A DNA stretch of 64,000 nt from Amycolatopsis viridis (GTDB lineage Bacteria > Actinomycetota > Actinomycetes > Mycobacteriales > Pseudonocardiaceae). Under the pieces are notes generated by a model. The model worked only from the letters and a program-made list of their open reading frames with translations. It did not search any database and was not told the DNA's origin. The stretch lies in NCBI RefSeq assembly GCF_011758765.1, contig NZ_JAANOU010000001.1:2852001-2916000 (forward strand), in the 5' to 3' direction. A program made the position numbers and the translations under genes. Shown here one piece after another: positions 1-64,000 of the stretch; position 1 is the stretch's first letter; each line of letters begins with the position of its first letter.

Positions 1-624
1 GACGTCGTGGTCGAGGCCGTGTTCGAGGACCTGGCGCTGAAGAAGGACACCTTCGGCCGGCTCGACGACATCGTGTCCGACTCGACCCTGTTCCACACGA
101 ACACCTCGACGTTGTCGGTGACCGGCATCGCCAGCGGTTCCCGCCGTCCGGAGCGCGTGGTGGGCACCCACTACTGCAACCCGGCGCCGTTGATGAAGCT
201 CGTCGAGGTCGCCGACGGCCGGCACACCGCGACCTGGGCGCACCGGGCGACCGTGGAGTTCCTCGCCTCGCTGGGCAAGACCAGCGTCGTGACCCAGGAC
301 CGGCCCGGGTTCATCGTCAACCGGTTCCTCATCCCGTGGGAGAACTCCTGCATCCGGGCACTGGAAGCGGGCTGGGCCACCAAGGAGGCCATCGACGCCG
401 CCGTGCCGGGCGCGCTGGGGCACCCGATGGGCCCGTTCCGGCTGCTCGACATCGTCGGTCTGGACATCCACCAGCAGGTGTCCACCCGGCTGTACGAGCA
501 GTTGCGCGACGACCGGTTCTTCCCGCCGCCGATGGTCGAGCGGATGGTCGCCGCGGGCGATCTGGGCCGCAAGACCGGCCGCGGGTTCTACGAGTACGAC
601 GACACCCGGTTGTTCGGGTCCTGA
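1..624 (+). CDS. 3-hydroxyacyl-CoA dehydrogenase, 5'-truncated by the window edge
   Basis: C-terminal 207 residues of an NAD-dependent 3-hydroxyacyl-CoA dehydrogenase; the reading frame is open from base 1, so the N-terminal NAD-binding glycine motif lies outside the window. Visible family motifs: the Asn-Thr-Ser stretch NTSTLSVT, the catalytic His in GTHYCNPAPLMKLVEV with the paired Glu in LVEV, the Asn in VNRFL, and the C-terminal substrate-domain motif GRKTGRGFYEY. It would oxidise a 3-hydroxyacyl-CoA to the 3-ketoacyl-CoA. It is the first visible gene of a tightly packed five-gene CoA-catabolic operon and stops 10 bp before the next start. All catalytic residues that fall in the visible part are intact. 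Confidence 0.93.
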   Translation, partial: DVVVEAVFEDLALKKDTFGRLDDIVSDSTLFHTNTSTLSVTGIASGSRRPERVVGTHYCNPAPLMKLVEVADGRHTATWAHRATVEFLASLGKTSVVTQDRPGFIVNRFLIPWENSCIRALEAGWATKEAIDAAVPGALGHPMGPFRLLDIVGLDIHQQVSTRLYEQLRDDRFFPPPMVERMVAAGDLGRKTGRGFYEYDDTRLFGS

Positions 625-634
625 GGAGTACGGC

Positions 635-1390
635 ATGAGTGAGTCCACAGCAGACTTCAAACGGGTCGGCCTGCTCGGCTCCGGCCCGGTGGCCACCGCG
701 ATCGCCGAGCTGGTGACCGCCTCCGGGCGCGAGGTGATCGGCACCGTCACCGATCTCGCCGACGCCGATCTCGCCCTGGAGCTCACCGCCGGGGACGCCG
801 CGGGGACGAAGCAACTGCTCGCCGAGATCGCGGCCGTCGTCGGCGAGCAGACCCCGATCGTCACCGGCACCGGGACGCTGTCGGTCACCGACCTCGCGGC
901 CGGCGTACCGAATCCGGAACGCGTCGCCGGGCTGCACTTCCTCGACGCGGTGTCCGGCACCGGCGTGGCCGAGGTCGTCCGCGCCCTGCGCACCGCCGAC
1001 CCGCTGGTGCAGGCCCTGGTCGCGTTCGCCGGCTCGCTCGAGGGCGTGCAGCCCGTCGTGGTGGACGACCGGCCCGGGTTCCTGCTCAACGCGCTGTTCC
1101 TGCCCTACCTCAACGACGTCGTCCAGGAGTTCGACGACGGACTGGCGAGCGCGGAGGACATCGACGTCGCCCTGAAGCTCGGCCTGGGCTACCGCCGCGG
1201 TCCACTCGAGACACTCGACCGGATCGGGCTCGACGAGCACCTGCGCACCACCGAGGCCCTGTACGCGGCCACCCGGGACGGCCGGTACGCGCCACCACCG
1301 CTGCTGCGCCGGATGGTGGCCGCCGGGTTCCTCGGCGACAAGACCGGACAAGGCTTCCGCACCACGTCAGCGGCAACCGAGGAGGAGTGA
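635..1390 (+). CDS. 3-hydroxyacyl-CoA dehydrogenase-family protein, degenerate active site
   Basis: 251-residue paralogue of the preceding gene, preceded by a GAGGAG ribosome site. The N-terminal Rossmann motif GLLGSGPVA (about residues 12-20) is present, but the NAD domain is short: the His equivalent to the catalytic one is at about residue 101, some 40 earlier than usual. The His and following Glu survive (GLHFLD ... GVAEVV), while the Asn-Pro after the His and the conserved NTS are replaced by DA and TGTGT, and NRxL by NALFL. The C-terminal domain, including GDKTGQGFR, is well kept. It may be a non-catalytic partner of the upstream enzyme or have shifted specificity; catalytic activity is uncertain. 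Confidence 0.85.
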   Translation: MSESTADFKRVGLLGSGPVATAIAELVTASGREVIGTVTDLADADLALELTAGDAAGTKQLLAEIAAVVGEQTPIVTGTGTLSVTDLAAGVPNPERVAGLHFLDAVSGTGVAEVVRALRTADPLVQALVAFAGSLEGVQPVVVDDRPGFLLNALFLPYLNDVVQEFDDGLASAEDIDVALKLGLGYRRGPLETLDRIGLDEHLRTTEALYAATRDGRYAPPPLLRRMVAAGFLGDKTGQGFRTTSAATEEE

Positions 1391-1397
1391 GTTGACG

Positions 1398-2174
1398 ATG
1401 AGCTATGACGACATCCTGGTCAGCACCGACGGCCCGGTGCTCACCATCACGATCAACCGGCCCGACAACGGCAACAAGTTCCGCCACCAAACCTGTCTGG
1501 AACTCTTCGACGCCCTCCAGCGGTTCCGCCTCGATCCGGCGCTGCGCGCCGCGATCCTCACCGGTGCCGGCGACAAGTTCTTCTGCATCGGCGGCGAGCA
1601 CGACCCGGTGACCTCGCTCGACCAGTCGCAGGTGCTGCCCATCGTTGACGTCTACCAGGCGATCGACACCATCCCCAAGCCGGTCCTCGCCGCCGTCAAC
1701 GGGTTCGCGGTCGGCGGCGGCAACGTCCTGCACAACGTCTGCGATCTGACGATCGCGGCCGAGAACGCGGTGTTCCGGCAGGTCGGCCCGCTGGTCGGCA
1801 GCTTCGACGCCGGCTACGGCTCGTGGTACCTGGAGGACACCATCGGCCGCAAGCGGGCCAAGGAGATGTGGTACCTCAACCGCAAGTACACCGCCGCGCA
1901 GGCGCTGGCGATGGGACTGGTCAACGAGGTCGTCCCGCTGGCGGACCTGCCGGCCCGGGCCGCCGAGGTCGCCCACGAGATCGCCAGCCGCAGCCCGCTC
2001 GCGATCGGCGGTCTCAAGGCCGCGTTCTCCGCGCGGCACAACGGGGTCTCCGGTCAGGCGCGGATGGCGCACGACCAGCAGCTGACGCTCTACCTGCAGA
2101 CGCGGGAGGCGCACGAGGTCAGTGCCGCCTTCGCCGAGCGGCGCAGCCCCAAGTCCGAGAGCTTCTGGTCATGA
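1398..2174 (+). CDS. crotonase-family protein, BadI/MenB-like (ring-cleaving hydrolase or enoyl-CoA hydratase)
   Basis: Crotonase fold of about 258 residues. Oxyanion-hole segments are visible around FCIGGEHDP and GGGNVLHNVCDL. The stretch QVGPLVGSFDAGYGSWYL followed by KEMWYLNRKYTAAQALAMGLVN resembles BadI (2-ketocyclohexanecarboxyl-CoA hydrolase) and MenB rather than simple enoyl-CoA hydratases; the Asp in GSFDAGYG and a C-terminal LYLQT tyrosine match their catalytic Asp and Tyr. ATG at 1398 sits 10 nt after GGAGGAG (1381-1387); an in-frame TTG at 1392 is the alternative. BadI opens an alicyclic ring after beta-oxidation, which would fit a cyclohexanecarboxylate-like pathway, but ordinary hydratase activity is not excluded. 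Its stop overlaps the next start (ATGA). Confidence 0.85.
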   Translation: MSYDDILVSTDGPVLTITINRPDNGNKFRHQTCLELFDALQRFRLDPALRAAILTGAGDKFFCIGGEHDPVTSLDQSQVLPIVDVYQAIDTIPKPVLAAVNGFAVGGGNVLHNVCDLTIAAENAVFRQVGPLVGSFDAGYGSWYLEDTIGRKRAKEMWYLNRKYTAAQALAMGLVNEVVPLADLPARAAEVAHEIASRSPLAIGGLKAAFSARHNGVSGQARMAHDQQLTLYLQTREAHEVSAAFAERRSPKSESFWS

Positions 2175-3202
2175 CCTGGCGCGGCCCCCTGCTCGACGAG
2201 GAGCAGCGAGATCTGGCGTCCCTGCTGGACGCGGTCGCCGCCGACCGGGCGGTCGCGCCGGCCGACGACGCCCCCGAGACGGTCGCCGCCCTGGTTCGCG
2301 AGCTCGCCGGCCTCGGTGTCTGGACGTTGGGCACGGCCGAGTCCGCGGGTGGCGCCGGTGCCGGGTGGACGACCACCGCGGTCGCGTTCGAGCGGCTCGG
2401 CCGGTCCTGGCCCGCCCTCGGCTGGGCCGCCGTGCAGGCGCATGCCGCGGTGGACGTGCTCGGCGCGGATCCCCGCTTCGCGGATCTGGTGGGCGCGATC
2501 CACGCCGGCGAGGCGGGCGTCGCCGTCGTCGACGGCGATGCCGCCCACGTCCGGCTCGCCTGGCAGGGCGAGAGCCTCTCCGGAGCCGTGGACCGGGTGG
2601 ACGCTGCCGCGCGATCGCCGCACCTGCTGGTCCTGACCGGTGCGGACGAGGCGCTCCTGGTCCCGCCCGCCGCGACCAAGGCGGCCCCGCTGCGCCGCAC
2701 CGGTCTCGGTGGCGCGCTCACCGTGGCGCTGGACGTGGCGGCCGGTGCCGGCGAGGTGCACCAGCTCACCGGCGTCGCCGCCGCGGCCGCTCGCCACCGG
2801 CTCCTCCTCGGCGCGGCGGCGGTCGCCACCGGCATCGCGGGTGCCGCCGCCGACGACGCGGCCGGCTACACCGCCGTCCGCCACCAGTTCGGCCGGGCGC
2901 TGCACGACATCCCGGTCGTGCGGATGTCGCTGTTCGAGCAGGCCGCCCGCACGGCGGCCGCGCTGGCCGCGGTCACGTCCGCCGTCCCGGACGAGCTGGC
3001 GGCGCTCGCGGTGGCCCGGGAGTGCTGCGACGCCGCCATCGAGGTGGCGGCCGCGGCCGTGCAGGCGCACGGCGGGTACGGCTACCTCGCGGAGTACCCG
3101 GTGGAACGGCGGCTCCGCGACGCGGTCTCCCTGCGGGCGGCTGCCGGCACCCACGGCACGGCGGCCCGCACCCCCACCGCTTCGAGAAGGGACGCGCGAT
3201 GA
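2171..3202 (+). CDS. acyl-CoA dehydrogenase family protein
   Basis: 343 residues, translationally coupled to both neighbours by ATGA overlaps (2171-2174 and 3199-3202). The C-terminal half carries the family signature: YTAVRHQFGRALHDIPVVRM, where R/QFG contacts the flavin, and the closing QAHGGYGYLAEYPVERRLRD. The N-terminal and middle beta domains are short and Ala-rich compared with the usual 380-400 residues. It would dehydrogenate an acyl-CoA at the alpha-beta position with FAD, feeding the hydratase and dehydrogenases of the same operon. The catalytic glutamate position cannot be assigned with certainty, so substrate class is open. Confidence 0.87.
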   Translation: MTWRGPLLDEEQRDLASLLDAVAADRAVAPADDAPETVAALVRELAGLGVWTLGTAESAGGAGAGWTTTAVAFERLGRSWPALGWAAVQAHAAVDVLGADPRFADLVGAIHAGEAGVAVVDGDAAHVRLAWQGESLSGAVDRVDAAARSPHLLVLTGADEALLVPPAATKAAPLRRTGLGGALTVALDVAAGAGEVHQLTGVAAAAARHRLLLGAAAVATGIAGAAADDAAGYTAVRHQFGRALHDIPVVRMSLFEQAARTAAALAAVTSAVPDELAALAVARECCDAAIEVAAAAVQAHGGYGYLAEYPVERRLRDAVSLRAAAGTHGTAARTPTASRRDAR

Positions 3203-4869
3203 CGACACTCCCGGTCCGCCGGCCGCTGGCGGCGGCACTGGACGGGCAGTACTCACCGATCGACGACGACACCGCGGCACGCTGGCGCGCCGAGGGCTGG
3301 TGGGAGGACCGCTCCGTGCGGTCCCTGCTGACCGAGGCCGCGCAGGCCCATCCGGACCGGATCGCCCTGGTGGGCCGCCGCTCCGACGGCAGCCGGGTCA
3401 CCCGCACCTACCGGGAGTTCGACGAGGGTGCCCACCACGTCGCGAGCGTGCTCGCCCACCTGGGCGTCGGCGTGGGCGACGCCGTGGTCGTGATGCTGCC
3501 GAACTGGGTGGAGTACCCGGAACTGGTCTTCGGCATCAACGAGGTCGGCGCGATCTACGCGGGCATCCCGGTGGCCTACGGGCCCCGGCAGGCGGAGGCG
3601 ATCCTGCGCCGCAGCAAGGCCAAGGTGCTGGTGATCCCGCGCCGCTGGCGCAGCACCCACCACCTGGAGATGGCCCGCGCCCTGCGGGCCGGGCTGCCCG
3701 CGTTGCAGCACATCCTCGTGCTGGACGAGGACGGCTCGGACCTGGGCCCGGGGGAGTCGCGGTGGGCCGACCACGCCGGCGTGCCCACCCGGACGTTCCC
3801 GGACCCGGACCCGGACCGGATCTGCTACCTCGGCTTCACCTCCGGCACCACGGGTGAGCCCAAGGGTGCGATGCACAGCCACAACACGCTGATCTACTCC
3901 GCCCGGCAGCAGGCGAACCACATCGGGGCGAAGGTCTTCGGCGAGCCGATGGTGCAGCTGGTCGCCTCGCCGGCCGGCCACCACACCGGGTTCGAGTGGG
4001 GCATCCTGTTCACCACGCTGCTCGCCGGCACCGGTGTGCACGTCGACCGCTGGGACCCGGAGTGGGGCACGCGGATCATCCGCGAGGAGGGCGTGACCAC
4101 CTTCTTCGGCGCGCCGACCTTCCTGCAGGACATGCTGCGCACGGATCTCGCCGGCGACCCGGCGTGCCCGCTGACCTGCCTGGTGATCGCCGGAGCCCCG
4201 GTTCCCCGCAACTTGCCGGCGCAGGCCGGTGCCGCGCTCGGCGCCTACGTCGCCCCCGCGTGGGGCATGACCGAGTGCAGCATCCTGACCTCCTGCACCC
4301 CGGCGGAGGGCGAGGCGATCCTGCGCACCGACGGGTCGGTGTTCGCCGGATCCGCGGTCCGGATCGTCGACGCGACCGGGGCCGAGGTCGGCGCGGGGGA
4401 GGTCGGGGATCTGGTCATGCGCGGCCCGGGGGTGGTGCACGGCTACTACGACCGGCCCGACGCCACCGACGAGGCGTACCTGCCGGGTCTGTGGTTCCGC
4501 ACCGGGGACCGGGCGAGCGTGGACGAGCACGGGTGGCTGTCCCTGCGCGGCCGCAGCAAGGACGTCATCATCCGCGGTGGCGAGAACATCCCGGTGACGG
4601 ATGTGGAGTCCCTCATCTTCGACCACCCGGATGTGCTCAACGTCGCCGTGGTCGGCCTGCCCGACGCGCGGCTGGGCGAGCGGATCTGCGCGGTGCTGGT
4701 GCTCCGCCCGGGAAGCCCGGAACCGACAGTGAGCACGCTGGGGGAGTACCTGCTGGGGAGGGGCCTGTCGAAGCACTACCTGCCCGAGCGGGTGGTGGTG
4801 CTCGACGAGCTGCCGATGACGCCCAGCGGGAAGATCCAGAAGTTCAAGCTCCGCGAAACGCTGGGCTGA
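3199..4869 (+). CDS. acyl-CoA ligase (AMP-forming), cyclohexanecarboxylate-CoA ligase-like
   Basis: 556-residue ANL-superfamily ligase that activates a carboxylic acid to its CoA thioester through an acyl-adenylate. Motifs: phosphate-binding TSGTTGEPKG at about residues 214-223, the WGMTE adenine-binding motif, the hinge-region GRSKDVIIRGGENI, and the C-terminal catalytic Lys in PSGKIQKFKL. The N-terminus (WRAEGWWEDRSVRSLL) resembles proteins annotated as cyclohexanecarboxylate-CoA ligases. As last gene of the operon it would perform the first step, loading the imported acid onto CoA. A long perfect hairpin follows immediately. Substrate assignment is inference from context. Confidence 0.92.
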   Translation: MTTLPVRRPLAAALDGQYSPIDDDTAARWRAEGWWEDRSVRSLLTEAAQAHPDRIALVGRRSDGSRVTRTYREFDEGAHHVASVLAHLGVGVGDAVVVMLPNWVEYPELVFGINEVGAIYAGIPVAYGPRQAEAILRRSKAKVLVIPRRWRSTHHLEMARALRAGLPALQHILVLDEDGSDLGPGESRWADHAGVPTRTFPDPDPDRICYLGFTSGTTGEPKGAMHSHNTLIYSARQQANHIGAKVFGEPMVQLVASPAGHHTGFEWGILFTTLLAGTGVHVDRWDPEWGTRIIREEGVTTFFGAPTFLQDMLRTDLAGDPACPLTCLVIAGAPVPRNLPAQAGAALGAYVAPAWGMTECSILTSCTPAEGEAILRTDGSVFAGSAVRIVDATGAEVGAGEVGDLVMRGPGVVHGYYDRPDATDEAYLPGLWFRTGDRASVDEHGWLSLRGRSKDVIIRGGENIPVTDVESLIFDHPDVLNVAVVGLPDARLGERICAVLVLRPGSPEPTVSTLGEYLLGRGLSKHYLPERVVVLDELPMTPSGKIQKFKLRETLG

Positions 4870-4877
4870 CGGGGACA

Positions 4878-4920
4878 ACGGCGGTGGCGGGACCGGTCGG
4901 ACCGGTCCCGCCACCGCCGT
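4878..4920. terminator. bidirectional intrinsic terminator between convergent genes
   Basis: Perfect 20-bp inverted repeat (4878-4897 and 4901-4920) with a 3-nt loop, followed by TTTCT on the plus strand. It separates the CoA-ligase stop (4869) from the convergent gene ending at 4924, so it can end transcription from both sides. Confidence 0.9.
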
Positions 4921-4923
4921 TTT

Positions 4924-5307
4924 CTAGTCCGCGCGCGGTTCGATCTCGGGTGCGCCGACGACCTCGGCCCACGCCTGCACACCGCCCTGGAAGGCGACGA
5001 TGCCCGCCTCCGGCAGTGCGATCTCGATGGCCTCGAGGATTTCCTCCGGCGTGGCCCCCGCGGCCAGGGCCAGCTTGATGTGCGTGACGATCTGCGTGTG
5101 CGGGGCGCGCATGACCGTCAGGCTCAGGATGAACAGCAGCTCCTTGGTGCGCTTGTCCAGCCGCCGCTCGGTGAGGTAGGCCTGGGACACCATGCCGTCC
5201 ATCGCCTTGAGCAGGTCCAGGTCCGCGCCGGCCAGGATCTTGTGCAGCCGGAACGCGTACCCCCGCCGCCGCGCGAGCTCGTCGATGTAGTCCTGTGCCT
5301 CGCTCAC
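4924..5307 (-). CDS. carboxymuconolactone decarboxylase family protein
   Basis: 127 residues, GTG start overlapping the upstream gene's stop by 4 bp (GTGA). The central LDKRTKELLFILSLTVMRAP, the His-containing HTQIVTHIKLALAAGATPEEI helix and the C-terminal GGVQAWAEV are typical of the CMD family, all-helical proteins that are either gamma-carboxymuconolactone decarboxylases or AhpD-like peroxidases. The CxxC pair of AhpD is absent, so a peroxidase role is unlikely. Co-transcribed with a 2-hydroxyacid dehydrogenase in the GntR-associated cluster; probably a lactone or keto-acid processing enzyme, exact substrate unknown. Confidence 0.88.
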   Translation of the reverse strand: MSEAQDYIDELARRRGYAFRLHKILAGADLDLLKAMDGMVSQAYLTERRLDKRTKELLFILSLTVMRAPHTQIVTHIKLALAAGATPEEILEAIEIALPEAGIVAFQGGVQAWAEVVGAPEIEPRAD

Positions 5308-6368
5308 CGCGCGACCTCTCGCCCGGCCGCGAGCGCGCGGCTCACGCCACGGCTGAGGTCCAGCAGCTCCTGGGTCATCAGCGAGCGTGGCCCGCCGGCG
5401 ACGTGCGGGGTCAGGATGACCCGTTCCGCATCGAGGAGCGGGTTGTCCACCGGGACGGGTTCGCTGCCGTAGACGTCGAGGGCGGCGAAGCGGAGTTCGC
5501 CGCGGCGCAGGGCCTGCGCCAGGGCGTGCTCGTCGATCAGCAGTCCCCGGGAGACGTTGACGAGCACCGCGTCGGCCCGCATCTTGCGGAGGAAGGCGGC
5601 GTCGACGACGTGCCGGTTGTCCGCCGTGCTCGGGATGTGCAGGCTCACCGCGTCGCTTACGGCGAGGAGGTCGTCGAGCGGCAAGTACTCCAGGCCGTCG
5701 ACCGTCCGTTGTGGACGGCCGCGGAGCGAGGTCCACACCACCCGGGCGCCGGCGGCGCGCAGGCGCCGGGCGACGAGCAGCCCGACCTCGCCGAGTCCGA
5801 TGATGCCGACGGTGCTCGCGGACAGCGTCCGTCCGAACGCGACACCGGGCCAGTTGTAGGCGGTGGATCCGGGCGCGGAGGAACCGGCCGCGACGGTCGA
5901 CTCCCGGGTGGTCCGGTCCAGCCTGGGCAGCTCCCGCAGCGCCGCCATCACGAGCAGCACGGCGTGGTCGGCCGTCGCTTCGAGCGCCGGGCGGGGCACG
6001 AAGTCGAGCGTGATGCCGCGCTCGGCCGCGGCGGCGACGTCGATGGTGTCCTGCCGCTCGCCGAGCTTCTGGACGTGCCGCAGGTCCGGAAGCCGGTCGA
6101 GCAGCTGCCGGTCGACCCGGGTCCGGCGGACGACGAGCACGCGTGTGCCGGCATCGGGTGCGTAGCCGGTGTCCCCCTTGGCCGGCATGTCGATGGTGAC
6201 GTCCGGGATGCGGCCTGCGGCGAAGAGCGCGTCCAGATCGACCACCTCGGGGGCGAAGAACGCCTCCAGGCTCCGGCGGGTCGCCTCGTCCGGTCCGCGC
6301 ATTACGTCGGCGGCGGCCGCGAGCATGTGGTCCCACTCGGGGAAGCTCACGACGGTGGGGTTGACCAT
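5304..6368 (-). CDS. D-isomer-specific 2-hydroxyacid dehydrogenase (NAD-dependent)
   Basis: 354 residues with an AGGAGATGGG ribosome site. Catalytic domain followed by an inserted Rossmann domain with GIIGLGEVG, then LVNVSRGLLIDE (substrate-binding Arg), DVYGSEPVP (catalytic Glu) and LTPHVAGG (catalytic His): the full Arg-Glu-His set of the family that includes phosphoglycerate and glyoxylate/hydroxypyruvate dehydrogenases. It would interconvert a 2-keto acid and 2-hydroxy acid. First gene of a two-gene operon with the CMD protein; its promoter carries one of the TGTC-N-GACA sites. Not a biosynthetic SerA, since there is no C-terminal ACT domain. Confidence 0.92.
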   Translation of the reverse strand: MVNPTVVSFPEWDHMLAAAADVMRGPDEATRRSLEAFFAPEVVDLDALFAAGRIPDVTIDMPAKGDTGYAPDAGTRVLVVRRTRVDRQLLDRLPDLRHVQKLGERQDTIDVAAAAERGITLDFVPRPALEATADHAVLLVMAALRELPRLDRTTRESTVAAGSSAPGSTAYNWPGVAFGRTLSASTVGIIGLGEVGLLVARRLRAAGARVVWTSLRGRPQRTVDGLEYLPLDDLLAVSDAVSLHIPSTADNRHVVDAAFLRKMRADAVLVNVSRGLLIDEHALAQALRRGELRFAALDVYGSEPVPVDNPLLDAERVILTPHVAGGPRSLMTQELLDLSRGVSRALAAGREVAR

Positions 6369-6387
6369 CCCATCTCCTGTCTAACCG

Positions 6388-6413
6388 ATTGACTATTCGT
6401 CAATTGTCAGACA
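6388..6413 (-). promoter_or_regulatory. putative GntR operator and adjacent inverted repeat upstream of the 2-hydroxyacid dehydrogenase
   Basis: TGTCAGACA at 6405-6413 is a perfect palindrome around one central base. Next to it, ATTGAC/GTCAAT (6388-6393 and 6399-6404) forms a second inverted repeat with 5-nt spacing; read on the minus strand it supplies a TTGACG -35-like element. The palindrome lies 37 bp upstream of the start. The same 9-mer pattern recurs at 8138, 9076 and, with one mismatch, 7329. Confidence 0.6.
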
Positions 6414-6467
6414 TTAGCAGGGCGGGGTCAAGCGTCCGGAACGCCCGGCGCGCGGGGGAGTCCGGCT

Positions 6468-7220
6468 TCAGACCCCGGCCGGTGCCGGCCGGCCGGTTCC
6501 GCCGGACGGCTGGTCCGCGAGCGCAGCCCTAATGTGCTCCCGCAGGTAGGCGAGGTGTTCGCTGATGGCGGCTTCCGCGGCCTGCCGGTCCTGCGCCCCG
6601 ATCGCCTGCACGATCCGCTGGTGCTGGGCCACGGTGTGGCGGCCGACCTCCGGCGAGAGGTCGAGGTAGCGCACCGGCTCCGACTCGTGGTGCAGCGCGT
6701 AGACCAGCGATGCGAGCACCCGGTTGCCCGACATCCGGGCGATGATGGTGTGGAAGCGCATGTCGAGCTCGGCGATCAGCGGGTCGTCCACCGAGCGCGT
6801 CTTCTGCTCGCGCACCACCTGGCGCAGCTCCTCCAGGTCCTCGGCGGACCGGTTCTCGGCGGCCAGCCCCGCGCACGGGACTTCGAGGTGCTGGCGCGCC
6901 AGGGACACCTCCTCGAAGCTGACGCTGCCGAGCCGCACCAGGTTCTGCATCGAGGCGCGCACGACCTCGCCGAGGGACTGGTGGTCCACCGGCTGGACGA
7001 AGCTGCCGCCGCCCGCGCCGGGCACGCGGCGGATCAGTCCCTGCATCTGCAGCGACGACAACGCCTCGCGGATGGTCGGGCGGCTGACGCCGAACTGCCG
7101 CGCGAGCTCGGCCTCCGACGGCAGGCGTTCGCCGGTGCCCAGCTTGCTGCTCAGGATCGCCTTCTTCAGCGCCTGCTCGACCTGTTCACGTGGGCGGAGG
7201 ATTTTCTCCCCGAGCTCCAT
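6468..7220 (-). CDS. GntR-family transcriptional regulator, FCD (FadR/VanR) subfamily
   Basis: 250 residues. N-terminal winged helix: RLPSEAELARQFGVSRPTIREALSSLQMQGLIRRVPG (in part), then a C-terminal all-helical FCD ligand domain with the expected acid/His pattern (ELDMRFHTIIARMSGN, HQRIVQAI, ISEHLAYLREH), which in this family usually binds a metal and a small carboxylate. ATG at 7220 is chosen for the GGGAAGGGG ribosome site; the frame stays open further upstream. It sits amid genes whose promoters share TGTC-N-GACA, so it is the likely local repressor, released by a pathway acid. The ligand is unknown. Confidence 0.92.
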   Translation of the reverse strand: MELGEKILRPREQVEQALKKAILSSKLGTGERLPSEAELARQFGVSRPTIREALSSLQMQGLIRRVPGAGGGSFVQPVDHQSLGEVVRASMQNLVRLGSVSFEEVSLARQHLEVPCAGLAAENRSAEDLEELRQVVREQKTRSVDDPLIAELDMRFHTIIARMSGNRVLASLVYALHHESEPVRYLDLSPEVGRHTVAQHQRIVQAIGAQDRQAAEAAISEHLAYLREHIRAALADQPSGGTGRPAPAGV

Positions 7221-7271
7221 GTGTCCGATCCCCTTCCCGGGGTGCACGCATCCCCACCTGCAAATGTACGG

Positions 7272-7337
7272 CACTTGGCAAGTGAGCGAGAGTTTGCCCT
7301 GCGGTCTGCGACTTACCCAATTGGCAAATGTCAGGCA
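7272..7337 (-). promoter_or_regulatory. putative autoregulatory region of the GntR gene
   Basis: Contains the perfect 13-bp palindrome CACTTGGCAAGTG (7272-7284), a second TTGGCAA (7321-7327) 46 bp away, and TGTCAGGCA (7329-7337), one mismatch from the TGTC-N-GACA sites at the neighbouring promoters. Located 50-120 bp upstream of the GntR start. Confidence 0.45.
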
Positions 7338-7394
7338 GAGTCCGGCGTGCACCCCGGGTCGGGCCGGCGCCGCGGGAGGTCGGGCGGCGAACGG

Positions 7395-8117
7395 TCAGGG
7401 TACCGGCACCGGCTGGGCCGCGTGACGGACCGACTCCAGGTACTCGATGGTCTCGCTCGTGCTGACCACCTCGGCGTACTTCATGTGCATGTCGAACAGG
7501 TTGACCTGGTGGGAGATCTGGCTCCGGTCGGCACAGCATTCGAACGGCACGACGACGTGGAAGTTGTACTGGAACGCGTCCAGGACGGTGGCACGCACGC
7601 AGCCGCTGGTCGTCATCCCGGTGACGATGACGGTGTCGCATCCCGCGTGGATCAGGTAGGACGCCAGTGGCGTGCCGAAGAACGCGCTCGGCTTGCCGCC
7701 CTTGTTGATGACGATCTCGTTGTTGAGCGGGGTGAGCTCCGGGGGCAGCGCATCGCCGGGCGGAGTGCCCTCGGGGAGCGGGACGGGCCGCGGGTTGAGC
7801 TTCCACCGGCCGCGCTCGGCCGGCCGGGGGCGGTGATCGGGTTCGGGGTAGGCCTTGGTGAAGAACACCGGGATGCCGGCTCGCCGCGACGCGGCGAGGA
7901 GTTCCGCGTTCGCCGCCAGGGCCGGCTGGCCGGTGGGCGAGAATCCGGTCGGGTAGGTGGAGTCGACGAACGCCTTCGTCATGTCCACCACCACGAGCGC
8001 GGGCGACGTACCCGCCGTGAGCGGCCGGTCTTCGGGCGCGAACTCGCGGCCGAAGGTCTCGAGATCCGCCGCCGGGATCACGCCGGACCACGGTTTGGGG
8101 TTCCCAGGTGTCGGCAC
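7395..8117 (-). CDS. cysteine hydrolase, isochorismatase / N-carbamoylsarcosine amidase-like
   Basis: 240 residues, GTG start with GAGGGAGGG ribosome site. Catalytic Asp-Lys-Cys triad visible: VVVDMTKAF (Asp), INKGGKPSAFFGT (Lys) and TGMTTSGCVRAT (nucleophilic Cys). The sequence around the Cys and Lys resembles N-carbamoylsarcosine amidase and related amidohydrolases more than true isochorismatases. It would hydrolyse an amide or carbamoyl group. Its promoter carries TGTCTGACA. In this catabolic cluster it suggests that a nitrogen-containing intermediate is processed, but that is inference. Confidence 0.9.
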   Translation of the reverse strand: MPTPGNPKPWSGVIPAADLETFGREFAPEDRPLTAGTSPALVVVDMTKAFVDSTYPTGFSPTGQPALAANAELLAASRRAGIPVFFTKAYPEPDHRPRPAERGRWKLNPRPVPLPEGTPPGDALPPELTPLNNEIVINKGGKPSAFFGTPLASYLIHAGCDTVIVTGMTTSGCVRATVLDAFQYNFHVVVPFECCADRSQISHQVNLFDMHMKYAEVVSTSETIEYLESVRHAAQPVPVP

Positions 8118-8137
8118 AGGCCCTCCCTCAAGCTAAT

Positions 8138-8146
8138 TGTCTGACA
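8138..8146 (-). promoter_or_regulatory. putative GntR operator upstream of the cysteine hydrolase
   Basis: TGTCTGACA, perfect palindrome around the central T, 21 bp upstream of the GTG start at 8117; flanks AAT/TTC resemble those of the 6405 site. Confidence 0.55.
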
Positions 8147-8173
8147 TTCGAAGACTAGGAAGCAGACGGCCGG

Positions 8174-9085
8174 TTAGTCAACGGTGGATTCCGCGTCGAG
8201 GTCCCGCGCGACGTACTGGACCACCCGGGTGCAGTCGAGGTCCGCGTACCCGTCCTCGGCCGCCTGCTGCCACGCGGCGTGCGCGCGGGTGGCCACGGCG
8301 GGGTTTAGGCCCGCGTCCTGGGCCGCTTCCAGGAACAGGCTCAGGTCCTTGACCACCGAGGCGAAGCTGAACCCGAAGTCGAACCGGCCGGTCAGCACCT
8401 CCCGCGGGAACTTCTCCAGGGTGGCCGAGTTGCGGCCACTGCTGGCGTTGAAGACGTCGATCGCCTGCGCGAGGTCGACGCCCAGCCGGGTCAGCACGAC
8501 CGCCGCTTCCGCGGTGGCCAGCAGGGCGGACAGGCCGAGCATGTTGTTCGCGCTCTTGACGGCCTGGGCCAGCCCGGGCTCGCGGCCGACGTCGAACAGG
8601 TGCTCGCCCAGCAGCTCGAGCACCGGACGTGCGGTGCGCACCGCCTCCGCCGGGCCGGACACGATGAAGGTCAGGGCGCCGCGTTCGGCGGCCACCACCC
8701 CGCCGCTGACCGGGGCGTCGACGAGCTGCACGCCGGTGCCGGCCAGTCGCTCGGCGCACTTCTTGCTGGTCACGATCCCCGAGGTGGAGGTGTTCACGAT
8801 CGTGAGCCGCTCCGGGGTGCGCCCGGCGAGCAGCTCGGACACCGTGCCCTCGACCGCGGCCGGCCCGGGCAGGCTGAGGATCGCGAGCTCGCTGGCCTCG
8901 AACAGCGAGCCCGGATCGCGGTGCACGGTCACCGACGGCAGTCCGGTCAGCCGCTCGGCGGCGACGGGATCGCGGTCGTAGACCCCGATCTCGTGCTCGC
9001 CGTGCGCGGCCAGCCGCCGGATCATCGGCTGCGCCATCCGGCCGGCGCCCACGAAACCGACCCGCTCCGGGTAAATGTCGGACAT
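8174..9085 (-). CDS. NAD(P)-dependent 3-hydroxyisobutyrate dehydrogenase-family oxidoreductase
   Basis: 303 residues with AGGAGAA ribosome site. N-terminal Rossmann motif GFVGAGRMAQPM, substrate-binding DAPVSGG at about residues 120-126, catalytic Lys region AVKSANNML and the C-terminal SFASVVKDLSLFLEAA segment define the beta-hydroxyacid dehydrogenase family (3-hydroxyisobutyrate, tartronate semialdehyde, 6-phosphogluconate relatives). It would oxidise a short 3-hydroxy acid. Its start codon overlaps a TGTC-N-GACA palindrome and it is divergent from the MHS importer, so both probably respond to the GntR regulator. Confidence 0.9.
   Translation of the reverse strand: MSDIYPERVGFVGAGRMAQPMIRRLAAHGEHEIGVYDRDPVAAERLTGLPSVTVHRDPGSLFEASELAILSLPGPAAVEGTVSELLAGRTPERLTIVNTSTSGIVTSKKCAERLAGTGVQLVDAPVSGGVVAAERGALTFIVSGPAEAVRTARPVLELLGEHLFDVGREPGLAQAVKSANNMLGLSALLATAEAAVVLTRLGVDLAQAIDVFNASSGRNSATLEKFPREVLTGRFDFGFSFASVVKDLSLFLEAAQDAGLNPAVATRAHAAWQQAAEDGYADLDCTRVVQYVARDLDAESTVD
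9076..9084. promoter_or_regulatory. possible GntR operator at the start codon of the 3-hydroxyacid dehydrogenase
   Basis: TGTCGGACA overlaps codons 1-4 of the minus-strand gene and lies 90 bp upstream of the divergent importer. Because it is also coding sequence, it may be chance; its agreement with two intergenic sites argues for a role. Confidence 0.4.
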
Positions 9086-9173
9086 TAAGTTCTCCTGTCG
9101 AAGTCAGGCGTTGTGAGCCAGGTTATATTGTTCTACACTCGCCGCCAACCTTGGCAGACAGAGAGGCGGCAGG

Positions 9174-10502
9174 ATGACTACCGACACCGCGCACGGTCAA
9201 GCCACCGTGCCGATCCGGAGGATCGCGCTCGCGAGCTTCATCGGAACCTGCATCGAGTACTTCGACTTCTTCATCTTCAGCACCGCATCGGCGCTCGTCA
9301 TCAACAAGTTGTTCTTCCCGGCGCTGGATCCGCTGGCCGGAACCCTCGCCGCGTTCGCCGCGTTCGGTGTCGCGTTCTTCATGCGCCCCTTCGGCGGGAT
9401 GCTGTTCGGGCACTTCGGCGACCGGATCGGCCGCAAGCGGATGCTGGTGCTCAGCCTCCTGATCATGGGCGTCGGCACCGCGTCCGTGGGGCTGCTGCCG
9501 ACCTACGCGCAGATCGGCGTGTGGGCGCCGATCCTGCTCGTCGTCAGCCGCATGCTGCAAGGTCTCGCCGTCGGCGGGGAGTGGAGCGGCGCGGTCCTCC
9601 TCGCGGCCGAGCACGCACCCCCGTCCCGGCGCGCGTTCTTCAGCAGCTGGCCGCAGGTCGGGATCCCGGCCGGACTGGTCATGTCCTCCGCGGTCTTCTA
9701 CTTCGTGGGCCTGATGCCCAAGGACGCGATGATGAGCTGGGGATGGCGGCTGCCGTTCCTCGCCAGCGCGGTCCTGGTCGGGATCGGTCTCTACGTGCGC
9801 CTGCGGATCGACGAATCGCCGGCCTTCCGGGAGGTGCGGGAGCGCGGCGAGGTTGCCAAGTTCCCCGCGCTCGAGCTCGTGCGCACCGCCAAGAAGTCGG
9901 TCGTCATCGCGCTGCTGGCGCACGCCGGGAACAGTGTCGTGTTCTACATGGCCTCGGTGTTCGGCCTGAAGTACGCCGCGGAACGGGGGACCGGCAGCAG
10001 TGGCATGCTGCTCGCCCTGATCGTGGCGGCCGCACTGCAGGTCGTGACGATCCCGTTGTCGGCGGTCCTGGCCGACCGGTACGGCCGTCGCCCGGTGATG
10101 GCCGTGGGTGCCGTCCTGACGGTCATCCTGGCCTTCCCGGTCTTCTGGCTGCTGGGCGCCGGGCACTTCCTGCCCAGTCTGGTGGCGCTGGTGCTGGCGA
10201 TCTCTGTGCTGCACGCGCTGCTGTACGGCCCGGAAGCGAGCTTCCTGCTCGAACTGTTCGAAACGCGGCTCCGCTACACCGGTTCCGCGGTCGGTTACCA
10301 GATCGGCAGCATGCTTTTCAGTGGTCCGACTCCGTTCATTGCGGCGGCCCTGTTCGCCTGGGCGCAGTCGATCTGGCCGCTGGCGGCTTACATGATCCTT
10401 TCCGGGGTGCTCACCGTGATCGGAGTGGCGATGGCGAAGGAGACCCGGGCGATCGAATTCGTATCGGCCCGCTCCGGTGAGGCGCTCGACAAGGTCGAGT
10501 AG
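9174..10502 (+). CDS. MFS transporter, metabolite:H+ symporter (MHS) type
   Basis: 442-residue membrane protein with 12 predicted hydrophobic segments. MHS-family signatures: GTCIEYFDFFIFSTAS at the first helix, FGDRIGRKRMLV in the loop 2-3 position, VSRMLQGLAVGGEWSGAVLLAAEHAP, and the mid-protein FREVRERGEVAKFP loop. Relatives (ShiA, KgtP, PcaT, ProP) import organic acids with protons. Divergent from the 3-hydroxyacid dehydrogenase and next to the CoA-ligase operon, it is the likely uptake system for the acid degraded here. Substrate not readable. Confidence 0.92.
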   Translation: MTTDTAHGQATVPIRRIALASFIGTCIEYFDFFIFSTASALVINKLFFPALDPLAGTLAAFAAFGVAFFMRPFGGMLFGHFGDRIGRKRMLVLSLLIMGVGTASVGLLPTYAQIGVWAPILLVVSRMLQGLAVGGEWSGAVLLAAEHAPPSRRAFFSSWPQVGIPAGLVMSSAVFYFVGLMPKDAMMSWGWRLPFLASAVLVGIGLYVRLRIDESPAFREVRERGEVAKFPALELVRTAKKSVVIALLAHAGNSVVFYMASVFGLKYAAERGTGSSGMLLALIVAAALQVVTIPLSAVLADRYGRRPVMAVGAVLTVILAFPVFWLLGAGHFLPSLVALVLAISVLHALLYGPEASFLLELFETRLRYTGSAVGYQIGSMLFSGPTPFIAAALFAWAQSIWPLAAYMILSGVLTVIGVAMAKETRAIEFVSARSGEALDKVE

Positions 10503-10513
10503 CAGCGCTGTCA

Positions 10514-10571
10514 CCGAGGGCAAAAACCGTGTCCGAGCTGCGCGAACACGGTGCAGGTAGATCGCCCTCGG
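10514..10571 (+). other. nested inverted repeat downstream of the importer
   Basis: Outer arms CCGAGGGC (10514-10521) and GCCCTCGG (10564-10571) enclose inner arms ACCGTGT (10526-10532) and ACACGGT (10546-10552), predicting a two-stage hairpin 11 bp after the stop of the MFS gene. No T-tract follows, so it may be a processing/attenuation structure or a factor-dependent terminator. The rest of 10572-10751 shows no further clear element; I looked for a ydaO-type riboswitch core and did not find it. Confidence 0.6.
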
Positions 10572-10751
10572 CACCCCTAAACTGTGGGTTCAGTCACCGT
10601 TTGGTGATATCTCCGTTGCTCGTTCGTAATCTGGCTGAGGCCTCGTGGTGACCCCGAGAAATCCCCCGTTCTCCTCACCCGTGGCCCCCGCCGGCCTGGC
10701 CCCCGACAGGGCCGGCGCGGACGAACGTCCGAGCAAGGAGACCTCCCGTTC

Positions 10752-11534
10752 ATGGGAAGCCATAATTCGAAAACCCGTTTTCCCCGCCCAATGGTCCTGT
10801 TTTCCCCGGACAGGAACCGTCCCCGACACGCAGCAAAACCGAAGAACTCCGGTCGCCTCGCCGCGCGCACGTCCGTTTCCGCGGGCCTGCTCGTGATGTC
10901 GGTGGCCGGATCCGCGAGTCCGCTCGCGATGGCGAGCACCGGCGGCGATCCCGCGCCGCCGGTGCCCGCCGCCGAGACCGCCCCGGTCGCCGACGCCGCA
11001 CATGTCGCTCCGGTCCTCGGGCCGCCGTCGACCTGGGTCGTGAGCACCCCGGCGTCCGTCCTGGACATCCCGGCCCGCCCCGCGCACCCGGAGCCGGCCG
11101 CCGCGGAAACCCCCGCCGCGGCACCGGCTCCGCCGCCCCCGCCGCCGCACCCGCCGGAGGTGTTCGACACCAGCGGCGACCAGCTCGCCGACTGGGTCAA
11201 CGAGGCCCTGCGCGTCATGAAATCGCAGGACATGCCGGTGGGTGCCGGTGATGTGCGGGCCATCCGCACGATCATCGAGAAGGAGTCGGGCGGCGACCCG
11301 CAGGCGGTGAACCGGTGGGACAGCAACTGGATCGCCGGCCACCCGTCCAAGGGCCTGATGCAGTGCATCGACTCGACGTTCAACTCGTACAAGCTGCCCG
11401 GCCACGACGACATCTTCGACCCGGTGGACAACATCATCGCCGGGGTGCGCTACACCTTCGACCGCTACGGCGGTTTCGCCGGTCACCCCGGGCTGAAGAG
11501 CATGTCCCAGGGCAGCGGTTACCGCGGCTACTGA
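10752..11534 (+). CDS. secreted transglycosylase-like (SLT) peptidoglycan hydrolase
   Basis: 260 residues. A long basic N-region is followed by a hydrophobic signal segment (SVSAGLLVMSVAGSASPLAMA, about residues 41-61), a Pro/Ala-rich linker (about 65-135, with runs of prolines), then a C-terminal SLT-like domain of about 110 residues. In the domain, IIEKESGGDPQAVNRWD supplies the probable catalytic Glu, followed by GHPSKGLMQCIDSTFNSY and NIIAGVRYTFDRYG, the usual GLMQ and NI..G..Y motifs. It would cleave peptidoglycan glycan strands outside the membrane, for growth or spore/cell separation. Monocistronic, ended by a strong hairpin. Confidence 0.88.
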   Translation: MGSHNSKTRFPRPMVLFSPDRNRPRHAAKPKNSGRLAARTSVSAGLLVMSVAGSASPLAMASTGGDPAPPVPAAETAPVADAAHVAPVLGPPSTWVVSTPASVLDIPARPAHPEPAAAETPAAAPAPPPPPPHPPEVFDTSGDQLADWVNEALRVMKSQDMPVGAGDVRAIRTIIEKESGGDPQAVNRWDSNWIAGHPSKGLMQCIDSTFNSYKLPGHDDIFDPVDNIIAGVRYTFDRYGGFAGHPGLKSMSQGSGYRGY

Positions 11535-11538
11535 CGTA

Positions 11539-11575
11539 CCACGGGCGTCCGTCCGATCCGGACGGACGCCCGTGG
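11539..11575. terminator. bidirectional hairpin between convergent genes
   Basis: Perfect 17-bp inverted repeat (11539-11555 / 11559-11575) with a 3-nt ATC loop between the transglycosylase (+) and the esterase (-). No strong T-tract. Confidence 0.8.
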
Positions 11576-11614
11576 CCGCTGTGGACGGTCCCGCGGACCG
11601 GAACCCGCCGCACC

Positions 11615-12577
11615 TCAGTCCTGCAGTGCCTTCCTCAGCACCGACACCGCCTGGTTGATCGCGGCGTCGGCGGCCGGGGTCTCGCGTAGCGCGTTGAGCA
11701 TCACGAAGTCGTGGATGACACCCTGGTAGCGCACGGCGGTGACCGGGACGCCGGCCCGGCGCAGCTTGTTCGCGTACGCCTCGCCCTCGTCGCGGAGCAC
11801 GTCGGCCTCCGCGGTGATCACCAGCGCGGGGGGCAGCCCGGCCAGCTCGTCCAGGCTCGCGCGCAGCGGTGAGGCGGTGATCTGCGCGCGCTGCGCGGCA
11901 TCGGTGGTGTACTGGTCCCAGAACCACTTCATGCCCTCCAGCGCCAGGAAGTAGCCGGTGGCGAACTCCCGGTACGAGGCGGTGTCGAAGCTCGCGTCGG
12001 TGACCGGGTAGAACAGGACCTGCTGGCGGAAGGTGACGTCGCCGCGCTGCTTGGCCAGGATCGTCACGGCGGCGGTCATGTTCCCGCCGACCGAGTCGCC
12101 GGCGATCGCCACGCGGTTCGCATCGAGTCCGTGCTCCGCGCCCTCGGCGACGATCCACTGCGCCGCGGCGTAGTTCTGCTCCAGCGCGACCGGATAACGC
12201 GCCTCGGGTGAGCGGTCGTATTCGGGAAAGACGACGGCCGCACCGGTACCGGCGGCGATCTCCCGGATGAGCCGGTCGTGGGTGTGGCTGTTGCCGAACA
12301 CCCAGCCCGCGCCGTGGATGTAGAGCACGACCGGCAGGGTGCCGGTGGCGCCGGCGGGACGCACGATGCGCAGCCGCACCTGGCCGGTCGGCCCGCCGTC
12401 GATGGTGCGGTCCTCGATGTCGGCGTCCGGCTTGGCGATCTCCCCGGACTGAACCTCGTCGACGGCCCTGCGGCCTTCCTCGGGCGGGAGCTGGAACAGG
12501 TACGGCGGCTTGTCGGTCGCCTCGGCGAACGCCTGGGCCGCGGGTTCGAGGGCGAGGTTGTGCGGGTTGGCGGTCAT
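11615..12577 (-). CDS. alpha/beta hydrolase, hormone-sensitive-lipase (HSL) type esterase
   Basis: 320 residues, AGGAG ribosome site. HSL-family features: YIHGAGWVFGN (oxyanion HGxGx motif), the nucleophile elbow GDSVGGN, acidic residue in ITAEADVLRDEGEAY and His in VIHDFVMLN. It would hydrolyse short-chain esters in the cytoplasm. Divergent from an OhrR/MarR-like regulator whose palindrome lies in the shared promoter, so its expression is probably redox- or ligand-controlled by that protein. No signal peptide. Confidence 0.93.
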   Translation of the reverse strand: MTANPHNLALEPAAQAFAEATDKPPYLFQLPPEEGRRAVDEVQSGEIAKPDADIEDRTIDGGPTGQVRLRIVRPAGATGTLPVVLYIHGAGWVFGNSHTHDRLIREIAAGTGAAVVFPEYDRSPEARYPVALEQNYAAAQWIVAEGAEHGLDANRVAIAGDSVGGNMTAAVTILAKQRGDVTFRQQVLFYPVTDASFDTASYREFATGYFLALEGMKWFWDQYTTDAAQRAQITASPLRASLDELAGLPPALVITAEADVLRDEGEAYANKLRRAGVPVTAVRYQGVIHDFVMLNALRETPAADAAINQAVSVLRKALQD

Positions 12578-12634
12578 GACGGTCTCCTGACTGTGCGGGC
12601 CGGCGGTCCGACCATTCGGTTGCATCAAACCAGA

Positions 12635-12644
12635 TTGTGCACAA
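12635..12644. promoter_or_regulatory. putative OhrR/MarR operator in divergent promoter
   Basis: Perfect palindrome TTGTGCACAA between the esterase and the MarR-family gene, followed by CTTAATTG and a possible -10 GATATGGTAT for the plus-strand gene. MarR/OhrR proteins bind AT-flanked palindromes of this size. Confidence 0.6.
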
Positions 12645-12742
12645 CTTAATTGCCCGATATGGTATGTGTCACTCTTGAATGGCGGGCGACCTGGTTCTGG
12701 GGGAAGATCGAGTGCTGGTACTCCGGGTGGGAAGGAGGAGGC

Positions 12743-13198
12743 ATGGCCGAGGACGCACCACGACTCGACGATCAGGTCTGCTTCGCGTTGTACGCCGCCT
12801 CGCGCGCGGTGACCTCGCTGTATCGTCCCCTGCTCGACGAGCTGGGGCTCACCTATCCGCAGTACCTGGTGATGCTGGCGCTGTGGGAGCACGGCGAACT
12901 CTCGGTCAAGGAGCTCGGCCGGGCGCTGTCGCTGGACTCCGGCACGCTGTCGCCGCTGCTCAAGCGTCTGGAGAAGCTCGAGCTGGTGCGCCGTGAACGG
13001 CGTGCCGACGACGAGCGGTCGGTGTGCATCCGGCTCACCGGCAAGGGGGACGAGCTGCGGTCGAGGGCGGCGCCGCTGCCCGGGGTGGTCGGCACGGCGA
13101 TGGACCTGCCGGCAGCCGGGCTGGAAGACCTGCGCGCGACGCTGCGCGGGCTGACCGACTCGGTGAACGCCTACCGCGAGTCCCGGACGGACGTATAA
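12743..13198 (+). CDS. MarR-family regulator, OhrR-like organic-peroxide sensor
   Basis: 151 residues, start chosen for GAAGGAGGAG. The N-terminal VCFALYAASRAVTSLYRPLL and TYPQYLVMLALWE match OhrR: the reactive Cys (about residue 13) and the two tyrosines that hydrogen-bond it. The winged helix is LSVKELGRALSLDSGTLSPLL (in part) plus a wing with RADDERS. In OhrR, oxidation of the Cys by organic hydroperoxides releases DNA. Unusually, the neighbour is an HSL esterase and no ohr gene is visible. A second Cys in the wing could allow disulphide chemistry. Confidence 0.88.
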   Translation: MAEDAPRLDDQVCFALYAASRAVTSLYRPLLDELGLTYPQYLVMLALWEHGELSVKELGRALSLDSGTLSPLLKRLEKLELVRRERRADDERSVCIRLTGKGDELRSRAAPLPGVVGTAMDLPAAGLEDLRATLRGLTDSVNAYRESRTDV

Positions 13199-13208
13199 CG
13201 ACCTATAC
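13193..13208. repeat. GTATA-N6-TATAC motif, copy 1
   Basis: GTATAACGACCTATAC, inverted repeat GTATA/TATAC, overlapping the MarR stop codon and 80 bp upstream of the amidohydrolase start. Near-identical 16-mers occur at 27304 and 31078. Confidence 0.6.
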
Positions 13209-13287
13209 GGCGCGGCCCGGACGCGTGCGATCCGGCGGGCGGGACCCCTACCCTGCAAGGGAACGGCCCCGACCGGAAGGATCTGCT

Positions 13288-14940
13288 GTGCTCGATCTCC
13301 TGGTGCGCAACGTCCGTGCGCTGACCGTGTCCGACGAACGTCCCCGGGCGCACGCCGTCGGCGTGCTGCACGGGCGGATCGTCGGCCTCGACGAGGAGGT
13401 CGAGGGGCTGGCCGCCCGGACCGTGATCGACGGCGGCGGCGCGGTGCTCACGCCGGGGTTCGCCGACGCGCACAACCACATGGTCTGGTACGGCTTGTCG
13501 CTGGCGGAGATCGACCTGTCGGTGTGCCGCACCCTGGACGAGCTCTACGACACCGTCGCCGCGCGCGCCGCGCAGCTGCCCGCCGACGCCTGGGTGATCG
13601 GCTCGAAGTACGACGACTTCGTGCTCGGCGGCCACCCCGACCGCACCGCGCTGGACCGCGCCGGCGGCGGCCGTCCGGTGTGGCTCAAGCACCGCTCGGC
13701 GCACATGTGCACGGTCAGCTCCGCGATCCTCAAGCAAGCCGGGGTGCTCGACGCCGCGGTGCGCGTGCCCGAGGGCGGGGTGGTCGCCCGCGACGACGAC
13801 GGGGCGCCGACCGGGCTGCTCGCCGAGCAGGCGCAGCAGCTGGTGGACGCGCTGGTGAAGCCCTACCCGGTGGAGGAGCTGGCGGCCGCGATCGAACGGG
13901 CCGCGAAGGTGTACGTCACCGAGGGCCTGACCTCGGTGACCGAGGCCGGGATCGGTGGCGGCTGGATCGGCCACAGCCCGGCCGAGGCGTCGGCGTACCA
14001 GCTCGCGCGTGCCCGTGGTGCCCTGCCGGTGCGGGTCGAGCTGATGCCGGCCAGTGAGGTGCTGCATCCCCTGGGCGGCAACCCCGCCGACACCGGGTCG
14101 ATCGGCGTGGACCTGGGTCTGCGCAGCGGGTTCGGTGACGAGTTCCTCCGGCTCGGCCCGATGAAGATCTTCACCGACGGCGCGTTGAGCAGCCGGACCG
14201 CCGCCCTGACCGAGCCGTTCTGCTCGCACGGCGGCCTGGGTGTGCTGCAGGACGACCCGAAGGTGCTGCGGGACACCATCGTCGCCGCTCACCGCAGCGG
14301 CTGGCGGGTCGCCGCGCACGCGATCGGCGACCGGGCCATCGACCTGACGCTGGACGCGTTCGAGGAGGCCCAGCGGGTGCTCCCGCGCCCGGACGTGCGG
14401 CACCGCATCGAGCACGCCGCCATGGTGCGGCCCGATCAGCTGCCGCGGCTGGTGGCGCTGGGCGTGGTGCCGGTGCCGCAGGCGCGGTTCCTGTACGAGA
14501 TCGGCGACACCATGGCCGAGGCGCTCGGCGAGTCGCGGGTGCCGTGGTTGTACCGCCAGAAGTCGCTGGTGGCGGCCGGATTGCGGGTGCCGGGCAGTTC
14601 CGACCGGCCGTGCGTCGGGGTCGGCGCCCCGCTGGCGGGGCTGCGCTCGATGGTGGAGCGCACGACCAGCGCGGGCGTGGTCCTCAGCCCGGACGAGCGC
14701 GTCGACGGGGCGGAGGCGCTGCGCGCCTTCACCGCGCACCCGGCGTGGGCGTCGCACCAGGAGAACGAGCGGGGCCGGCTTGCCCCCGGGTTGTGGGCGG
14801 ACATGGTGCTGCTCGACGACGACCCGACCACCGTGCCGAGCGCGCGGATCAGCGAGATCGGTGTCCTGGCCACGTTCGTCGGCGGCCGGTGCGTGCACGG
14901 TGCCGGCAACGTGCGGGCCGACGGCCCGGTACCGGCCTGA
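13288..14940 (+). CDS. amidohydrolase family 3 (YtcJ/NfdA-like metal-dependent hydrolase)
   Basis: 550 residues from a GTG preceded by GGAAGGA; the frame is open upstream but overlaps the MarR gene. Features: N-terminal beta-sandwich strand DLLVRNVRALT, metal-binding FADAHNHMVWYG, later KIFTDGALSS, AAHAIGDRAIDL and HRIEHAAMV, then C-terminal GLWADMVLLDDDP. This is the YtcJ-like amidohydrolase group, which includes formamide deformylase NfdA; it would hydrolyse an amide-type bond with one or two metal ions in a TIM barrel. Substrate unknown. It ends 1 bp before a convergent gene, with no room for a terminator. Confidence 0.9.
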   Translation: MLDLLVRNVRALTVSDERPRAHAVGVLHGRIVGLDEEVEGLAARTVIDGGGAVLTPGFADAHNHMVWYGLSLAEIDLSVCRTLDELYDTVAARAAQLPADAWVIGSKYDDFVLGGHPDRTALDRAGGGRPVWLKHRSAHMCTVSSAILKQAGVLDAAVRVPEGGVVARDDDGAPTGLLAEQAQQLVDALVKPYPVEELAAAIERAAKVYVTEGLTSVTEAGIGGGWIGHSPAEASAYQLARARGALPVRVELMPASEVLHPLGGNPADTGSIGVDLGLRSGFGDEFLRLGPMKIFTDGALSSRTAALTEPFCSHGGLGVLQDDPKVLRDTIVAAHRSGWRVAAHAIGDRAIDLTLDAFEEAQRVLPRPDVRHRIEHAAMVRPDQLPRLVALGVVPVPQARFLYEIGDTMAEALGESRVPWLYRQKSLVAAGLRVPGSSDRPCVGVGAPLAGLRSMVERTTSAGVVLSPDERVDGAEALRAFTAHPAWASHQENERGRLAPGLWADMVLLDDDPTTVPSARISEIGVLATFVGGRCVHGAGNVRADGPVPA

Positions 14941-14941
14941 T

Positions 14942-16054
14942 TCATCCGGTCAGCGCGGCGAGCAGCAGTCCGCTGCGCGGTTTCGGGGTGAAGTAGGTGC
15001 TCTTGCGCGGCAGGCGGCGGCCCTGCGCGTGCGCGGTGAGCACTTCGGACAGTGGCACGGGCGCCAGCCGCAGGACGGCGTCCGTGCCCGGCCCGGGCGG
15101 GTGACCTTCGGGCAGCGCGTGCACGTGCGGGCCTTCCGGGTCGAGCCCGAGTGCCTTGGCGAGTAACAGGTTCTCCACCGCGGTGTGGTCGGGCTCGCCC
15201 GGCGGCAGCTCGACCAGCAGTGTGCCGCCGTGGCCCGTCACGACCGTGCTGCCCGGGACCGGGGTGTCCACACCGGACGTTTCCCGGACGGTCAGGCCGG
15301 CCCTCCGCCAGGCCCGCGCCAGCGCGGCCGCGGTCAGCCCGGTACCGCTGATCGTGCGGTGGATCGCGCCGATCCGCAGGTCCGGCCCGGCGGTCACCAG
15401 CGCCAGCAGGGGAGTGCCCGCCTCGGCCGCCGCCGCGACGCGGTGGTTGCCGTCGGCGACGAGCAGGGGAGCGGCGCGCACGGCGGCGAGCAGCCGGTCC
15501 TGCTCCGCACCGGGACCGGTCAGCCACAGCCGGTGCGCGCGGCCGCCGCCGGTCACCTCCACCGCGGGCGCGCCGCGCGCCGCGCCCAGGGCCGCCGCGG
15601 TGAGCTCGTCGCCGGACACCGGCACCAGCATGGCCGCGCTCGTGGCGCAGCCGAGCGCCCGCAGCGCGGCCGCCCGCTCCGCGACCACACCGGTGTAGAC
15701 CTCTTCGCTGTGCCGGATCCGGGCGCCGACCGCGGACGGGTCGACCAGGCACAGCACTCCCGCCGCGGTCCCGTCCGGCCCGCTGATCCGGTACGGCGCG
15801 ACGACGTCCCGCACCGGCCGGTAGTCCCGGGTCCGCAACCGGTCCAGCATCGCCCGTGCGGCCGGCAGGGACTCTTCCAGCGACCGGCCGCCCGGCAGCC
15901 GGTGCGGGTGCTGCACCGCCAGCAGCGAGTCGCCGGGGTCGGCCGCCAGCGCCGCCGCGATCTCCACCGGGTCGGCGAACTCGTCCACGTCCGGCCCCCC
16001 GGCCGGCGCGTCGAGGACCCATCCGGTGCCGATCGGGCGTGCCCAGTCCGTCAT
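14942..16054 (-). CDS. DUF1015 family protein (SerK-like)
   Basis: 370 residues. Family landmarks: RHSEEVYTGVVAERAAAL in the first half, LLVADGNHRVAAA in the middle and the C-terminal RLPRKSTYFTPKPRSGLLL. DUF1015 includes ADP-dependent serine kinase SerK in archaea, where the motif corresponding to VADGNHR is catalytic; in bacteria the function is mostly unproven. Cytoplasmic, no membrane segments. It lies 23 bp downstream of a hydrolase on the same strand, probably one transcript. Confidence 0.85.
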   Translation of the reverse strand: MTDWARPIGTGWVLDAPAGGPDVDEFADPVEIAAALAADPGDSLLAVQHPHRLPGGRSLEESLPAARAMLDRLRTRDYRPVRDVVAPYRISGPDGTAAGVLCLVDPSAVGARIRHSEEVYTGVVAERAAALRALGCATSAAMLVPVSGDELTAAALGAARGAPAVEVTGGGRAHRLWLTGPGAEQDRLLAAVRAAPLLVADGNHRVAAAAEAGTPLLALVTAGPDLRIGAIHRTISGTGLTAAALARAWRRAGLTVRETSGVDTPVPGSTVVTGHGGTLLVELPPGEPDHTAVENLLLAKALGLDPEGPHVHALPEGHPPGPGTDAVLRLAPVPLSEVLTAHAQGRRLPRKSTYFTPKPRSGLLLAALTG

Positions 16055-16077
16055 GCCCCGATCCTGCCGGACGGGGT

Positions 16078-16878
16078 TCAGCACGCCGCCGGCAGTTCCT
16101 CCGTGCCGGTCCCGGTGCGTGCCCAGCGGGCCAGCCGCGGCGCCGCCGCCACGTAGAAGTCCGGGTCCAGCCCCATCCCGGTGTGCGAGCTGCGCACCTC
16201 CACGCATTCGGCGTACGGGTCCAGGCACAGCTGCCACGGTGCGATCGCGTCGGCGCGCGAATACACCGCCAGCGCGGGCACCTCCGGCGGCAGGGGCGCG
16301 GCGAGGGCCTTGATGTTCTCGTCGTAGCAGGCACCGGTGAAGCAGTCGGTGTTCATCAGCCCGGGAATGCCCAAAGTGGACAGCCGGGCGAGGAGACGGG
16401 CCACCCGCACCACCTTCGGGTGCGCGCCCAGCGGGTCGAGCACCGGGCTGCCGAGCATCACCAGGCCGCGCACCAGATCCGGGCGGCGGATCGCGGCCAG
16501 CCGCGCCAGCCACCCGCCGCGGCTCTGCCCGAGGAGGACGACGCGGCGACCGGTGTCCGTGGCGTGCCGTTCCAGCCGTGCGACGAGCCGGTCGACCAGT
16601 TCGGTGGTGCAGCCGACGTTGAACCCGATCCGCGCCCCGGCCGGGCGGTAGCCGCGCGCTTTCAGCCAGGCCCCGGCCAGCGTCATGCTGCGGTCGCCGA
16701 AGCCGAAACCCGGCACCAGCAGTACACCGAGCCCGGCGCCCTCCCGCGGATCGTCCGGCCGCCAGATCGGGTGCCGCATCAGCCGCGGGATGTCGAGCAT
16801 CGCCAGCAGCAGGTGTTCGCGTGTCGCCATGCGGATGGTGTCGCCCGCTGCGCGCGCGGGCTGGAGCAGCGTGATCAT
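16078..16878 (-). CDS. alpha/beta hydrolase family protein
   Basis: 266 residues, GAGGAGG ribosome site. Alpha/beta-hydrolase core: VLLVPGFGFGD (oxyanion strand), LLGQSRGGWLAR nucleophile elbow with Ser, VYSRADAIAPWQL with the acidic residue and SSHTGMGLDPDFY with the His. This set is seen in lipase-like hydrolases that recognise lipophilic esters. No signal peptide; the N-terminus has a short amphipathic stretch. Preceded on the same strand by an AraC regulator and followed by the DUF1015 gene. Confidence 0.85.
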   Translation of the reverse strand: MITLLQPARAAGDTIRMATREHLLLAMLDIPRLMRHPIWRPDDPREGAGLGVLLVPGFGFGDRSMTLAGAWLKARGYRPAGARIGFNVGCTTELVDRLVARLERHATDTGRRVVLLGQSRGGWLARLAAIRRPDLVRGLVMLGSPVLDPLGAHPKVVRVARLLARLSTLGIPGLMNTDCFTGACYDENIKALAAPLPPEVPALAVYSRADAIAPWQLCLDPYAECVEVRSSHTGMGLDPDFYVAAAPRLARWARTGTGTEELPAAC

Positions 16879-16975
16879 GTGCGGCCTCCTCGCGAGCTGA
16901 AGAGACCCTTGATCTACCCCGGAATTCCGCTGTTGACACCTCGAACCGCGCCGACGGTCGACATCGGACGCGAAG

Positions 16976-18016
16976 TCAGCGGCGCGGCCCGCTCCGCAGG
17001 TACCGCGCGGGAGTGGTACCGGTCCAGCGGCGGAACGCGAAGATGAAGCTGGACGCCTCCGCGTATCCCAGCCGCAGGGCCACGTCTTCCACCGACAGCG
17101 CGCCGGTGGCGAGCATTTCCTCGGCCAGGGTCTGGCGGACCTCGTCGAGCAGTGCGCGGAAACTGGTGCCGGCGTCCTCCAGGCGCCGCCGCAGGGTGCG
17201 GGTGCTGATGTTGAGCTCGCGCGCCACCTCGTCCATGGCCAGCGTGCCACCGACGCGGATCAGCTTGTCCCGCACCTGCTGCCCGATGCCGGAACGGGCG
17301 CGGCGGCGGCCGACGAGCTCGCGGCACTGCGCCTCGCACAGGGCGACCGTGTGCTCGCTGGCCTGCGGCAGCGGCTGCCCGAGGGCGGCGGGATCGAGCG
17401 TGACGAGGTGCGCCGCTGCGTCGAAGCCCGGGTGGATACCGAAGACCTCCGCGTACCGCGCGGGATCCGGTGGCCCGGGGAAGGGGAAGTCCACGCGACG
17501 CAGGTGCAGACCACTCGGCAGCAGGTCGTGCAGGACGGTGTGGATCGCACTGGCGTCGCGTTCCAGCAGGAACCGGCGCACGTCGTGCGGCAGGCCGTCG
17601 TCGCGCAGCCCGAACCGCAGCTCGTCCTCGGCCAGCTCGACGACCGGCAGGCAGAAGATGAAGCTGAGGTCGAGGTAGCGCAACGCGAAACCGATCGCGT
17701 CACGCAGGGTCGGGCTGCTGATGCAGGCGAACCCGAACACGCCGAAGGTCGCGACCCGGTAGCGCACGCCGGCGTCCAGCCCCAGGCCCGGTGGGTCACC
17801 GAGCGCCCGCACGAGGTTGCGCGCCACGGCCAGCTCCTGGCGCGCCTCGACCTGCGCCGCCGGGTCGTCCAGCCGGGCCGGGGACAGCCCGGTCCCGCGC
17901 AGCAGGGCCTCGCGGGACACTCCGCGCTCGGCGCCGAACCGCACGAGCAACGCCACGCTCGCGACACCCCGGGGGAAGTCCCAGTCGCGCACGGCGACGG
18001 GTAGCAGCTGAGCCAT
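16976..18016 (-). CDS. AraC-family transcriptional regulator
   Basis: 346 residues: an N-terminal ligand-binding domain of the arabinose-binding/QsdR-like type, then a C-terminal double helix-turn-helix of about 100 residues (MDEVARELNISTRTLRRRL and EDVALRLGYAEASSFIFAFR, ending WTGTTPARYL). Proteins with this layout activate lipid or steroid catabolic genes in response to hydrophobic ligands. It is divergent from the monooxygenase / GMC oxidase / decarboxylase operon 117 bp away, which is its most likely target. Confidence 0.92.
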   Translation of the reverse strand: MAQLLPVAVRDWDFPRGVASVALLVRFGAERGVSREALLRGTGLSPARLDDPAAQVEARQELAVARNLVRALGDPPGLGLDAGVRYRVATFGVFGFACISSPTLRDAIGFALRYLDLSFIFCLPVVELAEDELRFGLRDDGLPHDVRRFLLERDASAIHTVLHDLLPSGLHLRRVDFPFPGPPDPARYAEVFGIHPGFDAAAHLVTLDPAALGQPLPQASEHTVALCEAQCRELVGRRRARSGIGQQVRDKLIRVGGTLAMDEVARELNISTRTLRRRLEDAGTSFRALLDEVRQTLAEEMLATGALSVEDVALRLGYAEASSFIFAFRRWTGTTPARYLRSGPRR

Positions 18017-18133
18017 GGCCGGAAGTATGCACCGGGGGTGTCCGGAACTCTCGATTTCCTGGCCGCTGGTCTCTGGGATTCCGCCTCACCAGCACCCTAC
18101 TGTGGAGTAGCACGACCGGCACCGAGGAGCAGC

Positions 18134-19618
18134 ATGGTATCGACCACCACCGGCCGACGGCCGTCCGTCCTGATCATCGGTGCCGGTTTCGGCGGCCTCG
18201 CTGTCGCGACCGAACTGGTCCGTGCCGGGTTCGCGGATTTCACGATCCTGGAGCGGGCGGAGGAGATCGGCGGCGTGTGGCGGGCCAACACCTATCCCGG
18301 CGCGGGCTGCGACATCCCGTCGCCGCTGTACTCGTTCTCGCACCGGCCGAACCCGGACTGGCCCCGGCGGTTCTCCCTCCAGCCCGCGATCAAGCGCTAC
18401 CTGGAGGACGTGGCCCGCGAGTACGGCGTGACCGACCGGATCCGCTTCGGCACCGGCGTCGCCTCCGCCGAGTTCGACGAGGGCACCCGGCGGTGGCGCG
18501 TGCGCACCGAGGCGGGCGAGGTGATCGAGGCCGACGTGCTGGTCCCGGCCGTGGGCCAGCTGTCCCGCCCGGCGCTGCCCGAAATCGCCGGCCGCGACTC
18601 CTTCCGCGGCCCGGCCTTCCACTCGGCGAACTGGGACCACGACTGCGAAACGGCGGGCAAGCGCATCGCGGTGATCGGCACCGGTGCCAGCGCGATCCAG
18701 TTCGTGCCGCACCTGCAGCGGGTCGCGAAGCAGGTGACGGTGTTCCAGCGGTCCGCGCCCTGGGTGGTGCCCAAGAACGACGTGGCCTACACGCGGTGGC
18801 AGCGCCGGCTGTTCCGCCGCCTGCCGGTGACCCAGAAGGTCGAGCGGTTGCGCATCTGGCTGGTGTGCGAGCTGCTGTCGCTCGGGCTCGTCGACGTGCC
18901 GCTCGTGCGGTGGTTCCTCGGCCGGCTCGGCACCCGGCACCTGGCCCGGCAGGTACCGGACCTGCAGCTGCGGGCCACACTCACGCCGGACTACCCGCCC
19001 GGCTGCAAGCGGGCGCTGTTCTCCAACGACTACTACCCGGCCCTGACCCGGCCGAACGTGACCGTGGCGACCGAGAAGATCGTGGAGATCCTCCCCACGG
19101 GCGTGCGCACCGCCGACGGCGTGGTGCACGAGGCAGACGTGCTGGTCTACGGCACCGGGTTCCACGCGACCGACTTCCTGGTCCCGATGACGGTCCGCGG
19201 GCGCGGCGGTGTCGAGCTGGCGAAGCGGTGGCGGGACGGCGCGTGGGCCTACCTCGGCATGACGGTCCCGGGTTTCCCCAACCTGTTTCTCGTCTACGGC
19301 CCGAACACCAACCTCGGCGGCAATTCGATCGTGTTCATGCTCGAGTCGCAGGCCCGCTACATCGTCCAGGCGGTCCGGGCGCTGGCGGGCCGGCCGGGGA
19401 CCGCGCTCGACGTCAAGCCGGAGGTGGCCGCCCGGTTCGACACCGCGCTGCAGCGGCGGCTGGCCCGCTCGGTGTGGACCCGCTGCGCCAGCTGGTACCG
19501 CACCGGGACCGGCCGGATCGTCAACAATTGGCCGGGCACGGTCACGCGGTACCGGCGGCGCACGCGGACCCTCGACCTGCGCGACTACCGGGCGCTGACG
19601 GGGGAGGAGGCGGCATGA
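18134..19618 (+). CDS. flavin-containing monooxygenase, Baeyer-Villiger type
   Basis: 494 residues; ATG at 18134 follows GAGGAG. N-terminal FAD motif IIGAGFGGLAVATEL, second dinucleotide (NADPH) motif IGTGASAIQF at about residue 180, and between them FRGPAFHSANWDH, which matches the Baeyer-Villiger fingerprint FxGxxxHxxxW. It would insert oxygen next to a ketone using NADPH and O2, giving an ester or lactone. First gene of a three-gene operon with a cholesterol-oxidase-like enzyme and an acetoacetate-decarboxylase-like protein, which suggests oxidation of a steroid or other lipophilic ketone. Confidence 0.93.
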   Translation: MVSTTTGRRPSVLIIGAGFGGLAVATELVRAGFADFTILERAEEIGGVWRANTYPGAGCDIPSPLYSFSHRPNPDWPRRFSLQPAIKRYLEDVAREYGVTDRIRFGTGVASAEFDEGTRRWRVRTEAGEVIEADVLVPAVGQLSRPALPEIAGRDSFRGPAFHSANWDHDCETAGKRIAVIGTGASAIQFVPHLQRVAKQVTVFQRSAPWVVPKNDVAYTRWQRRLFRRLPVTQKVERLRIWLVCELLSLGLVDVPLVRWFLGRLGTRHLARQVPDLQLRATLTPDYPPGCKRALFSNDYYPALTRPNVTVATEKIVEILPTGVRTADGVVHEADVLVYGTGFHATDFLVPMTVRGRGGVELAKRWRDGAWAYLGMTVPGFPNLFLVYGPNTNLGGNSIVFMLESQARYIVQAVRALAGRPGTALDVKPEVAARFDTALQRRLARSVWTRCASWYRTGTGRIVNNWPGTVTRYRRRTRTLDLRDYRALTGEEAA

Positions 19619-21321
19619 CCGGCGAGCCGGACTACGACGTGGTGGTGATCGGCTCGGGGTTCGGGGGCAGCGTCAGCGCGCTGCGCCTGACCGAGAAGGG
19701 CTACCGGGTGGGGGTGCTGGAGGCGGGCCGGCGGTTCGCCGACCACGAGTTCGCCAAGACGTCCTGGCGGCTGCGCCGGTACCTGTGGGCTCCGGCGCTG
19801 GGCTGCTTCGGCATCCAGCGGCTGACGTTGCTGCGCGACACCTTCATCCTGAGCGGTGCCGGGGTCGGCGGCGGCTCACTGGTCTACGCCAACACCCTCT
19901 ACGAGCCGCCGGCGGCGTTCTACGCGGACCGCCAGTGGGCGCACATCACCGACTGGCGCGCGGAGCTGGCGCCCTACTACGACCAGGCCAGGCGGATGCT
20001 CGGCGTCACCGCCTACCCCGGCACCACGCGGGCCGACCGGGTGCTGCGCGAGGTGGCCGGGGACATGGGCATCGCGCACACGGTGCGGCCCGCCCCGGTC
20101 GGGGTGCTGTTCGCCACCGGCGGCCGGCGGCCCGGCCAGGAGGTGCCGGACCCGTTCTTCGGCGGCGCCGGTCCCGTGCGGCGGACGTGCACGCACTGCG
20201 GCCAGTGCATGACCGGCTGCCGGCACGGCGCGAAGAACACCCTGGTCAAGAACTACCTGCACCTCGCCGAGCTGGCCGGGGCTCGCGTGCACCCGCTGAC
20301 CACGGTGGTGGACGTCCGCCCGCGGCCCGGCGGCGGGTACGAGGTCGGCACGGTCCGCACCGGGGCGCGCCGGCACCGCCGGACGTTCACCTGCGAGCAG
20401 GTGGTGTTCGCCGCGTCCGCGCTGGGCACGCAGCGGCTGCTGCACCGGCTGCGCGACCGGGGCGCACTGCCGGAGCTGTCGCCCCGGCTGGGGCACCTGT
20501 CGCGCACGAACTCGGAGGCGATCCTCGCGGTGCGGTCGCGGGACCGGCACGCCGACTACACCGACGGCGTGGCGATCACCTCGTCGATGCACCCCGACGA
20601 CGTCACCCACATCGAACCCGTGCGCTACGGCAAGGGCAGCAACCTGATGAGCCTGCTCGCCACCGTGCTCGTCGACGGCACCGGCGGCACCGGGGGGCAG
20701 CGGCGGTGGGTGCGGGGCCTGCGGGAACTGGCCCGGCACTGGCGCGAGCTGCCGCGCCTGCACAACCCGCGCCGGTGGTCGGAGCAGATGGTCGGCCTGC
20801 TGGTGATGCAGAGCGTGGACAACTCCGTCACCACCTACACCCGGCGGGGGCTCTTCGGCCGCCGGATGACCACCCGGCAGGGCGACGGCGCGCCGAACCC
20901 GGCGTGGATCCCGCACGGCCACGAGGTGGCCCGCCGCGTGGCGGAGAAGATCGACGGCGTGCCCCAGGGCGCCTGGACCGACTTCGCGAACATCCCGCTC
21001 ACCGGGCACTTCATCGGTGGCTGCCCGATCGGGGACTCGCCGCGGACCGGTGTGGTGGACCCCTACCAGCGCCTCTACGGCCATCCCGGCCTGCACGTGG
21101 TGGACGGCTCGGCGATCACGGCGAACCTCGGCGTGAACCCGTCGCTGACGATCACCGCCCAGGCCGAGCGCGCGCTCGCGCTGTGGCCCAACAAGGGCGA
21201 GGCCGACCGGCGTCCGCCGCTGGGGGAGCCCTACGTCCGGCTGGCCCCGGTCGCCCCGCGCACCCCTGTCGTCCCGGCGGCCGCGCCCGGTGCGTTGCGC
21301 CTGCCCGTCACCCCGATCTGA
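19615..21321 (+). CDS. GMC-family FAD oxidoreductase, cholesterol-oxidase-like
   Basis: 568 residues, start overlapping the previous stop (ATGA). N-terminal FAD motif VIGSGFGGSVSALRL, LSGAGVGGGSLVYANTLY, a Cys cluster CTHCGQCMTGC followed by RHGAKNTLVKNYL, and the C-terminal GHFIGGCPIGD and VNPSLTITAQAERA with the His and Asn expected for the active site. The arrangement matches the mycobacterial ChoD-type family. It would oxidise a secondary alcohol, possibly a 3-hydroxysteroid, to the ketone used by the monooxygenase. The exact substrate of ChoD-like enzymes is disputed. Confidence 0.9.
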   Translation: MTGEPDYDVVVIGSGFGGSVSALRLTEKGYRVGVLEAGRRFADHEFAKTSWRLRRYLWAPALGCFGIQRLTLLRDTFILSGAGVGGGSLVYANTLYEPPAAFYADRQWAHITDWRAELAPYYDQARRMLGVTAYPGTTRADRVLREVAGDMGIAHTVRPAPVGVLFATGGRRPGQEVPDPFFGGAGPVRRTCTHCGQCMTGCRHGAKNTLVKNYLHLAELAGARVHPLTTVVDVRPRPGGGYEVGTVRTGARRHRRTFTCEQVVFAASALGTQRLLHRLRDRGALPELSPRLGHLSRTNSEAILAVRSRDRHADYTDGVAITSSMHPDDVTHIEPVRYGKGSNLMSLLATVLVDGTGGTGGQRRWVRGLRELARHWRELPRLHNPRRWSEQMVGLLVMQSVDNSVTTYTRRGLFGRRMTTRQGDGAPNPAWIPHGHEVARRVAEKIDGVPQGAWTDFANIPLTGHFIGGCPIGDSPRTGVVDPYQRLYGHPGLHVVDGSAITANLGVNPSLTITAQAERALALWPNKGEADRRPPLGEPYVRLAPVAPRTPVVPAAAPGALRLPVTPI

Positions 21322-21328
21322 GGTCCTG

Positions 21329-21937
21329 ATGGCTGAACCGGCCGGATACCCGCCCGAACCCTGGCACCTGCGCGGCCGGATGCACGGCTCCCTCTGGTGC
21401 GTCCCCGCCGCCGAACTGCCCACGCTGCCGCCCGGGGTGCGCCCGCTGACCGTCGCGGGGCGCGCGTTCGTGATCGCCGCGTGGGTCGACTACCAGCCAC
21501 CCGGGGTGCTGTCCTACCGCGAGCTGATGGTCACCGTGGCGGTGCGTGACCTGCCGTCGGTGACGATTCCGCACATCTGGGTGGACAGCCCGGTGTCCCT
21601 GGCCGGCGGCCGGGCCCTGTGGCACATCCCGAAGGAGCTCGCCGAGTTCACGCTGGCCGACGAGCCGGAGTTCACCGCAACGGCCCACGCGGACGGGAGC
21701 CTGCTGGCGGGCGCGGAGTTCACGCGCCTCCGCACGGTGCCCGTCCGGCTTCCCCTGGCGTTCTCCGTGCTGCAACGCGGTCCCCGGCGCAGCCGGGTCC
21801 GGGTGACCGCCCGGCTGGGGGTGGCGCGTGCGGCGTGGCGGGTCGGTGCGGGCGGTCCACTGGCGTTCCTGGCCGGGCGCCGGCCGGTGATCAGCCTGGT
21901 CGCCCGCGACTTCCGGATGCGCTTCGGCGGCACCTGA
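21329..21937 (+). CDS. acetoacetate decarboxylase-family protein
   Basis: 202 residues starting 7 bp after the GMC oxidase. The fold signature of ADC-like proteins is visible: VIAAWVDYQPPGVLSYRELM, VTIPHIWVDSPVSLAGG and WHIPKELAEF, where the Lys lies at the position of the Schiff-base lysine of acetoacetate decarboxylase. The family also contains non-decarboxylase ligand binders. Being third in the operon it may act on a keto product of the two oxidases. A longer in-frame upstream start would overlap the oxidase and lacks a ribosome site. Confidence 0.82.
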   Translation: MAEPAGYPPEPWHLRGRMHGSLWCVPAAELPTLPPGVRPLTVAGRAFVIAAWVDYQPPGVLSYRELMVTVAVRDLPSVTIPHIWVDSPVSLAGGRALWHIPKELAEFTLADEPEFTATAHADGSLLAGAEFTRLRTVPVRLPLAFSVLQRGPRRSRVRVTARLGVARAAWRVGAGGPLAFLAGRRPVISLVARDFRMRFGGT

Positions 21938-22300
21938 GACCCGGGTGATCCGCCGGCACTTCACACGGGCGGGTTAAATTCATGATCGAATTCGCTGACG
22001 GTACGTGCGCACTGTGGTACCGCATCAGGCGCGTTTAGCCGCAGCACATCGCGCGTTTTACGCACGGTGATGACCGTGGGTGAAGCACCCCCCTGCGCAA
22101 ACTACCGGATCATCGCAGCGCACGACACGTGTGGGTGGGAAAGGGCCGGCCCGCACGGAATGAAACGTCGTTCGTCCGGGTGATTGCGTGGTGCGCTCGA
22201 ATCCTCGCCGGGTGGCGCCGACCGGCTGCTAGCGTCTGCCGTGCTCGTGACGGGACTCCCGTCGCGGCAGAACTGTAAGCGAGTCGATGGGAATCACAAG
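21938..22300. promoter_or_regulatory. non-coding promoter region of the first rodlin-like gene
   Basis: No gene seen. It holds CCGCAGCACATCGCG at about 22039, a 24-nt element at 22161-22184, a -10-like TAGCGT at 22230-22235 and a 5' UTR with a small GACGGG/CCCGTC hairpin. The last three elements recur in front of the second rodlin-like gene at an exact 884-bp offset. Confidence 0.6.
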
Positions 22301-22606
22301 GTGCTCAAGAAGTCTGCAATTGTGGCGGCCGTCGCGGCCGGTTTCGTGATGATCGGTTCCCCGGCCTTCGCGGCCCAGGGCGCGTGGGACGAGGGCGGCG
22401 ACACCGGCCAGGTCGGCCTGGTCAACGTCGACGACGTCCTCAACGACAACAACGTCGGCGCCTGCCACAACAACGTCAACGTCCTCGGCGTCCAGGTGGC
22501 CGACGCTCTCAACGGCGTGGGCCTGGACATCCCGGTCCTGACCGGTGCGGCCCAGCAGGAGGCCGGCTCCGCGCCGAACGTCTGCGTCGCCGAGGTCGAG
22601 GACTGA
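22301..22606 (+). CDS. small secreted rodlin-like protein A
   Basis: 101 residues from GTG; a longer in-frame ORF begins at 22184 but the duplicate gene fixes the start here. Signal peptide: KKSAIVAAVAAGFVMIGSPAFA, cleavage after about residue 25. The mature protein is acidic and Asn/Val-rich: GLVNVDDVLNDNNVGACHNN, NVNVLGVQVADALNGVG, PVLTGAAQQEAGS, with two cysteines that could form one disulphide. The NV-rich repeats and the Cys spacing recall Streptomyces rodlins, surface proteins of the rodlet layer on aerial hyphae; homology is suggestive, not proven. Second copy 884 bp downstream. Confidence 0.8.
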   Translation: MLKKSAIVAAVAAGFVMIGSPAFAAQGAWDEGGDTGQVGLVNVDDVLNDNNVGACHNNVNVLGVQVADALNGVGLDIPVLTGAAQQEAGSAPNVCVAEVED

Positions 22607-22645
22607 TCCGGCCGCACGCCGGGCCGGCCCGGTCCGGCTGATCAG

Positions 22646-22688
22646 GGGCGCGGGCGGGAACCACTGGTACTGATTCCCGCCCGCGCCC
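22646..22688 (+). other. conserved 3' hairpin, rodlin-like gene A
   Basis: Perfect 15-bp stem (22646-22660 / 22674-22688) with a 13-nt loop containing CTGGTACT, 40 bp after the stop. The equivalent hairpin after gene B has a different but again perfect stem and the same loop core. Confidence 0.85.
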
Positions 22689-22713
22689 ACTTTGGCCGAG
22701 TGACAACAAGGCA

Positions 22714-22744
22714 CACCCGCATCCGAATGGGATGCGGGTGTTTT
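22714..22744 (+). terminator. intrinsic terminator, rodlin-like gene A
   Basis: CACCCGCATCC (22714-22724), 5-nt loop, GGATGCGGGTG (22730-22740), then TTTT: a textbook rho-independent terminator. Confidence 0.92.
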
Positions 22745-23184
22745 GCCGTGCGCGGGTAATTCCGCCCGTGGCGCCGGGCCGGCTGTGCCGATTGCCGGGG
22801 GACCGCTGGGATTCCGCGATACGGACGGGAATGACACGCCGGTACGTCACACCTCCGGGCTAATTGCTGACGCCCGTCCCTTCACGGCAGGTATCTGCTG
22901 TTCTACCTGATCGGTGGGTTTAGCGGCGGGCGGCCGCACCCGTCCGGGGCAGGATCACCGACAGTGAAAACCCGGGGGTAGGAATGGAGTGGATAACCGC
23001 AGCACACCGCGTATGTGGGTACCGAACGCCGGGTGAGGTGCTGGTGAAACGTCGATCGACCGGGTGATGCCGGAACACGTACCGATTTGCTTTCGACGGG
23101 CCCCTGCTGCTGATAATGTCTGCCGTGCTCGGGACGGAAGTCACGTCACGGCGAAACTGTAGTCGAGTCGATGGGGAATAAAAG
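22745..23184. promoter_or_regulatory. non-coding promoter region of the second rodlin-like gene
   Basis: No gene seen. Contains CCGCAGCACACCGCG at about 22997, the 24-nt element at 23045-23068, -10 candidate TGATAATGT (23111-23119) and a leader GTCTGCCGTGCTCG... shared with copy A. Upstream of 22990 the two promoters diverge. Confidence 0.55.
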
Positions 23185-23502
23185 GTGCTCAAGAAGTCCG
23201 TAATTGTCGCCGCTGCTGCGGCCGGTTTCATGATGATCGGTTCCCCGGCCTTCGCCACCCAGGGCGGCGGATGGGGTCACCACCACGGCGGCGGCGACAC
23301 CGGTCAGATCGGTCTGATCAACGTCGACGACGTCCTCAACGACAACAACGTCGGCGTCTGCCACAACAACGTCAACGTCCTGGGCATCCAGGTGGCCGAC
23401 GCGCTCAACGGCGTGGGCCTGAACATCCCGATCCTGACCGGTGCGGCCCAGCAGGAGGCCGGCTCCGCGTCGGAGGTCTGCGTCGCCGAGGTCGAGCACT
23501 GA
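23185..23502 (+). CDS. small secreted rodlin-like protein B
   Basis: 105 residues, GTG start. Signal peptide KKSVIVAAAAAGFMMIGSPAFA, then a His/Gly-rich insert (GGGWGHHHGGGD, about residues 29-40) absent from copy A, and the same NV-rich body (GLINVDDVLNDNNVGVCHNN, NVNVLGIQVADALNGVG, PILTGAAQQEAGS) with two Cys. The HHH/Gly patch could bind metal. Tandem paralogue of the gene at 22301; likely a cell-surface or secreted structural protein. No other function can be read from the sequence. Confidence 0.8.
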   Translation: MLKKSVIVAAAAAGFMMIGSPAFATQGGGWGHHHGGGDTGQIGLINVDDVLNDNNVGVCHNNVNVLGIQVADALNGVGLNIPILTGAAQQEAGSASEVCVAEVEH

Positions 23503-23629
23503 GGCCGGATTCCGGAGGGGGTTCCGCGCCGGAACGATTCTGATCCGGCCGAGAGTCCCGTCGGTCCGACTGCACTCCGGATGGACCGGGACGGTTTTCT
23601 GGGTGAGAGCCGGCCGGATCGGAAAAGGC

Positions 23630-23672
23630 GGGTACGGACGGGAACTACTGGTACTAGTTCCCGTCCGTACCC
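23630..23672 (+). other. conserved 3' hairpin, rodlin-like gene B
   Basis: Perfect 18-bp stem (23630-23647 / 23655-23672) with 7-nt loop CTGGTAC. Relative to hairpin A, three stem pairs are changed on both arms (C-G to T-A, G-C to A-T, G-C to A-T). Confidence 0.88.
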
Positions 23673-23700
23673 GGTGTTCTTCGGGTAGTACGACGACAAG

Positions 23701-23732
23701 CACCCGTATTCGCATCGCGAATGCGGGTGTTT
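23701..23732 (+). terminator. intrinsic terminator, rodlin-like gene B
   Basis: 13-nt arms (23701-23713 / 23717-23729) with one T-G pair and a 3-nt loop, then TTT. The remaining 23503-23805 interval holds no gene; the gene after it is convergent. Confidence 0.85.
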
Positions 23733-23805
23733 GCCGTGTCCGCGATTCTAGCGGTATACCGGCGGTGGTGCGACCGCGTGCCGGGCTGCGGCCGGCCGCT
23801 GCTAC

Positions 23806-24120
23806 TCAGGGTCGTTCGAACTCCACCACGACGTCGTAGAGGGCCGGGTTCGGGGACACGACGCCCGGCACTCCGCGCATCGCCGCCCGGAAGCCGGGTT
23901 GGCCGGTGGCGGCTTCCCACGCCTCGGCACTGTCCCAGTGGGCGACGTTGACGAGCTGGAAGCGGGTGTCCGGGAGCTGGGCCCGGTGCAACCGCGAGTC
24001 CCGGAATCCCGGCGCGTCCCGCATGAGCTTCGCGCGTTCCCGCCACTGCTCGACGAACGCGTCCACCTCGTCGGCGGGCAGCTCGATGACGTTGATGAAG
24101 GTGACCCCGTTTTCAACCAT
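23806..24120 (-). CDS. antibiotic biosynthesis monooxygenase (ABM)-family protein
   Basis: 104 residues, dimeric ferredoxin-like alpha/beta fold. Visible pattern: strand VTFINVIELP, helix AFVEQWRERAKLMRDAPGF, RLHRAQLPDTRFQLVNVAHW and a helix AEAWEAATGQPGFRAAM. ABM-domain proteins include quinol/anthrone monooxygenases that need no cofactor and heme-degrading enzymes; the IsdG Asn is not evident. Probably a small oxygenase or redox-stress protein. Stands alone, convergent to the rodlin-like genes. Confidence 0.8.
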   Translation of the reverse strand: MVENGVTFINVIELPADEVDAFVEQWRERAKLMRDAPGFRDSRLHRAQLPDTRFQLVNVAHWDSAEAWEAATGQPGFRAAMRGVPGVVSPNPALYDVVVEFERP

Positions 24121-24336
24121 GCATGAATTCTGGGACCTCGACCGCGGTGGAGGTCAAGAGCGCCGCCGGGATGTCCCCAACATCACCTCCCGCCAGCACC
24201 GCGGGCAGGTGATTCGTGTCTCGGCCGGATGACGGGACGGGTTAGCGCTCCGCCGCCCGGGGTAGCCGGTTGACGAAGGGCTTCCGGCGGTGTGCGCGGC
24301 ACCGCACCCGACGAACGCAAAGCAGGGGTAGGCACC

Positions 24337-24456
24337 ATGTTGTGGCTGATGTTGTTAGTTCCGGTCGTGATCCTGATCAGCACGGTGAGCATGCAGAAGT
24401 TCGAGGCCGTCATGCTCGAGACCGACCCGCTGCGCGACCGCGACCGGTATCGATGA
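24337..24456 (+). CDS. 39-residue membrane peptide upstream of DosR-like regulator
   Basis: Short ORF with an AGGGG ribosome site 8-12 nt before its ATG, encoding a hydrophobic N-terminal segment (MLWLMLLVPVVILISTV) followed by an amphipathic, charged tail ending DPLRDRDRYR. It ends 3 bp before the start of the response regulator, so the two are almost certainly co-translated. I do not recognise a family. The membrane segment plus charged cytoplasmic tail would suit a small modulator of a kinase or oxidase. Confidence 0.6.
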   Translation: MLWLMLLVPVVILISTVSMQKFEAVMLETDPLRDRDRYR

Positions 24457-24459
24457 GCC

Positions 24460-25107
24460 ATGGTCCGGGTGTTCCTCGTCGACGACCACGAGGTGGTCCG
24501 GCGCGGCGTCGCTGACGTCGTGCGGGCGGAGGCGGACCTGGAGGTGGCGGGCGAGGCGTCGACGGCGGGGGAGGCGCTGGCCCGCATCCCGGCGGTACGG
24601 CCCGACGTGGCGGTGCTCGACCTGCGGCTGCCGGACGGCAACGGCATCGAACTGTGCCGGGAGCTGTGTTCCCGCATGCCGGAGCTCCGGTGCCTGATGC
24701 TGACCTCCTACACCGACGAGCAGGCCATGCTCGACGCCATCCTCGCCGGTGCGCGCGGGTACGTCGTCAAGGACGTGCGCGGCATGGAGCTGGTGTCCGC
24801 GGTGCGCCAGGTCGGCGCCGGGAAGTCCCTGCTGGACAACCGGGCCGCCGCGGCGCTGATGGCCCGGCTGCGGAACGAGCCCGCCGTGCCGCGGGCCGTG
24901 GCCGGGTTGTCGGACCGGGAACGCGCGCTGCTCGACCTGATCGGGGAAGGCCTGACCAACCGGCAGATCGCCGAGCGGATGTTCCTGGCCGAGAAGACCG
25001 TGAAGAACTACGTTTCCCGGTTGCTGCACAAGCTGGGGATGCAGCGGCGCACACAGGCGGCGGTGCTGGCCACGAGCCTGCGCCGGGAAGTGCCGGGCCG
25101 CCGCTGA
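24460..25107 (+). CDS. NarL/LuxR-family response regulator, DosR (DevR)-like
   Basis: 215 residues. Receiver domain with acidic pocket (DD at 8-9), phospho-acceptor Asp54 in [13 protein letters not shown], and Lys in VVKDVRG; C-terminal LuxR helix-turn-helix [20 protein letters not shown]. Residue-by-residue it is very close to mycobacterial DosR, the hypoxia/NO/CO-responsive dormancy regulator ([30 protein letters not shown]). It has no kinase beside it; the DosS-like kinase 7 kb away, coupled to a second DosR paralogue, may phosphorylate both. Follows a small membrane-peptide gene. Confidence 0.93.
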
Positions 25108-25125
25108 GGCAGCCCGGCACGGTCC

Positions 25126-25959
25126 TCAGCGCATGTTGAAGGTGTCCGGGTCGGGACCGGTGCGCAGGCCCTTCTCCAGCTTCGCCAGCTCGGCGAGGTC
25201 GCCGTCGTCCAGCTCGAAGCCGAACAGGTCGAGGTTTTCCCGGACGCGGGAGGGCGTCACCGATTTCGGGATGACCACGTTGCCCAGCTGCAGGTGCCAG
25301 CGCAGCACGATCTGCGCCGGGGTGCGGCCGTGCTTACCCGCGATCGCGGTCACGGCCGGCTCGGCGAGCAGCTCGCCGCCTTTCGCCAGGGGGCTCCACG
25401 CCTCGGTGACGATGCCGTGGGCGGCGTGGTAGGCCCGCAGCTCCGTCTGCTGCAGGTAGGGGTGCAGCTCGATTTGGTTGACCGCGGGCACGATGTCGCT
25501 CTCCTGCGCCAGCCGGTCCAGGTGGTGCGGCTGGAAGTTGGACACGCCGATCGCGCGGACACGCCCCTCGGCGTGCACCTTCTCCAGCGCACGCCAGGTG
25601 TCGACGTAGCGGTCGGCGTCGGGGACCGGCCAGTGGATCAGGTAGAGGTCCAGGTGGTCCAGGCCGAGGTCGGCCAGGCTCCGGTCGAACGCCCGCAGGG
25701 TCTCGTCGTAGCCCTGGTCGGAGTTCCACAGCTTGGTGGTGACGAACAGCTCCGCACGCGGGAGGCCGGACTGGTGCAGGGCCCGCCCGACCGCGGCCTC
25801 GTTGCCGTAGGCGGTGGCGGTGTCAATGCTGCGGTAGCCGGCCTCCAGCGCGGTGGCGACGGCCTGGGTGGTCTCCTCGGCGGGGACCTGGAAGACCCCG
25901 AAGCCCACCCGCGGCATGGCCACGCCGTTGTTCAGATCGACCGTGGGAATGGTGGTCAT
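25126..25959 (-). CDS. aldo/keto reductase (AKR5-like, 2,5-diketogluconate reductase type)
   Basis: 277 residues, AAAGGA ribosome site. NADPH-dependent carbonyl reductase in a TIM barrel. Tetrad visible: Asp and Tyr in IDTATAYGNE, Lys in VTTKLWN, His in YLIHWPVP; cofactor loop IPKSVTPSRVREN near the C-terminus. Resembles 2,5-diketo-D-gluconic acid reductases/AKR5, which act broadly on small carbonyls and methylglyoxal. Second gene of an operon with an MFS exporter (23-bp gap). Confidence 0.92.
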   Translation of the reverse strand: MTTIPTVDLNNGVAMPRVGFGVFQVPAEETTQAVATALEAGYRSIDTATAYGNEAAVGRALHQSGLPRAELFVTTKLWNSDQGYDETLRAFDRSLADLGLDHLDLYLIHWPVPDADRYVDTWRALEKVHAEGRVRAIGVSNFQPHHLDRLAQESDIVPAVNQIELHPYLQQTELRAYHAAHGIVTEAWSPLAKGGELLAEPAVTAIAGKHGRTPAQIVLRWHLQLGNVVIPKSVTPSRVRENLDLFGFELDDGDLAELAKLEKGLRTGPDPDTFNMR

Positions 25960-25982
25960 GTGTGTCCTTTCGTTGTCGTCGG

Positions 25983-27164
25983 TCAGTGGAGGGCCGGGAT
26001 CTCCGGCTCCGTCCGGGGCGCCGGGCGCCGGTCGAGCGCGCCGGAGAGCAGCGCGACACCGAGCCCGGCCGCGGCCAGTACCGCGCCGATCCAGTTCGGC
26101 GCCGTGTAGCCGAGGCCGTGGGCGATCGCGAGCCCGCCGAGCCACGAGCCACCCGCGTTGCCGAGGTTGAACGCCGCGATGTTCGCGGCCGACGCCAGGG
26201 CCGGTGCGTCCCCGGCCTTGGCCATCACCCGGGCCTGCAGCGGCGGCACGGCCGCGAACCCGGCGGCGCCGAACACCGCGATCGTCACGGCGGCGGGCAG
26301 CTGGGCGTGGGCGGTGAACACGAACACGACGAGCACGGCGGCCAGCACCGCCAGGCTGACGTACAGGCTCGGCATGAGCGCGCGGTCCGCGGTCCTGCCC
26401 CCGATCAGGTTGCCCACGACCAGGCCCCCGCCAAACAGGACGAGCAGCCACGCCACTGCACCGGAGGAGAACCCGGCGACCTCGGTCATCATCGGCGCGA
26501 TGTAGCTGAACGCCGCGAACATGCCACCGAAGCCGAGTGCGGTCATCGCCAGCGCGAGCCACACCTGGGGGCGGCGGAACACCGCCAGCTCGGAGCGCAG
26601 GCTGTGGTCCTCGTCGACCGGACGGCTGGGGACCAGCGCGACGACGCCGATCAGCGCGATCACGCCGAGGACGGTCACGGCCCAGAACGTCGAGCGCCAG
26701 CCGAACTGCTGGCCCAGGGCGGTGCCGGCGGGCACGCCCAGGACGTTGGCGACGGTCAGGCCGGTGAACATGATCGCGATCGCGCTGGCCTGGCGCGATG
26801 TGGGTACGAGCGACGCGGCGACGACCGACCCGACGCCGAAGAACGCGCCGTGGGAGAGGGCGGCGACCACCCGGCCGGTCATGAGCAGACCGTAGCCGGG
26901 CGCCAGGGCGGAGACGAGGTTGCCGGCGATGAACAGCACCAGCAGGCCGGTCAGCACCGTCTTGCGCGGGACCTTCGAGCCCAGCGCGGTGAGCAGGGGA
27001 GCGCCGACCACGACGCCGAGGGCGTATCCGGAGATCAGGAGCCCGGCCGTGGGCACGGAGACCCCGAGGTCCGTGGCGACGTCGGGCAGCAGGCCCATGA
27101 TCACGAACTCCGTGGTGCCGATGCCGAAGGCGGCGATGGCCAGCGCGAGCAGGGCGACAGGCAT
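25983..27164 (-). CDS. MFS transporter, DHA1 (AraJ/CmlA-like) family
   Basis: 393 residues, 12 hydrophobic segments; ATG at 27164 selected for GAGGAAAG. Signature segments: FGIGTTEFVIMGLLPDVA in TM1, GAPLLTALGSKVPRK in loop 2-3, TGRVVAALSHGAFFGVG in TM4 and LGQQFGWRSTFWAV (motif C region). This subgroup exports drugs or sugars/arabinose-like compounds. Co-transcribed with an aldo/keto reductase; 140 bp upstream of its start lies a GTATA-N6-TATAC motif. Confidence 0.9.
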   Translation of the reverse strand: MPVALLALAIAAFGIGTTEFVIMGLLPDVATDLGVSVPTAGLLISGYALGVVVGAPLLTALGSKVPRKTVLTGLLVLFIAGNLVSALAPGYGLLMTGRVVAALSHGAFFGVGSVVAASLVPTSRQASAIAIMFTGLTVANVLGVPAGTALGQQFGWRSTFWAVTVLGVIALIGVVALVPSRPVDEDHSLRSELAVFRRPQVWLALAMTALGFGGMFAAFSYIAPMMTEVAGFSSGAVAWLLVLFGGGLVVGNLIGGRTADRALMPSLYVSLAVLAAVLVVFVFTAHAQLPAAVTIAVFGAAGFAAVPPLQARVMAKAGDAPALASAANIAAFNLGNAGGSWLGGLAIAHGLGYTAPNWIGAVLAAAGLGVALLSGALDRRPAPRTEPEIPALH

Positions 27165-27303
27165 GATCTTTCCTCGAGGTCGAGATAGTTGCATACGCGG
27201 CTTATTGCGAACGATGACTACGTTATCAGTCAAGCATCCGCGGGGAAGGCTGCGCAGCCTGCAGGGGAGGTGAAACGGGTCACCGCCTGGCGACGTCCCT
27301 GAT

Positions 27304-27319
27304 GTATAACGCCCTATAC
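27304..27319. repeat. GTATA-N6-TATAC motif, copy 2
   Basis: GTATAACGCCCTATAC in the interval between the MFS promoter and the 3' end of the haloacid dehalogenase gene. Differs from copy 1 at one position and from copy 3 at one. Confidence 0.6.
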
Positions 27320-27329
27320 GCCGCGGCGA

Positions 27330-28043
27330 TCAGCAGCCGAGCGTGGTCGCCAGCTCCGGGAAGCTCGACACGACCAGATCGGCCGGGACATCGCCTGGCC
27401 GGTCCGCGGCCTGGTGCGGGCCCTTCTCCTCCGGCCGTTCCAGGAACGCGGTGCGCAGCCCCGCGGCGCGCGCACCGGCGAGGTCCCACCCGTGCGCCGC
27501 GACCATCAGCATCTCGTGCGGCGCGACGTCCAGGAGGGCGGCCGCCGTGTGGTAGACCTCCGGGGCGGGCTTGTAGGTACGCGCCAGCTCCGCCGACAGG
27601 ACGCAGTCGAACGGCAGCGCCGCATCCTTGATCAGGTGGGTCATCAGGGCGAACCCGCCGTTGGACAGGGCCGCCACCACGAACCGCGACCGCAGCCGCG
27701 CCAGGCCCGCGACGGAGTCGGGCCAGGCCGGCAGCCGGTGCCAGGCGCGCACGAGCCGGGCGCGGTCCTCCTCGCCCAGCGCGACGCCGTGCTCCTCGAG
27801 CAGCGCGTCCAGGGACTCGCGGTGCAGGGTGTCCAGCACGGCCCAGCCGCGCGAGCCGTCCTGCACGCGCCGCATCGAGGGCAGGTACTCCGCGCGCCAC
27901 GCCGAGGCGAACCCACCCGCGTCCAGCTCCACCCCGGCCGCGCCGAACACCTCGGCCACCTGGTCGCGCACCCCGCGGTACCAGTCCACGGTGGTGCCGA
28001 AGATGTCGCACGCGATGACACGGATGCCGTCGAGGTCGCCCAT
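27330..28043 (-). CDS. HAD-superfamily hydrolase, 2-haloacid dehalogenase type II-like
   Basis: 237 residues. HAD motif I with the nucleophilic Asp in [16 protein letters not shown], motif II Ser/Asn in [13 protein letters not shown], motif III Lys in [11 protein letters not shown] and motif IV in [17 protein letters not shown]. The SNG and YKP motifs and length fit (S)-2-haloacid dehalogenases. It would hydrolyse a carbon-halogen bond or a phosphate ester. The ATG at 28043 is preferred; a GTG 24 bp upstream is possible and neither has a strong ribosome site. Confidence 0.88.
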
Positions 28044-28259
28044 CCCGCCATCTTGCCGCAGCACCACGCGTGCCCGCCGGTACCGGCGCCGGGACGGCGG
28101 TCCCCGGCCCGACGGCTACCTCGCGGCTCACCGCCAGTCCGTCGGACCCCGGGATGGAAACGCCGGCGTCGGCGAGATCACGCACCCGGGTGCCGGGCAC
28201 CGGAGAAGCCTGGATCTAGGCTCGAAGGTGGACGGTACGCACGCGGAAACGGGGACAGT

Positions 28260-30323
28260 GTGACATCAGCGCAGGACCACGACTTCACCTCCCTCTACCG
28301 GCACGGGTTCGTGCGGGTGGCCGCCGCGGTGCCCGAGGTCCGGGTGGCCGATCCCGAGTTCAACTGCGACGCCACGCTGACGCTGGCCCGCCGCGCCGCC
28401 GCGGACGGCGTCGCCATCACCGTCTTCCCCGAGCTGGGTTTCTCCTCCTACACCGCCGACGACCTGTTCCACCAGAACGCGCTGCAGGCGGCGGTGGACG
28501 ACGCGGTGGCGCGGTTCGTGCAGGAGTCCGCGGAGCTGCCGGGCGTGTTCGCGATCGGGGCGCCGCAGCGGATCGACGGGCGGCTGTTCAACTGCGGCAT
28601 CCTGGTGCACCGGGGCCAGGTGCTCGGCGCGGTGCCCAAGAGCTACGTGCCGGGCTACCGCGAGTTCTACGAGAAGCGGCAGTTCGTGGCCGGCCGGGAC
28701 GCGGTGTCGGAGCGGGTCCGCATCGCCGGGCAGGACGTGCCGTTCGGCAGCGACCTGCTCTTCGCCGCGCCGAACGTGCCGGGCCTGGTGTTCCACGCCG
28801 AGATCTGCGAGGACGGCTGGGTGCCGGTGACGCCGAGCGGGTTCGGTGCGCTCGCCGGGGCGACGGTGCTGCTGAACCTGTCCGCGAGCAACATCGTGAT
28901 TGGGAAGGCCGGCTACCGCCGCACGCTGTGCACCGGGCACTCCGCGCGGTTCCTCGCCGCCTACATCTACTCGGCGGCCGGGCCGGGGGAGTCCACCACG
29001 GACCTCGCCTGGGACGGACAGGCGGTGATCGCCGAGAACGGCTCACTGCTGGCCGAGGGGGAGCGGTTCGCCTCCGACCAGCTGGTGACCGCCGACGTCG
29101 ACCTGGAGCGGCTGGCCGCCGACCGGCTGCGGCTGACCAGCTTCAGCGACAACGCGCACGACCACCGGGAGCGGCTCAAGCGGTTCCGCCGGGTGGACTT
29201 CGAACTGGACCTGCCGCCCGGGCCGGTGCAGCTGCGCCGCGAGATCCAGCGCTTCCCCTACGTGCCGGCGAACACCGCCGACCGCAACGAGCGGTGCCGC
29301 GAGGTCCACCACATCCAGGTGCAGGGGCTGGCGCAGCGGCTCGCCGCGACCGGGATCGAGAAGGTCGTCATCGGCGTTTCCGGCGGCCTGGACTCGACGC
29401 AGGCGCTGATCATCGCCGCGCAGAGCATGGACAAGCTGGGCCTGCCGCGGGAGAACGTGCTGGCCTACACGATGCCCGGTTTCGCGACCAGCAACCACAC
29501 CCTGACCAACGCGCACAAGCTGATGAAGGCGCTGGGCACGTCGGCGCACGAGATCGACATCCGGCCCTCGGCGCGGCAGATGCTGGCCGACCTCGGGCAC
29601 CCGGCCGCGGACGGCTCGCCGGTGTACGACGTGACCTTCGAGAACGTGCAGGCGGGGGAGCGGACCTCGCACCTGTTCCGGCTGGCCAACCACCACGGCG
29701 CGCTCGTCGTCGGCACCGGCGACCTGAGCGAGCAGGCGCTGGGCTGGGCCACTTACGGCGTGGGCGACCAGATGTCGCACTACAACGTCAACGCGTCGGT
29801 GCCCAAGACGCTGATCCGGTACCTGATCGCGTGGGAGGTGGAGACCGAGCGGCTGGGGGCGGGCGCCGACGAGGTGCTGCGCTCGATCCTGGCCACGGAG
29901 ATCTCGCCGGAGCTGGTGCCGGGCGAGGGGCCGGACGCGGGTCCGGCGCAGAGCTCCGAGGCGAAGGTCGGCCCCTACGAGCTGCAGGACTTCCACCTGT
30001 ACTACCTGCTCCGGTTCGGGTACCGGCCCAGCCGCATCGCCTACCTGGCCCAGCACGCGTGGGGCGACGCGGGCACCGGCGCCTGGCCGGATCTGGTGCC
30101 GGAGTCCGAGCGCAACAGCTACGACCTGCCCACGATCAAGAAGTGGCTGCGGGAGTTCCTGTGGCGGTTCATCCAGACCAGCCAGTTCAAGCGCTCGGCC
30201 ATGCCGAACGGGCCGAAGGTCGGTTCGGGTGGTTCGCTGTCGCCGCGCGGCGACTGGCGCGCCCCGAGCGACGCGAGTGCGCGGGCCTGGCTGGACGAGC
30301 TGGAGGCGAACGTCCCCGGCTAA
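28260..30323 (+). CDS. nadE: glutamine-dependent NAD(+) synthetase
   Basis: 687 residues, GTG start. N-terminal nitrilase-type glutaminase domain with the Glu-Lys-Cys triad ([30 protein letters not shown]), then an ATP-pyrophosphatase synthetase domain with [13 protein letters not shown]. It converts nicotinate adenine dinucleotide to NAD using ATP and ammonia channelled from glutamine. Length and sequence match the two-domain actinobacterial enzyme. It ends in a 4-bp overlap with a convergent protease gene. Single-copy essential housekeeping gene in most actinobacteria. Confidence 0.97.
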
Positions 30324-31042
30324 CCGCCGCGCCCGGCGAACCAGGCGAGCACGAGCCCGCCGGAGTTGAGCGCGAAGTGCACCAGCGCGGGGGCCAGCAC
30401 GCCGCGTCCGGCGTAGCGCAGTGCGCACAGCGCCACCCCGGCCACGGCGGCGCCCGCCATCGCCAGGACCGACAGCAGGGGGAGGGGAAGGGCCCCGACT
30501 GCGGCGTCGACGCCGGCGTTGCGCCGCAGCGCCAGTGACGGCAGCAGGTGCCACAACCCGAACAACGCGGATGCGCCGAGGACGGGCCGCCACCGCCAGC
30601 GTTCGCCGCCGCCGAGCAGTGCGGGCAGCACGCCCCGGAAGGCGACCTCTTCGACGACGACGGTGCCGAACGGGATGCGCACCAGCGCCAGCCACACCAG
30701 GTCAGCCGGCGACGGTTGCCCGACGCGCCCGTCGTGGAACAGCGGCCGCAGCGCGGGCACGGCCAGCGCGACGGCGAAACCGGCCGCGACAACGAGGCAG
30801 GTGAGACCGCCGGTCCGGGCCGCGCGCCGCCAGTCGCGCGGCGACAGACCCAGCTCGCCGGACCGGTACCCGGCCAGGCGGGCGAGTCCGATGAGGACAC
30901 CCGCGGTCACCACTCCGCAGACGGGATAGGCCCACCCGGGCAGCACCCGGTTGGCCAGCGTGGTGGCGGCCGCCAGGACCACGACGGCGCCGAGGACGGC
31001 GGTCCGGCTGGACAGGCGGGGGGCGGCGGTGTTCTGGCGCAT
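30320..31042 (-). CDS. CPBP-family intramembrane metalloprotease
   Basis: About 240 residues, six or more hydrophobic segments. The CAAX-protease/bacteriocin-processing signature is complete: [16 protein letters not shown] (EExxxR), FGLWHLLPS (His) and [10 protein letters not shown] (HxxxN). These proteins cleave peptides within the membrane; many are immunity or processing factors. ATG at 31042 has a GAGGAGG directly abutting it, too close for normal use, so the in-frame TTG at 31072, just after a GTATA-N6-TATAC element, may be the true and possibly leaderless start. Overlaps the nadE stop by 4 bp. Confidence 0.87.
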
Positions 31043-31077
31043 CCTCCTCAGTGTGCCTGGCCCGGAGATCAACTAGT

Positions 31078-31093
31078 GTATAATGCCCTATAC
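31078..31093. repeat. GTATA-N6-TATAC motif, copy 3
   Basis: GTATAATGCCCTATAC, 35 bp upstream of the CPBP protease ATG (6 bp before the alternative TTG). On the minus strand it contains CATTAT, a possible -10. Confidence 0.6.
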
Positions 31094-31129
31094 AGCACAG
31101 CTCTGTACGAGCCAATTTTGCCCCGGCAC

Positions 31130-31765
31130 CTACCTGCCCTCCCGCAGTTTCGTCGCAAGGACGGCGGCCTGGGTCCGCCGTTCCAGGCCGAGTTTGGTGA
31201 GCAGGCGGGAGACGTAGTTCTTGACCGTCTTCTCGGCGAGGAACATCCGCTCCGCGATCTGCCGGTTGGTCAGCCCTTCACCGATGAGGTCGAGGAGAGT
31301 GCGCTCCCGGTCGGTCAGCGCGGCGAGCGGACCGCGCTCCGGGGTGTCCGAGCGCAGCTTCGCCATCAGCGTCGCGGCCGCGCGCGTGTCCAGCTGGGAA
31401 CGGCCCGAGCCGACCTCGCGCACCGCGGACAGCAGCTGGAGGCCCTGGACGTCCTTGATCACGTAGCCGCCCGCACCGGCGAGGATCGCGTTGAGCATCG
31501 CCTCCTCGTCGGTGTAGGAGGTCAGGATCAGCACGTTCAGCCCGGGCAGCCGGGAGCGCAGTTCCCGGCACAGCTCGATGCCGTTGCCGTCGGGCAGCTG
31601 CACGTCGAGCACCGCCACGTCCGGACGCAGCGCGAGCACCCGGGCCAGTGCCTGCCCCGCGGTGGACGCCTCGCCGATGACGGACAGCCCGGGGTCGGAC
31701 TCCAGCAGGTCGGCGACGCCACGGCGGACGACCTCGTGGTCGTCGACCAGGAACACCTCGATCAT
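31130..31765 (-). CDS. NarL/LuxR-family response regulator, second DosR-like paralogue
   Basis: 211 residues, AAAGG ribosome site. Same architecture as the regulator at 24460: Asp54 in [13 protein letters not shown], Lys in VIKDVQG, DNA-recognition helix [20 protein letters not shown] identical between the two. It lies 137 bp downstream of a DosS-like kinase on the same strand, so they form a two-component pair. With identical recognition helices the two DosR proteins should bind the same sites, which implies shared or competing regulons. Confidence 0.93.
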
Positions 31766-31902
31766 CCCGCTACCTTTCGCCGTGCGCGGAACCTCCCAGG
31801 CTACGGACGCCCGCGCCGCCCGGACACGGACGAAGGTCACCAGCGCTCAGGGCACGAGGACCGCAGCTCCGGTGACCCCGTGGGGCGGGAGGTCCCGAAC
31901 CG

Positions 31903-33663
<1,761 letters not shown>

Positions 33664-33728
33664 TCAAAGGAGGCGTCTCGTGCGGCGATTTTCCGCCCCT
33701 CGGTGCGCCGCCGCGGTTAGCGACCGCC

Positions 33729-34178
33729 ATGGCTGGGCATGTGTGGGACATGGCCGTTGAAGACTCCCTGCCCACGCTGCACCGGCTGGCCGATCTGGCC
33801 GAGCTCCTCACTCCCGGATCGGTCGTCTACGTCCGCTACTCGCCCGGTCCGGAGGCGGACGCCGAGCACCCGAGCACCGATCACGAAAGCGGGCTCGAGA
33901 TGCCCGGCGTATCGGTGAACCCGCTGAACGCGCCGGGCTGGTGGACGCTGCCGGTGGAGGACTGGCTGGCGCGGCGGATCTGCCAGTACCTGCACCAGCA
34001 GCAGGAGGGGGCGCGGCCGTGGGTGCTCACCGGCAAGGAGGTCGACTTCGGACCGGACAACGAGCCGTTGCTGGTGGACGTGGAGCCCATCGCGTGGATT
34101 TCCGGCGATCTGGTGCGCGAGGCGCGCGAGCGGTACCACTCCCGGTTGGACGCGGGGCGCGCGACGCACGAAGATTGA
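33729..34178 (+). CDS. DUF6098-family hypothetical protein
   Basis: 149 residues from ATG 33729; an in-frame ATG at 33750 is an equal candidate and neither has a clear ribosome site. Typical segments of this actinobacterial family: SVVYVRYSPGPEAD, GLEMPGVSVNPL, WWTLPVEDWLARRICQYLH, RPWVLTGKEVDFGPDNEPLL. Soluble, no cofactor motif; function unknown. It is divergent from the DosS-like kinase and 57 bp upstream of the formate dehydrogenase operon on the same strand, so it may be co-regulated with either. Confidence 0.8.
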   Translation: MAGHVWDMAVEDSLPTLHRLADLAELLTPGSVVYVRYSPGPEADAEHPSTDHESGLEMPGVSVNPLNAPGWWTLPVEDWLARRICQYLHQQQEGARPWVLTGKEVDFGPDNEPLLVDVEPIAWISGDLVREARERYHSRLDAGRATHED

Positions 34179-34235
34179 CCGCACGGGGTTTGCTGTGTCC
34201 GGCGGCCGGGAAAGCGGGCCGGGAGGAGGTGCGCG

Positions 34236-37200
34236 ATGGGCGTGGGTGACTGGCTGCGCTCGTGGCCGGTGTACCGGCAGCTGACCGGCGCCGACCCGCT
34301 GGGCCGGGGTAGCGCAGCGCAGTCGGCGCGGTCGCGGTCGCTGGTGCCGCGCACCGCCTCGGCGGACCGGGTGGTCCATTCGGTGTGCCCGTATTGCGCG
34401 GTGGGGTGCGCGCAGAACGTCTACGTCAAGGACGAGCAGGTCGTCCAGATCGAGGGCAATCCGGACTCGCCGATCTCGCGTGGCCGGCTGTGCCCGAAGG
34501 GGTCGGCCAGCAAGCAGCTGGTGACCGGTCCGCAGCGGGTGCAGAAGGTGCTCTACCGCGCGCCCTATGGCACGCAGTGGCAGGAGCTGGACCTGCCGAC
34601 GGCGATGGACATGGTGGCCGAGCGGGTGCTGGACGCGCGGCGCAAGGGCTGGCAGGACCGCGACGAGCACGGCAACACGTTGCGGCGCACGATGGGCCTG
34701 GCGAGCCTGGGTGGCGCGACGCTGGACAACGAAGAGAACTTCCTGATCAAGAAGTTGTTCACGGCGCTGGGTGCGATCCAGATCGAGAACCAGGCCCGTA
34801 TTTGACACTCCGCCACGGTTCCCGGTCTGGGAGCCTCCTTCGGTCGCGGTGGTGCGACGGATTACCAGCAGGACCTGATCAACTCCGACTGTGTGATCAT
34901 CATGGGCTCGAACATGGCCGAGGCCCATCCGGTCGGGTTCCAGTGGGTGGTGGAGGCCAAGGCGCGGGGCGCGAAGGTCTTCCACATCGACCCGCGGTTC
35001 ACCCGGACCAGTGCGCTGGCGGATCGGCACGTGCCGTTGCGCGCCGGGTCGGACATCGCGTTCCTCGGCGGCGTGATCAACTACATCCTGAGCAACGGGC
35101 TGGAGTTCCGGGAGTACGTGCGGTCGTACACGAACGCGCCGTTCCTGGTGAGCGAGGAGTTCGCCGACACCGAGGACCTGGACGGGTTGTTCAGCGGCTA
35201 CGACCCGGAGACGGCGTCCTACGACCCGGCGAGCTGGCACTACGAGAGCTCGCGGCCCGGGCCGGGTGACGGCGCGCGGGCGAAGGAGCAGTCGGCGCCG
35301 GACCAGCACGGGTCGGGCGGGCCGCCGATCCAGGGCGGGGCCGACGACATCGCCGCGGATCCGTCGCTGGAGCACCCGCGGTGCGTGTTCCAGATCCTCA
35401 AGCGGCACTTCTCGCGGTACACGCCGGAGATGGTGGAACGCGCGTGCGGGGTGCCCGTCGAGCTGTTCCTCGAGGTGTGCCGGGCGTGGACGGAGAACTC
35501 GGGCCGGGAGCGGACCGCGGCGCTGGTGTACAGCGTGGGCTGGACGCAGCATTCGATGGGTGCCCAGTACATCCGGGCGGGTTCGATCATCCAGCTGCTG
35601 CTGGGCAACATCGGGCGTCCGGGCGGCGGGGTGTTCGCGCTGCGCGGGCACGCCTCGATCCAGGGCTCCACCGATATTCCGACGTTGTTCAACCTGCTGC
35701 CCGGGTACCTGCCGATGCCGGACACCTCGCACGAGGACATCGCCGCCTACCTGCGCGGCATCCGCGGTGAGCGGCAGAAGGGGTTCTGGCACAACGCCGA
35801 CGCCTACCTGGTGTCGCTGCTGAAGGAGTACTGGGGCGAGCACGCCACGGCGGACAACGACTGGTGCTTCGACTACCTGCCGCGGATCAACGGTGATCAC
35901 GGCACCTACCGGACCGTGATGGACATGATCGACGGGAAGGTGTTCGGGTACTTCCTGCTGGGGCAGAACCCGGCGGTGGGGTCGGCGCACGGCCGGTTGC
36001 AGCGGCTGGGCATGGCGAACCTGGACTGGCTGGTGGTGCGGGACCTGGCGATGATCGAGAGCGCCACGTTCTGGAAGGACTCGCCGGAGATCGAGACCGG
36101 GGAGATCGTGCCGGAGCGGTGCCGCACCGAGGTGTTCTTCTTCCCGGCGGCGTCGCACGTGGAGAAGTCGGGCACGTTCACGCAGACGCAGCGGATGCTG
36201 CAATGGCGGGACAAGGCGGTGGAACCCAAGGGTGATCAGCGCAGCGAGCTGTGGTTCTTCTACCACCTGGGCCGGATCCTGAAGGAGAAGCTCGCGGGGT
36301 CGGCGGACGAGCGGGACCGGCCGCTGCTGGACCTGTGGTGGGACTACCGGATGGAGGGGGAGGAGCCCTCCGGTGAGGACGTGCTGCGGCGCATCAACGG
36401 GGTGAACCTGGAGACCGGGCGGGCGCTGAACGGCTACCTCGAGCTGAAGGCGGACGGCAGCACGGCGTGCGGTTGCTGGATCTACAGCGGGGTGTTCGCC
36501 GACGAGGTGAACCAGGCGGCGCGCCGCAAGCCGCACGACGAGCAGGGGCCGTACGAGTCGGAGTGGGGCTGGACCTGGCCGCTGAACCGGCGGGTGCTGT
36601 ACAACCGGGCGTCGGCGGATCTGCAGGGCCGTCCGTGGAGCGAGCGCAAGAAGCTGGTGTGGTGGGACGCGCAGAAGGGCGAGTGGACCGGGTACGACGT
36701 GCCGGACTTCGAGAAGACGAAGCCACCGGACTACCGGCCGGAGCCGGGTGCGTCGGGTCCGGCCGCGTTGCACGGTGATGATCCGTTCGTGATGCAGGCC
36801 GACGGCAAGGGCTGGCTGTTCGCGCCGAACGGGGTGCTGGACGGGCCGTTGCCGACGCACTACGAGCCGCACGAGTCGCCGGTGCGCAACCCGCTGTACG
36901 GGCAGCAGGGCAATCCGGCGCGCAAGGTGTACGCGCGGGCGGACAACCCGTCGAACCCGTCGCCGCCGGAGCAGCACGGCGAGGTGTTCCCGTTCGTGTT
37001 CACCGCGGCGCGGCTGACCGAGCACCACACGGCGGGCGGGATGAGCCGTCAGCTGCCGTACCTGGCGGAGTTGCAGCCGGCGTTGTTCGTGGAGGTCTCG
37101 CCGGAGCTGGCGGCCGAGCGCGGGCTGGTGCACCTGGACTGGGCGCACGTGGTGACGAGCCGCGCGGCGGTGGACGCGCGGGTGTTCGTCACCGAGCGGA

Positions 37201-37493
37201 TGCGGCCGCTGCGCATCGAGGACCGGGTGGTGCACCAGATCTGGATGCCTTACCACTGGGGTTACACGGGTCTGGTCGACGGCGACGTGGTGAACGACCT
37301 GCTGGGTGTGGTGGCCGATCCGAACGTGTTCATCCAGGAGAGCAAGGTGGCCACGTGCGACATCCAGCCGGGCCGCCGCCCGCGGGGCCCGGCCCTGCTG
37401 GACTACCTGGAGGAGTACCGGAAGCGGGCGGGTGTCACGGTGGAGACGGGCGCGCACGTCGACACGGCCGCCGGAGCGGAGGGGCGGTCATGA
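34236..37493 (+). CDS. formate dehydrogenase catalytic subunit, selenocysteine-containing (TGA 34803-34805 read as Sec)
   Basis: 1085 residues when the in-frame TGA at codon 190 is read as selenocysteine. Before it: [4Fe-4S] motif CPYCAVGC ... GRLCPKGS; around it: ENQARI-Sec-HSATVPGLGASFGRGGA, the Sec-His active-site pair of FdnG/FdhF-type enzymes. After it come molybdopterin-binding stretches (VIIMGSNMAEAHP, HIDPRFTRTSALAD). It oxidises formate to CO2 at a Mo/W-bis-MGD centre. The frame resumes exactly and no other stop interrupts it. No twin-arginine signal is present, unlike E. coli FdnG, so the active site should face the cytoplasm. Strong GGGAGGAGG ribosome site; next gene overlaps (ATGA). 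Annotation pipelines would split this gene in two. Confidence 0.95.
34803..34835 (+). promoter_or_regulatory. bacterial SECIS element directing selenocysteine insertion
   Basis: UGA at 34803-34805, 11 nt of spacer, then a 7-bp stem 34817-34823 / 34829-34835 (one U-G pair) closed by loop GGUCU. In E. coli fdhF the spacer is also 11 nt and the apical loop is AGGUCU, the part read by SelB. Loop, spacing and stem length all match. Confidence 0.93.
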
Positions 37494-38395
37494 CGAACGG
37501 TTTCTCCGGTCCGTTGCCGGACCCGGCGGGCAACGCCGGTTACCTGGAGCACCCGCCGCGGGTGGGGTTCTTCACCGACACCTCGGTGTGTATCGGCTGC
37601 AAGGCGTGCGAGGTGGCGTGCAAGGAGTGGAACGGGGTGCCCGACGACGGGTTCGACCTGCTGGGCATGTCGTTCGACAACACCGGGTCGCTCGGGGCGA
37701 ACTCGTGGCGGCACGTGGCGTTCGTGGAGCAGGACCGGCCGGGTGCGGTGTCGCCGGAGCCGGTGGATCTGGGGCTGCCCTCGTTCGAGCTGCCGGGCGC
37801 CGGGGACGGCGCGGGGAGCCGGACGGACTTCCGGTGGCTGATGAGTTCCGACGTGTGCAAGCACTGCACGCACGCCGGTTGCCTGGACGTGTGCCCGACC
37901 GGCGCGTTGTTCCGCACCGAGTTCGGGTCGGTGGTGGTGCAGCCCGACATCTGCAACGGCTGCGGCTACTGCGTGTCCGGCTGCCCGTACGGGGTGATCG
38001 AGCGGCGTGAGGACGACGGTCGCGCGTGGAAGTGCACGTTGTGCTACGACCGGCTGCGGGACGGGCTGGAGCCGGCGTGTGCGAAGGCGTGCCCGACCGA
38101 CTCGATCCAGTTCGGACCGCTGGACGAGCTGCGGGAGCGGGCCGCACGGCGGGTGGACGCGCTGCACGAGGCTGGTGTTGCCGAGGCGCGGTTGTACGGC
38201 GAGAGCCCGGACGACGGTGTGGGCGGGGACGGTGCGTTCTTCCTGCTGCTGGACGAGCCCGAGGTATACGGTCTGCCACCGGATCCGGTGGTGCCCACCA
38301 AGGATGCCGGGTCGATGTGGCGGTACGCGGGGGTGGCCGCCTCCGCGCTGGTGGGCGCCGCGGTGTCGGTCTTCTTCGGACGGGGCAGGGGATGA
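37490..38395 (+). CDS. formate dehydrogenase iron-sulfur (beta) subunit
   Basis: 301 residues, ATGA-coupled to the catalytic subunit. Four [4Fe-4S] clusters' worth of cysteines: CIGCKACEVACKEWN, CKHCTHAGCLDVCP, CNGCGYCVSGCPYG and CTLCYDRLRDGLEPACAKACP. A C-terminal hydrophobic helix (WRYAGVAASALVGAAVSVFFG) anchors it to the membrane, as in FdnH. It carries electrons from the selenoprotein to the membrane subunit. Confidence 0.95.
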   Translation: MTNGFSGPLPDPAGNAGYLEHPPRVGFFTDTSVCIGCKACEVACKEWNGVPDDGFDLLGMSFDNTGSLGANSWRHVAFVEQDRPGAVSPEPVDLGLPSFELPGAGDGAGSRTDFRWLMSSDVCKHCTHAGCLDVCPTGALFRTEFGSVVVQPDICNGCGYCVSGCPYGVIERREDDGRAWKCTLCYDRLRDGLEPACAKACPTDSIQFGPLDELRERAARRVDALHEAGVAEARLYGESPDDGVGGDGAFFLLLDEPEVYGLPPDPVVPTKDAGSMWRYAGVAASALVGAAVSVFFGRGRG

Positions 38396-39333
38396 AGGAG
38401 CAGGTCGCGGTGCCGAAGGCGGAGTTCCGGTCGTACTACGGGCGGCCGGTGCTCAAACCGCCGGTGTGGGAGTGGAAGATCCCGGCCTACCTGTTCACCG
38501 GCGGGTTGTCGGCCGGGTCGGCGCTGCTCGGTGCGGGGGCGGATCTGACGGACCGGCCGGTGCTGCGGCGGGCGGGCCGCCTGGGCGCGCTGGGTGCGCT
38601 CGCGGCGAGCATGTACCTGCTGGTGGCCGATCTGGGCCGGCCGGAGCGCTTCCTGCACATGCTGCGGGTGGCCAAGCCGAGTTCCCCGATGAGCATGGGC
38701 ACCTGGATCCTGGTGGCCTACGGGCCGGGCGCCGGGGTGGCGGCGGTGGCCGAGCTGGTGCCGGCGAAGCTGGCGAAGACGTGGCCGGGGCGGCTGCTGC
38801 GGTGGGCGGCGCGACCGGCCGGGCTCTCCGCCGCGGCGATCGCGCCTGCGGTGGCGTCCTACACGTCGGTGCTGCTGTCGCAGACGGCGGTGCCGGGGTG
38901 GCACGCGGCGTACCGGCAGCTGCCGTTCGTGTTCACCGGGTCGGCCGCGGCGAGTGGCGCGGGGCTGGGGCTGGTGTGCGCGCCGGTCGCGGAGGCGGGC
39001 CCGGCGCGGCGGCTGGCGGTGGTTGGCGCGGCGGCCGAGGTGGTGGCGTCGAAGCTGGTCGACCAGCGGCTCGGGCTGATCTCGCAGGCGTACACGACGG
39101 GCAGGGCGCACCGGCTGCGGAGGTGGGCGGAGTACCTGACCGTCGGGGGCGCGGTGGGTGCGCTGGCGGGTCGTCGCAGCCGTGCGGTGTCCGTGGTGTC
39201 GGGACTGGCGTTGCTGGCGGGTAGCGCGTTGCAGCGGTTCGGGGTGTTCGAGGCCGGGGTGGAGTCCACGAAGGACCCGAAGTACGTGGTGGTGCCGCAG
39301 CGGGAGCGGCTCAGCCGCGCGCGCGGGCGCTGA
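38392..39333 (+). CDS. NrfD/PsrC-family membrane subunit of the formate dehydrogenase
   Basis: 313 residues, about eight hydrophobic segments, ATGA-coupled to the beta subunit. NrfD hallmarks: IPAYLFTGGLSAGSALLGAGA in the first helix, DLGRPERFLHMLRV and SPMSMGTWILVAYG. NrfD subunits bind quinone and contain no heme, in contrast to the cytochrome b gamma subunit of FdnGHI; this makes the complex a quinone-reducing formate oxidase or a quinol-dependent CO2 reductase. The C-terminus overlaps the convergent MBL gene by 23 bp. Confidence 0.93.
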   Translation: MKEQVAVPKAEFRSYYGRPVLKPPVWEWKIPAYLFTGGLSAGSALLGAGADLTDRPVLRRAGRLGALGALAASMYLLVADLGRPERFLHMLRVAKPSSPMSMGTWILVAYGPGAGVAAVAELVPAKLAKTWPGRLLRWAARPAGLSAAAIAPAVASYTSVLLSQTAVPGWHAAYRQLPFVFTGSAAASGAGLGLVCAPVAEAGPARRLAVVGAAAEVVASKLVDQRLGLISQAYTTGRAHRLRRWAEYLTVGGAVGALAGRRSRAVSVVSGLALLAGSALQRFGVFEAGVESTKDPKYVVVPQRERLSRARGR

Positions 39334-40132
39334 TCAGGTTCGCCAGCGGGAAGCTCTCGCCTCGGGCGAGCAGGCGCACGTCGGTGGCCGGGTGCCGCCG
39401 GGCGGCCTCGGTGAGGAAGTTCGACACCGGTGAGGTGAACTTGCCGTAGTCGTCGAAGTGCACCGGTACCACGTGGGTGGGGTTCATCAGTTCCAGCATG
39501 CGGCCGCCCTGGCGGTCGTCCATGCTGACCAGCACGCCGAGCACGCGGGTGCCGCCCAGGTGCAGCACGGCGACGTCGATGTCGGGGTAGCGCCGGCGGA
39601 TCTGGGTGAGTTCGTCGTGGATGATCGTGTCGCCGCTGACGTAGAGGCGCAGTGCGGCGGCGCCGGGGTGCGGGGTGTACTCCCAGATGCTGCCCATCAC
39701 CGGTGGCAGGATCCGGTCGAGCGGGCCGCGGGAGTGCCGGGCGGGGACGGCGGTGACGGTGAGGGTCGCGTCGCCGTCGGCGAGGGTTTCGCTGTGCCAG
39801 GTCGGCAGGGCGATGGTGGCGCCGAAGCCCTTCTTGGACAGCCGGGTCGCGGCGTGCTCGGTGGTCAGGATGGGCACGTCGGCGGGCAGGTCGCGGCGGG
39901 CGATGCGGTCGAAGTGGTCGCCGTGCAGGTGGGACAGCACCACCCCGTCCAGAGGCGGCAGGTCGGCCACCTGGGCGGCGGGTTCGGTGCGGCGCCGGGA
40001 GATTAGACCCTGGCCGAAGTGGGACCACTGGCCCCGGTGCAGGAAGTTCGGGTCGGTGAGCACGGTGAACGGCCCTAGCCGGATGAGGGTGGTGGCGGTG
40101 CCGATGAAGGTGAGCGAGTCGGCGGGGAACAT
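39311..40132 (-). CDS. metallo-beta-lactamase fold hydrolase (UlaG-like)
   Basis: 273 residues. Metal ligands visible in VVLSHLHGDHFDRI (HxHxDH), plus His in VPARHSRGPLD, Asp in VSGDTIIHDE and His in VVPVHFDDYGKF. The N-terminus LTFIGTATTLIRLGPFTVLTDPNFL is typical of UlaG/N-acyl-phosphatidylethanolamine-phospholipase-D-like hydrolases acting on phosphodiester or lactone bonds. Convergent with, and overlapping, the NrfD gene, so the two are unlikely to be highly expressed together. Confidence 0.88.
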   Translation of the reverse strand: MFPADSLTFIGTATTLIRLGPFTVLTDPNFLHRGQWSHFGQGLISRRRTEPAAQVADLPPLDGVVLSHLHGDHFDRIARRDLPADVPILTTEHAATRLSKKGFGATIALPTWHSETLADGDATLTVTAVPARHSRGPLDRILPPVMGSIWEYTPHPGAAALRLYVSGDTIIHDELTQIRRRYPDIDVAVLHLGGTRVLGVLVSMDDRQGGRMLELMNPTHVVPVHFDDYGKFTSPVSNFLTEAARRHPATDVRLLARGESFPLANLISARARG

Positions 40133-40223
40133 CGGCGCCCTTTCGGCCGGAGGTGGTGACGGGGCGGGGCTACCCCGGGCGGGCCGGATGATTCACCGGC
40201 GGACGGGCGGGAACCCGGCCGTC

Positions 40224-40856
40224 ATGGCACCTGCCCTCGTCCGACCCGTGTTCGGCGCGCTGGCCCGACTGCGTAAGGCGCGCGTGTTCCACCCCCGTGG
40301 GCTGCTGCTGCGGGGCACGCTGGAGACGCTGGATCCGGACGCGTTGCCGCTGCCGGCGGGCGGCGGTCCGGTGGTGGCGCGGCTGTCGAAGGGCGCCGGG
40401 CTGCGTGGCGGCGCGCCGGACATCCTCGGGCTGGCGCTGCGCATCCCGACCGACGACGGGCCGTGGGACCTCACCCTCGCCAGCGCGCGCGCCCGGTTGC
40501 TGCTGTGGCCGTCGGCCGGGTGGCGGCGGGCGCGGTTCAGCAGTCTGGTGCCCTACCGCACGGCGGCCGGGCTGCGGTGGATACTGGCCGGTGTGGACGG
40601 TCCGGAGGGGGCGTCGCTCGATGAGCTGGCCGGGGACGTGGCGTCCCGGCCGGTGACCGTCCGGTGCGCTACGGCGAAGCTCACCGGCCGGCCGCTGCCG
40701 GTGGCGCGGATCGTGCTGGACGCCCTGCTCGGTGATGGTGAGCGGCCCAGTTTCGACCCGATGCTGCACAGCCCGCCCGGGGCGCGGCTGTACCCGGAGT
40801 GGCTGTCGCGCCTGCGGGAGCCGGCCTACCAGGGCAGCCGCGCCGGGCGCCGCTGA
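40224..40856 (+). CDS. catalase-fold-like hypothetical protein, truncated relative to catalases
   Basis: 210 residues; ATG at 40224. Homologues are usually annotated 'phosphodiesterase', but the sequence shows an N-terminal catalase-core pattern: VFHPRGLLLRGTLE, VVARLSKGAGL, PDILGLALRIPTDDGPWDLTLAS, matching the beta-barrel RFS..G..D..G.ALK...G.WDL of heme catalases. The distal His region is reduced and the C-terminal domain with the heme-ligating Tyr is missing, so ordinary catalase activity is unlikely. The role is unknown. Confidence 0.7.
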   Translation: MAPALVRPVFGALARLRKARVFHPRGLLLRGTLETLDPDALPLPAGGGPVVARLSKGAGLRGGAPDILGLALRIPTDDGPWDLTLASARARLLLWPSAGWRRARFSSLVPYRTAAGLRWILAGVDGPEGASLDELAGDVASRPVTVRCATAKLTGRPLPVARIVLDALLGDGERPSFDPMLHSPPGARLYPEWLSRLREPAYQGSRAGRR

Positions 40857-40891
40857 CCCGGCGCCGGGGCGGGACGACGGTGATTGATGTG

Positions 40892-42550
40892 TCAGATCGG
40901 GAGCACCCCACGGCGGTGGTGATCCCGCTGTGTGCGGGGGACGGCCAGCACCGCGGTGCCGTGGACGTGCGTATGGGGGCCGAGGTCCGTCAGGTCGACC
41001 GACAAATGCTCCGCTGCCGCCCAGGCCCCGAAGAGTAGGTTTTGCTCCCACGTCGCTGCTGTCGGTCTGCCGTCCTCGTCGGACTCTTCGGCGGCGTCGT
41101 GTTCGTCCGGGAGGCGATCGTCGCCGTGACGTTCGCCGAGGACGTCTTCGTATGCTTCGGCTCTTTCTTCGTCATCCCGTCGGTTCGCGCGACCGATGTC
41201 GTGGGCTTCGATCCAGGCCTTCAGTTCGCCGAGGGAGTCCACCGGGTTCGATTCCTCGCACCGGTAGACCCAGACGTCGTCGGAGGACACGCAGTGCATG
41301 CGGATCTCACCCTCCCGGGCGATGCACCATTGTGACCACGTCAGGAAGGTGTAGTCGTCGACGCCGAAATGTTCGTACCAGTGTGCCGATCCGAATCGTC
41401 GGCTCAGTTCTTCCAGCCGCTGGTACAGGTCGTGCCGGTGTTCGGTCGAGACCGCTCTCGGGGCCAGTCCACCCAGTACCTCGTTCTTGCAGTATGCGAC
41501 GGTCCACCCGTCCAGTGCCGGCGTGACGAAGACCTCGGGGTTGGGTTGGTCGGGGTAATAGCTTGATCGCTCCATGACAGCGCTCCCCATGCGCAGTGTC
41601 GCGGGAACCGGGTCGGTGAGGTCGAGCGCGTCCAGGACCGCGGCCTGATCGGTGGTCGGGAAGGCGTACCATCCCCCGTGGGCGTCCAGCACCGGCAGTG
41701 GTTCGGGAGTTTCACTCACTTGCTTGATGCGGATCAACCGCTGTAGCGCCCTCCTGTCCTCGGCGGGGATGTGATCCCACCCGAATCCGGCCAGCAGGAG
41801 CAGTGCATTTCGTCGAGCGGCGGGAAGCGACCGCCGCGCGGACCGCAACAGATCGGTCGCGCCGGGACCGAAACCCTCGACGATGTTCATCGCCTCGTCC
41901 CTGACCGCGTGCAGCGAACTGCCCAGCAACGCGATGGAAAGAGGCAAGTGCGGGCATTCACGCGCGGCGACAACACCGCTGCACCAGGTGAACGGCCAGC
42001 AGTGGACCTGTGTGGAACATCCCTCGGGCGACACTTCGAGTAATGGGGTCGCGGCGGGCAGGCCGAGCGCGACCGACAGCCTTTTCCGCAAATCCGGCGG
42101 CGCCTCGATGTACTCGCTCACCAAAGTTTTGACCGGAGGGTCGCGGCGCAACACCTCGATGCATTCCGGCCAGGCGTACTCGAAACGATCGTCGGCCAGC
42201 AGCTCCAGCGCTGTGGTGTGGCGCGACGGATATCCGACGACGACGATGTTCACCCAGCCCGCTCGGTTCCGCACCACCGGGTCAGGATCGGTCAGCAGTC
42301 TTCGGAACTGCTCGGGCTCGAGGTCGCGCAGCACGAGTGCGAAGAGGTCGGCTCGCGTGGAGTCGTCGACGACCAGATCGAGCGCGTCCCAAGCTTGCCG
42401 GCGGACAGTCGGATCGGGGTCTGTGACCAGCTCACGGGCCTCCTCCAGCAACTCTGCTGGTTCGCGCTCGTAGCGCGCCCGTTGGGCGAGCTCGTGCACC
42501 GTGCCCTCTGCCAGCAGGGTCTTGAGCCTGTCCGAGTTGATCTTCCCCAT
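40892..42550 (-). CDS. HEAT-repeat-like hypothetical protein
   Basis: 552 residues. N-terminal 300 residues are helical-repeat like (ELVTDPDPTVRRQAWDAL, LLTDPDPVVRNRAGW, LHAVRDEAMNIVEGFGPGA). The C-terminal half has an aromatic-rich domain (WTVAYCKNEVLGGL, FGVDDYTFLTWSQWCIAREG) and a strongly acidic stretch (about 465-500). No catalytic motif recognised. Base and codon use are less GC-rich than in flanking genes, suggesting acquisition. No ribosome site; a GCAACG/CGTTGC inverted repeat (42563-42578) lies just upstream of the start. Confidence 0.75.
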   Translation of the reverse strand: MGKINSDRLKTLLAEGTVHELAQRARYEREPAELLEEARELVTDPDPTVRRQAWDALDLVVDDSTRADLFALVLRDLEPEQFRRLLTDPDPVVRNRAGWVNIVVVGYPSRHTTALELLADDRFEYAWPECIEVLRRDPPVKTLVSEYIEAPPDLRKRLSVALGLPAATPLLEVSPEGCSTQVHCWPFTWCSGVVAARECPHLPLSIALLGSSLHAVRDEAMNIVEGFGPGATDLLRSARRSLPAARRNALLLLAGFGWDHIPAEDRRALQRLIRIKQVSETPEPLPVLDAHGGWYAFPTTDQAAVLDALDLTDPVPATLRMGSAVMERSSYYPDQPNPEVFVTPALDGWTVAYCKNEVLGGLAPRAVSTEHRHDLYQRLEELSRRFGSAHWYEHFGVDDYTFLTWSQWCIAREGEIRMHCVSSDDVWVYRCEESNPVDSLGELKAWIEAHDIGRANRRDDEERAEAYEDVLGERHGDDRLPDEHDAAEESDEDGRPTAATWEQNLLFGAWAAAEHLSVDLTDLGPHTHVHGTAVLAVPRTQRDHHRRGVLPI

Positions 42551-42922
42551 CGCGGCAATGTAGCAACGACTGCGTTGCCACTGTGTTTGCGGCCTCCGGC
42601 GCGGATCGTGTGGTAACTCCGGGAGCCGCGGCTTATCAGGGATCTGGGCACATGACCTGGCTACCCGCTCATCTCAATGCCATTGCAGTACCAGAGCCGG
42701 TGGTTGTTCTCACCGCAGGCCGGCAACGGAGCGACAGTCGATGAACATGTCACGCACGTACCAGTCGTGCACAACCCCGCCGCGGATCGTGCGGCGGCGG
42801 ATATGGGCGCCTGCCGTCACGGCGGGCGAGGTAGCCGCGGACGGCGGCTACATCGCCCGTGTGGAGGCGGTTGTCTCGGTCTCTGCCGCCCGCCCGCCTC
42901 CACACAGCCGGGAGCGCGGCAG
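42551..42922. other. non-coding interval, AT-richer than surroundings
   Basis: No convincing gene on either strand. Only the GCAACG-N4-CGTTGC inverted repeat at 42563-42578 stands out, as a possible operator for the HEAT-like gene. Short ORFs here lack ribosome sites and protein-like composition. Confidence 0.5.
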
Positions 42923-43270
42923 CTAACCGGCGACCCGTGAGGCAACCCCCACGCGAACAACTTTTCCCTTGTTTTTGGGACAGGTTACGCGTGATACGTT
43001 TGGCGGCGATACGACATTGCCCTTTATCCGTTTCTCGGGATCCATCTTCTCGCACTGCACCTGAACTGAATACCGGGAATAGGCGGGTTTATCGAGCCCG
43101 GTAGGGCGGCAAACTGCTTCCGCGGTGTAAGTGCCCGTCTTTTTGGTTACGCAGTGCGGGTCTGCTGAAGCAGGTGTGCCGCCCACTAGCGGCACGAGCC
43201 CTGCGACCGTCAGCACGGCGAAGGCCTGACCCATAATGCGCCTGGTCTTTACACGAAAATTCAACCCCAT
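42923..43270 (-). CDS. small secreted protein with four cysteines, unknown function
   Basis: 115 residues from ATG 43270 (ATG 43234 is possible). Signal peptide: RRIMGQAFAVLTVAGLVPLVGGTPASA, cleaved before DPHC. The mature part is about 75 residues, basic (PEKRIKG, CPKNKGKVVRVG), with four cysteines that could form two disulphides. No family recognised. Lies in the lower-GC patch; probably accessory. Confidence 0.6.
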   Translation of the reverse strand: MGLNFRVKTRRIMGQAFAVLTVAGLVPLVGGTPASADPHCVTKKTGTYTAEAVCRPTGLDKPAYSRYSVQVQCEKMDPEKRIKGNVVSPPNVSRVTCPKNKGKVVRVGVASRVAG

Positions 43271-43691
43271 GATCCGCACTCTATCAGCCCTGCGGTGATG
43301 CACCTTCCTTGGGCATGTTCCTCCGCGACCCCGCCTGATGCGAATTTCTTTTGCAGCTAATGTGAACATTTTTCTGGTGTACTGGGCACCATTCCCGACG
43401 CCAGAACGGCGGGGCCGCCGACGCGTCCCGGGAACCGGAGGTGCGACCGGCTCACCCGAGCCGCGGGCCAGATGGGGACGGCGGATCTCACTCTCCGGGG
43501 CTGCTCCGGGAGAGGGGCTCTCGCCGTCAGGCCGGGTGGCGGCTCGCCCCGGCTACGGTCCGGCGGATATTGGATCAGATGAACTAAAAATCTGGTACCG
43601 TGCATCCGGCAACGCACATCCCGGCCACCCGGCCGGCCCAGAAAGGACTTCAGCTCATGGCAGCAACACCCGGCCGGAAGGCGGCCCGCTG
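43271..43691 (+). promoter_or_regulatory. promoter and leader region of MFS gene
   Basis: Non-coding except for an 11-codon leader. TTGGAT (43570-43575), 17-nt spacer and TGGTAC (43593-43598) form a plausible promoter. TTGGATC here recurs in inverse orientation at 44895-44901 in the promoter of the downstream TetR gene and is a candidate shared operator. No other structure seen in 43271-43560. Confidence 0.5.
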
Positions 43692-43692
43692 A
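43657..43692 (+). CDS. 11-codon leader peptide coupled to MFS gene
   Basis: MAATPGRKAAR preceded by AAAGGA (43642-43647, 9-nt spacing) with a stop that overlaps the MFS start as TGATG. The ribosome site is stronger than that of the MFS gene, so translation of the transporter may depend on this leader by stop-restart coupling. Confidence 0.45.
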   Translation: MAATPGRKAAR

Positions 43693-44873
43693 TGCCCCTC
43701 GCGGTCTTCGTCCTCGGCTTCGCGATCTTCTGCCTCAACACGACAGAGGTCATGGTGGCCGGACTGCTCCCGTCACTCTCCGACGGACTCGGCGTCTCGA
43801 TCACCGCCGCGGGCAACCTGGTTACCGTCTTCGCGCTGGGCATGGTCTTCGGCGGCCCGGTGCTCACGCTCACGCTCCGCAAGGCGCCGCCCAAGCAGGC
43901 GATGGTGATGATGTTCGTGCTGTTCCTGGCGGGACAGACCATCGGCGCCCTCGCCACCGCCTATTGGGCAATGGTGCTCGCCCGCATCGTCACGGCCCTG
44001 GCGACCGCGGCCTTCTTCGGGCTCGCCGCCTCGGTGTGCGCCAATCTCGTCCCGGCGGACAAGATCGGCCGTGCCCTGGCCATCGTGTTCGGCGGCTTCA
44101 TGGTGGCCAACGTCTTCGGCCTGCCCCTGGCCACCTTCATCGACCAGCTCATGGGCTGGCGGGCCGCGTTCTGGGCCGTGGACATCCTCGTCGCCCTGTG
44201 CCTCGTCCTGGTCGTCTGCACCGTCAAGGCCGTCCCGGCACCGCAGGCGCCGGACGTGCGTTCGGAGCTGTCGGTGTTCCGCAGCGGGCGGCTCTGGGGT
44301 GCGTTCGCCACCAACGCCCTGCTGATCGGCGCGGTGTTCGCCACCTTCGCCTACCTCGCTCCGGTGCTGACCGAGGTGGCCGGGTTCTCCGCCGCCGTCG
44401 TCCCGCTGCTGTTCGTGCTCTACGGCGTGGGCACCGTCGTGGGCAACATCGTGCTGGGCCGCCTGGCCGATGCGCACACGATGCGCGTCCTGTGGCTCGG
44501 CGGCGTGGTCCTCGCGGTGCTCCTGGGCCTGTACGCGCTCGTCGCGAGCAGCCAGGCGCTGTCCATCGCCGCCCTGTTCCTGCTCGGGTTCACCGGGATG
44601 CCGCTCAACCCGGCCATGGCGTCACGGGTCATGCGCCTGTCCAACAGCGGCGCCCTGATCAACACCATGAACACCGCGACGATCTGCGCGGGCATCACCG
44701 TGGGCAGCTGGCTCGCCGGACTGGGCGTCGACGCCTACGGCTACCGGGCCCCGATGTGGACGGGCGCGCTGCTCGCGGTCGGCGCTCTGGTGAGCCTGCT
44801 GCTCGCGCGGGCCGCCGGGGGGCGCCGCGCGACCACCGCCGGTTCCGTCCCGCAGATCTCCAGCCCGCACTGA
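43692..44873 (+). CDS. MFS transporter, DHA1 family
   Basis: 393 residues, 12 hydrophobic segments. Family signatures: LGFAIFCLNTTEVMVAGLLP (TM1), GGPVLTLTLRKAPPKQAM (loop 2-3), LARIVTALATAAFFGLAASV (TM4) and FGLPLATFIDQLMGWRAAFW. The DHA1 group exports drugs or sugars. Start chosen because the N-terminus begins directly with TM1 as in homologues. Followed 46 bp later by a TetR-family gene on the same strand, likely its regulator. Confidence 0.9.
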   Translation: MPLAVFVLGFAIFCLNTTEVMVAGLLPSLSDGLGVSITAAGNLVTVFALGMVFGGPVLTLTLRKAPPKQAMVMMFVLFLAGQTIGALATAYWAMVLARIVTALATAAFFGLAASVCANLVPADKIGRALAIVFGGFMVANVFGLPLATFIDQLMGWRAAFWAVDILVALCLVLVVCTVKAVPAPQAPDVRSELSVFRSGRLWGAFATNALLIGAVFATFAYLAPVLTEVAGFSAAVVPLLFVLYGVGTVVGNIVLGRLADAHTMRVLWLGGVVLAVLLGLYALVASSQALSIAALFLLGFTGMPLNPAMASRVMRLSNSGALINTMNTATICAGITVGSWLAGLGVDAYGYRAPMWTGALLAVGALVSLLLARAAGGRRATTAGSVPQISSPH

Positions 44874-44885
44874 GCGCGGACTTTT

Positions 44886-44920
44886 TTGACAACCGATCCA
44901 AAAGGGTTAGGTTGGCGGTA
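44886..44920 (+). promoter_or_regulatory. leaderless promoter of TetR gene
   Basis: TTGACA (44886-44891), 16-nt spacer, TAGGTT (44908-44913), and ATG 6 nt later at 44920, so transcription should begin at or next to the start codon. GATCCAA (44895-44901) in the spacer is the inverse of TTGGATC near the MFS promoter. Confidence 0.7.
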
Positions 44921-45498
44921 TGGGCAGGCCCAGGAAGTTCGACGAGACCAGCGCGCTCACCGCGGTCATGAACACCTTCTGGCAGCGCGGGTACGAGGCG
45001 ACCACCACCCGCGACCTGGCCGAATCGACCGGCATGGGCCTGTCCAGCCTGTCCAACGCCTTCGGGGACAAGCGGCAGCTGTACCTGCGCGCGCTGCGCC
45101 GCTACTACGAGACGAACACCGCCGTGCAGGTCGAGCTCCTCGGGCGGCCGGGGCCGGTCAAGGACCGGCTGCGGAACCTGATGACCCAGGCCATCGACCT
45201 CGACCTGGCCGATCCGCCCTCCCTGGGGTGCCTCGTCATCAACGCCTCGATCGAGATGGCGAACACCGATGCGGAGGTGGCGCAGGAGGTGCGCCGCCAC
45301 TTCACCACCGTCGAGCGCGCGGTCCACGCCGTCGTGGCCGACGGGCAGCGCACCGGGGAGATCACCCGCGACCGGACCGCGATGGCGCTCACCCACCACG
45401 TGCTGACCAGCTACTACGGTTTGCGGGTGCTCGCCCGCGTCCAGCCCGACCGGGCGGCGCTGCTGGACGTGGTCGACACGATGCTGGCCAAGTTGTGA
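44920..45498 (+). CDS. TetR/AcrR-family transcriptional regulator
   Basis: 192 residues. N-terminal helix-turn-helix: FWQRGYEATTTRDLAESTGMG and LSSLSNAFGDKRQLYLRALR; C-terminal ligand domain of the TetR_C group with LGCLVINASIEMAN. Similar in type to the TetR at 59644 (both pair with a DHA1 transporter). Probably represses the upstream MFS gene and itself. Apparently leaderless. Confidence 0.92.
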   Translation: MGRPRKFDETSALTAVMNTFWQRGYEATTTRDLAESTGMGLSSLSNAFGDKRQLYLRALRRYYETNTAVQVELLGRPGPVKDRLRNLMTQAIDLDLADPPSLGCLVINASIEMANTDAEVAQEVRRHFTTVERAVHAVVADGQRTGEITRDRTAMALTHHVLTSYYGLRVLARVQPDRAALLDVVDTMLAKL

Positions 45499-45575
45499 CC
45501 GTCGGACCGGGCATCGGGAGCGCGACGAGCGACCCGGGCCACCACGGTGAGCTGCTCGCTCGCCCGGCCCGCCGG

Positions 45576-45589
45576 TAGGTTGGCCGGTA
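45576..45589 (+). promoter_or_regulatory. leaderless promoter -10 (TAGGTT)
   Basis: TAGGTTGGCCGGT directly before ATG 45589; the same TAGGTTGGCGG context precedes the starts at 44920 and 56138. No ribosome site is present. Confidence 0.55.
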
Positions 45590-46131
45590 TGGCAAGGCCG
45601 AACAGCACCGTCGTCGTGCTCACCGGTTCCGCTGCCGGGGAGGTGCTGGCCGGACTGGACGGGCTGGCGAACGTGCGGGTGGCGCGGTCGGGCAGCGCCG
45701 CAGCCCTGGTGGGGCAGACGCACGCGGCTTACGTGGTGCACGACCAGGATCCGCTGGGCGGGGTGGCGGCTGCGTGGGCCGGGTTCTTCGACCAGCAGGC
45801 GCCGCCCGGCACCCTCGAGGTCGCCATCGAACACGCGGTTGCGGACCTGCGACGGGGCGCCGCACTGCTGCCGGACTACTACGTCGTCCTCGACCCGGAG
45901 TCGCTGCCCGCCACGGGCAAGCACTGGTGGCTGGGTGTGCTCGCCGGTGCCGCGCCCAGCCGGGTCGTGCCCGCCGCGCCGACGGTGTCCGCCGTCCGGC
46001 GCGCGCTTTCGCGACTGCCGTCGGGGCGGTGGTGGCCCGACGACCTGGAGACCTGGCTGCGCGACCTGGTCCGCGCGGTCCCCGACCAGGTGGGGCTGCC
46101 GGGACATCTCGCGGACGATTCCACGGGATAG
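45589..46131 (+). CDS. hypothetical protein
   Basis: 180 residues, alpha/beta composition: strands such as STVVVLTGSAAGEVL, YVVHDQDPLGGV, DYYVVLDPESLP and TGKHWWLGVLAGAAPSRVV. No recognised family or catalytic motif. Cytoplasmic. ATG at 45589 is preferred as a leaderless start. It ends 13 bp from a convergent racemase gene. Confidence 0.7.
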   Translation: MARPNSTVVVLTGSAAGEVLAGLDGLANVRVARSGSAAALVGQTHAAYVVHDQDPLGGVAAAWAGFFDQQAPPGTLEVAIEHAVADLRRGAALLPDYYVVLDPESLPATGKHWWLGVLAGAAPSRVVPAAPTVSAVRRALSRLPSGRWWPDDLETWLRDLVRAVPDQVGLPGHLADDSTG

Positions 46132-46144
46132 CTCCTGACCAGCG

Positions 46145-47245
46145 TCAGCCCGGCACACCCCAGTCCCGGATCACGTCCTCGGTGTCCGCGCCCGCGGTCG
46201 AGGGCGGCTTCGGGTCGGTCGCGGGGGTGCGGGAGAACCGCGGTGCGGGCGCGGCCTGGGTGACACCGTTGAGCTCCCGCACCGAGCCGCGGGCCACCAG
46301 GTGGTCGTTGCGGGCCGCCTCGGCGAAGGACAGCACTGGCGTCACGCAGGCGTCGGTACCGGCGAACACCGCCGTCCACTCGTCGCGGGTGCGGGTGGCG
46401 ATCACCTCGGTGAACCGCTGCCGCAGCTTCGGCCAGCCGTCCCGGTCGCCCTGGGCGGGCAGATCTTCGCCGTCCAGCTCCAGCCCCCGCAGCAGCTCGG
46501 CGTAGAACTGGGGCTCCAGCGCCCCCACCGCGATGTACTCGCCGTCGGCGCAGCGGTAGGTGTCGTAGAAGGGACACCCGGTGTCCAGCAGGTTCGTCGC
46601 GGGTTCGTCGGACCAGGCGCCCTGCGCGCGCATCGCCCACATCATCTGCAGCAGCACGCTCGCCCCGTCGACCATCGCCGCGTCCACCACCTGGCCGCGC
46701 CCCGAGCGCTCCCGCTCCAGCAGTGCCGCGAGCACCCCGGTGACCAGGAACATCGACCCGCCGCCGAAGTCGCCGACCAGGTTCAGCGGCGGGATCGGCT
46801 TGCCCGCGGGGTCCCGCACCGCGTAGAGCGCGCCGGTGAGGGAGATGTAGTTGATGTCGTGCCCGGCGCGCTCGGCCATCGGGCCGTCCTGACCCCAGCC
46901 GGTCATCCGGCCGTAGACCAGCCGCGGGTTGCGGGCGAAGCAGTCCTGCGGGCCGACCCCGAGGCGTTCGGCCACCCCGGGCCGCAGACCCTCCAGCAGC
47001 ACATCGGCCTTCGCCACCAGCTGCCCCACCAGCCGCCTGCCCTCGGCGGTCTTGAGGTCCGCGGCGATCGACCGGCGGCCGCGCAGCAGGTGGTCCCGCG
47101 CCTCCGGCGGCATCATCCGCAACCCACCCGAGGGGCGCTCGACGCGGACGACGTCGGCACCGAGGTCGGCGAGGATCATCGCTGCATGCGGACCCGGGCC
47201 GATGCCCGCCAGTTCCAGCACCTTGATCCCGTCCAGCGGCCCCAT
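46145..47245 (-). CDS. alpha-methylacyl-CoA racemase (CaiB/BaiF CoA-transferase family III)
   Basis: 366 residues, ATG 47245. Catalytic residues of the mycobacterial racemase MCR align: His129 in [14 protein letters not shown] and Asp159 in [11 protein letters not shown]. Also [18 protein letters not shown] and [11 protein letters not shown]. It epimerises 2-methyl-branched acyl-CoAs so that (S)-specific beta-oxidation can proceed, as needed for methyl-branched fatty acids and sterol side chains. Monocistronic. Confidence 0.92.
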
Positions 47246-47432
47246 CGGCACCCGCTCCCCACTCCTCGACGTGCTCCCGCCCCGGATTCTGCCAGCCGTG
47301 CCCGCCGGGCGGTGAGGCGCTTTCCACCACCGGACGGTGCGGTCCGCGGCGCCCGCCCGCACTCCGCAACCAGGCGCATCATGGAGTCAGGAGCACCCGC
47401 GCCGGGTGCCCGCCGTGGTGAGGGAGCTGCCG

Positions 47433-48107
47433 ATGCCCTACCAAGACCTGGGAGCGTTCGTCTGGCCCGTCATGGTGCTGATCTGGGTGCTGGCCGCGTC
47501 CTACTCCCGCGCGGCGATGCACCACCGCTGGCAGGCCCGCGCGCACCCGCCGCCGAAGCCGCCCGTTCGTCCGGTGGACGCGCCCGACGCGGGCGAGTCG
47601 CTGCGGGCGCTGTGGGAGACCGCCCGCGTCCGCTACGCGCGCATCGCGGGGGAGTACGGCGCCTACGAGGCCGACCCGAAGCAGGTGCTGCGGCGGCCCG
47701 CGCTGGCCGACCCGGCGGTGCCCTCGACCGGCCGGTTCATCGACGCCTTCCACGAGGCGATGGCCCTGCACACCGAGTCCTACCCGCCGGTGGACCTGGC
47801 GAAGAAGTACGTGGAGGCGACCGAGAACGCGGAGAAGGCGTGGACAGCCGCGTGCGCCGCGGCGGACAAGCTGCGGGCGTCCCGGTTCACCACCGACGAG
47901 CGCGCGCTGATCAACCAGGGCATCAAGCTGCTCGAACTCGCCGAGGGCGCCGCCACCCCGGCCGAGCAGGAAGCCGCCTACGCGGCTGCGCGGCAGGTGC
48001 TGGCCAAACTCGAACGCAGCGCCGGCACCCGGCTGGACTGGCGGGTGCCGCGGCCCGCCCGCCGAGCCATCGACCGGCTCGGCAAACCCACGCTGCCCCC
48101 GTCGTAA
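47433..48107 (+). CDS. membrane-anchored hypothetical protein
   Basis: 224 residues from ATG 47433 with GAGGGAG ribosome site. One N-terminal transmembrane helix (FVWPVMVLIWVLAASYS), a Pro-rich linker (HPPPKPPVRPVD), then a mostly helical cytoplasmic domain of about 150 residues (EKAWTAACAAADKLRAS, EQEAAYAAARQVLAKLE). No recognised family. Ends at a strong bidirectional hairpin. Confidence 0.75.
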   Translation: MPYQDLGAFVWPVMVLIWVLAASYSRAAMHHRWQARAHPPPKPPVRPVDAPDAGESLRALWETARVRYARIAGEYGAYEADPKQVLRRPALADPAVPSTGRFIDAFHEAMALHTESYPPVDLAKKYVEATENAEKAWTAACAAADKLRASRFTTDERALINQGIKLLELAEGAATPAEQEAAYAAARQVLAKLERSAGTRLDWRVPRPARRAIDRLGKPTLPPS

Positions 48108-48110
48108 CGC

Positions 48111-48145
48111 GGAAGGGGCCCGGCTCACCGAGCCGGGCCCCTTCC
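48111..48145. terminator. bidirectional hairpin between convergent genes
   Basis: Perfect 16-bp inverted repeat (48111-48126 / 48130-48145), 3-nt ACC loop, between the membrane protein (+) and the ChaB gene (-). Confidence 0.85.
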
Positions 48146-48158
48146 CACCAGTACCTGC

Positions 48159-48557
48159 CTACCGGCGAGCCTTGGCGGTCTTGCGGTTGTTGGCCTTCTG
48201 GATGGCTTTGACCAGCTCGTCCTTGTTCATCGACGAGCGGCCCTTGATGTCCAGCTTCTTGGCCACGTCGTACAGGTGCTGTTTGCTGGCCGAAGCGTCC
48301 ACGCCGCCGGCGGTCTTCGTCGGCTTGCGGCCGGCACCGCGGGCGGCCTGCTTGTCGGAGGGGCCCTTGCGGCCCTTCTCCTCCCAGTGGTCCCCGACCT
48401 TTTCGAACGAGTGCTTCAGCGACGCGTACGCCGTCTGGTGCGCACGCCGGCCCTCGCCGTAGGTCTCGACCGCCGAGTCGTGGGTCTTCACCCACGTGTC
48501 CTGCGCCTTCTTCGACGACCGCTTCAGCGTGCTGGGCAGGGCTTCACGTCCGGGCAT
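48159..48557 (-). CDS. ChaB-domain protein with C-terminal Rho_N-like domain
   Basis: 132 residues, GGAGGTG ribosome site. N-terminal ChaB domain (EALPSTLKRSSKKAQDTWVK, HDSAVETYGEGRRAHQTAY, LKHSFEKVGDHWEEKG) followed by a Lys-rich linker and a Rho_N/SAP-like helical pair (KQHLYDVAKKLDIKGRSS, MNKDELVKAIQKANN). ChaB was named as a cation-transport regulator in E. coli; the Rho_N fusion is common in actinobacteria and suggests nucleic-acid binding in a stress setting. Confidence 0.9.
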   Translation of the reverse strand: MPGREALPSTLKRSSKKAQDTWVKTHDSAVETYGEGRRAHQTAYASLKHSFEKVGDHWEEKGRKGPSDKQAARGAGRKPTKTAGGVDASASKQHLYDVAKKLDIKGRSSMNKDELVKAIQKANNRKTAKARR

Positions 48558-48615
48558 CGGAGCACCTCCAGTCTCCTCTCGTGCCTGATCACGGAATTCC
48601 CGGACCACCGGGACG

Positions 48616-48891
48616 TCAAACGTCGCCGTCCTCGACCCGCATCGCCTGCTGCTCGGCACCGCCCGCCGGCCGCTGGCGGCCTTCCGCCGCGCCGATCTCG
48701 GTGCCCTCGGCGTCGACGAGCTCGTTCGAGCGGTCCGGCGCCGCGAACTGCTCGCCCGGCGCCTCGGAGTCCGGCTCGACGGCCCGGTCCGGGTCGGTCA
48801 CCCGCCACGACACCGGGTCCTCCAGCGGTGCCGGCTCGGCGTCGAGTTCCAGGTTCTCCTGCTGCTCGGATCGGATCCGGTCCTCGCTCAT
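48616..48891 (-). CDS. small acidic hypothetical protein
   Basis: 91 residues, clear GGAGGG ribosome site. Highly acidic and probably disordered (SEQQENLELDAEPAPLEDP, VTDPDRAVEPDSEAPGEQ). No family recognised. It lies between a ChaB-like gene and a stress-type SDR on the same strand, 10 bp after the latter, so it may belong to a stress-response operon. Confidence 0.7.
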   Translation of the reverse strand: MSEDRIRSEQQENLELDAEPAPLEDPVSWRVTDPDRAVEPDSEAPGEQFAAPDRSNELVDAEGTEIGAAEGRQRPAGGAEQQAMRVEDGDV

Positions 48892-48901
48892 CTTTCCCTC
48901 C

Positions 48902-49747
48902 TCAGCCCGGCAGCGTCTCGCCGCCGAGCGCGGCGAGCACCTCGCCGGTGTAGTAGGACGACAGCTGCCCGGCCGCGAAGAACACATAGGACGGTGCCAG
49001 CTCGTCCGGCTGCGCCGCCCGGCCCATCGGCACCTGCTGCCCGAACTTCTCCACGTGCTCGGCGGACATCGTCGCCGGGATCAGCGGTGTCCACACCGGA
49101 CCCGGCGCGACCGCGTTGATCCGGATCCCGCGGTCGGCCAGCGCCTGTGCCATCGCGTAGGTCCAGGCGATCACCGCGCCCTTGGTGGCCGAGTAGTCGA
49201 TCAGCGACTTGTTGCCGCGCAACCCGTTCACCGAGGCGGTGTTGATGATCGCCGAACCCTCGCCGAGGTGCGGCAGCGCCGCGTGCGTGACCCGGAAGTA
49301 GCTGTGGATGTTGACGTCGAAGGTGCGCATCCACTGCTCGTCGGTCAGGTCCTCGGGTGCGTCCAGCTCCTGTTGCGTGGCCACGTTGTTGACCAGCACG
49401 TCCAGCCCGCCGAGCTCGCGCACCGTCTCGTCCACGATCTTGCGGCACTGCTCGCGCGACCCCAGGTCCCCGGGCAGGAGCAGGCAGCGGCGGCCCTCCT
49501 TGCGGACCAGCTCGGCGGTCTCCTCGGCGTCGGAGTGCTCGTCCAGGTAGGCGATTGCCACGTCCGCGCCCTCCTTGGCGAACGCGATCGCCACGGCGCG
49601 GCCGATACCGGAGTCCCCGCCGGTGATCAGCGCCCGCTGGTCGCGCAGCAACCCGCGCCCGGTGTAGCCCTCCATCCGGTCCTGCGGCCCGGGCTCCATC
49701 TCGCCCGTCACACCCGGCGGTTCCTGCTGCTGCCGTGGCTGTCCCAT
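48902..49747 (-). CDS. SDR-family oxidoreductase, general-stress (YhdF/YdaD-like) type
   Basis: 281 residues, AAAGGAG ribosome site. N-terminal extension rich in Gln/Pro (MGQPRQQQEPPG) then the classical SDR fold: cofactor motif LITGGDSGIGRAVA, VNNVATQQ, active-site Ser in NTASVNG and YSATKGA. The extension and sequence match the glucose/ribitol-dehydrogenase-like SDRs induced by general stress in Bacillus. First gene of a minus-strand group with the acidic protein and ChaB protein. Confidence 0.92.
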   Translation of the reverse strand: MGQPRQQQEPPGVTGEMEPGPQDRMEGYTGRGLLRDQRALITGGDSGIGRAVAIAFAKEGADVAIAYLDEHSDAEETAELVRKEGRRCLLLPGDLGSREQCRKIVDETVRELGGLDVLVNNVATQQELDAPEDLTDEQWMRTFDVNIHSYFRVTHAALPHLGEGSAIINTASVNGLRGNKSLIDYSATKGAVIAWTYAMAQALADRGIRINAVAPGPVWTPLIPATMSAEHVEKFGQQVPMGRAAQPDELAPSYVFFAAGQLSSYYTGEVLAALGGETLPG

Positions 49748-49842
49748 GCACACTCCTTTCCTCGTGTGCCGCAGGTGTCCCCGCTCGGGCGGGCGCCAAA
49801 CCCGGCGGTTGGCCGTCCGGTGCGGCGGGTAACCGGATCCGC

Positions 49843-50913
49843 ATGAACTCGCCAGTCAGCAGCGGCCTGCGCGTCGTCGTCACCGGGGCCAGCGGGAACG
49901 TGGGCACCAGCACCGTCCAGGCGCTCAGCCGCGACCCCGCGGTCGCGTCGATCCTCGGCGTGGTGCGGCGCGAGCCGCAGTGGAGCGCCCCGAAGCTGGA
50001 GTGGCGCACCGCGGATCTGGCCGAGGACCAGATCGGTCAGCTGGTGCGTGGCGCCGACGTGGTGATCCACCTGGCGTGGTTGTTCCAGCCCACCCACGAT
50101 GCGGCCACCACGTGGCGCGTCAACGTCCTCGGCGCCATCCGCGTGTTCGAGGCGGTCGCCAGGGAGAACGCGCCCGCCCTGGTGTACTCCTCGTCGGTCG
50201 GTGCCTACTCGCCGGGCCCGAAGGACCAGGCGGTTCCGGAGAGCTGGCCCACCCACGGCTGGCCCGGCGCGGCCTACCCGCGGGAGAAGTCCTACCTGGA
50301 GCGCTACCTGGACGGGTTCGAACAGAACCATCCCGGGGTGCGGGTGGTGCGGCTGCGGCCGGGGTTCGTGTTCAAGCGCGAGGCGGCGTCGGCGCAGCGC
50401 CGCCTGTTCGCCGGGCCGTTCGTCCCCGGCAGCCTGGTCCGGCCCTCGCTCATCCCGCTCGTCCCGGACGTGCCCGGGCTGCGCGTGCAGGCCGTGCACT
50501 CCGCCGACATCGGCGAAGCGTTCCGGCTGGCCGCCCTGACCGACGTGCGCGGCGCGTTCAACGTGGCCGCCGACCCGGTGATCGACGCCACGGCACTGGC
50601 CGGGCTGCTCGGCGCCCGCACCGTCCCGGTGCCGGCCTGGGCGCTGCGTGCCGCGGTCTCCGCCGGCTGGTACGCGCACCTGCTGCCCGCCTCCCCGGGC
50701 CTGCTGGACACGGTCCTGCGACTGCCGATCATGGACACCACCCGCGCCCGCGACGAGCTCGGCTGGATCCCCCGGCACACCGCCCTCGACGCGATCAGCG
50801 AGTTCCTGGCCGGTCTGCGTTCCGGTGCGGGCATGGCCACCCCGCCGCTCACCGCGGACAGCGCGTCCGGCCGGATCCACGAGGCGAGTACCGGGATCGG
50901 CTCCCGGCCCTGA
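49843..50913 (+). CDS. NAD-dependent epimerase/dehydratase family protein
   Basis: 356 residues. Extended-SDR Rossmann motif VVVTGASGNVGTSTV, ADVVIHLAWLFQP, YSSSVGAY (Ser) and the YPREKSYLE Tyr-Lys equivalent. About 40 C-terminal residues extend beyond the domain. It would reduce or epimerise a nucleotide-sugar or other carbonyl substrate. Start ATG 49843 lacks a good ribosome site. No pathway partner is adjacent. Confidence 0.88.
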   Translation: MNSPVSSGLRVVVTGASGNVGTSTVQALSRDPAVASILGVVRREPQWSAPKLEWRTADLAEDQIGQLVRGADVVIHLAWLFQPTHDAATTWRVNVLGAIRVFEAVARENAPALVYSSSVGAYSPGPKDQAVPESWPTHGWPGAAYPREKSYLERYLDGFEQNHPGVRVVRLRPGFVFKREAASAQRRLFAGPFVPGSLVRPSLIPLVPDVPGLRVQAVHSADIGEAFRLAALTDVRGAFNVAADPVIDATALAGLLGARTVPVPAWALRAAVSAGWYAHLLPASPGLLDTVLRLPIMDTTRARDELGWIPRHTALDAISEFLAGLRSGAGMATPPLTADSASGRIHEASTGIGSRP

Positions 50914-50948
50914 GCCCGCCACCCCGCCGGGGTGGTAGGAATGGCGGC

Positions 50949-52259
50949 GTGAGCATCGAGATCGCGGCCGACGAAGCCGTCACGCTGACCAGCGAACTGA
51001 TCCGCATCGACACCACCAACACCGGGGATCCGGACACACTGGTGGGGGAGAAGGCGGCGGCGGAGTTCGTCGCGGAGAAGCTCACCGAGGTCGGCTACGA
51101 CATCGAGTACGTGGAGTCCGGCGGCCGCAACCGGCACAACGTGATCGCCCGCCTCGCCGGTGCCGACCCCAGCCGGGGCGCCCTGCTGGTGCACGGCCAC
51201 CTCGACGTGGTGCCTGCGGACGCCTCCGAATGGTCGGTGCACCCGTTCTCCGGGGCGGTCCAGGACGGCTACGTGTGGGGCCGCGGCGCCGTGGACATGA
51301 AGGACATGCTCGGCATCATGCTGGCGCTGGCCCGCCACTACAAGCGCGAGAACATCGTCCCGCCGCGCGACATCATCTTCGCGTTCCTCGCCGACGAGGA
51401 GGCCGGCGGCAAGTTCGGCGCCCAGTGGCTGGTGGAGAACCGCCGTGACCTGTTCGAGGGCGCCACCGAGGCGATCAGCGAGGTCGGTGGCTTCTCCATC
51501 AACCTCAAGGACGATGTGCGCACCTACGTGGTGGAGACCGCGGAGAAGGGCATCCGGTGGATGAAGCTGCGCGTGCGCGGCACCGCCGGGCACGGCTCGA
51601 TGATCCACCGCGACAACGCGGTCACCAAGCTCGCCGCCGCGGTCGCCCGGCTCGGCGAGCACCGGTTCCCGCTCGTGCTGACCGACTCGGTGCGCGAGTT
51701 CCTCGCCGGCGTCACCGAGATCACCGGCTGGGACTTCCCGGAGCACGACATCGACGGCGCGGTGGCCAAGCTCGGCGCCATCTCCCGCATGATCGGCGCC
51801 ACCCTGCGCGACACCGCGAACCCGACGATGCTGACCGCCGGCTACAAGTCCAACGTCATCCCCTCGGTCGCCGAGGCCGCGGTGGACTGCCGGATCCTGC
51901 CCGGCCGGGAAGAGGCGTTCGACCGCGAGCTCGACGAGATCCTCGGTCCGGACATCGAGAAGGAGTGGATGGAGCTGCCCCCGGTCGAGACGACCTTCGA
52001 CGGCGCGCTCGTGGACGCCATGACCGCCTCGATCGCCGCCGAGGACCCGGGCGCGAAGGTGCTGCCCTACATGCTCTCCGGCGGCACCGACGCCAAGTCG
52101 TTCCAGACCCTGGGCATCCGCAACTTCGGGTTCGTGCCGCTGCGGCTGCCCGCCGACCTCGACTTCTCCGGCCTGTTCCACGGCGTGGACGAACGCGTGC
52201 CGGTGGACGCGCTCAAGTTCGGCACCCGGGTGCTGGACCGGTTCTTCCGCGCCTCATGA
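50949..52259 (+). CDS. M20-family metallopeptidase (ArgE/DapE-like)
   Basis: 436 residues, GTG start 7 nt after TAGGAA, apparently leaderless. Di-zinc M20 motifs: LVHGHLDVVPA (His, Asp), GRGAVDMKDM, FAFLADEEAGG (Glu-Glu), a dimerisation domain with GHGSMIHRDNA, and C-terminal GLFHGVDERVP with His. It would cleave small peptides or N-acyl amino acids. Its stop overlaps the next start (ATGA). Confidence 0.92.
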   Translation: MSIEIAADEAVTLTSELIRIDTTNTGDPDTLVGEKAAAEFVAEKLTEVGYDIEYVESGGRNRHNVIARLAGADPSRGALLVHGHLDVVPADASEWSVHPFSGAVQDGYVWGRGAVDMKDMLGIMLALARHYKRENIVPPRDIIFAFLADEEAGGKFGAQWLVENRRDLFEGATEAISEVGGFSINLKDDVRTYVVETAEKGIRWMKLRVRGTAGHGSMIHRDNAVTKLAAAVARLGEHRFPLVLTDSVREFLAGVTEITGWDFPEHDIDGAVAKLGAISRMIGATLRDTANPTMLTAGYKSNVIPSVAEAAVDCRILPGREEAFDRELDEILGPDIEKEWMELPPVETTFDGALVDAMTASIAAEDPGAKVLPYMLSGGTDAKSFQTLGIRNFGFVPLRLPADLDFSGLFHGVDERVPVDALKFGTRVLDRFFRAS

Positions 52260-52768
52260 CCACCGTGGCGCAGCTGCGCAAGGCCGCGGCCTACCTCCCG
52301 GAGGCGGTCGAGGACGGCGGGGTGTTCACCGTGGCCGGCAAGCCGTTCGCCGCGCTGGCGGAAGGCCGGCGCGCCCACCTGCACCTGTGCGCGGCCGACG
52401 CGGCCGAGGTCGTCGCGGCCTGCCCGTCGGCCGAACGTGTGACCGGCGGCGTGCGGATCCCGCTCGCGGACATCACCGGCCAGCAGCTCAACCACTGGGT
52501 GCGCCGCGCCTGGCTGGCGCAGGCGCCGGAACGGCTCGCGCGGCAGGCCGGGGCCGCCGAGACCGCGGCCGCCGGGGCCGTTGGCGACCTGCCGGCGGGC
52601 ATCGGGCGGCCGGCGACCCGGGCGCTGACCGCCGCCGGGATCACCACCCTCGACCAGGTCGCCGAGCGGACCGAGGACGAGCTGCTCGCGCTGCACGGCG
52701 TCGGCCCGAGGGCCATCCGCATCCTGCGCGAGACCCTCGCGGAGTCGGGCCGGTCGCTGGCGGGGTGA
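52256..52768 (+). CDS. MmcQ/YjbR-like domain protein with C-terminal helix-hairpin-helix
   Basis: 170 residues, coupled to the M20 peptidase. The N-terminal half (FTVAGKPFAALAEGRRAHLHL, VRIPLADITGQQLNHWVRRAW) matches the MmcQ/YjbR fold, a CyaY-like DNA-binding domain. The C-terminal part (GRPATRALTAAGITTLDQVA, LLALHGVGPRAIRIL) is a helix-hairpin-helix like those of RNA polymerase alpha C-terminal domains. A DNA-binding role is likely; target unknown. Confidence 0.8.
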   Translation: MTTVAQLRKAAAYLPEAVEDGGVFTVAGKPFAALAEGRRAHLHLCAADAAEVVAACPSAERVTGGVRIPLADITGQQLNHWVRRAWLAQAPERLARQAGAAETAAAGAVGDLPAGIGRPATRALTAAGITTLDQVAERTEDELLALHGVGPRAIRILRETLAESGRSLAG

Positions 52769-52793
52769 GCCGGACTGTCGACAGCTCCCACCC
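52768..52793. repeat. 26-bp partial duplicate of the DUF5703-like gene
   Basis: 25 of 26 bases identical to 52977-53002, which encodes WELSTVRL in the adjacent minus-strand gene. The minus-strand translation here gives FEEGWELSTVRL, so this may be a remnant of a second copy. Confidence 0.6.
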
Positions 52794-52897
52794 CTCTTCG
52801 AAAGCCGCCCACCACGACCGCGAGCAGCGCCACAGCTGACATCCGCGCGGCGTCCGCACCGCAACCGCGTGGGCGGGCGCCGCGCCGGGACGAACGG

Positions 52898-53119
52898 TCA
52901 GATCAGGACTTCGGGCAGGGCGGTGGCCGGCTGCCGCTTGCGGCGCAGCCAGACGCGCCGGGTTCCGTCGGAGTAGAGCCGGACCGTCGACAGCTCCCAC
53001 CCGCCGTACTCGGCGTTGATGGACAGCTGGGTGGCCGCGGCCCGCCGGGACACGCCGGGTGGCAGTTGCAACCGGCGGTACTCCCAGTCCTCGTCGACCA
53101 CCGCCTCCTGGTGCTTCAT
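52898..53119 (-). CDS. DUF5703-like small protein
   Basis: 73 residues. The core WEYRRLQLPPGVSRRAAATQ and INAEYGGWELSTVRLYSDGT with closing RRVWLRRK is the pattern of a small actinobacterial family of unknown function. ATG 53119 overlaps the stop of the lipoprotein gene by 4 bp, so they are co-translated. A 26-bp fragment resembling its middle part lies just downstream. Confidence 0.78.
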   Translation of the reverse strand: MKHQEAVVDEDWEYRRLQLPPGVSRRAAATQLSINAEYGGWELSTVRLYSDGTRRVWLRRKRQPATALPEVLI

Positions 53120-54144
53120 GGCTGGATCACCTGCACCCCTTCTCCCGCCGCGGAGCCGACGAACACCCGCCCGCTCCGCTCCTCGACGGTAACCGAATTC
53201 GGCTGCCGGACCGTCGGGAAACGGTACTTCTCGACCGGTTCGCCGCCGCGCACGTCGAACCCGACGACCTCGTTGCGCCCGGTGAGCGTCACCCACGCCA
53301 GCGCGCGCTGCGGGTCGTAGGCGAGGCCGTACGCCCCGCCCGGCACCGGGTACCGCTGCCGCAGCAACAACGGACCGGTGGAGAACGCCAGGAGAGCACC
53401 GGTGCGGGTGTCGACCACCAGCACCCGGCCGAACGAGTCGGCGACCGCGTGGGTGGCGCCGTCGCCGGCCCGCAGCCCTTCGGCCATCGTGCCGCCGTCC
53501 ACGTCCACCGAGAACACGGCGGTGCGCAGCTCGTCCAGCACCACGGTGTTCCCGCCGGCCTGCAGCACGTCGTCGGCGCTGTAGAGCTGGCCCTGGATGC
53601 TGCGGGTGAGCCGGTCGCCGGTGAACACGTCGACGGCCTTGCGGTCACGCACCGCGACCAGCGTCCGGTCGCCGTCGACGACCGCACCGGCCGGCTGGCC
53701 CGCGACGGCGAGCGTGCTGACCTGGCCGGTGGGCAGCGCGATGCGGGCGACCTGTCCCGCGGCCGGCAGGCTGGCCAGCAGGACACCCCCGCTGACCCGC
53801 AGCTGCTCGGCCCGGCCGGCCACCGGCACCCGCAGCGGCGCTGCCGACAGGTCGCCGGTGCGGTACAGCAGCACAGCGTCCGGAACCGCGACGGCGAGCA
53901 CACCGGTGGCCGGGTCGGCCGCGACCGCGCTCACCTCGCCCGGCGTGCCGATCACCGTGCCCGCGGGGGCGGCTGCGGGCGGGGGCGAGGCGGGCGCGGT
54001 GGCGGCCACCGGGTTCGCCACGACCTGCAGTGTGTCGCCGCTGTCACCCTGTTTGCCCGAGCAGCCGGACAACGCCAGGGCGCAGGTCACCACCACAGCG
54101 GTGCCGACGGTGGCCGACGAGCGCACGAGACCTCCGGGTCGCAT
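53116..54144 (-). CDS. beta-propeller lipoprotein (YncE-like)
   Basis: 342 residues. Lipoprotein signal: hydrophobic VGTAVVVTCALALSGCSG with lipobox LSGC at about residues 25-28, then a Pro/Ala linker and repeating blades (VSAVAADPATGVLAVAVPDA, GAYGLAYDPQRALAWVTL, NSVTVEERSGRVFVGSAAG). YncE-type propellers sit on the outer face of the membrane; ligand unknown. Followed by the coupled DUF5703-like gene. Confidence 0.85.
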   Translation of the reverse strand: MRPGGLVRSSATVGTAVVVTCALALSGCSGKQGDSGDTLQVVANPVAATAPASPPPAAAPAGTVIGTPGEVSAVAADPATGVLAVAVPDAVLLYRTGDLSAAPLRVPVAGRAEQLRVSGGVLLASLPAAGQVARIALPTGQVSTLAVAGQPAGAVVDGDRTLVAVRDRKAVDVFTGDRLTRSIQGQLYSADDVLQAGGNTVVLDELRTAVFSVDVDGGTMAEGLRAGDGATHAVADSFGRVLVVDTRTGALLAFSTGPLLLRQRYPVPGGAYGLAYDPQRALAWVTLTGRNEVVGFDVRGGEPVEKYRFPTVRQPNSVTVEERSGRVFVGSAAGEGVQVIQP

Positions 54145-54206
54145 CCTTGTCCTGTCTCCAGCATTCCCTGAAAATCCCGCCGCGTCACCCGCTGTCCACC
54201 GGGCGA

Positions 54207-55169
54207 TCACCTGGTGCCCCGCTCCGGGTAACCGAACTCGACCGCGCTGACGTCGTCCAGCGCCGAGGAGATCGCGACCGGCAGCGTGATCTCCTCCGCC
54301 GCGAGCGAGCCGGTGAGCTGCCCGGTATCCCGGGCCCCCACCACCGGCGCCACCACGCCCGGCCGGTCCCGCACCCAGGCCAGCGCCACCACCAGCGGCG
54401 ACACCCCCAGCCCGTCGGCCGCGGTGGTGACCGCTTCCACGATCCGCGCCGCCCGCTCGGTGCGGTGCTGCTCGACGTATCCGGCGTACTCGGCGGAGGC
54501 GCCACGCGAGTCCGCGGGCGTGCCCTTGCGGTACTTGCCCGTCAGCACCCCGCGTCCCAGCGGCGCCCAGGGCAGCACCCCGAGCCCGTGGTAGCGGGCC
54601 GCCGGTACCAGCTCGCGCTCCACGCCCCGCTCCACGAGCGAGTACTCGGCCTGGGTGGCGATGAGGCCGGTCGTGCCGAGCCCGGCGGCCGAGGCCAGCT
54701 GCCAGCCGGAGTAGTTGCACACGCCGGTGTAGCGGACCTTGCCGGAGGTCACCGCGTGCTCCAGCGCCGAGAGGGTCTCCTCCAGCGGCACCGACTCGTC
54801 CCACGCGTGCAGCTGCCACAGGTCCAGGTGGTCCACGCCGAGCCGCCGCAGCGAGCCCTCCAGCGCCGACAGCAGCGCGCCCCGGGAGGCGCCGCCACCG
54901 AACGGGCCGTCGGTGCGGCGCGCGACCGCCTTGGTCGCCACGACGATTTCGTCGCGTGGCACCAGGTCGCCCAGCAGGCCACCCAGGATGCGTTCGCTCT
55001 CCCCGTCGGCGTAAATGTCCGCGGTGTCGACGAGGGTGCCGCCGGCCTCCACGAACGCGACGAGCTGGCTGGCTGCCTCGTCCGCGTCGGTCTCGGCGCC
55101 CCAGGACATCGTGCCGAGCGCCATCCGGGAGACCCGCAATCCCGACCTGCCCAGCTGTCGCTTCTGCAT
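54207..55169 (-). CDS. aldo/keto reductase (YajO/Tas-like)
   Basis: 320 residues. N-terminal KRQLGRSGLRVSRMALGTM, Asp/Tyr in VDTADIYADGESE, Lys in VATKAVARR, His in LDLWQLHAWD, and VVALAWVRDRPGVVAPVVGA near the cofactor site: an AKR of the general-stress (AKR11/YajO) type. NADPH-dependent reduction of small aldehydes and ketones. ATG 55169 has no clear ribosome site; the sequence TAGTTA 10 nt before it may be a -10 of a nearly leaderless transcript. Confidence 0.9.
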   Translation of the reverse strand: MQKRQLGRSGLRVSRMALGTMSWGAETDADEAASQLVAFVEAGGTLVDTADIYADGESERILGGLLGDLVPRDEIVVATKAVARRTDGPFGGGASRGALLSALEGSLRRLGVDHLDLWQLHAWDESVPLEETLSALEHAVTSGKVRYTGVCNYSGWQLASAAGLGTTGLIATQAEYSLVERGVERELVPAARYHGLGVLPWAPLGRGVLTGKYRKGTPADSRGASAEYAGYVEQHRTERAARIVEAVTTAADGLGVSPLVVALAWVRDRPGVVAPVVGARDTGQLTGSLAAEEITLPVAISSALDDVSAVEFGYPERGTR

Positions 55170-55291
55170 GCACGAAGAGTAACTAAGGCGGGGCACCGAA
55201 CTTGTCCAAGGCGGCTCATCCGGTGATCCGGGCCGCAGATAGCCTCTCCCACCGTGCGAACGCGACCGACTTTCCCGAAGGCCCGGTGAGC

Positions 55292-56128
55292 ATGGGCTGG
55301 TTCGAAGCACTCGTTCTCGGCCTGGTCCAGGGCCTGACCGAGTTCCTGCCGATCTCCTCCAGCGCCCACCTGCGCATCACCGCCGCGCTCGCCGGCTGGG
55401 GCGACCCCGGTGCGGCGTTCACCGCGGTCACCCAGATCGGCACGGAGCTGGCGGTCATCCTGTACTTCGCCAAGAAGATCGGCCGTGTCCTGGCCGCCTG
55501 GTGGCGCTCCCTGTACCGCCCGGAGTGGCGCCGGCACCCGGACGCGCGGCTGGGCTGGCTGATCATCGTCGGCTCGCTGCCGATCGTCGTGCTCGGCCTG
55601 CTGCTCCAGGACGCCATCGACAGCGCCTTCCGCGACCTGCGCATCACCGCCACCACACTGATCGTGTTCGGTGTGCTGCTGCTGATCGCCGACCGGGTCG
55701 GCCGCCAGTACCGGACGCTGGACCAGCTGACCGTCCCGCACGGGCTCGGGTACGGCTTCGCGCAGGCGATGGCGCTCATCCCCGGCGTGTCCCGCTCCGG
55801 GGGCACCGTCACCGCCGGCCTGCTGCTCGGCTACACCCGCTCCGACGCCACCGAGTACGCGTTCCTGCTGGCCGTGCCCGCGGTGTTCGGGTCCGGGCTG
55901 TACAAGCTCACCGACATCGGCGGTGAGAACAGCCCGCAGTGGGGGCCGACCATCCTCGCCACCCTGGTCGCCTTCGGCGTCGGGTACGCGGTGATCGCGT
56001 GGCTGATGAACTTCATCAAGACCAAGAGCTACGTGCCGTTCGTGATCTACCGCATCGCGCTCGGTGTGCTGCTGATCGTGCTGGTCGCCACCGGTGTCCT
56101 TGATCCGGACGCGGGCCCGGCCCTGTAG
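55292..56128 (+). CDS. uppP: undecaprenyl-diphosphatase
   Basis: 278 residues, about eight hydrophobic segments. Diagnostic motifs: [16 protein letters not shown] near the N-terminus and [13 protein letters not shown] in the second half. It dephosphorylates undecaprenyl pyrophosphate to recycle the lipid carrier for peptidoglycan synthesis and gives bacitracin tolerance. ATG 55292 preferred; an in-frame GTG lies 6 nt upstream. Its stop codon forms part of the TAGGTT promoter element for the next gene. Confidence 0.95.
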
Positions 56129-56137
56129 GTTGGCGGC

Positions 56138-56854
56138 GTGGCTACCGTGATCCTGCTGCGGCACGGCCGCTCGACCGCGAACGGGTCGGGCGTGCTGGCC
56201 GGCCGGACCCCCAAGGTCGGGCTCGACGACACCGGCCGCGCGCAGGCCAAGGCGCTCGTCGAGCGGCTGGCCGGTGTGCCGCTGGCCGAGGTCGTGGTGT
56301 CCCCGCTGCTGCGCTGCAAGAACACCGTGGCCCCGCTCGTCGCCGAACGGGGCCTGACCCGCACCGTCGATCCACGGCTGTCCGAAGTGGACTACGGCGA
56401 GTGGACCGGGCGCGAGCTGAAGGCGCTGGTGAAGGAACCGCTGTGGCGGGTGGTGCAGGCCCACCCGTCGGCGGCGGTGTTCCCGGGCGGCGAGGGCCTG
56501 GCCGGCATGCAGGCGCGGGCGGTGGCCGCGGTGCGCGAGCACGACGCGCGCATCAGCGCCGAGCACGGCGACCACGCCGTGTGGCTGCTGTGCAGCCACG
56601 GCGACGTGCTCAAGTCGATCCTGGCCGACGCGCTGGGCCAGCACCTGGACTCGTTCCAGCGGATCGTGGTCGACCCGGCGTCGATCTCGGTGGTGCGCTA
56701 CACCGAGGTGCGGCCGTTCGTGGTGCGCGTCAACGACCACAGCGCCGACCTGGCCGGGGTGGTACCGCCGCCGCCGAAGCGCGGTAGGAAGAAGAAGACG
56801 TCCTCCGACGCGGAGATCGGGGGATCGACAGGACAGAAGGGTCGCGCTGGATGA
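56138..56854 (+). CDS. histidine phosphatase superfamily protein (MSMEG_4193-like)
   Basis: 238 residues from GTG. Phosphoglycerate-mutase-type active site: VILLRHGRSTANGSG (phospho-His and Arg), LSEVDYGEWTGRELK (Glu), LLCSHGDVLKS (second His). A Pro/Lys-rich tail (PPPPKRGRKKK) follows. Actinobacterial MSMEG_4193-type members usually sit beside uppP, as here. It starts 9 nt after uppP and its stop overlaps the peptidase start. Confidence 0.9.
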   Translation: MATVILLRHGRSTANGSGVLAGRTPKVGLDDTGRAQAKALVERLAGVPLAEVVVSPLLRCKNTVAPLVAERGLTRTVDPRLSEVDYGEWTGRELKALVKEPLWRVVQAHPSAAVFPGGEGLAGMQARAVAAVREHDARISAEHGDHAVWLLCSHGDVLKSILADALGQHLDSFQRIVVDPASISVVRYTEVRPFVVRVNDHSADLAGVVPPPPKRGRKKKTSSDAEIGGSTGQKGRAG

Positions 56855-58899
56855 CACCGGACAACCCGTTCGCGCAGGCGAGTGACCTGCCCTACGGTCT
56901 GCCGCCGTTCGACCGGATCACCGACGAGCACTTCGGGCCGGCGTTCGAGGCGGGTCTGGCCGAGCACGCCGCCGAGATCGCGGCCATCGCCGGCAACCCG
57001 GAGCCGCCGACCTTCGAGAACACGATCGTGGCGCTGGACACCTCCGGCCGCCTGCTGCAGCGCGTGTCGTCGGTGTTCTTCAACCTCACCTCGTCCGACA
57101 CCAACCCGGCGCGGCAGGAGCTGCAGGCCGCGATCGCGCCGAGGCTCGCCGCGCACTCCGACGCGATCCACCTGAACCCGGCGCTGTTCGCGCGGGTGCG
57201 TGACCTCTACGAACGGCGTGACCAGCTGGGCCTCGACCCGGAGTCGGCGTGGCTGCTGGACCGCACCTACACCGGATTCCAGCGCGCCGGCGCCGGGCTC
57301 GACGAGGACCAGCAGGCCAAGCTGCGGGCGCTCAACGAGGAACTGTCCACGCTGTCCACCCGGTTCCAGGACAACCTGTTGCGCGACACCAACGACCTCG
57401 CCGTGCTGGTCGACGACGTCGCGGAGCTCGCCGGGCTGTCCGAGGGCACCATCGCCGCCGCGGGTGCGGCCGCCGCGTCCCGGGGCGAGGAGGGCAAGTA
57501 CCTGCTCACGCTGAACCTGCCCACCTCGCAGCCGCTGCTGAGTGTGCTGGCGAACCGGGCGCTGCGCGAGCGGCTGTACACGGCGTCGATCTCGCGCGGC
57601 AACCGGGGCAACGCGGCCGACAACAACGCTGTGCTGGCGCGGATGGCGCAGCTGCGCGCCCAACGGGCCGCACTCCTCGGCTACCCCAACCACGCCGCCT
57701 ACGTGATCTCCGACGAGACCGCCCGCACCGCCGAGGCCGCGGTCGGGCTGCTGGAGCGGCTCGCCCCGGTGGCGGTCGCCAACGCGCGGCGCGACGCCGA
57801 GGAACTGCAGCGCTACCTCGACCAGGACCACCCGGGCGCCACGCTCGAGCCGTGGGACTGGGCCTTCTACGCCGAACGCGCCCGCAAGGCGCGCTTCGAC
57901 CTCGACGACGCCACGCTGCGGCCCTACTTCGAGCTGGACCGGGTGGTGCGCGACGGCGTGCTGTTCGCGGCGGGCGAGCTGTACGGGCTGCGCTTCGCCG
58001 AGCGGCACGACCTGCCTGTGTACCACCCGGACGTGCGCGTGTTCGAGGTGTTCGACGCCGACGGCAGCCCGCTGGGCCTGTTCCTCGGCGACTACTACGC
58101 GCGCGAGTCCAAGCGCGGCGGCGCCTGGATGAACACCTTCAGCGACCAGTCGCGGCTGCTCGGGGAGCGGCCGGTGGTGGTGAACAACCTCAACATCGCC
58201 AAGCCGCCGGCTGGCGAGCCGACGCTGCTCAGCTTCGACGAGGTCACCACGCTGTTCCACGAGTTCGGCCACGCCCTGCACGCGTTGTTCTCGGACGTGC
58301 GGTACCCGAGGTTCTCCGGCACCAACGTGCCGCGGGACTTCGTGGAGTACCCCTCGCAGGTCAACGAGATGTGGATGCTGTGGCCGGAGGTGCTGGCCAA
58401 CTACGCCAAGCACCACGAGACCGGTGAGCCGCTGCCGCGGCACCTGGTGCAGCGGCTGGAGGAGTCGGCCCAGTACGGGCAGCCGTTCGCCACCACCGAG
58501 TACCTGGCCGCGGCGTTGCTCGACCAGGCATGGCACGGGCTGGGCACCGACGACGCGATCGGCGACGTCGCCTCGTTCGAGGCGGCCGCGCTGGAGAAGG
58601 CCGGGGTGGCGGTGCCGGCGATCCCGCCGCGCTACCGCAGCACCTACTTCGCGCACGTGTTCAGCGGCGGGTATTCGGCCGGGTACTACTCCTACATCTG
58701 GAGCGAGGTGCTCGACGCGGACACCGTCGAGTGGTTCACGGAAAACGGCGGCCTGAAGCGCGCCAACGGTGACCACTTCCGCCGCACGCTGCTCTCCCGT
58801 GGCGGCAGCGGGGATCCGATGGAGTTCTTCCGCACCTTCCGCGGCCGCGACCCGGAGATCGGGCCACTGCTCGCGCGCCGTGGGCTGACGGGCGCGTGA
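56851..58899 (+). CDS. M3-family oligopeptidase (dipeptidyl carboxypeptidase, Dcp-like)
   Basis: 682 residues. Zinc motif LFHEFGHALH (HExxH) at about residue 469 with the third ligand Glu downstream in VEYPSQVNEMW. The N-terminal PFAQASDLPYGLPPFDRI and C-terminal YYSYIWSEVLDADT are characteristic of Dcp. Cytoplasmic enzyme removing C-terminal dipeptides. Coupled to the phosphatase by ATGA and to the following pseudogene by GTGA. Confidence 0.95.
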   Translation: MTPDNPFAQASDLPYGLPPFDRITDEHFGPAFEAGLAEHAAEIAAIAGNPEPPTFENTIVALDTSGRLLQRVSSVFFNLTSSDTNPARQELQAAIAPRLAAHSDAIHLNPALFARVRDLYERRDQLGLDPESAWLLDRTYTGFQRAGAGLDEDQQAKLRALNEELSTLSTRFQDNLLRDTNDLAVLVDDVAELAGLSEGTIAAAGAAAASRGEEGKYLLTLNLPTSQPLLSVLANRALRERLYTASISRGNRGNAADNNAVLARMAQLRAQRAALLGYPNHAAYVISDETARTAEAAVGLLERLAPVAVANARRDAEELQRYLDQDHPGATLEPWDWAFYAERARKARFDLDDATLRPYFELDRVVRDGVLFAAGELYGLRFAERHDLPVYHPDVRVFEVFDADGSPLGLFLGDYYARESKRGGAWMNTFSDQSRLLGERPVVVNNLNIAKPPAGEPTLLSFDEVTTLFHEFGHALHALFSDVRYPRFSGTNVPRDFVEYPSQVNEMWMLWPEVLANYAKHHETGEPLPRHLVQRLEESAQYGQPFATTEYLAAALLDQAWHGLGTDDAIGDVASFEAAALEKAGVAVPAIPPRYRSTYFAHVFSGGYSAGYYSYIWSEVLDADTVEWFTENGGLKRANGDHFRRTLLSRGGSGDPMEFFRTFRGRDPEIGPLLARRGLTGA

Positions 58900-59626
58900 C
58901 CGTCGGACCGGAGCCGCAGTACGAGATTTCGCCGACGAGTACCTCGACCACGCCCGGGACGGGTTCCACAACGCCCATCTCGACCGGCCCGCCTGCCTGG
59001 ACCTGCTGGGCGACGTGAGCGGGCTGACGGTGCGGGACGCCGCGTGCGGTCCGGGGTTGTCCGCCGCGGACCTGGTGGACCGCGGCGCCCGCGTGATCGG
59101 CGCGGACATCAGCCCGCGCATGGTCGAACTGGCCCGGCACCGCGCTCCCGGGGGCGAGTTCCGCGTGCACGACCTCGCGCAGCCCCTGGACTGGCTGCCG
59201 GACGCGTTGGTGGACCGGGTGCTGCTCGCGCTGGCCGTGCACTACCTGGACGACCGGATCGCGGCGCTGCGGGAGCTGGGCGACTGGCTCCGGCACGGCG
59301 GCAACTACTTCGAGCCGCGCGTGATCGAGGAGGTGTGGAGCCGGGGCTGACGGGTCCGCTACCGGCTGACCCCGTTGGAGCAGACCTGCGAAGAGCTGGC
59401 CGAGGCCGGTTTCCTGATCAAGCGGCTGCGCGAGCCGCGGCCCACGCCGGACGCAGCCGCCCTGGACCCCGAACGGTACGCGCGGCTGACCCGCGAGCCG
59501 ACCGGTTTCCTGGCGATCTGCGCGGTGCCGGGCCCGCGTGGGGCGCCGTCGTCCTGGCGCAGCCGGGCGGCGTGCGCGGCACCGCCTGCACGGCCTCGTC
59601 CGAGGGCCAGGACGGCTACGGCGTGA
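58896..59626 (+). pseudogene. class I SAM-dependent methyltransferase, decayed
   Basis: Three lesions. From GTG 58896 the frame reads VTVGPEPQYE and must shift by one base near 58925 to continue FADEYLDHARDGF. The SAM site is intact (DAACGPGLSAADLVDRGARVIGADISPRM), but after AALREL about 16 residues are missing before GDWLRHGG, where intact relatives carry LRPGG. At 59348-59350 TGA replaces the expected Trp codon (VWSRG-stop-RVRYRLTP); the same frame then runs open to 59626 with normal family sequence (LEQTCEELAEAGFLI). No translation product would be functional. The degradation looks recent, since coding bias is retained. Confidence 0.85.
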
Positions 59627-59643
59627 CGTCGGTGCCCGCGCCG

Positions 59644-60252
59644 TCAGGTGTGGTGCGCCGCGGCCGGCTCCGGACCGAGGGAACGGATCGCGAAGTCGAT
59701 CGTGGCGGCCAGGCGTGCCGGATCGTGGCCGGCGCGTTCCCGCACGCGCAGCCCCAGCACGGTGGTGAACAGCAGTTCCACGGCCGCGTCGACGTCGAGG
59801 TCCGCGGGTAGTTCACCATCGCGGCAGCCGCGGCGCAGCACCTCGGCGATGGCCTCCCGCGTGACCTCGAACGCCGCCTCGGTGCGCTGCTGTACCTGTG
59901 GATCCCCGGTGCCGAGTTCGGTCGTGGTGTTGACCACGAAACAGCCCAGCCCGGAGTGGTCGCCCGCACTGCCGGTCACCAGCCACATCAGCCAGTTCCG
60001 CAGCACTTCCCGGGTCGGCCCGGTGCCGCCCAGCCGGGCCCGTGCTTCCGCCGAATCGGTCTCGCGGTAGTGGTCGAGCGCGCGCAGGAACAGCGTGTGC
60101 TTGTCGCCGAAGGTGCGGTAGAGGCTGCTGGGCTTGAGGTCGAGCTCGTCGCCCAGGTCGCGGACGGAGGTGGCGTGGTAGCCGAGGCGCCGGAACAGGC
60201 CGGCGGCGCGGGCCACCACGTCCTGCTCGTCGAATTCGCGTGGCCGTGGCAT
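59644..60252 (-). CDS. TetR/AcrR-family transcriptional regulator
   Basis: 202 residues. HTH: LFRRLGYHATSVRDLGDELDL and PSSLYRTFGDKHTLFLRAL; C-terminal domain with LGCFVVNTTTELG. Divergent from a DHA1 transporter, with two matching palindromes in the 93-bp gap, so it almost certainly represses that transporter and itself until a ligand (a transported compound) binds. Confidence 0.93.
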   Translation of the reverse strand: MPRPREFDEQDVVARAAGLFRRLGYHATSVRDLGDELDLKPSSLYRTFGDKHTLFLRALDHYRETDSAEARARLGGTGPTREVLRNWLMWLVTGSAGDHSGLGCFVVNTTTELGTGDPQVQQRTEAAFEVTREAIAEVLRRGCRDGELPADLDVDAAVELLFTTVLGLRVRERAGHDPARLAATIDFAIRSLGPEPAAAHHT

Positions 60253-60275
60253 GCCGCACAGCCTACCAGGATTGT

Positions 60276-60328
60276 GGAGCGATCGTTCCCATACTAAGGT
60301 CGTCCCTCATATGGGAGCGACCGCTCCC
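60276..60328. promoter_or_regulatory. two TetR operators in the divergent promoter
   Basis: GGAGCGATCGTTCC (60276-60289, one mismatch) and GGGAGCGACCGCTCCC (60313-60328, perfect 7-bp arms around AC; 9-bp including flanking T/A). Centres are 38 bp apart. They overlap the expected promoters of the TetR and MFS genes. Confidence 0.85.
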
Positions 60329-60345
60329 AAATTGGAGGGAGATCG

Positions 60346-61536
60346 ATGGTGACGACGGCAGAACCAACCACGACGGCGCGGCCCGGCAGAACCGGCGGAT
60401 GGCCCGCGGTCGCGGTCGTGGCGTTCGGGACCTTCCTGCTGGTGACCGCCGAGCAACTACCGGTCGGGCTGCTGACCCGCGTCGGCACGGACCTGTCGGT
60501 CAGCGCGGGCACCGCCGGGTTGATGGTGACGGTGACCAGCATCGTGGCCGGGCTGGCCGCCCCCGTGGTCCCGGTTCTCGTGGGGCGGCTGGACCGGCGA
60601 TGGCTGCTCACCGGCCTGATGGGCCTGATGACCCTGGCGAACGTGGCGTCCGGTCTGGCGCCGGGCTTCGCGGTGCTGATGGTGTCGCGCGCCCTGGTCG
60701 GGGTGGCGATCGGCGGGTTCTGGGCCGTGGCCGGTGGCCTTGCGGTCCGGCTGGTGCCCGCCGAACGGGTGCCGCGCGCCACAGCCGTCATCTTCGGCGG
60801 CGTCGGCGCGGCCAACGTGTTCGGCGTCCCGATCGGCACCGTCCTCGGCGACTTCGCCGGATGGCGCGTCGCGTTCGCCACGCTCAGCGGCCTCGCGCTG
60901 GTGGTCCTGATCGCCCTGCTGGTGATGCTGCCGCCGCTGGCCGCCACCGAGCCGGTCCGGCCCCGGCTGCTGGCCGGGCAGTTCCGCAACCGCGGGGTGC
61001 GGCTGGGCATCCTCGCGACCTTCCTGATCGTCACCGGGCACTTCGCCGCCTACACGTTCATCAGCCCGGTGCTGCAGGACCTGTCCGGGGTGCGGGCGGA
61101 CCTGGTGGGGCCGCTGCTGTTCGGGTTCGGTGTGGCCGGGGTCGCCGGGAACTTCGTCGCGGGCGCCGCCGTGGCGCGCCGGCTGCGGACGACGGTGCTG
61201 GTGATCACCGCCGCTCTGGCGGTCGCGGTGCTGATCTTCCCCGTCCTGGGTGAGACGCCGGCGGGCGGCGTGACGCTGCTGATCGTGTGGGGGCTGACCT
61301 ACGGTGGCGTGTCGGTGAGCCTCCAGACCTGGATGATCAAGGCCGCGCCGCGCGCCGTGGAAGCCGCGTCGGCCCTGTGGGTGTCGGTGTTCAACCTGGC
61401 GATCGGGCTCGGCGCGCTGACCGGCGGCGCGATCGTCGACGCACTCAGCCTGACCGGGGTGCTGTGGCTGGCCGGTGCGCTGTTCGTGCTCGCCGGTGCC
61501 ACGGTCTGGGCGGTCCGGGCCGCCGATCTGCGGTGA
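60346..61536 (+). CDS. MFS transporter, DHA1 family (TetR-controlled)
   Basis: 396 residues, 12 hydrophobic segments, GGAGGG ribosome site. TM1 FGTFLLVTAEQLPVGLLTRV, loop LVGRLDRRWLL, TM4 VSRALVGVAIGGFWAVAGGL, motif C region FGVPIGTVLGDFAGWRVAFA. Typical drug/metabolite exporter. Divergent TetR and paired operators indicate inducible efflux. Confidence 0.92.
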   Translation: MVTTAEPTTTARPGRTGGWPAVAVVAFGTFLLVTAEQLPVGLLTRVGTDLSVSAGTAGLMVTVTSIVAGLAAPVVPVLVGRLDRRWLLTGLMGLMTLANVASGLAPGFAVLMVSRALVGVAIGGFWAVAGGLAVRLVPAERVPRATAVIFGGVGAANVFGVPIGTVLGDFAGWRVAFATLSGLALVVLIALLVMLPPLAATEPVRPRLLAGQFRNRGVRLGILATFLIVTGHFAAYTFISPVLQDLSGVRADLVGPLLFGFGVAGVAGNFVAGAAVARRLRTTVLVITAALAVAVLIFPVLGETPAGGVTLLIVWGLTYGGVSVSLQTWMIKAAPRAVEAASALWVSVFNLAIGLGALTGGAIVDALSLTGVLWLAGALFVLAGATVWAVRAADLR

Positions 61537-61542
61537 GCGGGG

Positions 61543-61563
61543 TTGACCCTGACGCAGGGTCAA
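61543..61563 (+). promoter_or_regulatory. MerR-type operator/promoter
   Basis: 9-bp perfect inverted repeat TTGACCCTG / CAGGGTCAA with a 3-nt ACG spacer. The left arm begins with the -35 TTGACC. The expected long spacer puts the -10 near 61569-61574 and the start point near 61581, i.e. at ATG 61582. Fits autoregulation by the MerR gene at 62367. Confidence 0.85.
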
Positions 61564-61581
61564 GCCCGCACCATGGCCGGC

Positions 61582-62373
61582 ATGACCACGACGCAGAACT
61601 TCACGATCCACCACGACGGCGTCACCATCGCCGCGACCCGCGGCGGCCGGGGACGCCTGGTGGTCCTGTGCCCCGGGCTCAACTCGACGCAGGCCGACTT
61701 GCAGCAGCTGGCCGGGCTGCTGCGGCGGGACCACGATGTGGTGACCTTCGACCTGCGCGGTCACGGTCTGAGCTCGGCCGCCGACCGGTACTCCTTCGCC
61801 GCGTTCCTCGGCGACCTGGCGGCGGTCATGGCGGAGCTGGGACGCCATGACCGCGCCGCCGCGCCGCTGCTGGTGGGCTACTCGCTCGGCGCCGACCTCG
61901 CCGTGCACTACACGGCCGAGCACCCCGGCACCGTGTCCGGTCTCCTGCTCATCGACGGCGCCAACCCGGTGCCCGAACCGTTCCTCACCGAGGCCGTCCT
62001 GCCGGAGTTCCGCGCGATGTGGGAGGACATGGCGGCGCGCCAGCAGGCCGGGCGGGGAACTGCCCGCCAGGTGCTGCTGACCGGGCAGGAGATCCTCGAC
62101 CTGAACGTGGAGATCGACCAGGTGCGGGCCGGGATCCTCGCCCGGTACGACGTGATCGACCAGCCCATCACCATGATCATGTCGACGTCGATGGCCGGGG
62201 ACGGTGACGACGAATTCGTGCGGTCGCTGAACCAGAACTGGCGGGCCGGTGTCGAGCGGCTCCAGCGCGAGCACCCGGGCATCGCCACGCACTGGCTCGA
62301 CGCCGACCACCAGCTGGTGTTCACCCACGCCGTGGACATCGCGGCGATCACGCGGACACTGGTGCCATGTTGA
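61582..62373 (+). CDS. alpha/beta hydrolase, MerR-controlled
   Basis: 263 residues from ATG 61582, chosen as probable leaderless start; ATG 61573 in frame is the alternative. Oxyanion LVVLCPGLNSTQ, VVTFDLRGHGLS, nucleophile elbow LVGYSLGADLAV, acidic residue near MIMSTSMAGDGDDE and His in DADHQLVFTHAVD. It would hydrolyse a small ester, lactone or amide; often such enzymes inactivate the inducer sensed by the MerR partner. The MerR gene overlaps its 3' end by 7 bp. Confidence 0.88.
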   Translation: MTTTQNFTIHHDGVTIAATRGGRGRLVVLCPGLNSTQADLQQLAGLLRRDHDVVTFDLRGHGLSSAADRYSFAAFLGDLAAVMAELGRHDRAAAPLLVGYSLGADLAVHYTAEHPGTVSGLLLIDGANPVPEPFLTEAVLPEFRAMWEDMAARQQAGRGTARQVLLTGQEILDLNVEIDQVRAGILARYDVIDQPITMIMSTSMAGDGDDEFVRSLNQNWRAGVERLQREHPGIATHWLDADHQLVFTHAVDIAAITRTLVPC

Positions 62374-63158
62374 CCATCGGGGAACTGGCGGCCTACGCGG
62401 GAGTGACGGTGCGCGCGGTGCGGCACTACCACGCCAAGGGGCTGCTGCCCGAACCGGAACGGGACCACTCCGGCTACCGGCGGTACGACGCCGGCGCCGT
62501 GATCGAGCTGATCAAGATCCGTACCCTCGCCGAGGCCGGCGTCCCGCTGGCCCGGGTGCGGGAGCTGCTCCGGGCCGGTGCGGAGGAGTTCGCCGCTGCT
62601 GTGCGGGACATCGACCGGCAGCTGCAGGCCGAGATCCGGCAACGGCAGCGGCACCGCGAGCAGATCGCGCGGCTCGCCGCCGGGGACCACCTGGCGCTGC
62701 CGCCGGAGGTCGTCTCGTACCTCGACCGGTTGCGGGCGCTGGGCGTCCACGAGCGGATCCTCCAGGTCGAACGGGACGGCTGGATCCTGCTGGCCGCGCG
62801 CTCACCCGGCCGGGTGGCGGAGTGGACGGCCCGCAAGCACGAGCAGACGGCCGACGGCCGTCTGCTCGGCTTCTACCGCATCCTCGGGGAGGCGCTGGAC
62901 CACGACGGGGACGACCCGCGGCTGGTCGAGCTCGCCGACGAACTGGCCGCCTACTTCACCCGGCTGGCCGACGAACAGGGCGAGGACTACGTGGACGACA
63001 CCGATCTGGAGCCCGCGCTGGTCCAGTTGATGGACGCACTGGCGTTCGACACCGTGCCGCCGGCCCGGCAGCTGATCGAGCTGCTCGCGGAACGGGGCTG
63101 GACCGGCTGGACCAAGCTCGTGCGCGTCCCGCCCGGAGCGGATGCGGTGTCCCGGTGA
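62367..63158 (+). CDS. MerR-family transcriptional regulator (TipA-like DNA-binding domain)
   Basis: 263 residues. N-terminal winged helix TIGELAAYAGVTVRAVRHYH followed by KGLLPEPERDHSGYRRYDA, a coiled-coil dimerisation helix (AAVRDIDRQLQAEIRQRQRH), then a C-terminal helical domain of about 150 residues of unknown ligand. The 19-20 bp spaced promoter upstream of the hydrolase carries a matching operator, so the two genes form an autoregulated operon. No metal-binding Cys pattern, so it senses a small molecule rather than a metal. Confidence 0.92.
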   Translation: MLTIGELAAYAGVTVRAVRHYHAKGLLPEPERDHSGYRRYDAGAVIELIKIRTLAEAGVPLARVRELLRAGAEEFAAAVRDIDRQLQAEIRQRQRHREQIARLAAGDHLALPPEVVSYLDRLRALGVHERILQVERDGWILLAARSPGRVAEWTARKHEQTADGRLLGFYRILGEALDHDGDDPRLVELADELAAYFTRLADEQGEDYVDDTDLEPALVQLMDALAFDTVPPARQLIELLAERGWTGWTKLVRVPPGADAVSR

Positions 63159-63166
63159 GAAACGTG

Positions 63167-63198
63167 CGGAGGGCCGGCCCGCACGGGCCGGCCCTCCG
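63167..63198. terminator. bidirectional hairpin between convergent genes
   Basis: Perfect 14-bp inverted repeat (63167-63180 / 63185-63198) with GCAC loop between the MerR gene (+) and malate dehydrogenase (-). No T-tract. Confidence 0.8.
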
Positions 63199-63212
63199 AT
63201 GACGGGACTACC

Positions 63213-64000
<788 letters not shown>

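Follow-up and report, generated by a model that had tools for sequence, protein, structure and literature searches.

The stretch of 64,000 nucleotides that we analysed (the window) carries on its plus strand a gene, fdhA (34236–37493), which most likely encodes a formate-oxidising enzyme with selenocysteine (Sec) in its active site, a stop codon being decoded as Sec with the aid of an RNA hairpin. The gene, coding for the catalytic (alpha) subunit of a formate dehydrogenase (FDH), is composed of a single frame of 1085 codons, including the one Sec codon, and is broken once by an in-frame TGA at 34803–34805. When this TGA is translated as U, positions 34236–37490 give 1085 residues with U at position 190 in the context NQARI-U-HSATVPG, and the frame stays open throughout, which agrees with the original prediction that the two halves are one ORF. 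A second TGA (37491–37493) closes the frame and overlaps the start of fdhB. FdhA matched the NCBIfam profiles NF041513 (formate_DH_Act; 1938.9 bits, cut-off 1400) and TIGR01553 (934.7 bits, cut-off 814.2) over its full length and above both curated cut-offs, identifying it as an FDH alpha subunit, and only one FdhA of this type was found in its own genome at E ≤ 1e-100. In alignments with solved FDHs, namely E. coli FdnG and Sec FDHs of sulfate reducers (1kqf, 1h0h and 9qm0), two stretches of similarity together covered almost the whole protein, and the residue facing U190 was X in 1kqf and 1h0h and C in the 9qm0 record. The in-frame UGA therefore falls in the catalytic Sec/Cys column, as expected of a Sec FdhA, and the placement of the TGA at the active-site Sec position in the original prediction was exact to the nucleotide.

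Behind the TGA we identified a putative Sec insertion element on the plus strand (34817–34835). A spacer of 11 nt (34806–34816) is followed by GGTTCCC (34817–34823), the loop GGTCT (GGUCU in the RNA, 34824–34828) and GGGAGCC (34829–34835), and as anticipated, RNA folding of positions 34803–34842 returned exactly this 7-bp hairpin with the GGUCU loop. The proposed likeness to E. coli fdhF was also borne out in spacing and loop. In E. coli K-12 (NC_000913) the fdhF tga is followed by 11 nt (cacggcccatc) and then by ggttgcaggtctgcacc, so that both genes have the same 11-nt spacer, a stem starting with GGTT and the GGTCT loop. The stems themselves differ: that of the window (GGUUCCC/GGGAGCC) is fully paired with one U-G pair, whereas that of E. 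coli fdhF contains a bulged U and extends downward.

Such an arrangement is rare by chance. The window contains 1115 TGAs when both strands are counted; any hairpin of 7 bp and 5 nt at the same offset was found behind six of them, and a GGTCT or AGTCT loop at that offset behind only one, which is the fdhA TGA; in shuffled stretches, such a hairpin with this loop occurred in 2 of 223,000. The folding energy of the hairpin is ordinary (z −0.8, with 43 of 200 shuffles as good), and because it is not unusual, the evidence for the hairpin lies in its position, loop and conservation and not in its stability. Folding energy was accordingly dropped as a line of evidence, as z-scores were weak for Sec genes too; some genes with Cys at the site fold better through a different pairing (L163, z −3.8).

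The best Rfam family in the 251-nt stretch searched was SECIS_3 (RF01989), at 33.0 bits (E 5.8e-6) against a gathering threshold of 63, and a search of the whole window at gathering thresholds gave no match. The hairpin is thus not classed as a member of Rfam SECIS_3, and the description of this SECIS as canonical holds for its spacing and GGTCT loop but not with respect to the curated threshold. SECIS_3 scored 24–33 bits in four of five TGA or TAG relatives, with no match in the fifth (L092), and a SECIS match was found in none of the four Cys relatives tried out of the seven found. A bacterial SECIS (bSECIS) is defined as a stem-loop with a conserved loop at a set distance behind UGA, and the fdhA hairpin has both of these features. 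Folding, the SECIS_3 match, alignment, covariation and the chance count support its assignment as a bSECIS serving SelB, for which it would be a putative target; it is not filed as SECIS_3 yet would work like one.

For the conservation analysis we examined 127 homologous loci, comprising the best 30 of a search of the order, the best 80 of 202 in genome_contigs and 17 from genomes lacking tRNA-Sec at E ≤ 1e-10. The first 30 and 80 loci favour close relatives, because both sets consist of best matches; the nearest named genomes were those of Amycolatopsis tucumanensis (92%), A. bartoniae (84%) and A. sacchari (84%). We could place the site in 124 loci, all but the fragments L166, L169 and L171. 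Among the 124 are the window's own copy (L018), one site that is counted twice (L168 and L172, both from G136) and possibly repeated species. The codon at the Sec site was TGA in 115 of these, TAG in 2, TGC in 6 and TGT in 1, and an in-frame stop is therefore present in 117 of 124. A TGA flagged within some of the Cys homologues (G142, G095 and G255) proved to be their terminal stop and was set aside.

Within the hairpin, the stem pair formed by columns 18 and 30 reads CG in 20, UA in 10, UG in 7, GC in 2 and GU in 1 of 40 distinct rows. This pair joins the wobble bases of a Val and a Gly codon, so the changes are silent. The loop and inner stem (CCC, GGTCT or AGTCT, GGG) were otherwise invariant in the 41 aligned sequences, and the outermost stem pair was broken in 21 of the 40 distinct ones. 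The covariation score of the hairpin was 0.235 against 0.133 when shuffled, a value reached by none of 500 shuffles, and it dropped to 0.025–0.112 once the pairing partner was slid. Seven further pair types were observed, a number reached by 8 of 500 shuffles; pairs changed on both sides numbered two, no excess over the shuffles (345 of 500 reach it). Third-base identity over codons +1 to +12 showed a moderate rise only (0.83 against 0.70 elsewhere; one-sided p 0.018 across 117 sequences, with relatedness ignored).

These data bear on the possibility that fdhA is a pseudogene or contains a sequencing error, with the TGA being a true nonsense mutation that left two fragments. A mechanical ORF list does split fdhA in this way, into 34236–34805 and 34893–37493. 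Yet the stop lies at the same residue in nearly all located loci, the loop is conserved while the stem co-varies, and dN/dS is alike in the two halves of the gene (0.18–0.29 in six comparisons), which is indicative of purifying selection on both. We consider a broken gene to be improbable in the extreme.

The genome of origin, a single contig (C1) of 5.68 Mb rated 95% complete, contains the machinery that reading the TGA as Sec calls for. We identified selD (C1:740633–741547, on the other strand; 392 bits, cut-off 125), a tRNA-Sec with anticodon TCA (C1:741624–741714; 82.2 bits), selA (C1:741752–743002; 422.4 bits, cut-off 267.9) and selB (from C1:743011; 245.3 bits, cut-off 242.25). They form one cluster about 2.1 Mb from fdhA. 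The encoded SelB has the SelB beta-barrel and C-terminal winged-helix domains, and fdhD is likewise present in the genome. With a UCA tRNA-Sec and with SelA, SelB and SelD above curated cut-offs, the genome is assigned the Sec-decoding trait, and the absence of selB or tRNA-Sec, on which the original prediction would have foundered, is excluded. We also searched the whole genome with a covariance model of this hairpin, for which 41 homologous stretches were picked for variety, that of the window included; the one strong match was the fdhA site itself, at 71.5 bits, with the next match at 19.2. As a model derived from fdhA would miss SECIS of other types, we do not claim that fdhA is the sole selenoprotein gene.

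A further possibility is that the UGA is read through as an amino acid other than Sec, such as Trp, Cys or Arg, by a near-cognate or suppressor tRNA. Homologues with Cys at the site suggest that Cys may be tolerated there. Against this reading stand the selC-selA-selB cluster with selD in the same genome, the finding that fdhA is the only strong genomic target of the fdhA-type SECIS model, and the pairing of TAG homologues with a CUA tRNA-Sec described below. The terminal stop of fdhA is also a TGA, hence there is no general reassignment of this codon; genome-wide TGA reassignment was rejected for this reason and because a dedicated tRNA-Sec exists. We regard readthrough with another amino acid as very improbable, and Sec as the residue most likely encoded at position 190.

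The distribution of the gene and of tRNA-Sec across the order was assessed in a sample of 298 genomes, counting FDH at E ≤ 1e-100 and tRNA-Sec at E ≤ 1e-10. FDH was found in 207 genomes and tRNA-Sec in 205; both were present in 193, FDH only in 14, tRNA-Sec only in 12 and neither in 79; the Fisher p of this 2×2 table takes no account of common descent. The view that selenoproteins are patchily distributed in actinobacteria does not fit this sample, in which 193 of 298 members of the order have FDH together with tRNA-Sec. The 14 genomes with FDH only provide natural controls. Seven of these (G007, G049, G095, G142, G159, G219 and G255) have Cys at the site, and in these seven, which lack tRNA-Sec at E ≤ 1e-10, both the GGTCT loop and the stem are gone. 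Six others (G013, G068, G082, G136, G153 and G177) keep the TGA without a clear tRNA-Sec, which counts against a perfect rule, and the gene of the remaining genome (G179) is a fragment in which the TGA was not placed. Four of the six are drafts with completeness of 63–87% (G013, G082, G153 and G177); G068 and G136 are rated at 98% and 100%, respectively. At E ≤ 1e-7, RF01852 matches just above the family cut-off were identified in G013, G068, G082 and G153 (best 48–54 bits), and none in G136, G177 and G179. ARAGORN classified the weak matches of G013 and G153 as tRNA-Ser(TGA) and reported no tRNA for those of G068 and G082.

A second natural series is provided by relatives that use UAG. Among the matches listed (207 genomes matched), at least 34 fdhA rows contain TAG only, all of them labelled as family f16, and rows with two stops were present in G248, G110 and G025. 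We examined nine f16 genomes that each have a TAG-only row, and all nine contain a tRNA-Sec(CUA), identified as an RF01852 match with anticodon CTA; ARAGORN labels these matches tRNA-Pyl. The named TAG loci belong to a Modestobacter and to a Blastococcus MAG, genera that we take to be Geodermatophilaceae, and on this basis f16 is probably that family. Recoding with Sec is reportedly the subject of Mukai et al. 2016, which is cited in PMC10778597. Earlier work, as reported in an excerpt of PMC5330540, describes a UAG-Sec FDH with tRNA-Sec(CUA) in Geodermatophilaceae. To the extent that this account allows, the two systems compare as follows: the fdhA and hairpin of the TAG loci seen here are homologous to those of the window, whereas the codon and anticodon are TAG and CUA instead of TGA and UCA.

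One f16 genome, G085, contains tRNA-Sec-type genes of two anticodons, TCA on contig C17 and CTA on contig C11, and its fdhA has TAG. The TCA tRNA-Sec is adjoined by a frame that resembles AhpD (Pfam CMD, 28.2 bits against a cut-off of 23) and has a TGA at codon 98 in the context C-F-Y-U-M-E-S-H. After a spacer of 10 nt behind this TGA comes a hairpin with a stem of 7 bp and a loop of 3 nt, whose stability is ordinary (72 of 200 shuffles were as stable). The AhpD-like gene had no Rfam match and no relative in viral_contigs, and its relatives in plasmids were all below 60% identity. At E ≤ 1e-20, relatives of 32–40% identity were found in nine other genomes of the 298, none of which has the internal stop (0/9). 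The first 20 kb of the 69-kb TCA contig average 70% GC, compared with 75–78% in two other stretches, and the ORFs in these 20 kb appear transposase-like by eye. The TCA tRNA-Sec and the AhpD-like gene may reflect acquisition, contamination or a broken gene. We tentatively suggest, as a reading that is rather doubtful at present, that in these actinobacteria it is the fdhA hairpin, acting with SelB, that determines Sec insertion, irrespective of the stop triplet that precedes the hairpin, and that the codon would therefore be free to drift between UGA and UAG, or to Cys; G085 may then use UAG and UGA for Sec together, with the AhpD-like gene and the UCA tRNA-Sec possibly being an acquired cassette with its own tRNA.

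Returning to the window, fdhA is followed on the plus strand by two genes in ATGA overlap. The first, fdhB (37490–38395), overlaps fdhA and encodes an iron-sulfur (4Fe-4S) electron-transfer subunit based on a match to Pfam Fer4_11; its score against TIGR01582 (FDH-beta) was 178 bits, below the cut-off of 335. The second (38392–39333) overlaps fdhB and encodes an NrfD-like membrane anchor or quinone-reacting subunit (Pfam NrfD, 59.5 bits). The searches were run with longer ORFs starting at 37355 and 38335, respectively, and both start codons were placed from the ATGA overlaps. Judged by gene content and order, the locus is a predicted fdhA-fdhB-nrfD-type operon with the layout of a respiratory FDH. 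Its membrane (gamma) subunit is NrfD-like, in which it would differ from the E. coli system with its cytochrome b FdnI.

We predict with near certainty that Sec is inserted at codon 190 by SelB and the bacterial SECIS, because the machinery is present, the recoded stop is conserved, the covariation is silent, replacement by Cys goes with loss of the loop, and TAG is matched by CUA. As in other bacteria, SelD would provide selenophosphate, and SelA would convert Ser-tRNA-Sec(UCA) to Sec-tRNA-Sec. SelB-GTP carrying Sec-tRNA-Sec would then bind the hairpin with the GGUCU loop 11 nt behind the UGA, so that Sec would be delivered and termination avoided. In the mature enzyme Sec190 is expected to be a ligand of the Mo/W-bis-MGD cofactor, the metal being presumed. 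Electrons from formate would pass through the Fe-S clusters of FdhA and FdhB to the NrfD-like subunit and on to the quinone pool, and the physiological role would probably be oxidation of formate arising from catabolism.

Actinomycetospora chiangmaiensis belongs to the Pseudonocardiaceae, as does the host of the window. PMC7176365 describes three Sec-FDHs in this species (FDH1–FDH3) with SECIS elements found by bSECISearch, the detection of SelA, SelB, SelD and FDH proteins by proteomics, and formate removal that depends on added selenite. As characterised there, FDH1 is likewise a membrane-bound alpha-beta-gamma set with a Sec FdhA (PMC7176365); the same account gives A. chiangmaiensis three FDH systems, compared with one such FdhA (E ≤ 1e-100) in the window's genome. 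According to an excerpt of PMC4048454, A. mediterranei has tRNA-Sec and an FDH with a Sec-encoding UGA, whereas A. orientalis is without tRNA-Sec, selA, selB, selD and that FDH; by implication, selA, selB and selD are present in A. mediterranei. The genus of A. mediterranei is shared with the nearest named relatives of the window, and on this description a tRNA-Sec and an FDH gene with an in-frame UGA occur in A. mediterranei as in the window's genome; it is a different species, and the likeness is one of description. Since this case is published (PMC4048454), a Sec FDH in Amycolatopsis is not new: on the evidence of these excerpts, UGA-Sec FDH is already known in print, both as a kind and in this genus. 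More broadly, PMC1794560 and PMC5029168 name FdhA, with SelD, as the most widespread bacterial selenoprotein, and PMC1794560 also reports Sec-to-Cys conversions in FdhA with remnant SECIS-like structures behind the Cys codons.

The fdhA of the window is thus one more clear and testable selenoprotein gene in an actinobacterium. For annotation, its frame is to be treated as one gene with residue 190 most likely being Sec. Its homologues form a natural series of one gene in which a single site is UGA, UAG or Cys and retention or loss of the hairpin goes with it, and in the sampled part of the order a Sec FDH is the common state and no curiosity.

Formate dehydrogenase (FDH) homologous to the fdhA product of the window and tRNA-Sec were not always found together in the order-wide sample. 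Genome G136, which is rated 100% complete in 80 contigs, carries an FDH gene in which the Sec position is occupied by TGA (contig C43, 2139–5246; loci L168 and L172), and tRNA-Sec was not found in this genome with the search relaxed to E 1e-7. An assembly gap, a divergent tRNA-Sec or a decaying gene could each account for this combination. In twelve genomes that carried tRNA-Sec, no such FDH was found at E 1e-100 (G009, G011, G031, G033, G044, G089, G111, G131, G132, G157, G192 and G224). Some of these, including G111, G132, G192 and G224, are also rated 100% complete, and their Sec may go into other proteins.

Genome G085, labelled f16 and probably belonging to the Geodermatophilaceae, contains tRNA-Sec-type genes with both TCA (L206; contig C17, 1169–1263, reverse strand) and CTA (L207; contig C11, 6833–6928, reverse strand) anticodons; its fdhA carries TAG. 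Adjoining the TCA tRNA is an AhpD-like gene (Pfam CMD; 1579–2157, forward strand) with an in-frame TGA that would form part of a C-x-x-U motif; behind it lies a 7-bp hairpin whose stability is ordinary. Because the first 20 kb of C17 show lower GC and contain transposase-like ORFs, acquisition and contamination are both possible explanations.

Among the matches listed, two full-length FDH copies, each with one in-frame TGA, were identified in each of the f15 genomes G139, G193, G232, G240 and G279. This family may correspond to Micromonosporaceae, since named matches at similar identity are Actinoplanes-type genera.

Upstream of the FDH operon in the window, and separated from it by a DUF6098 gene, lies a GAF-GAF histidine kinase and LuxR-type response regulator pair on the opposite strand (31130–33660, reverse strand), which may regulate the region in response to redox state or hypoxia.

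Seven genomes in which no tRNA-Sec reached E <= 1e-10 encode the same type of FDH with cysteine (TGC/TGT) at the Sec site (loci L162, L163, L164 and L165, and L159, L160 and L161 on reverse strands). The hairpin loop is gone in these enzymes' genes, which represent a natural control for SECIS function.
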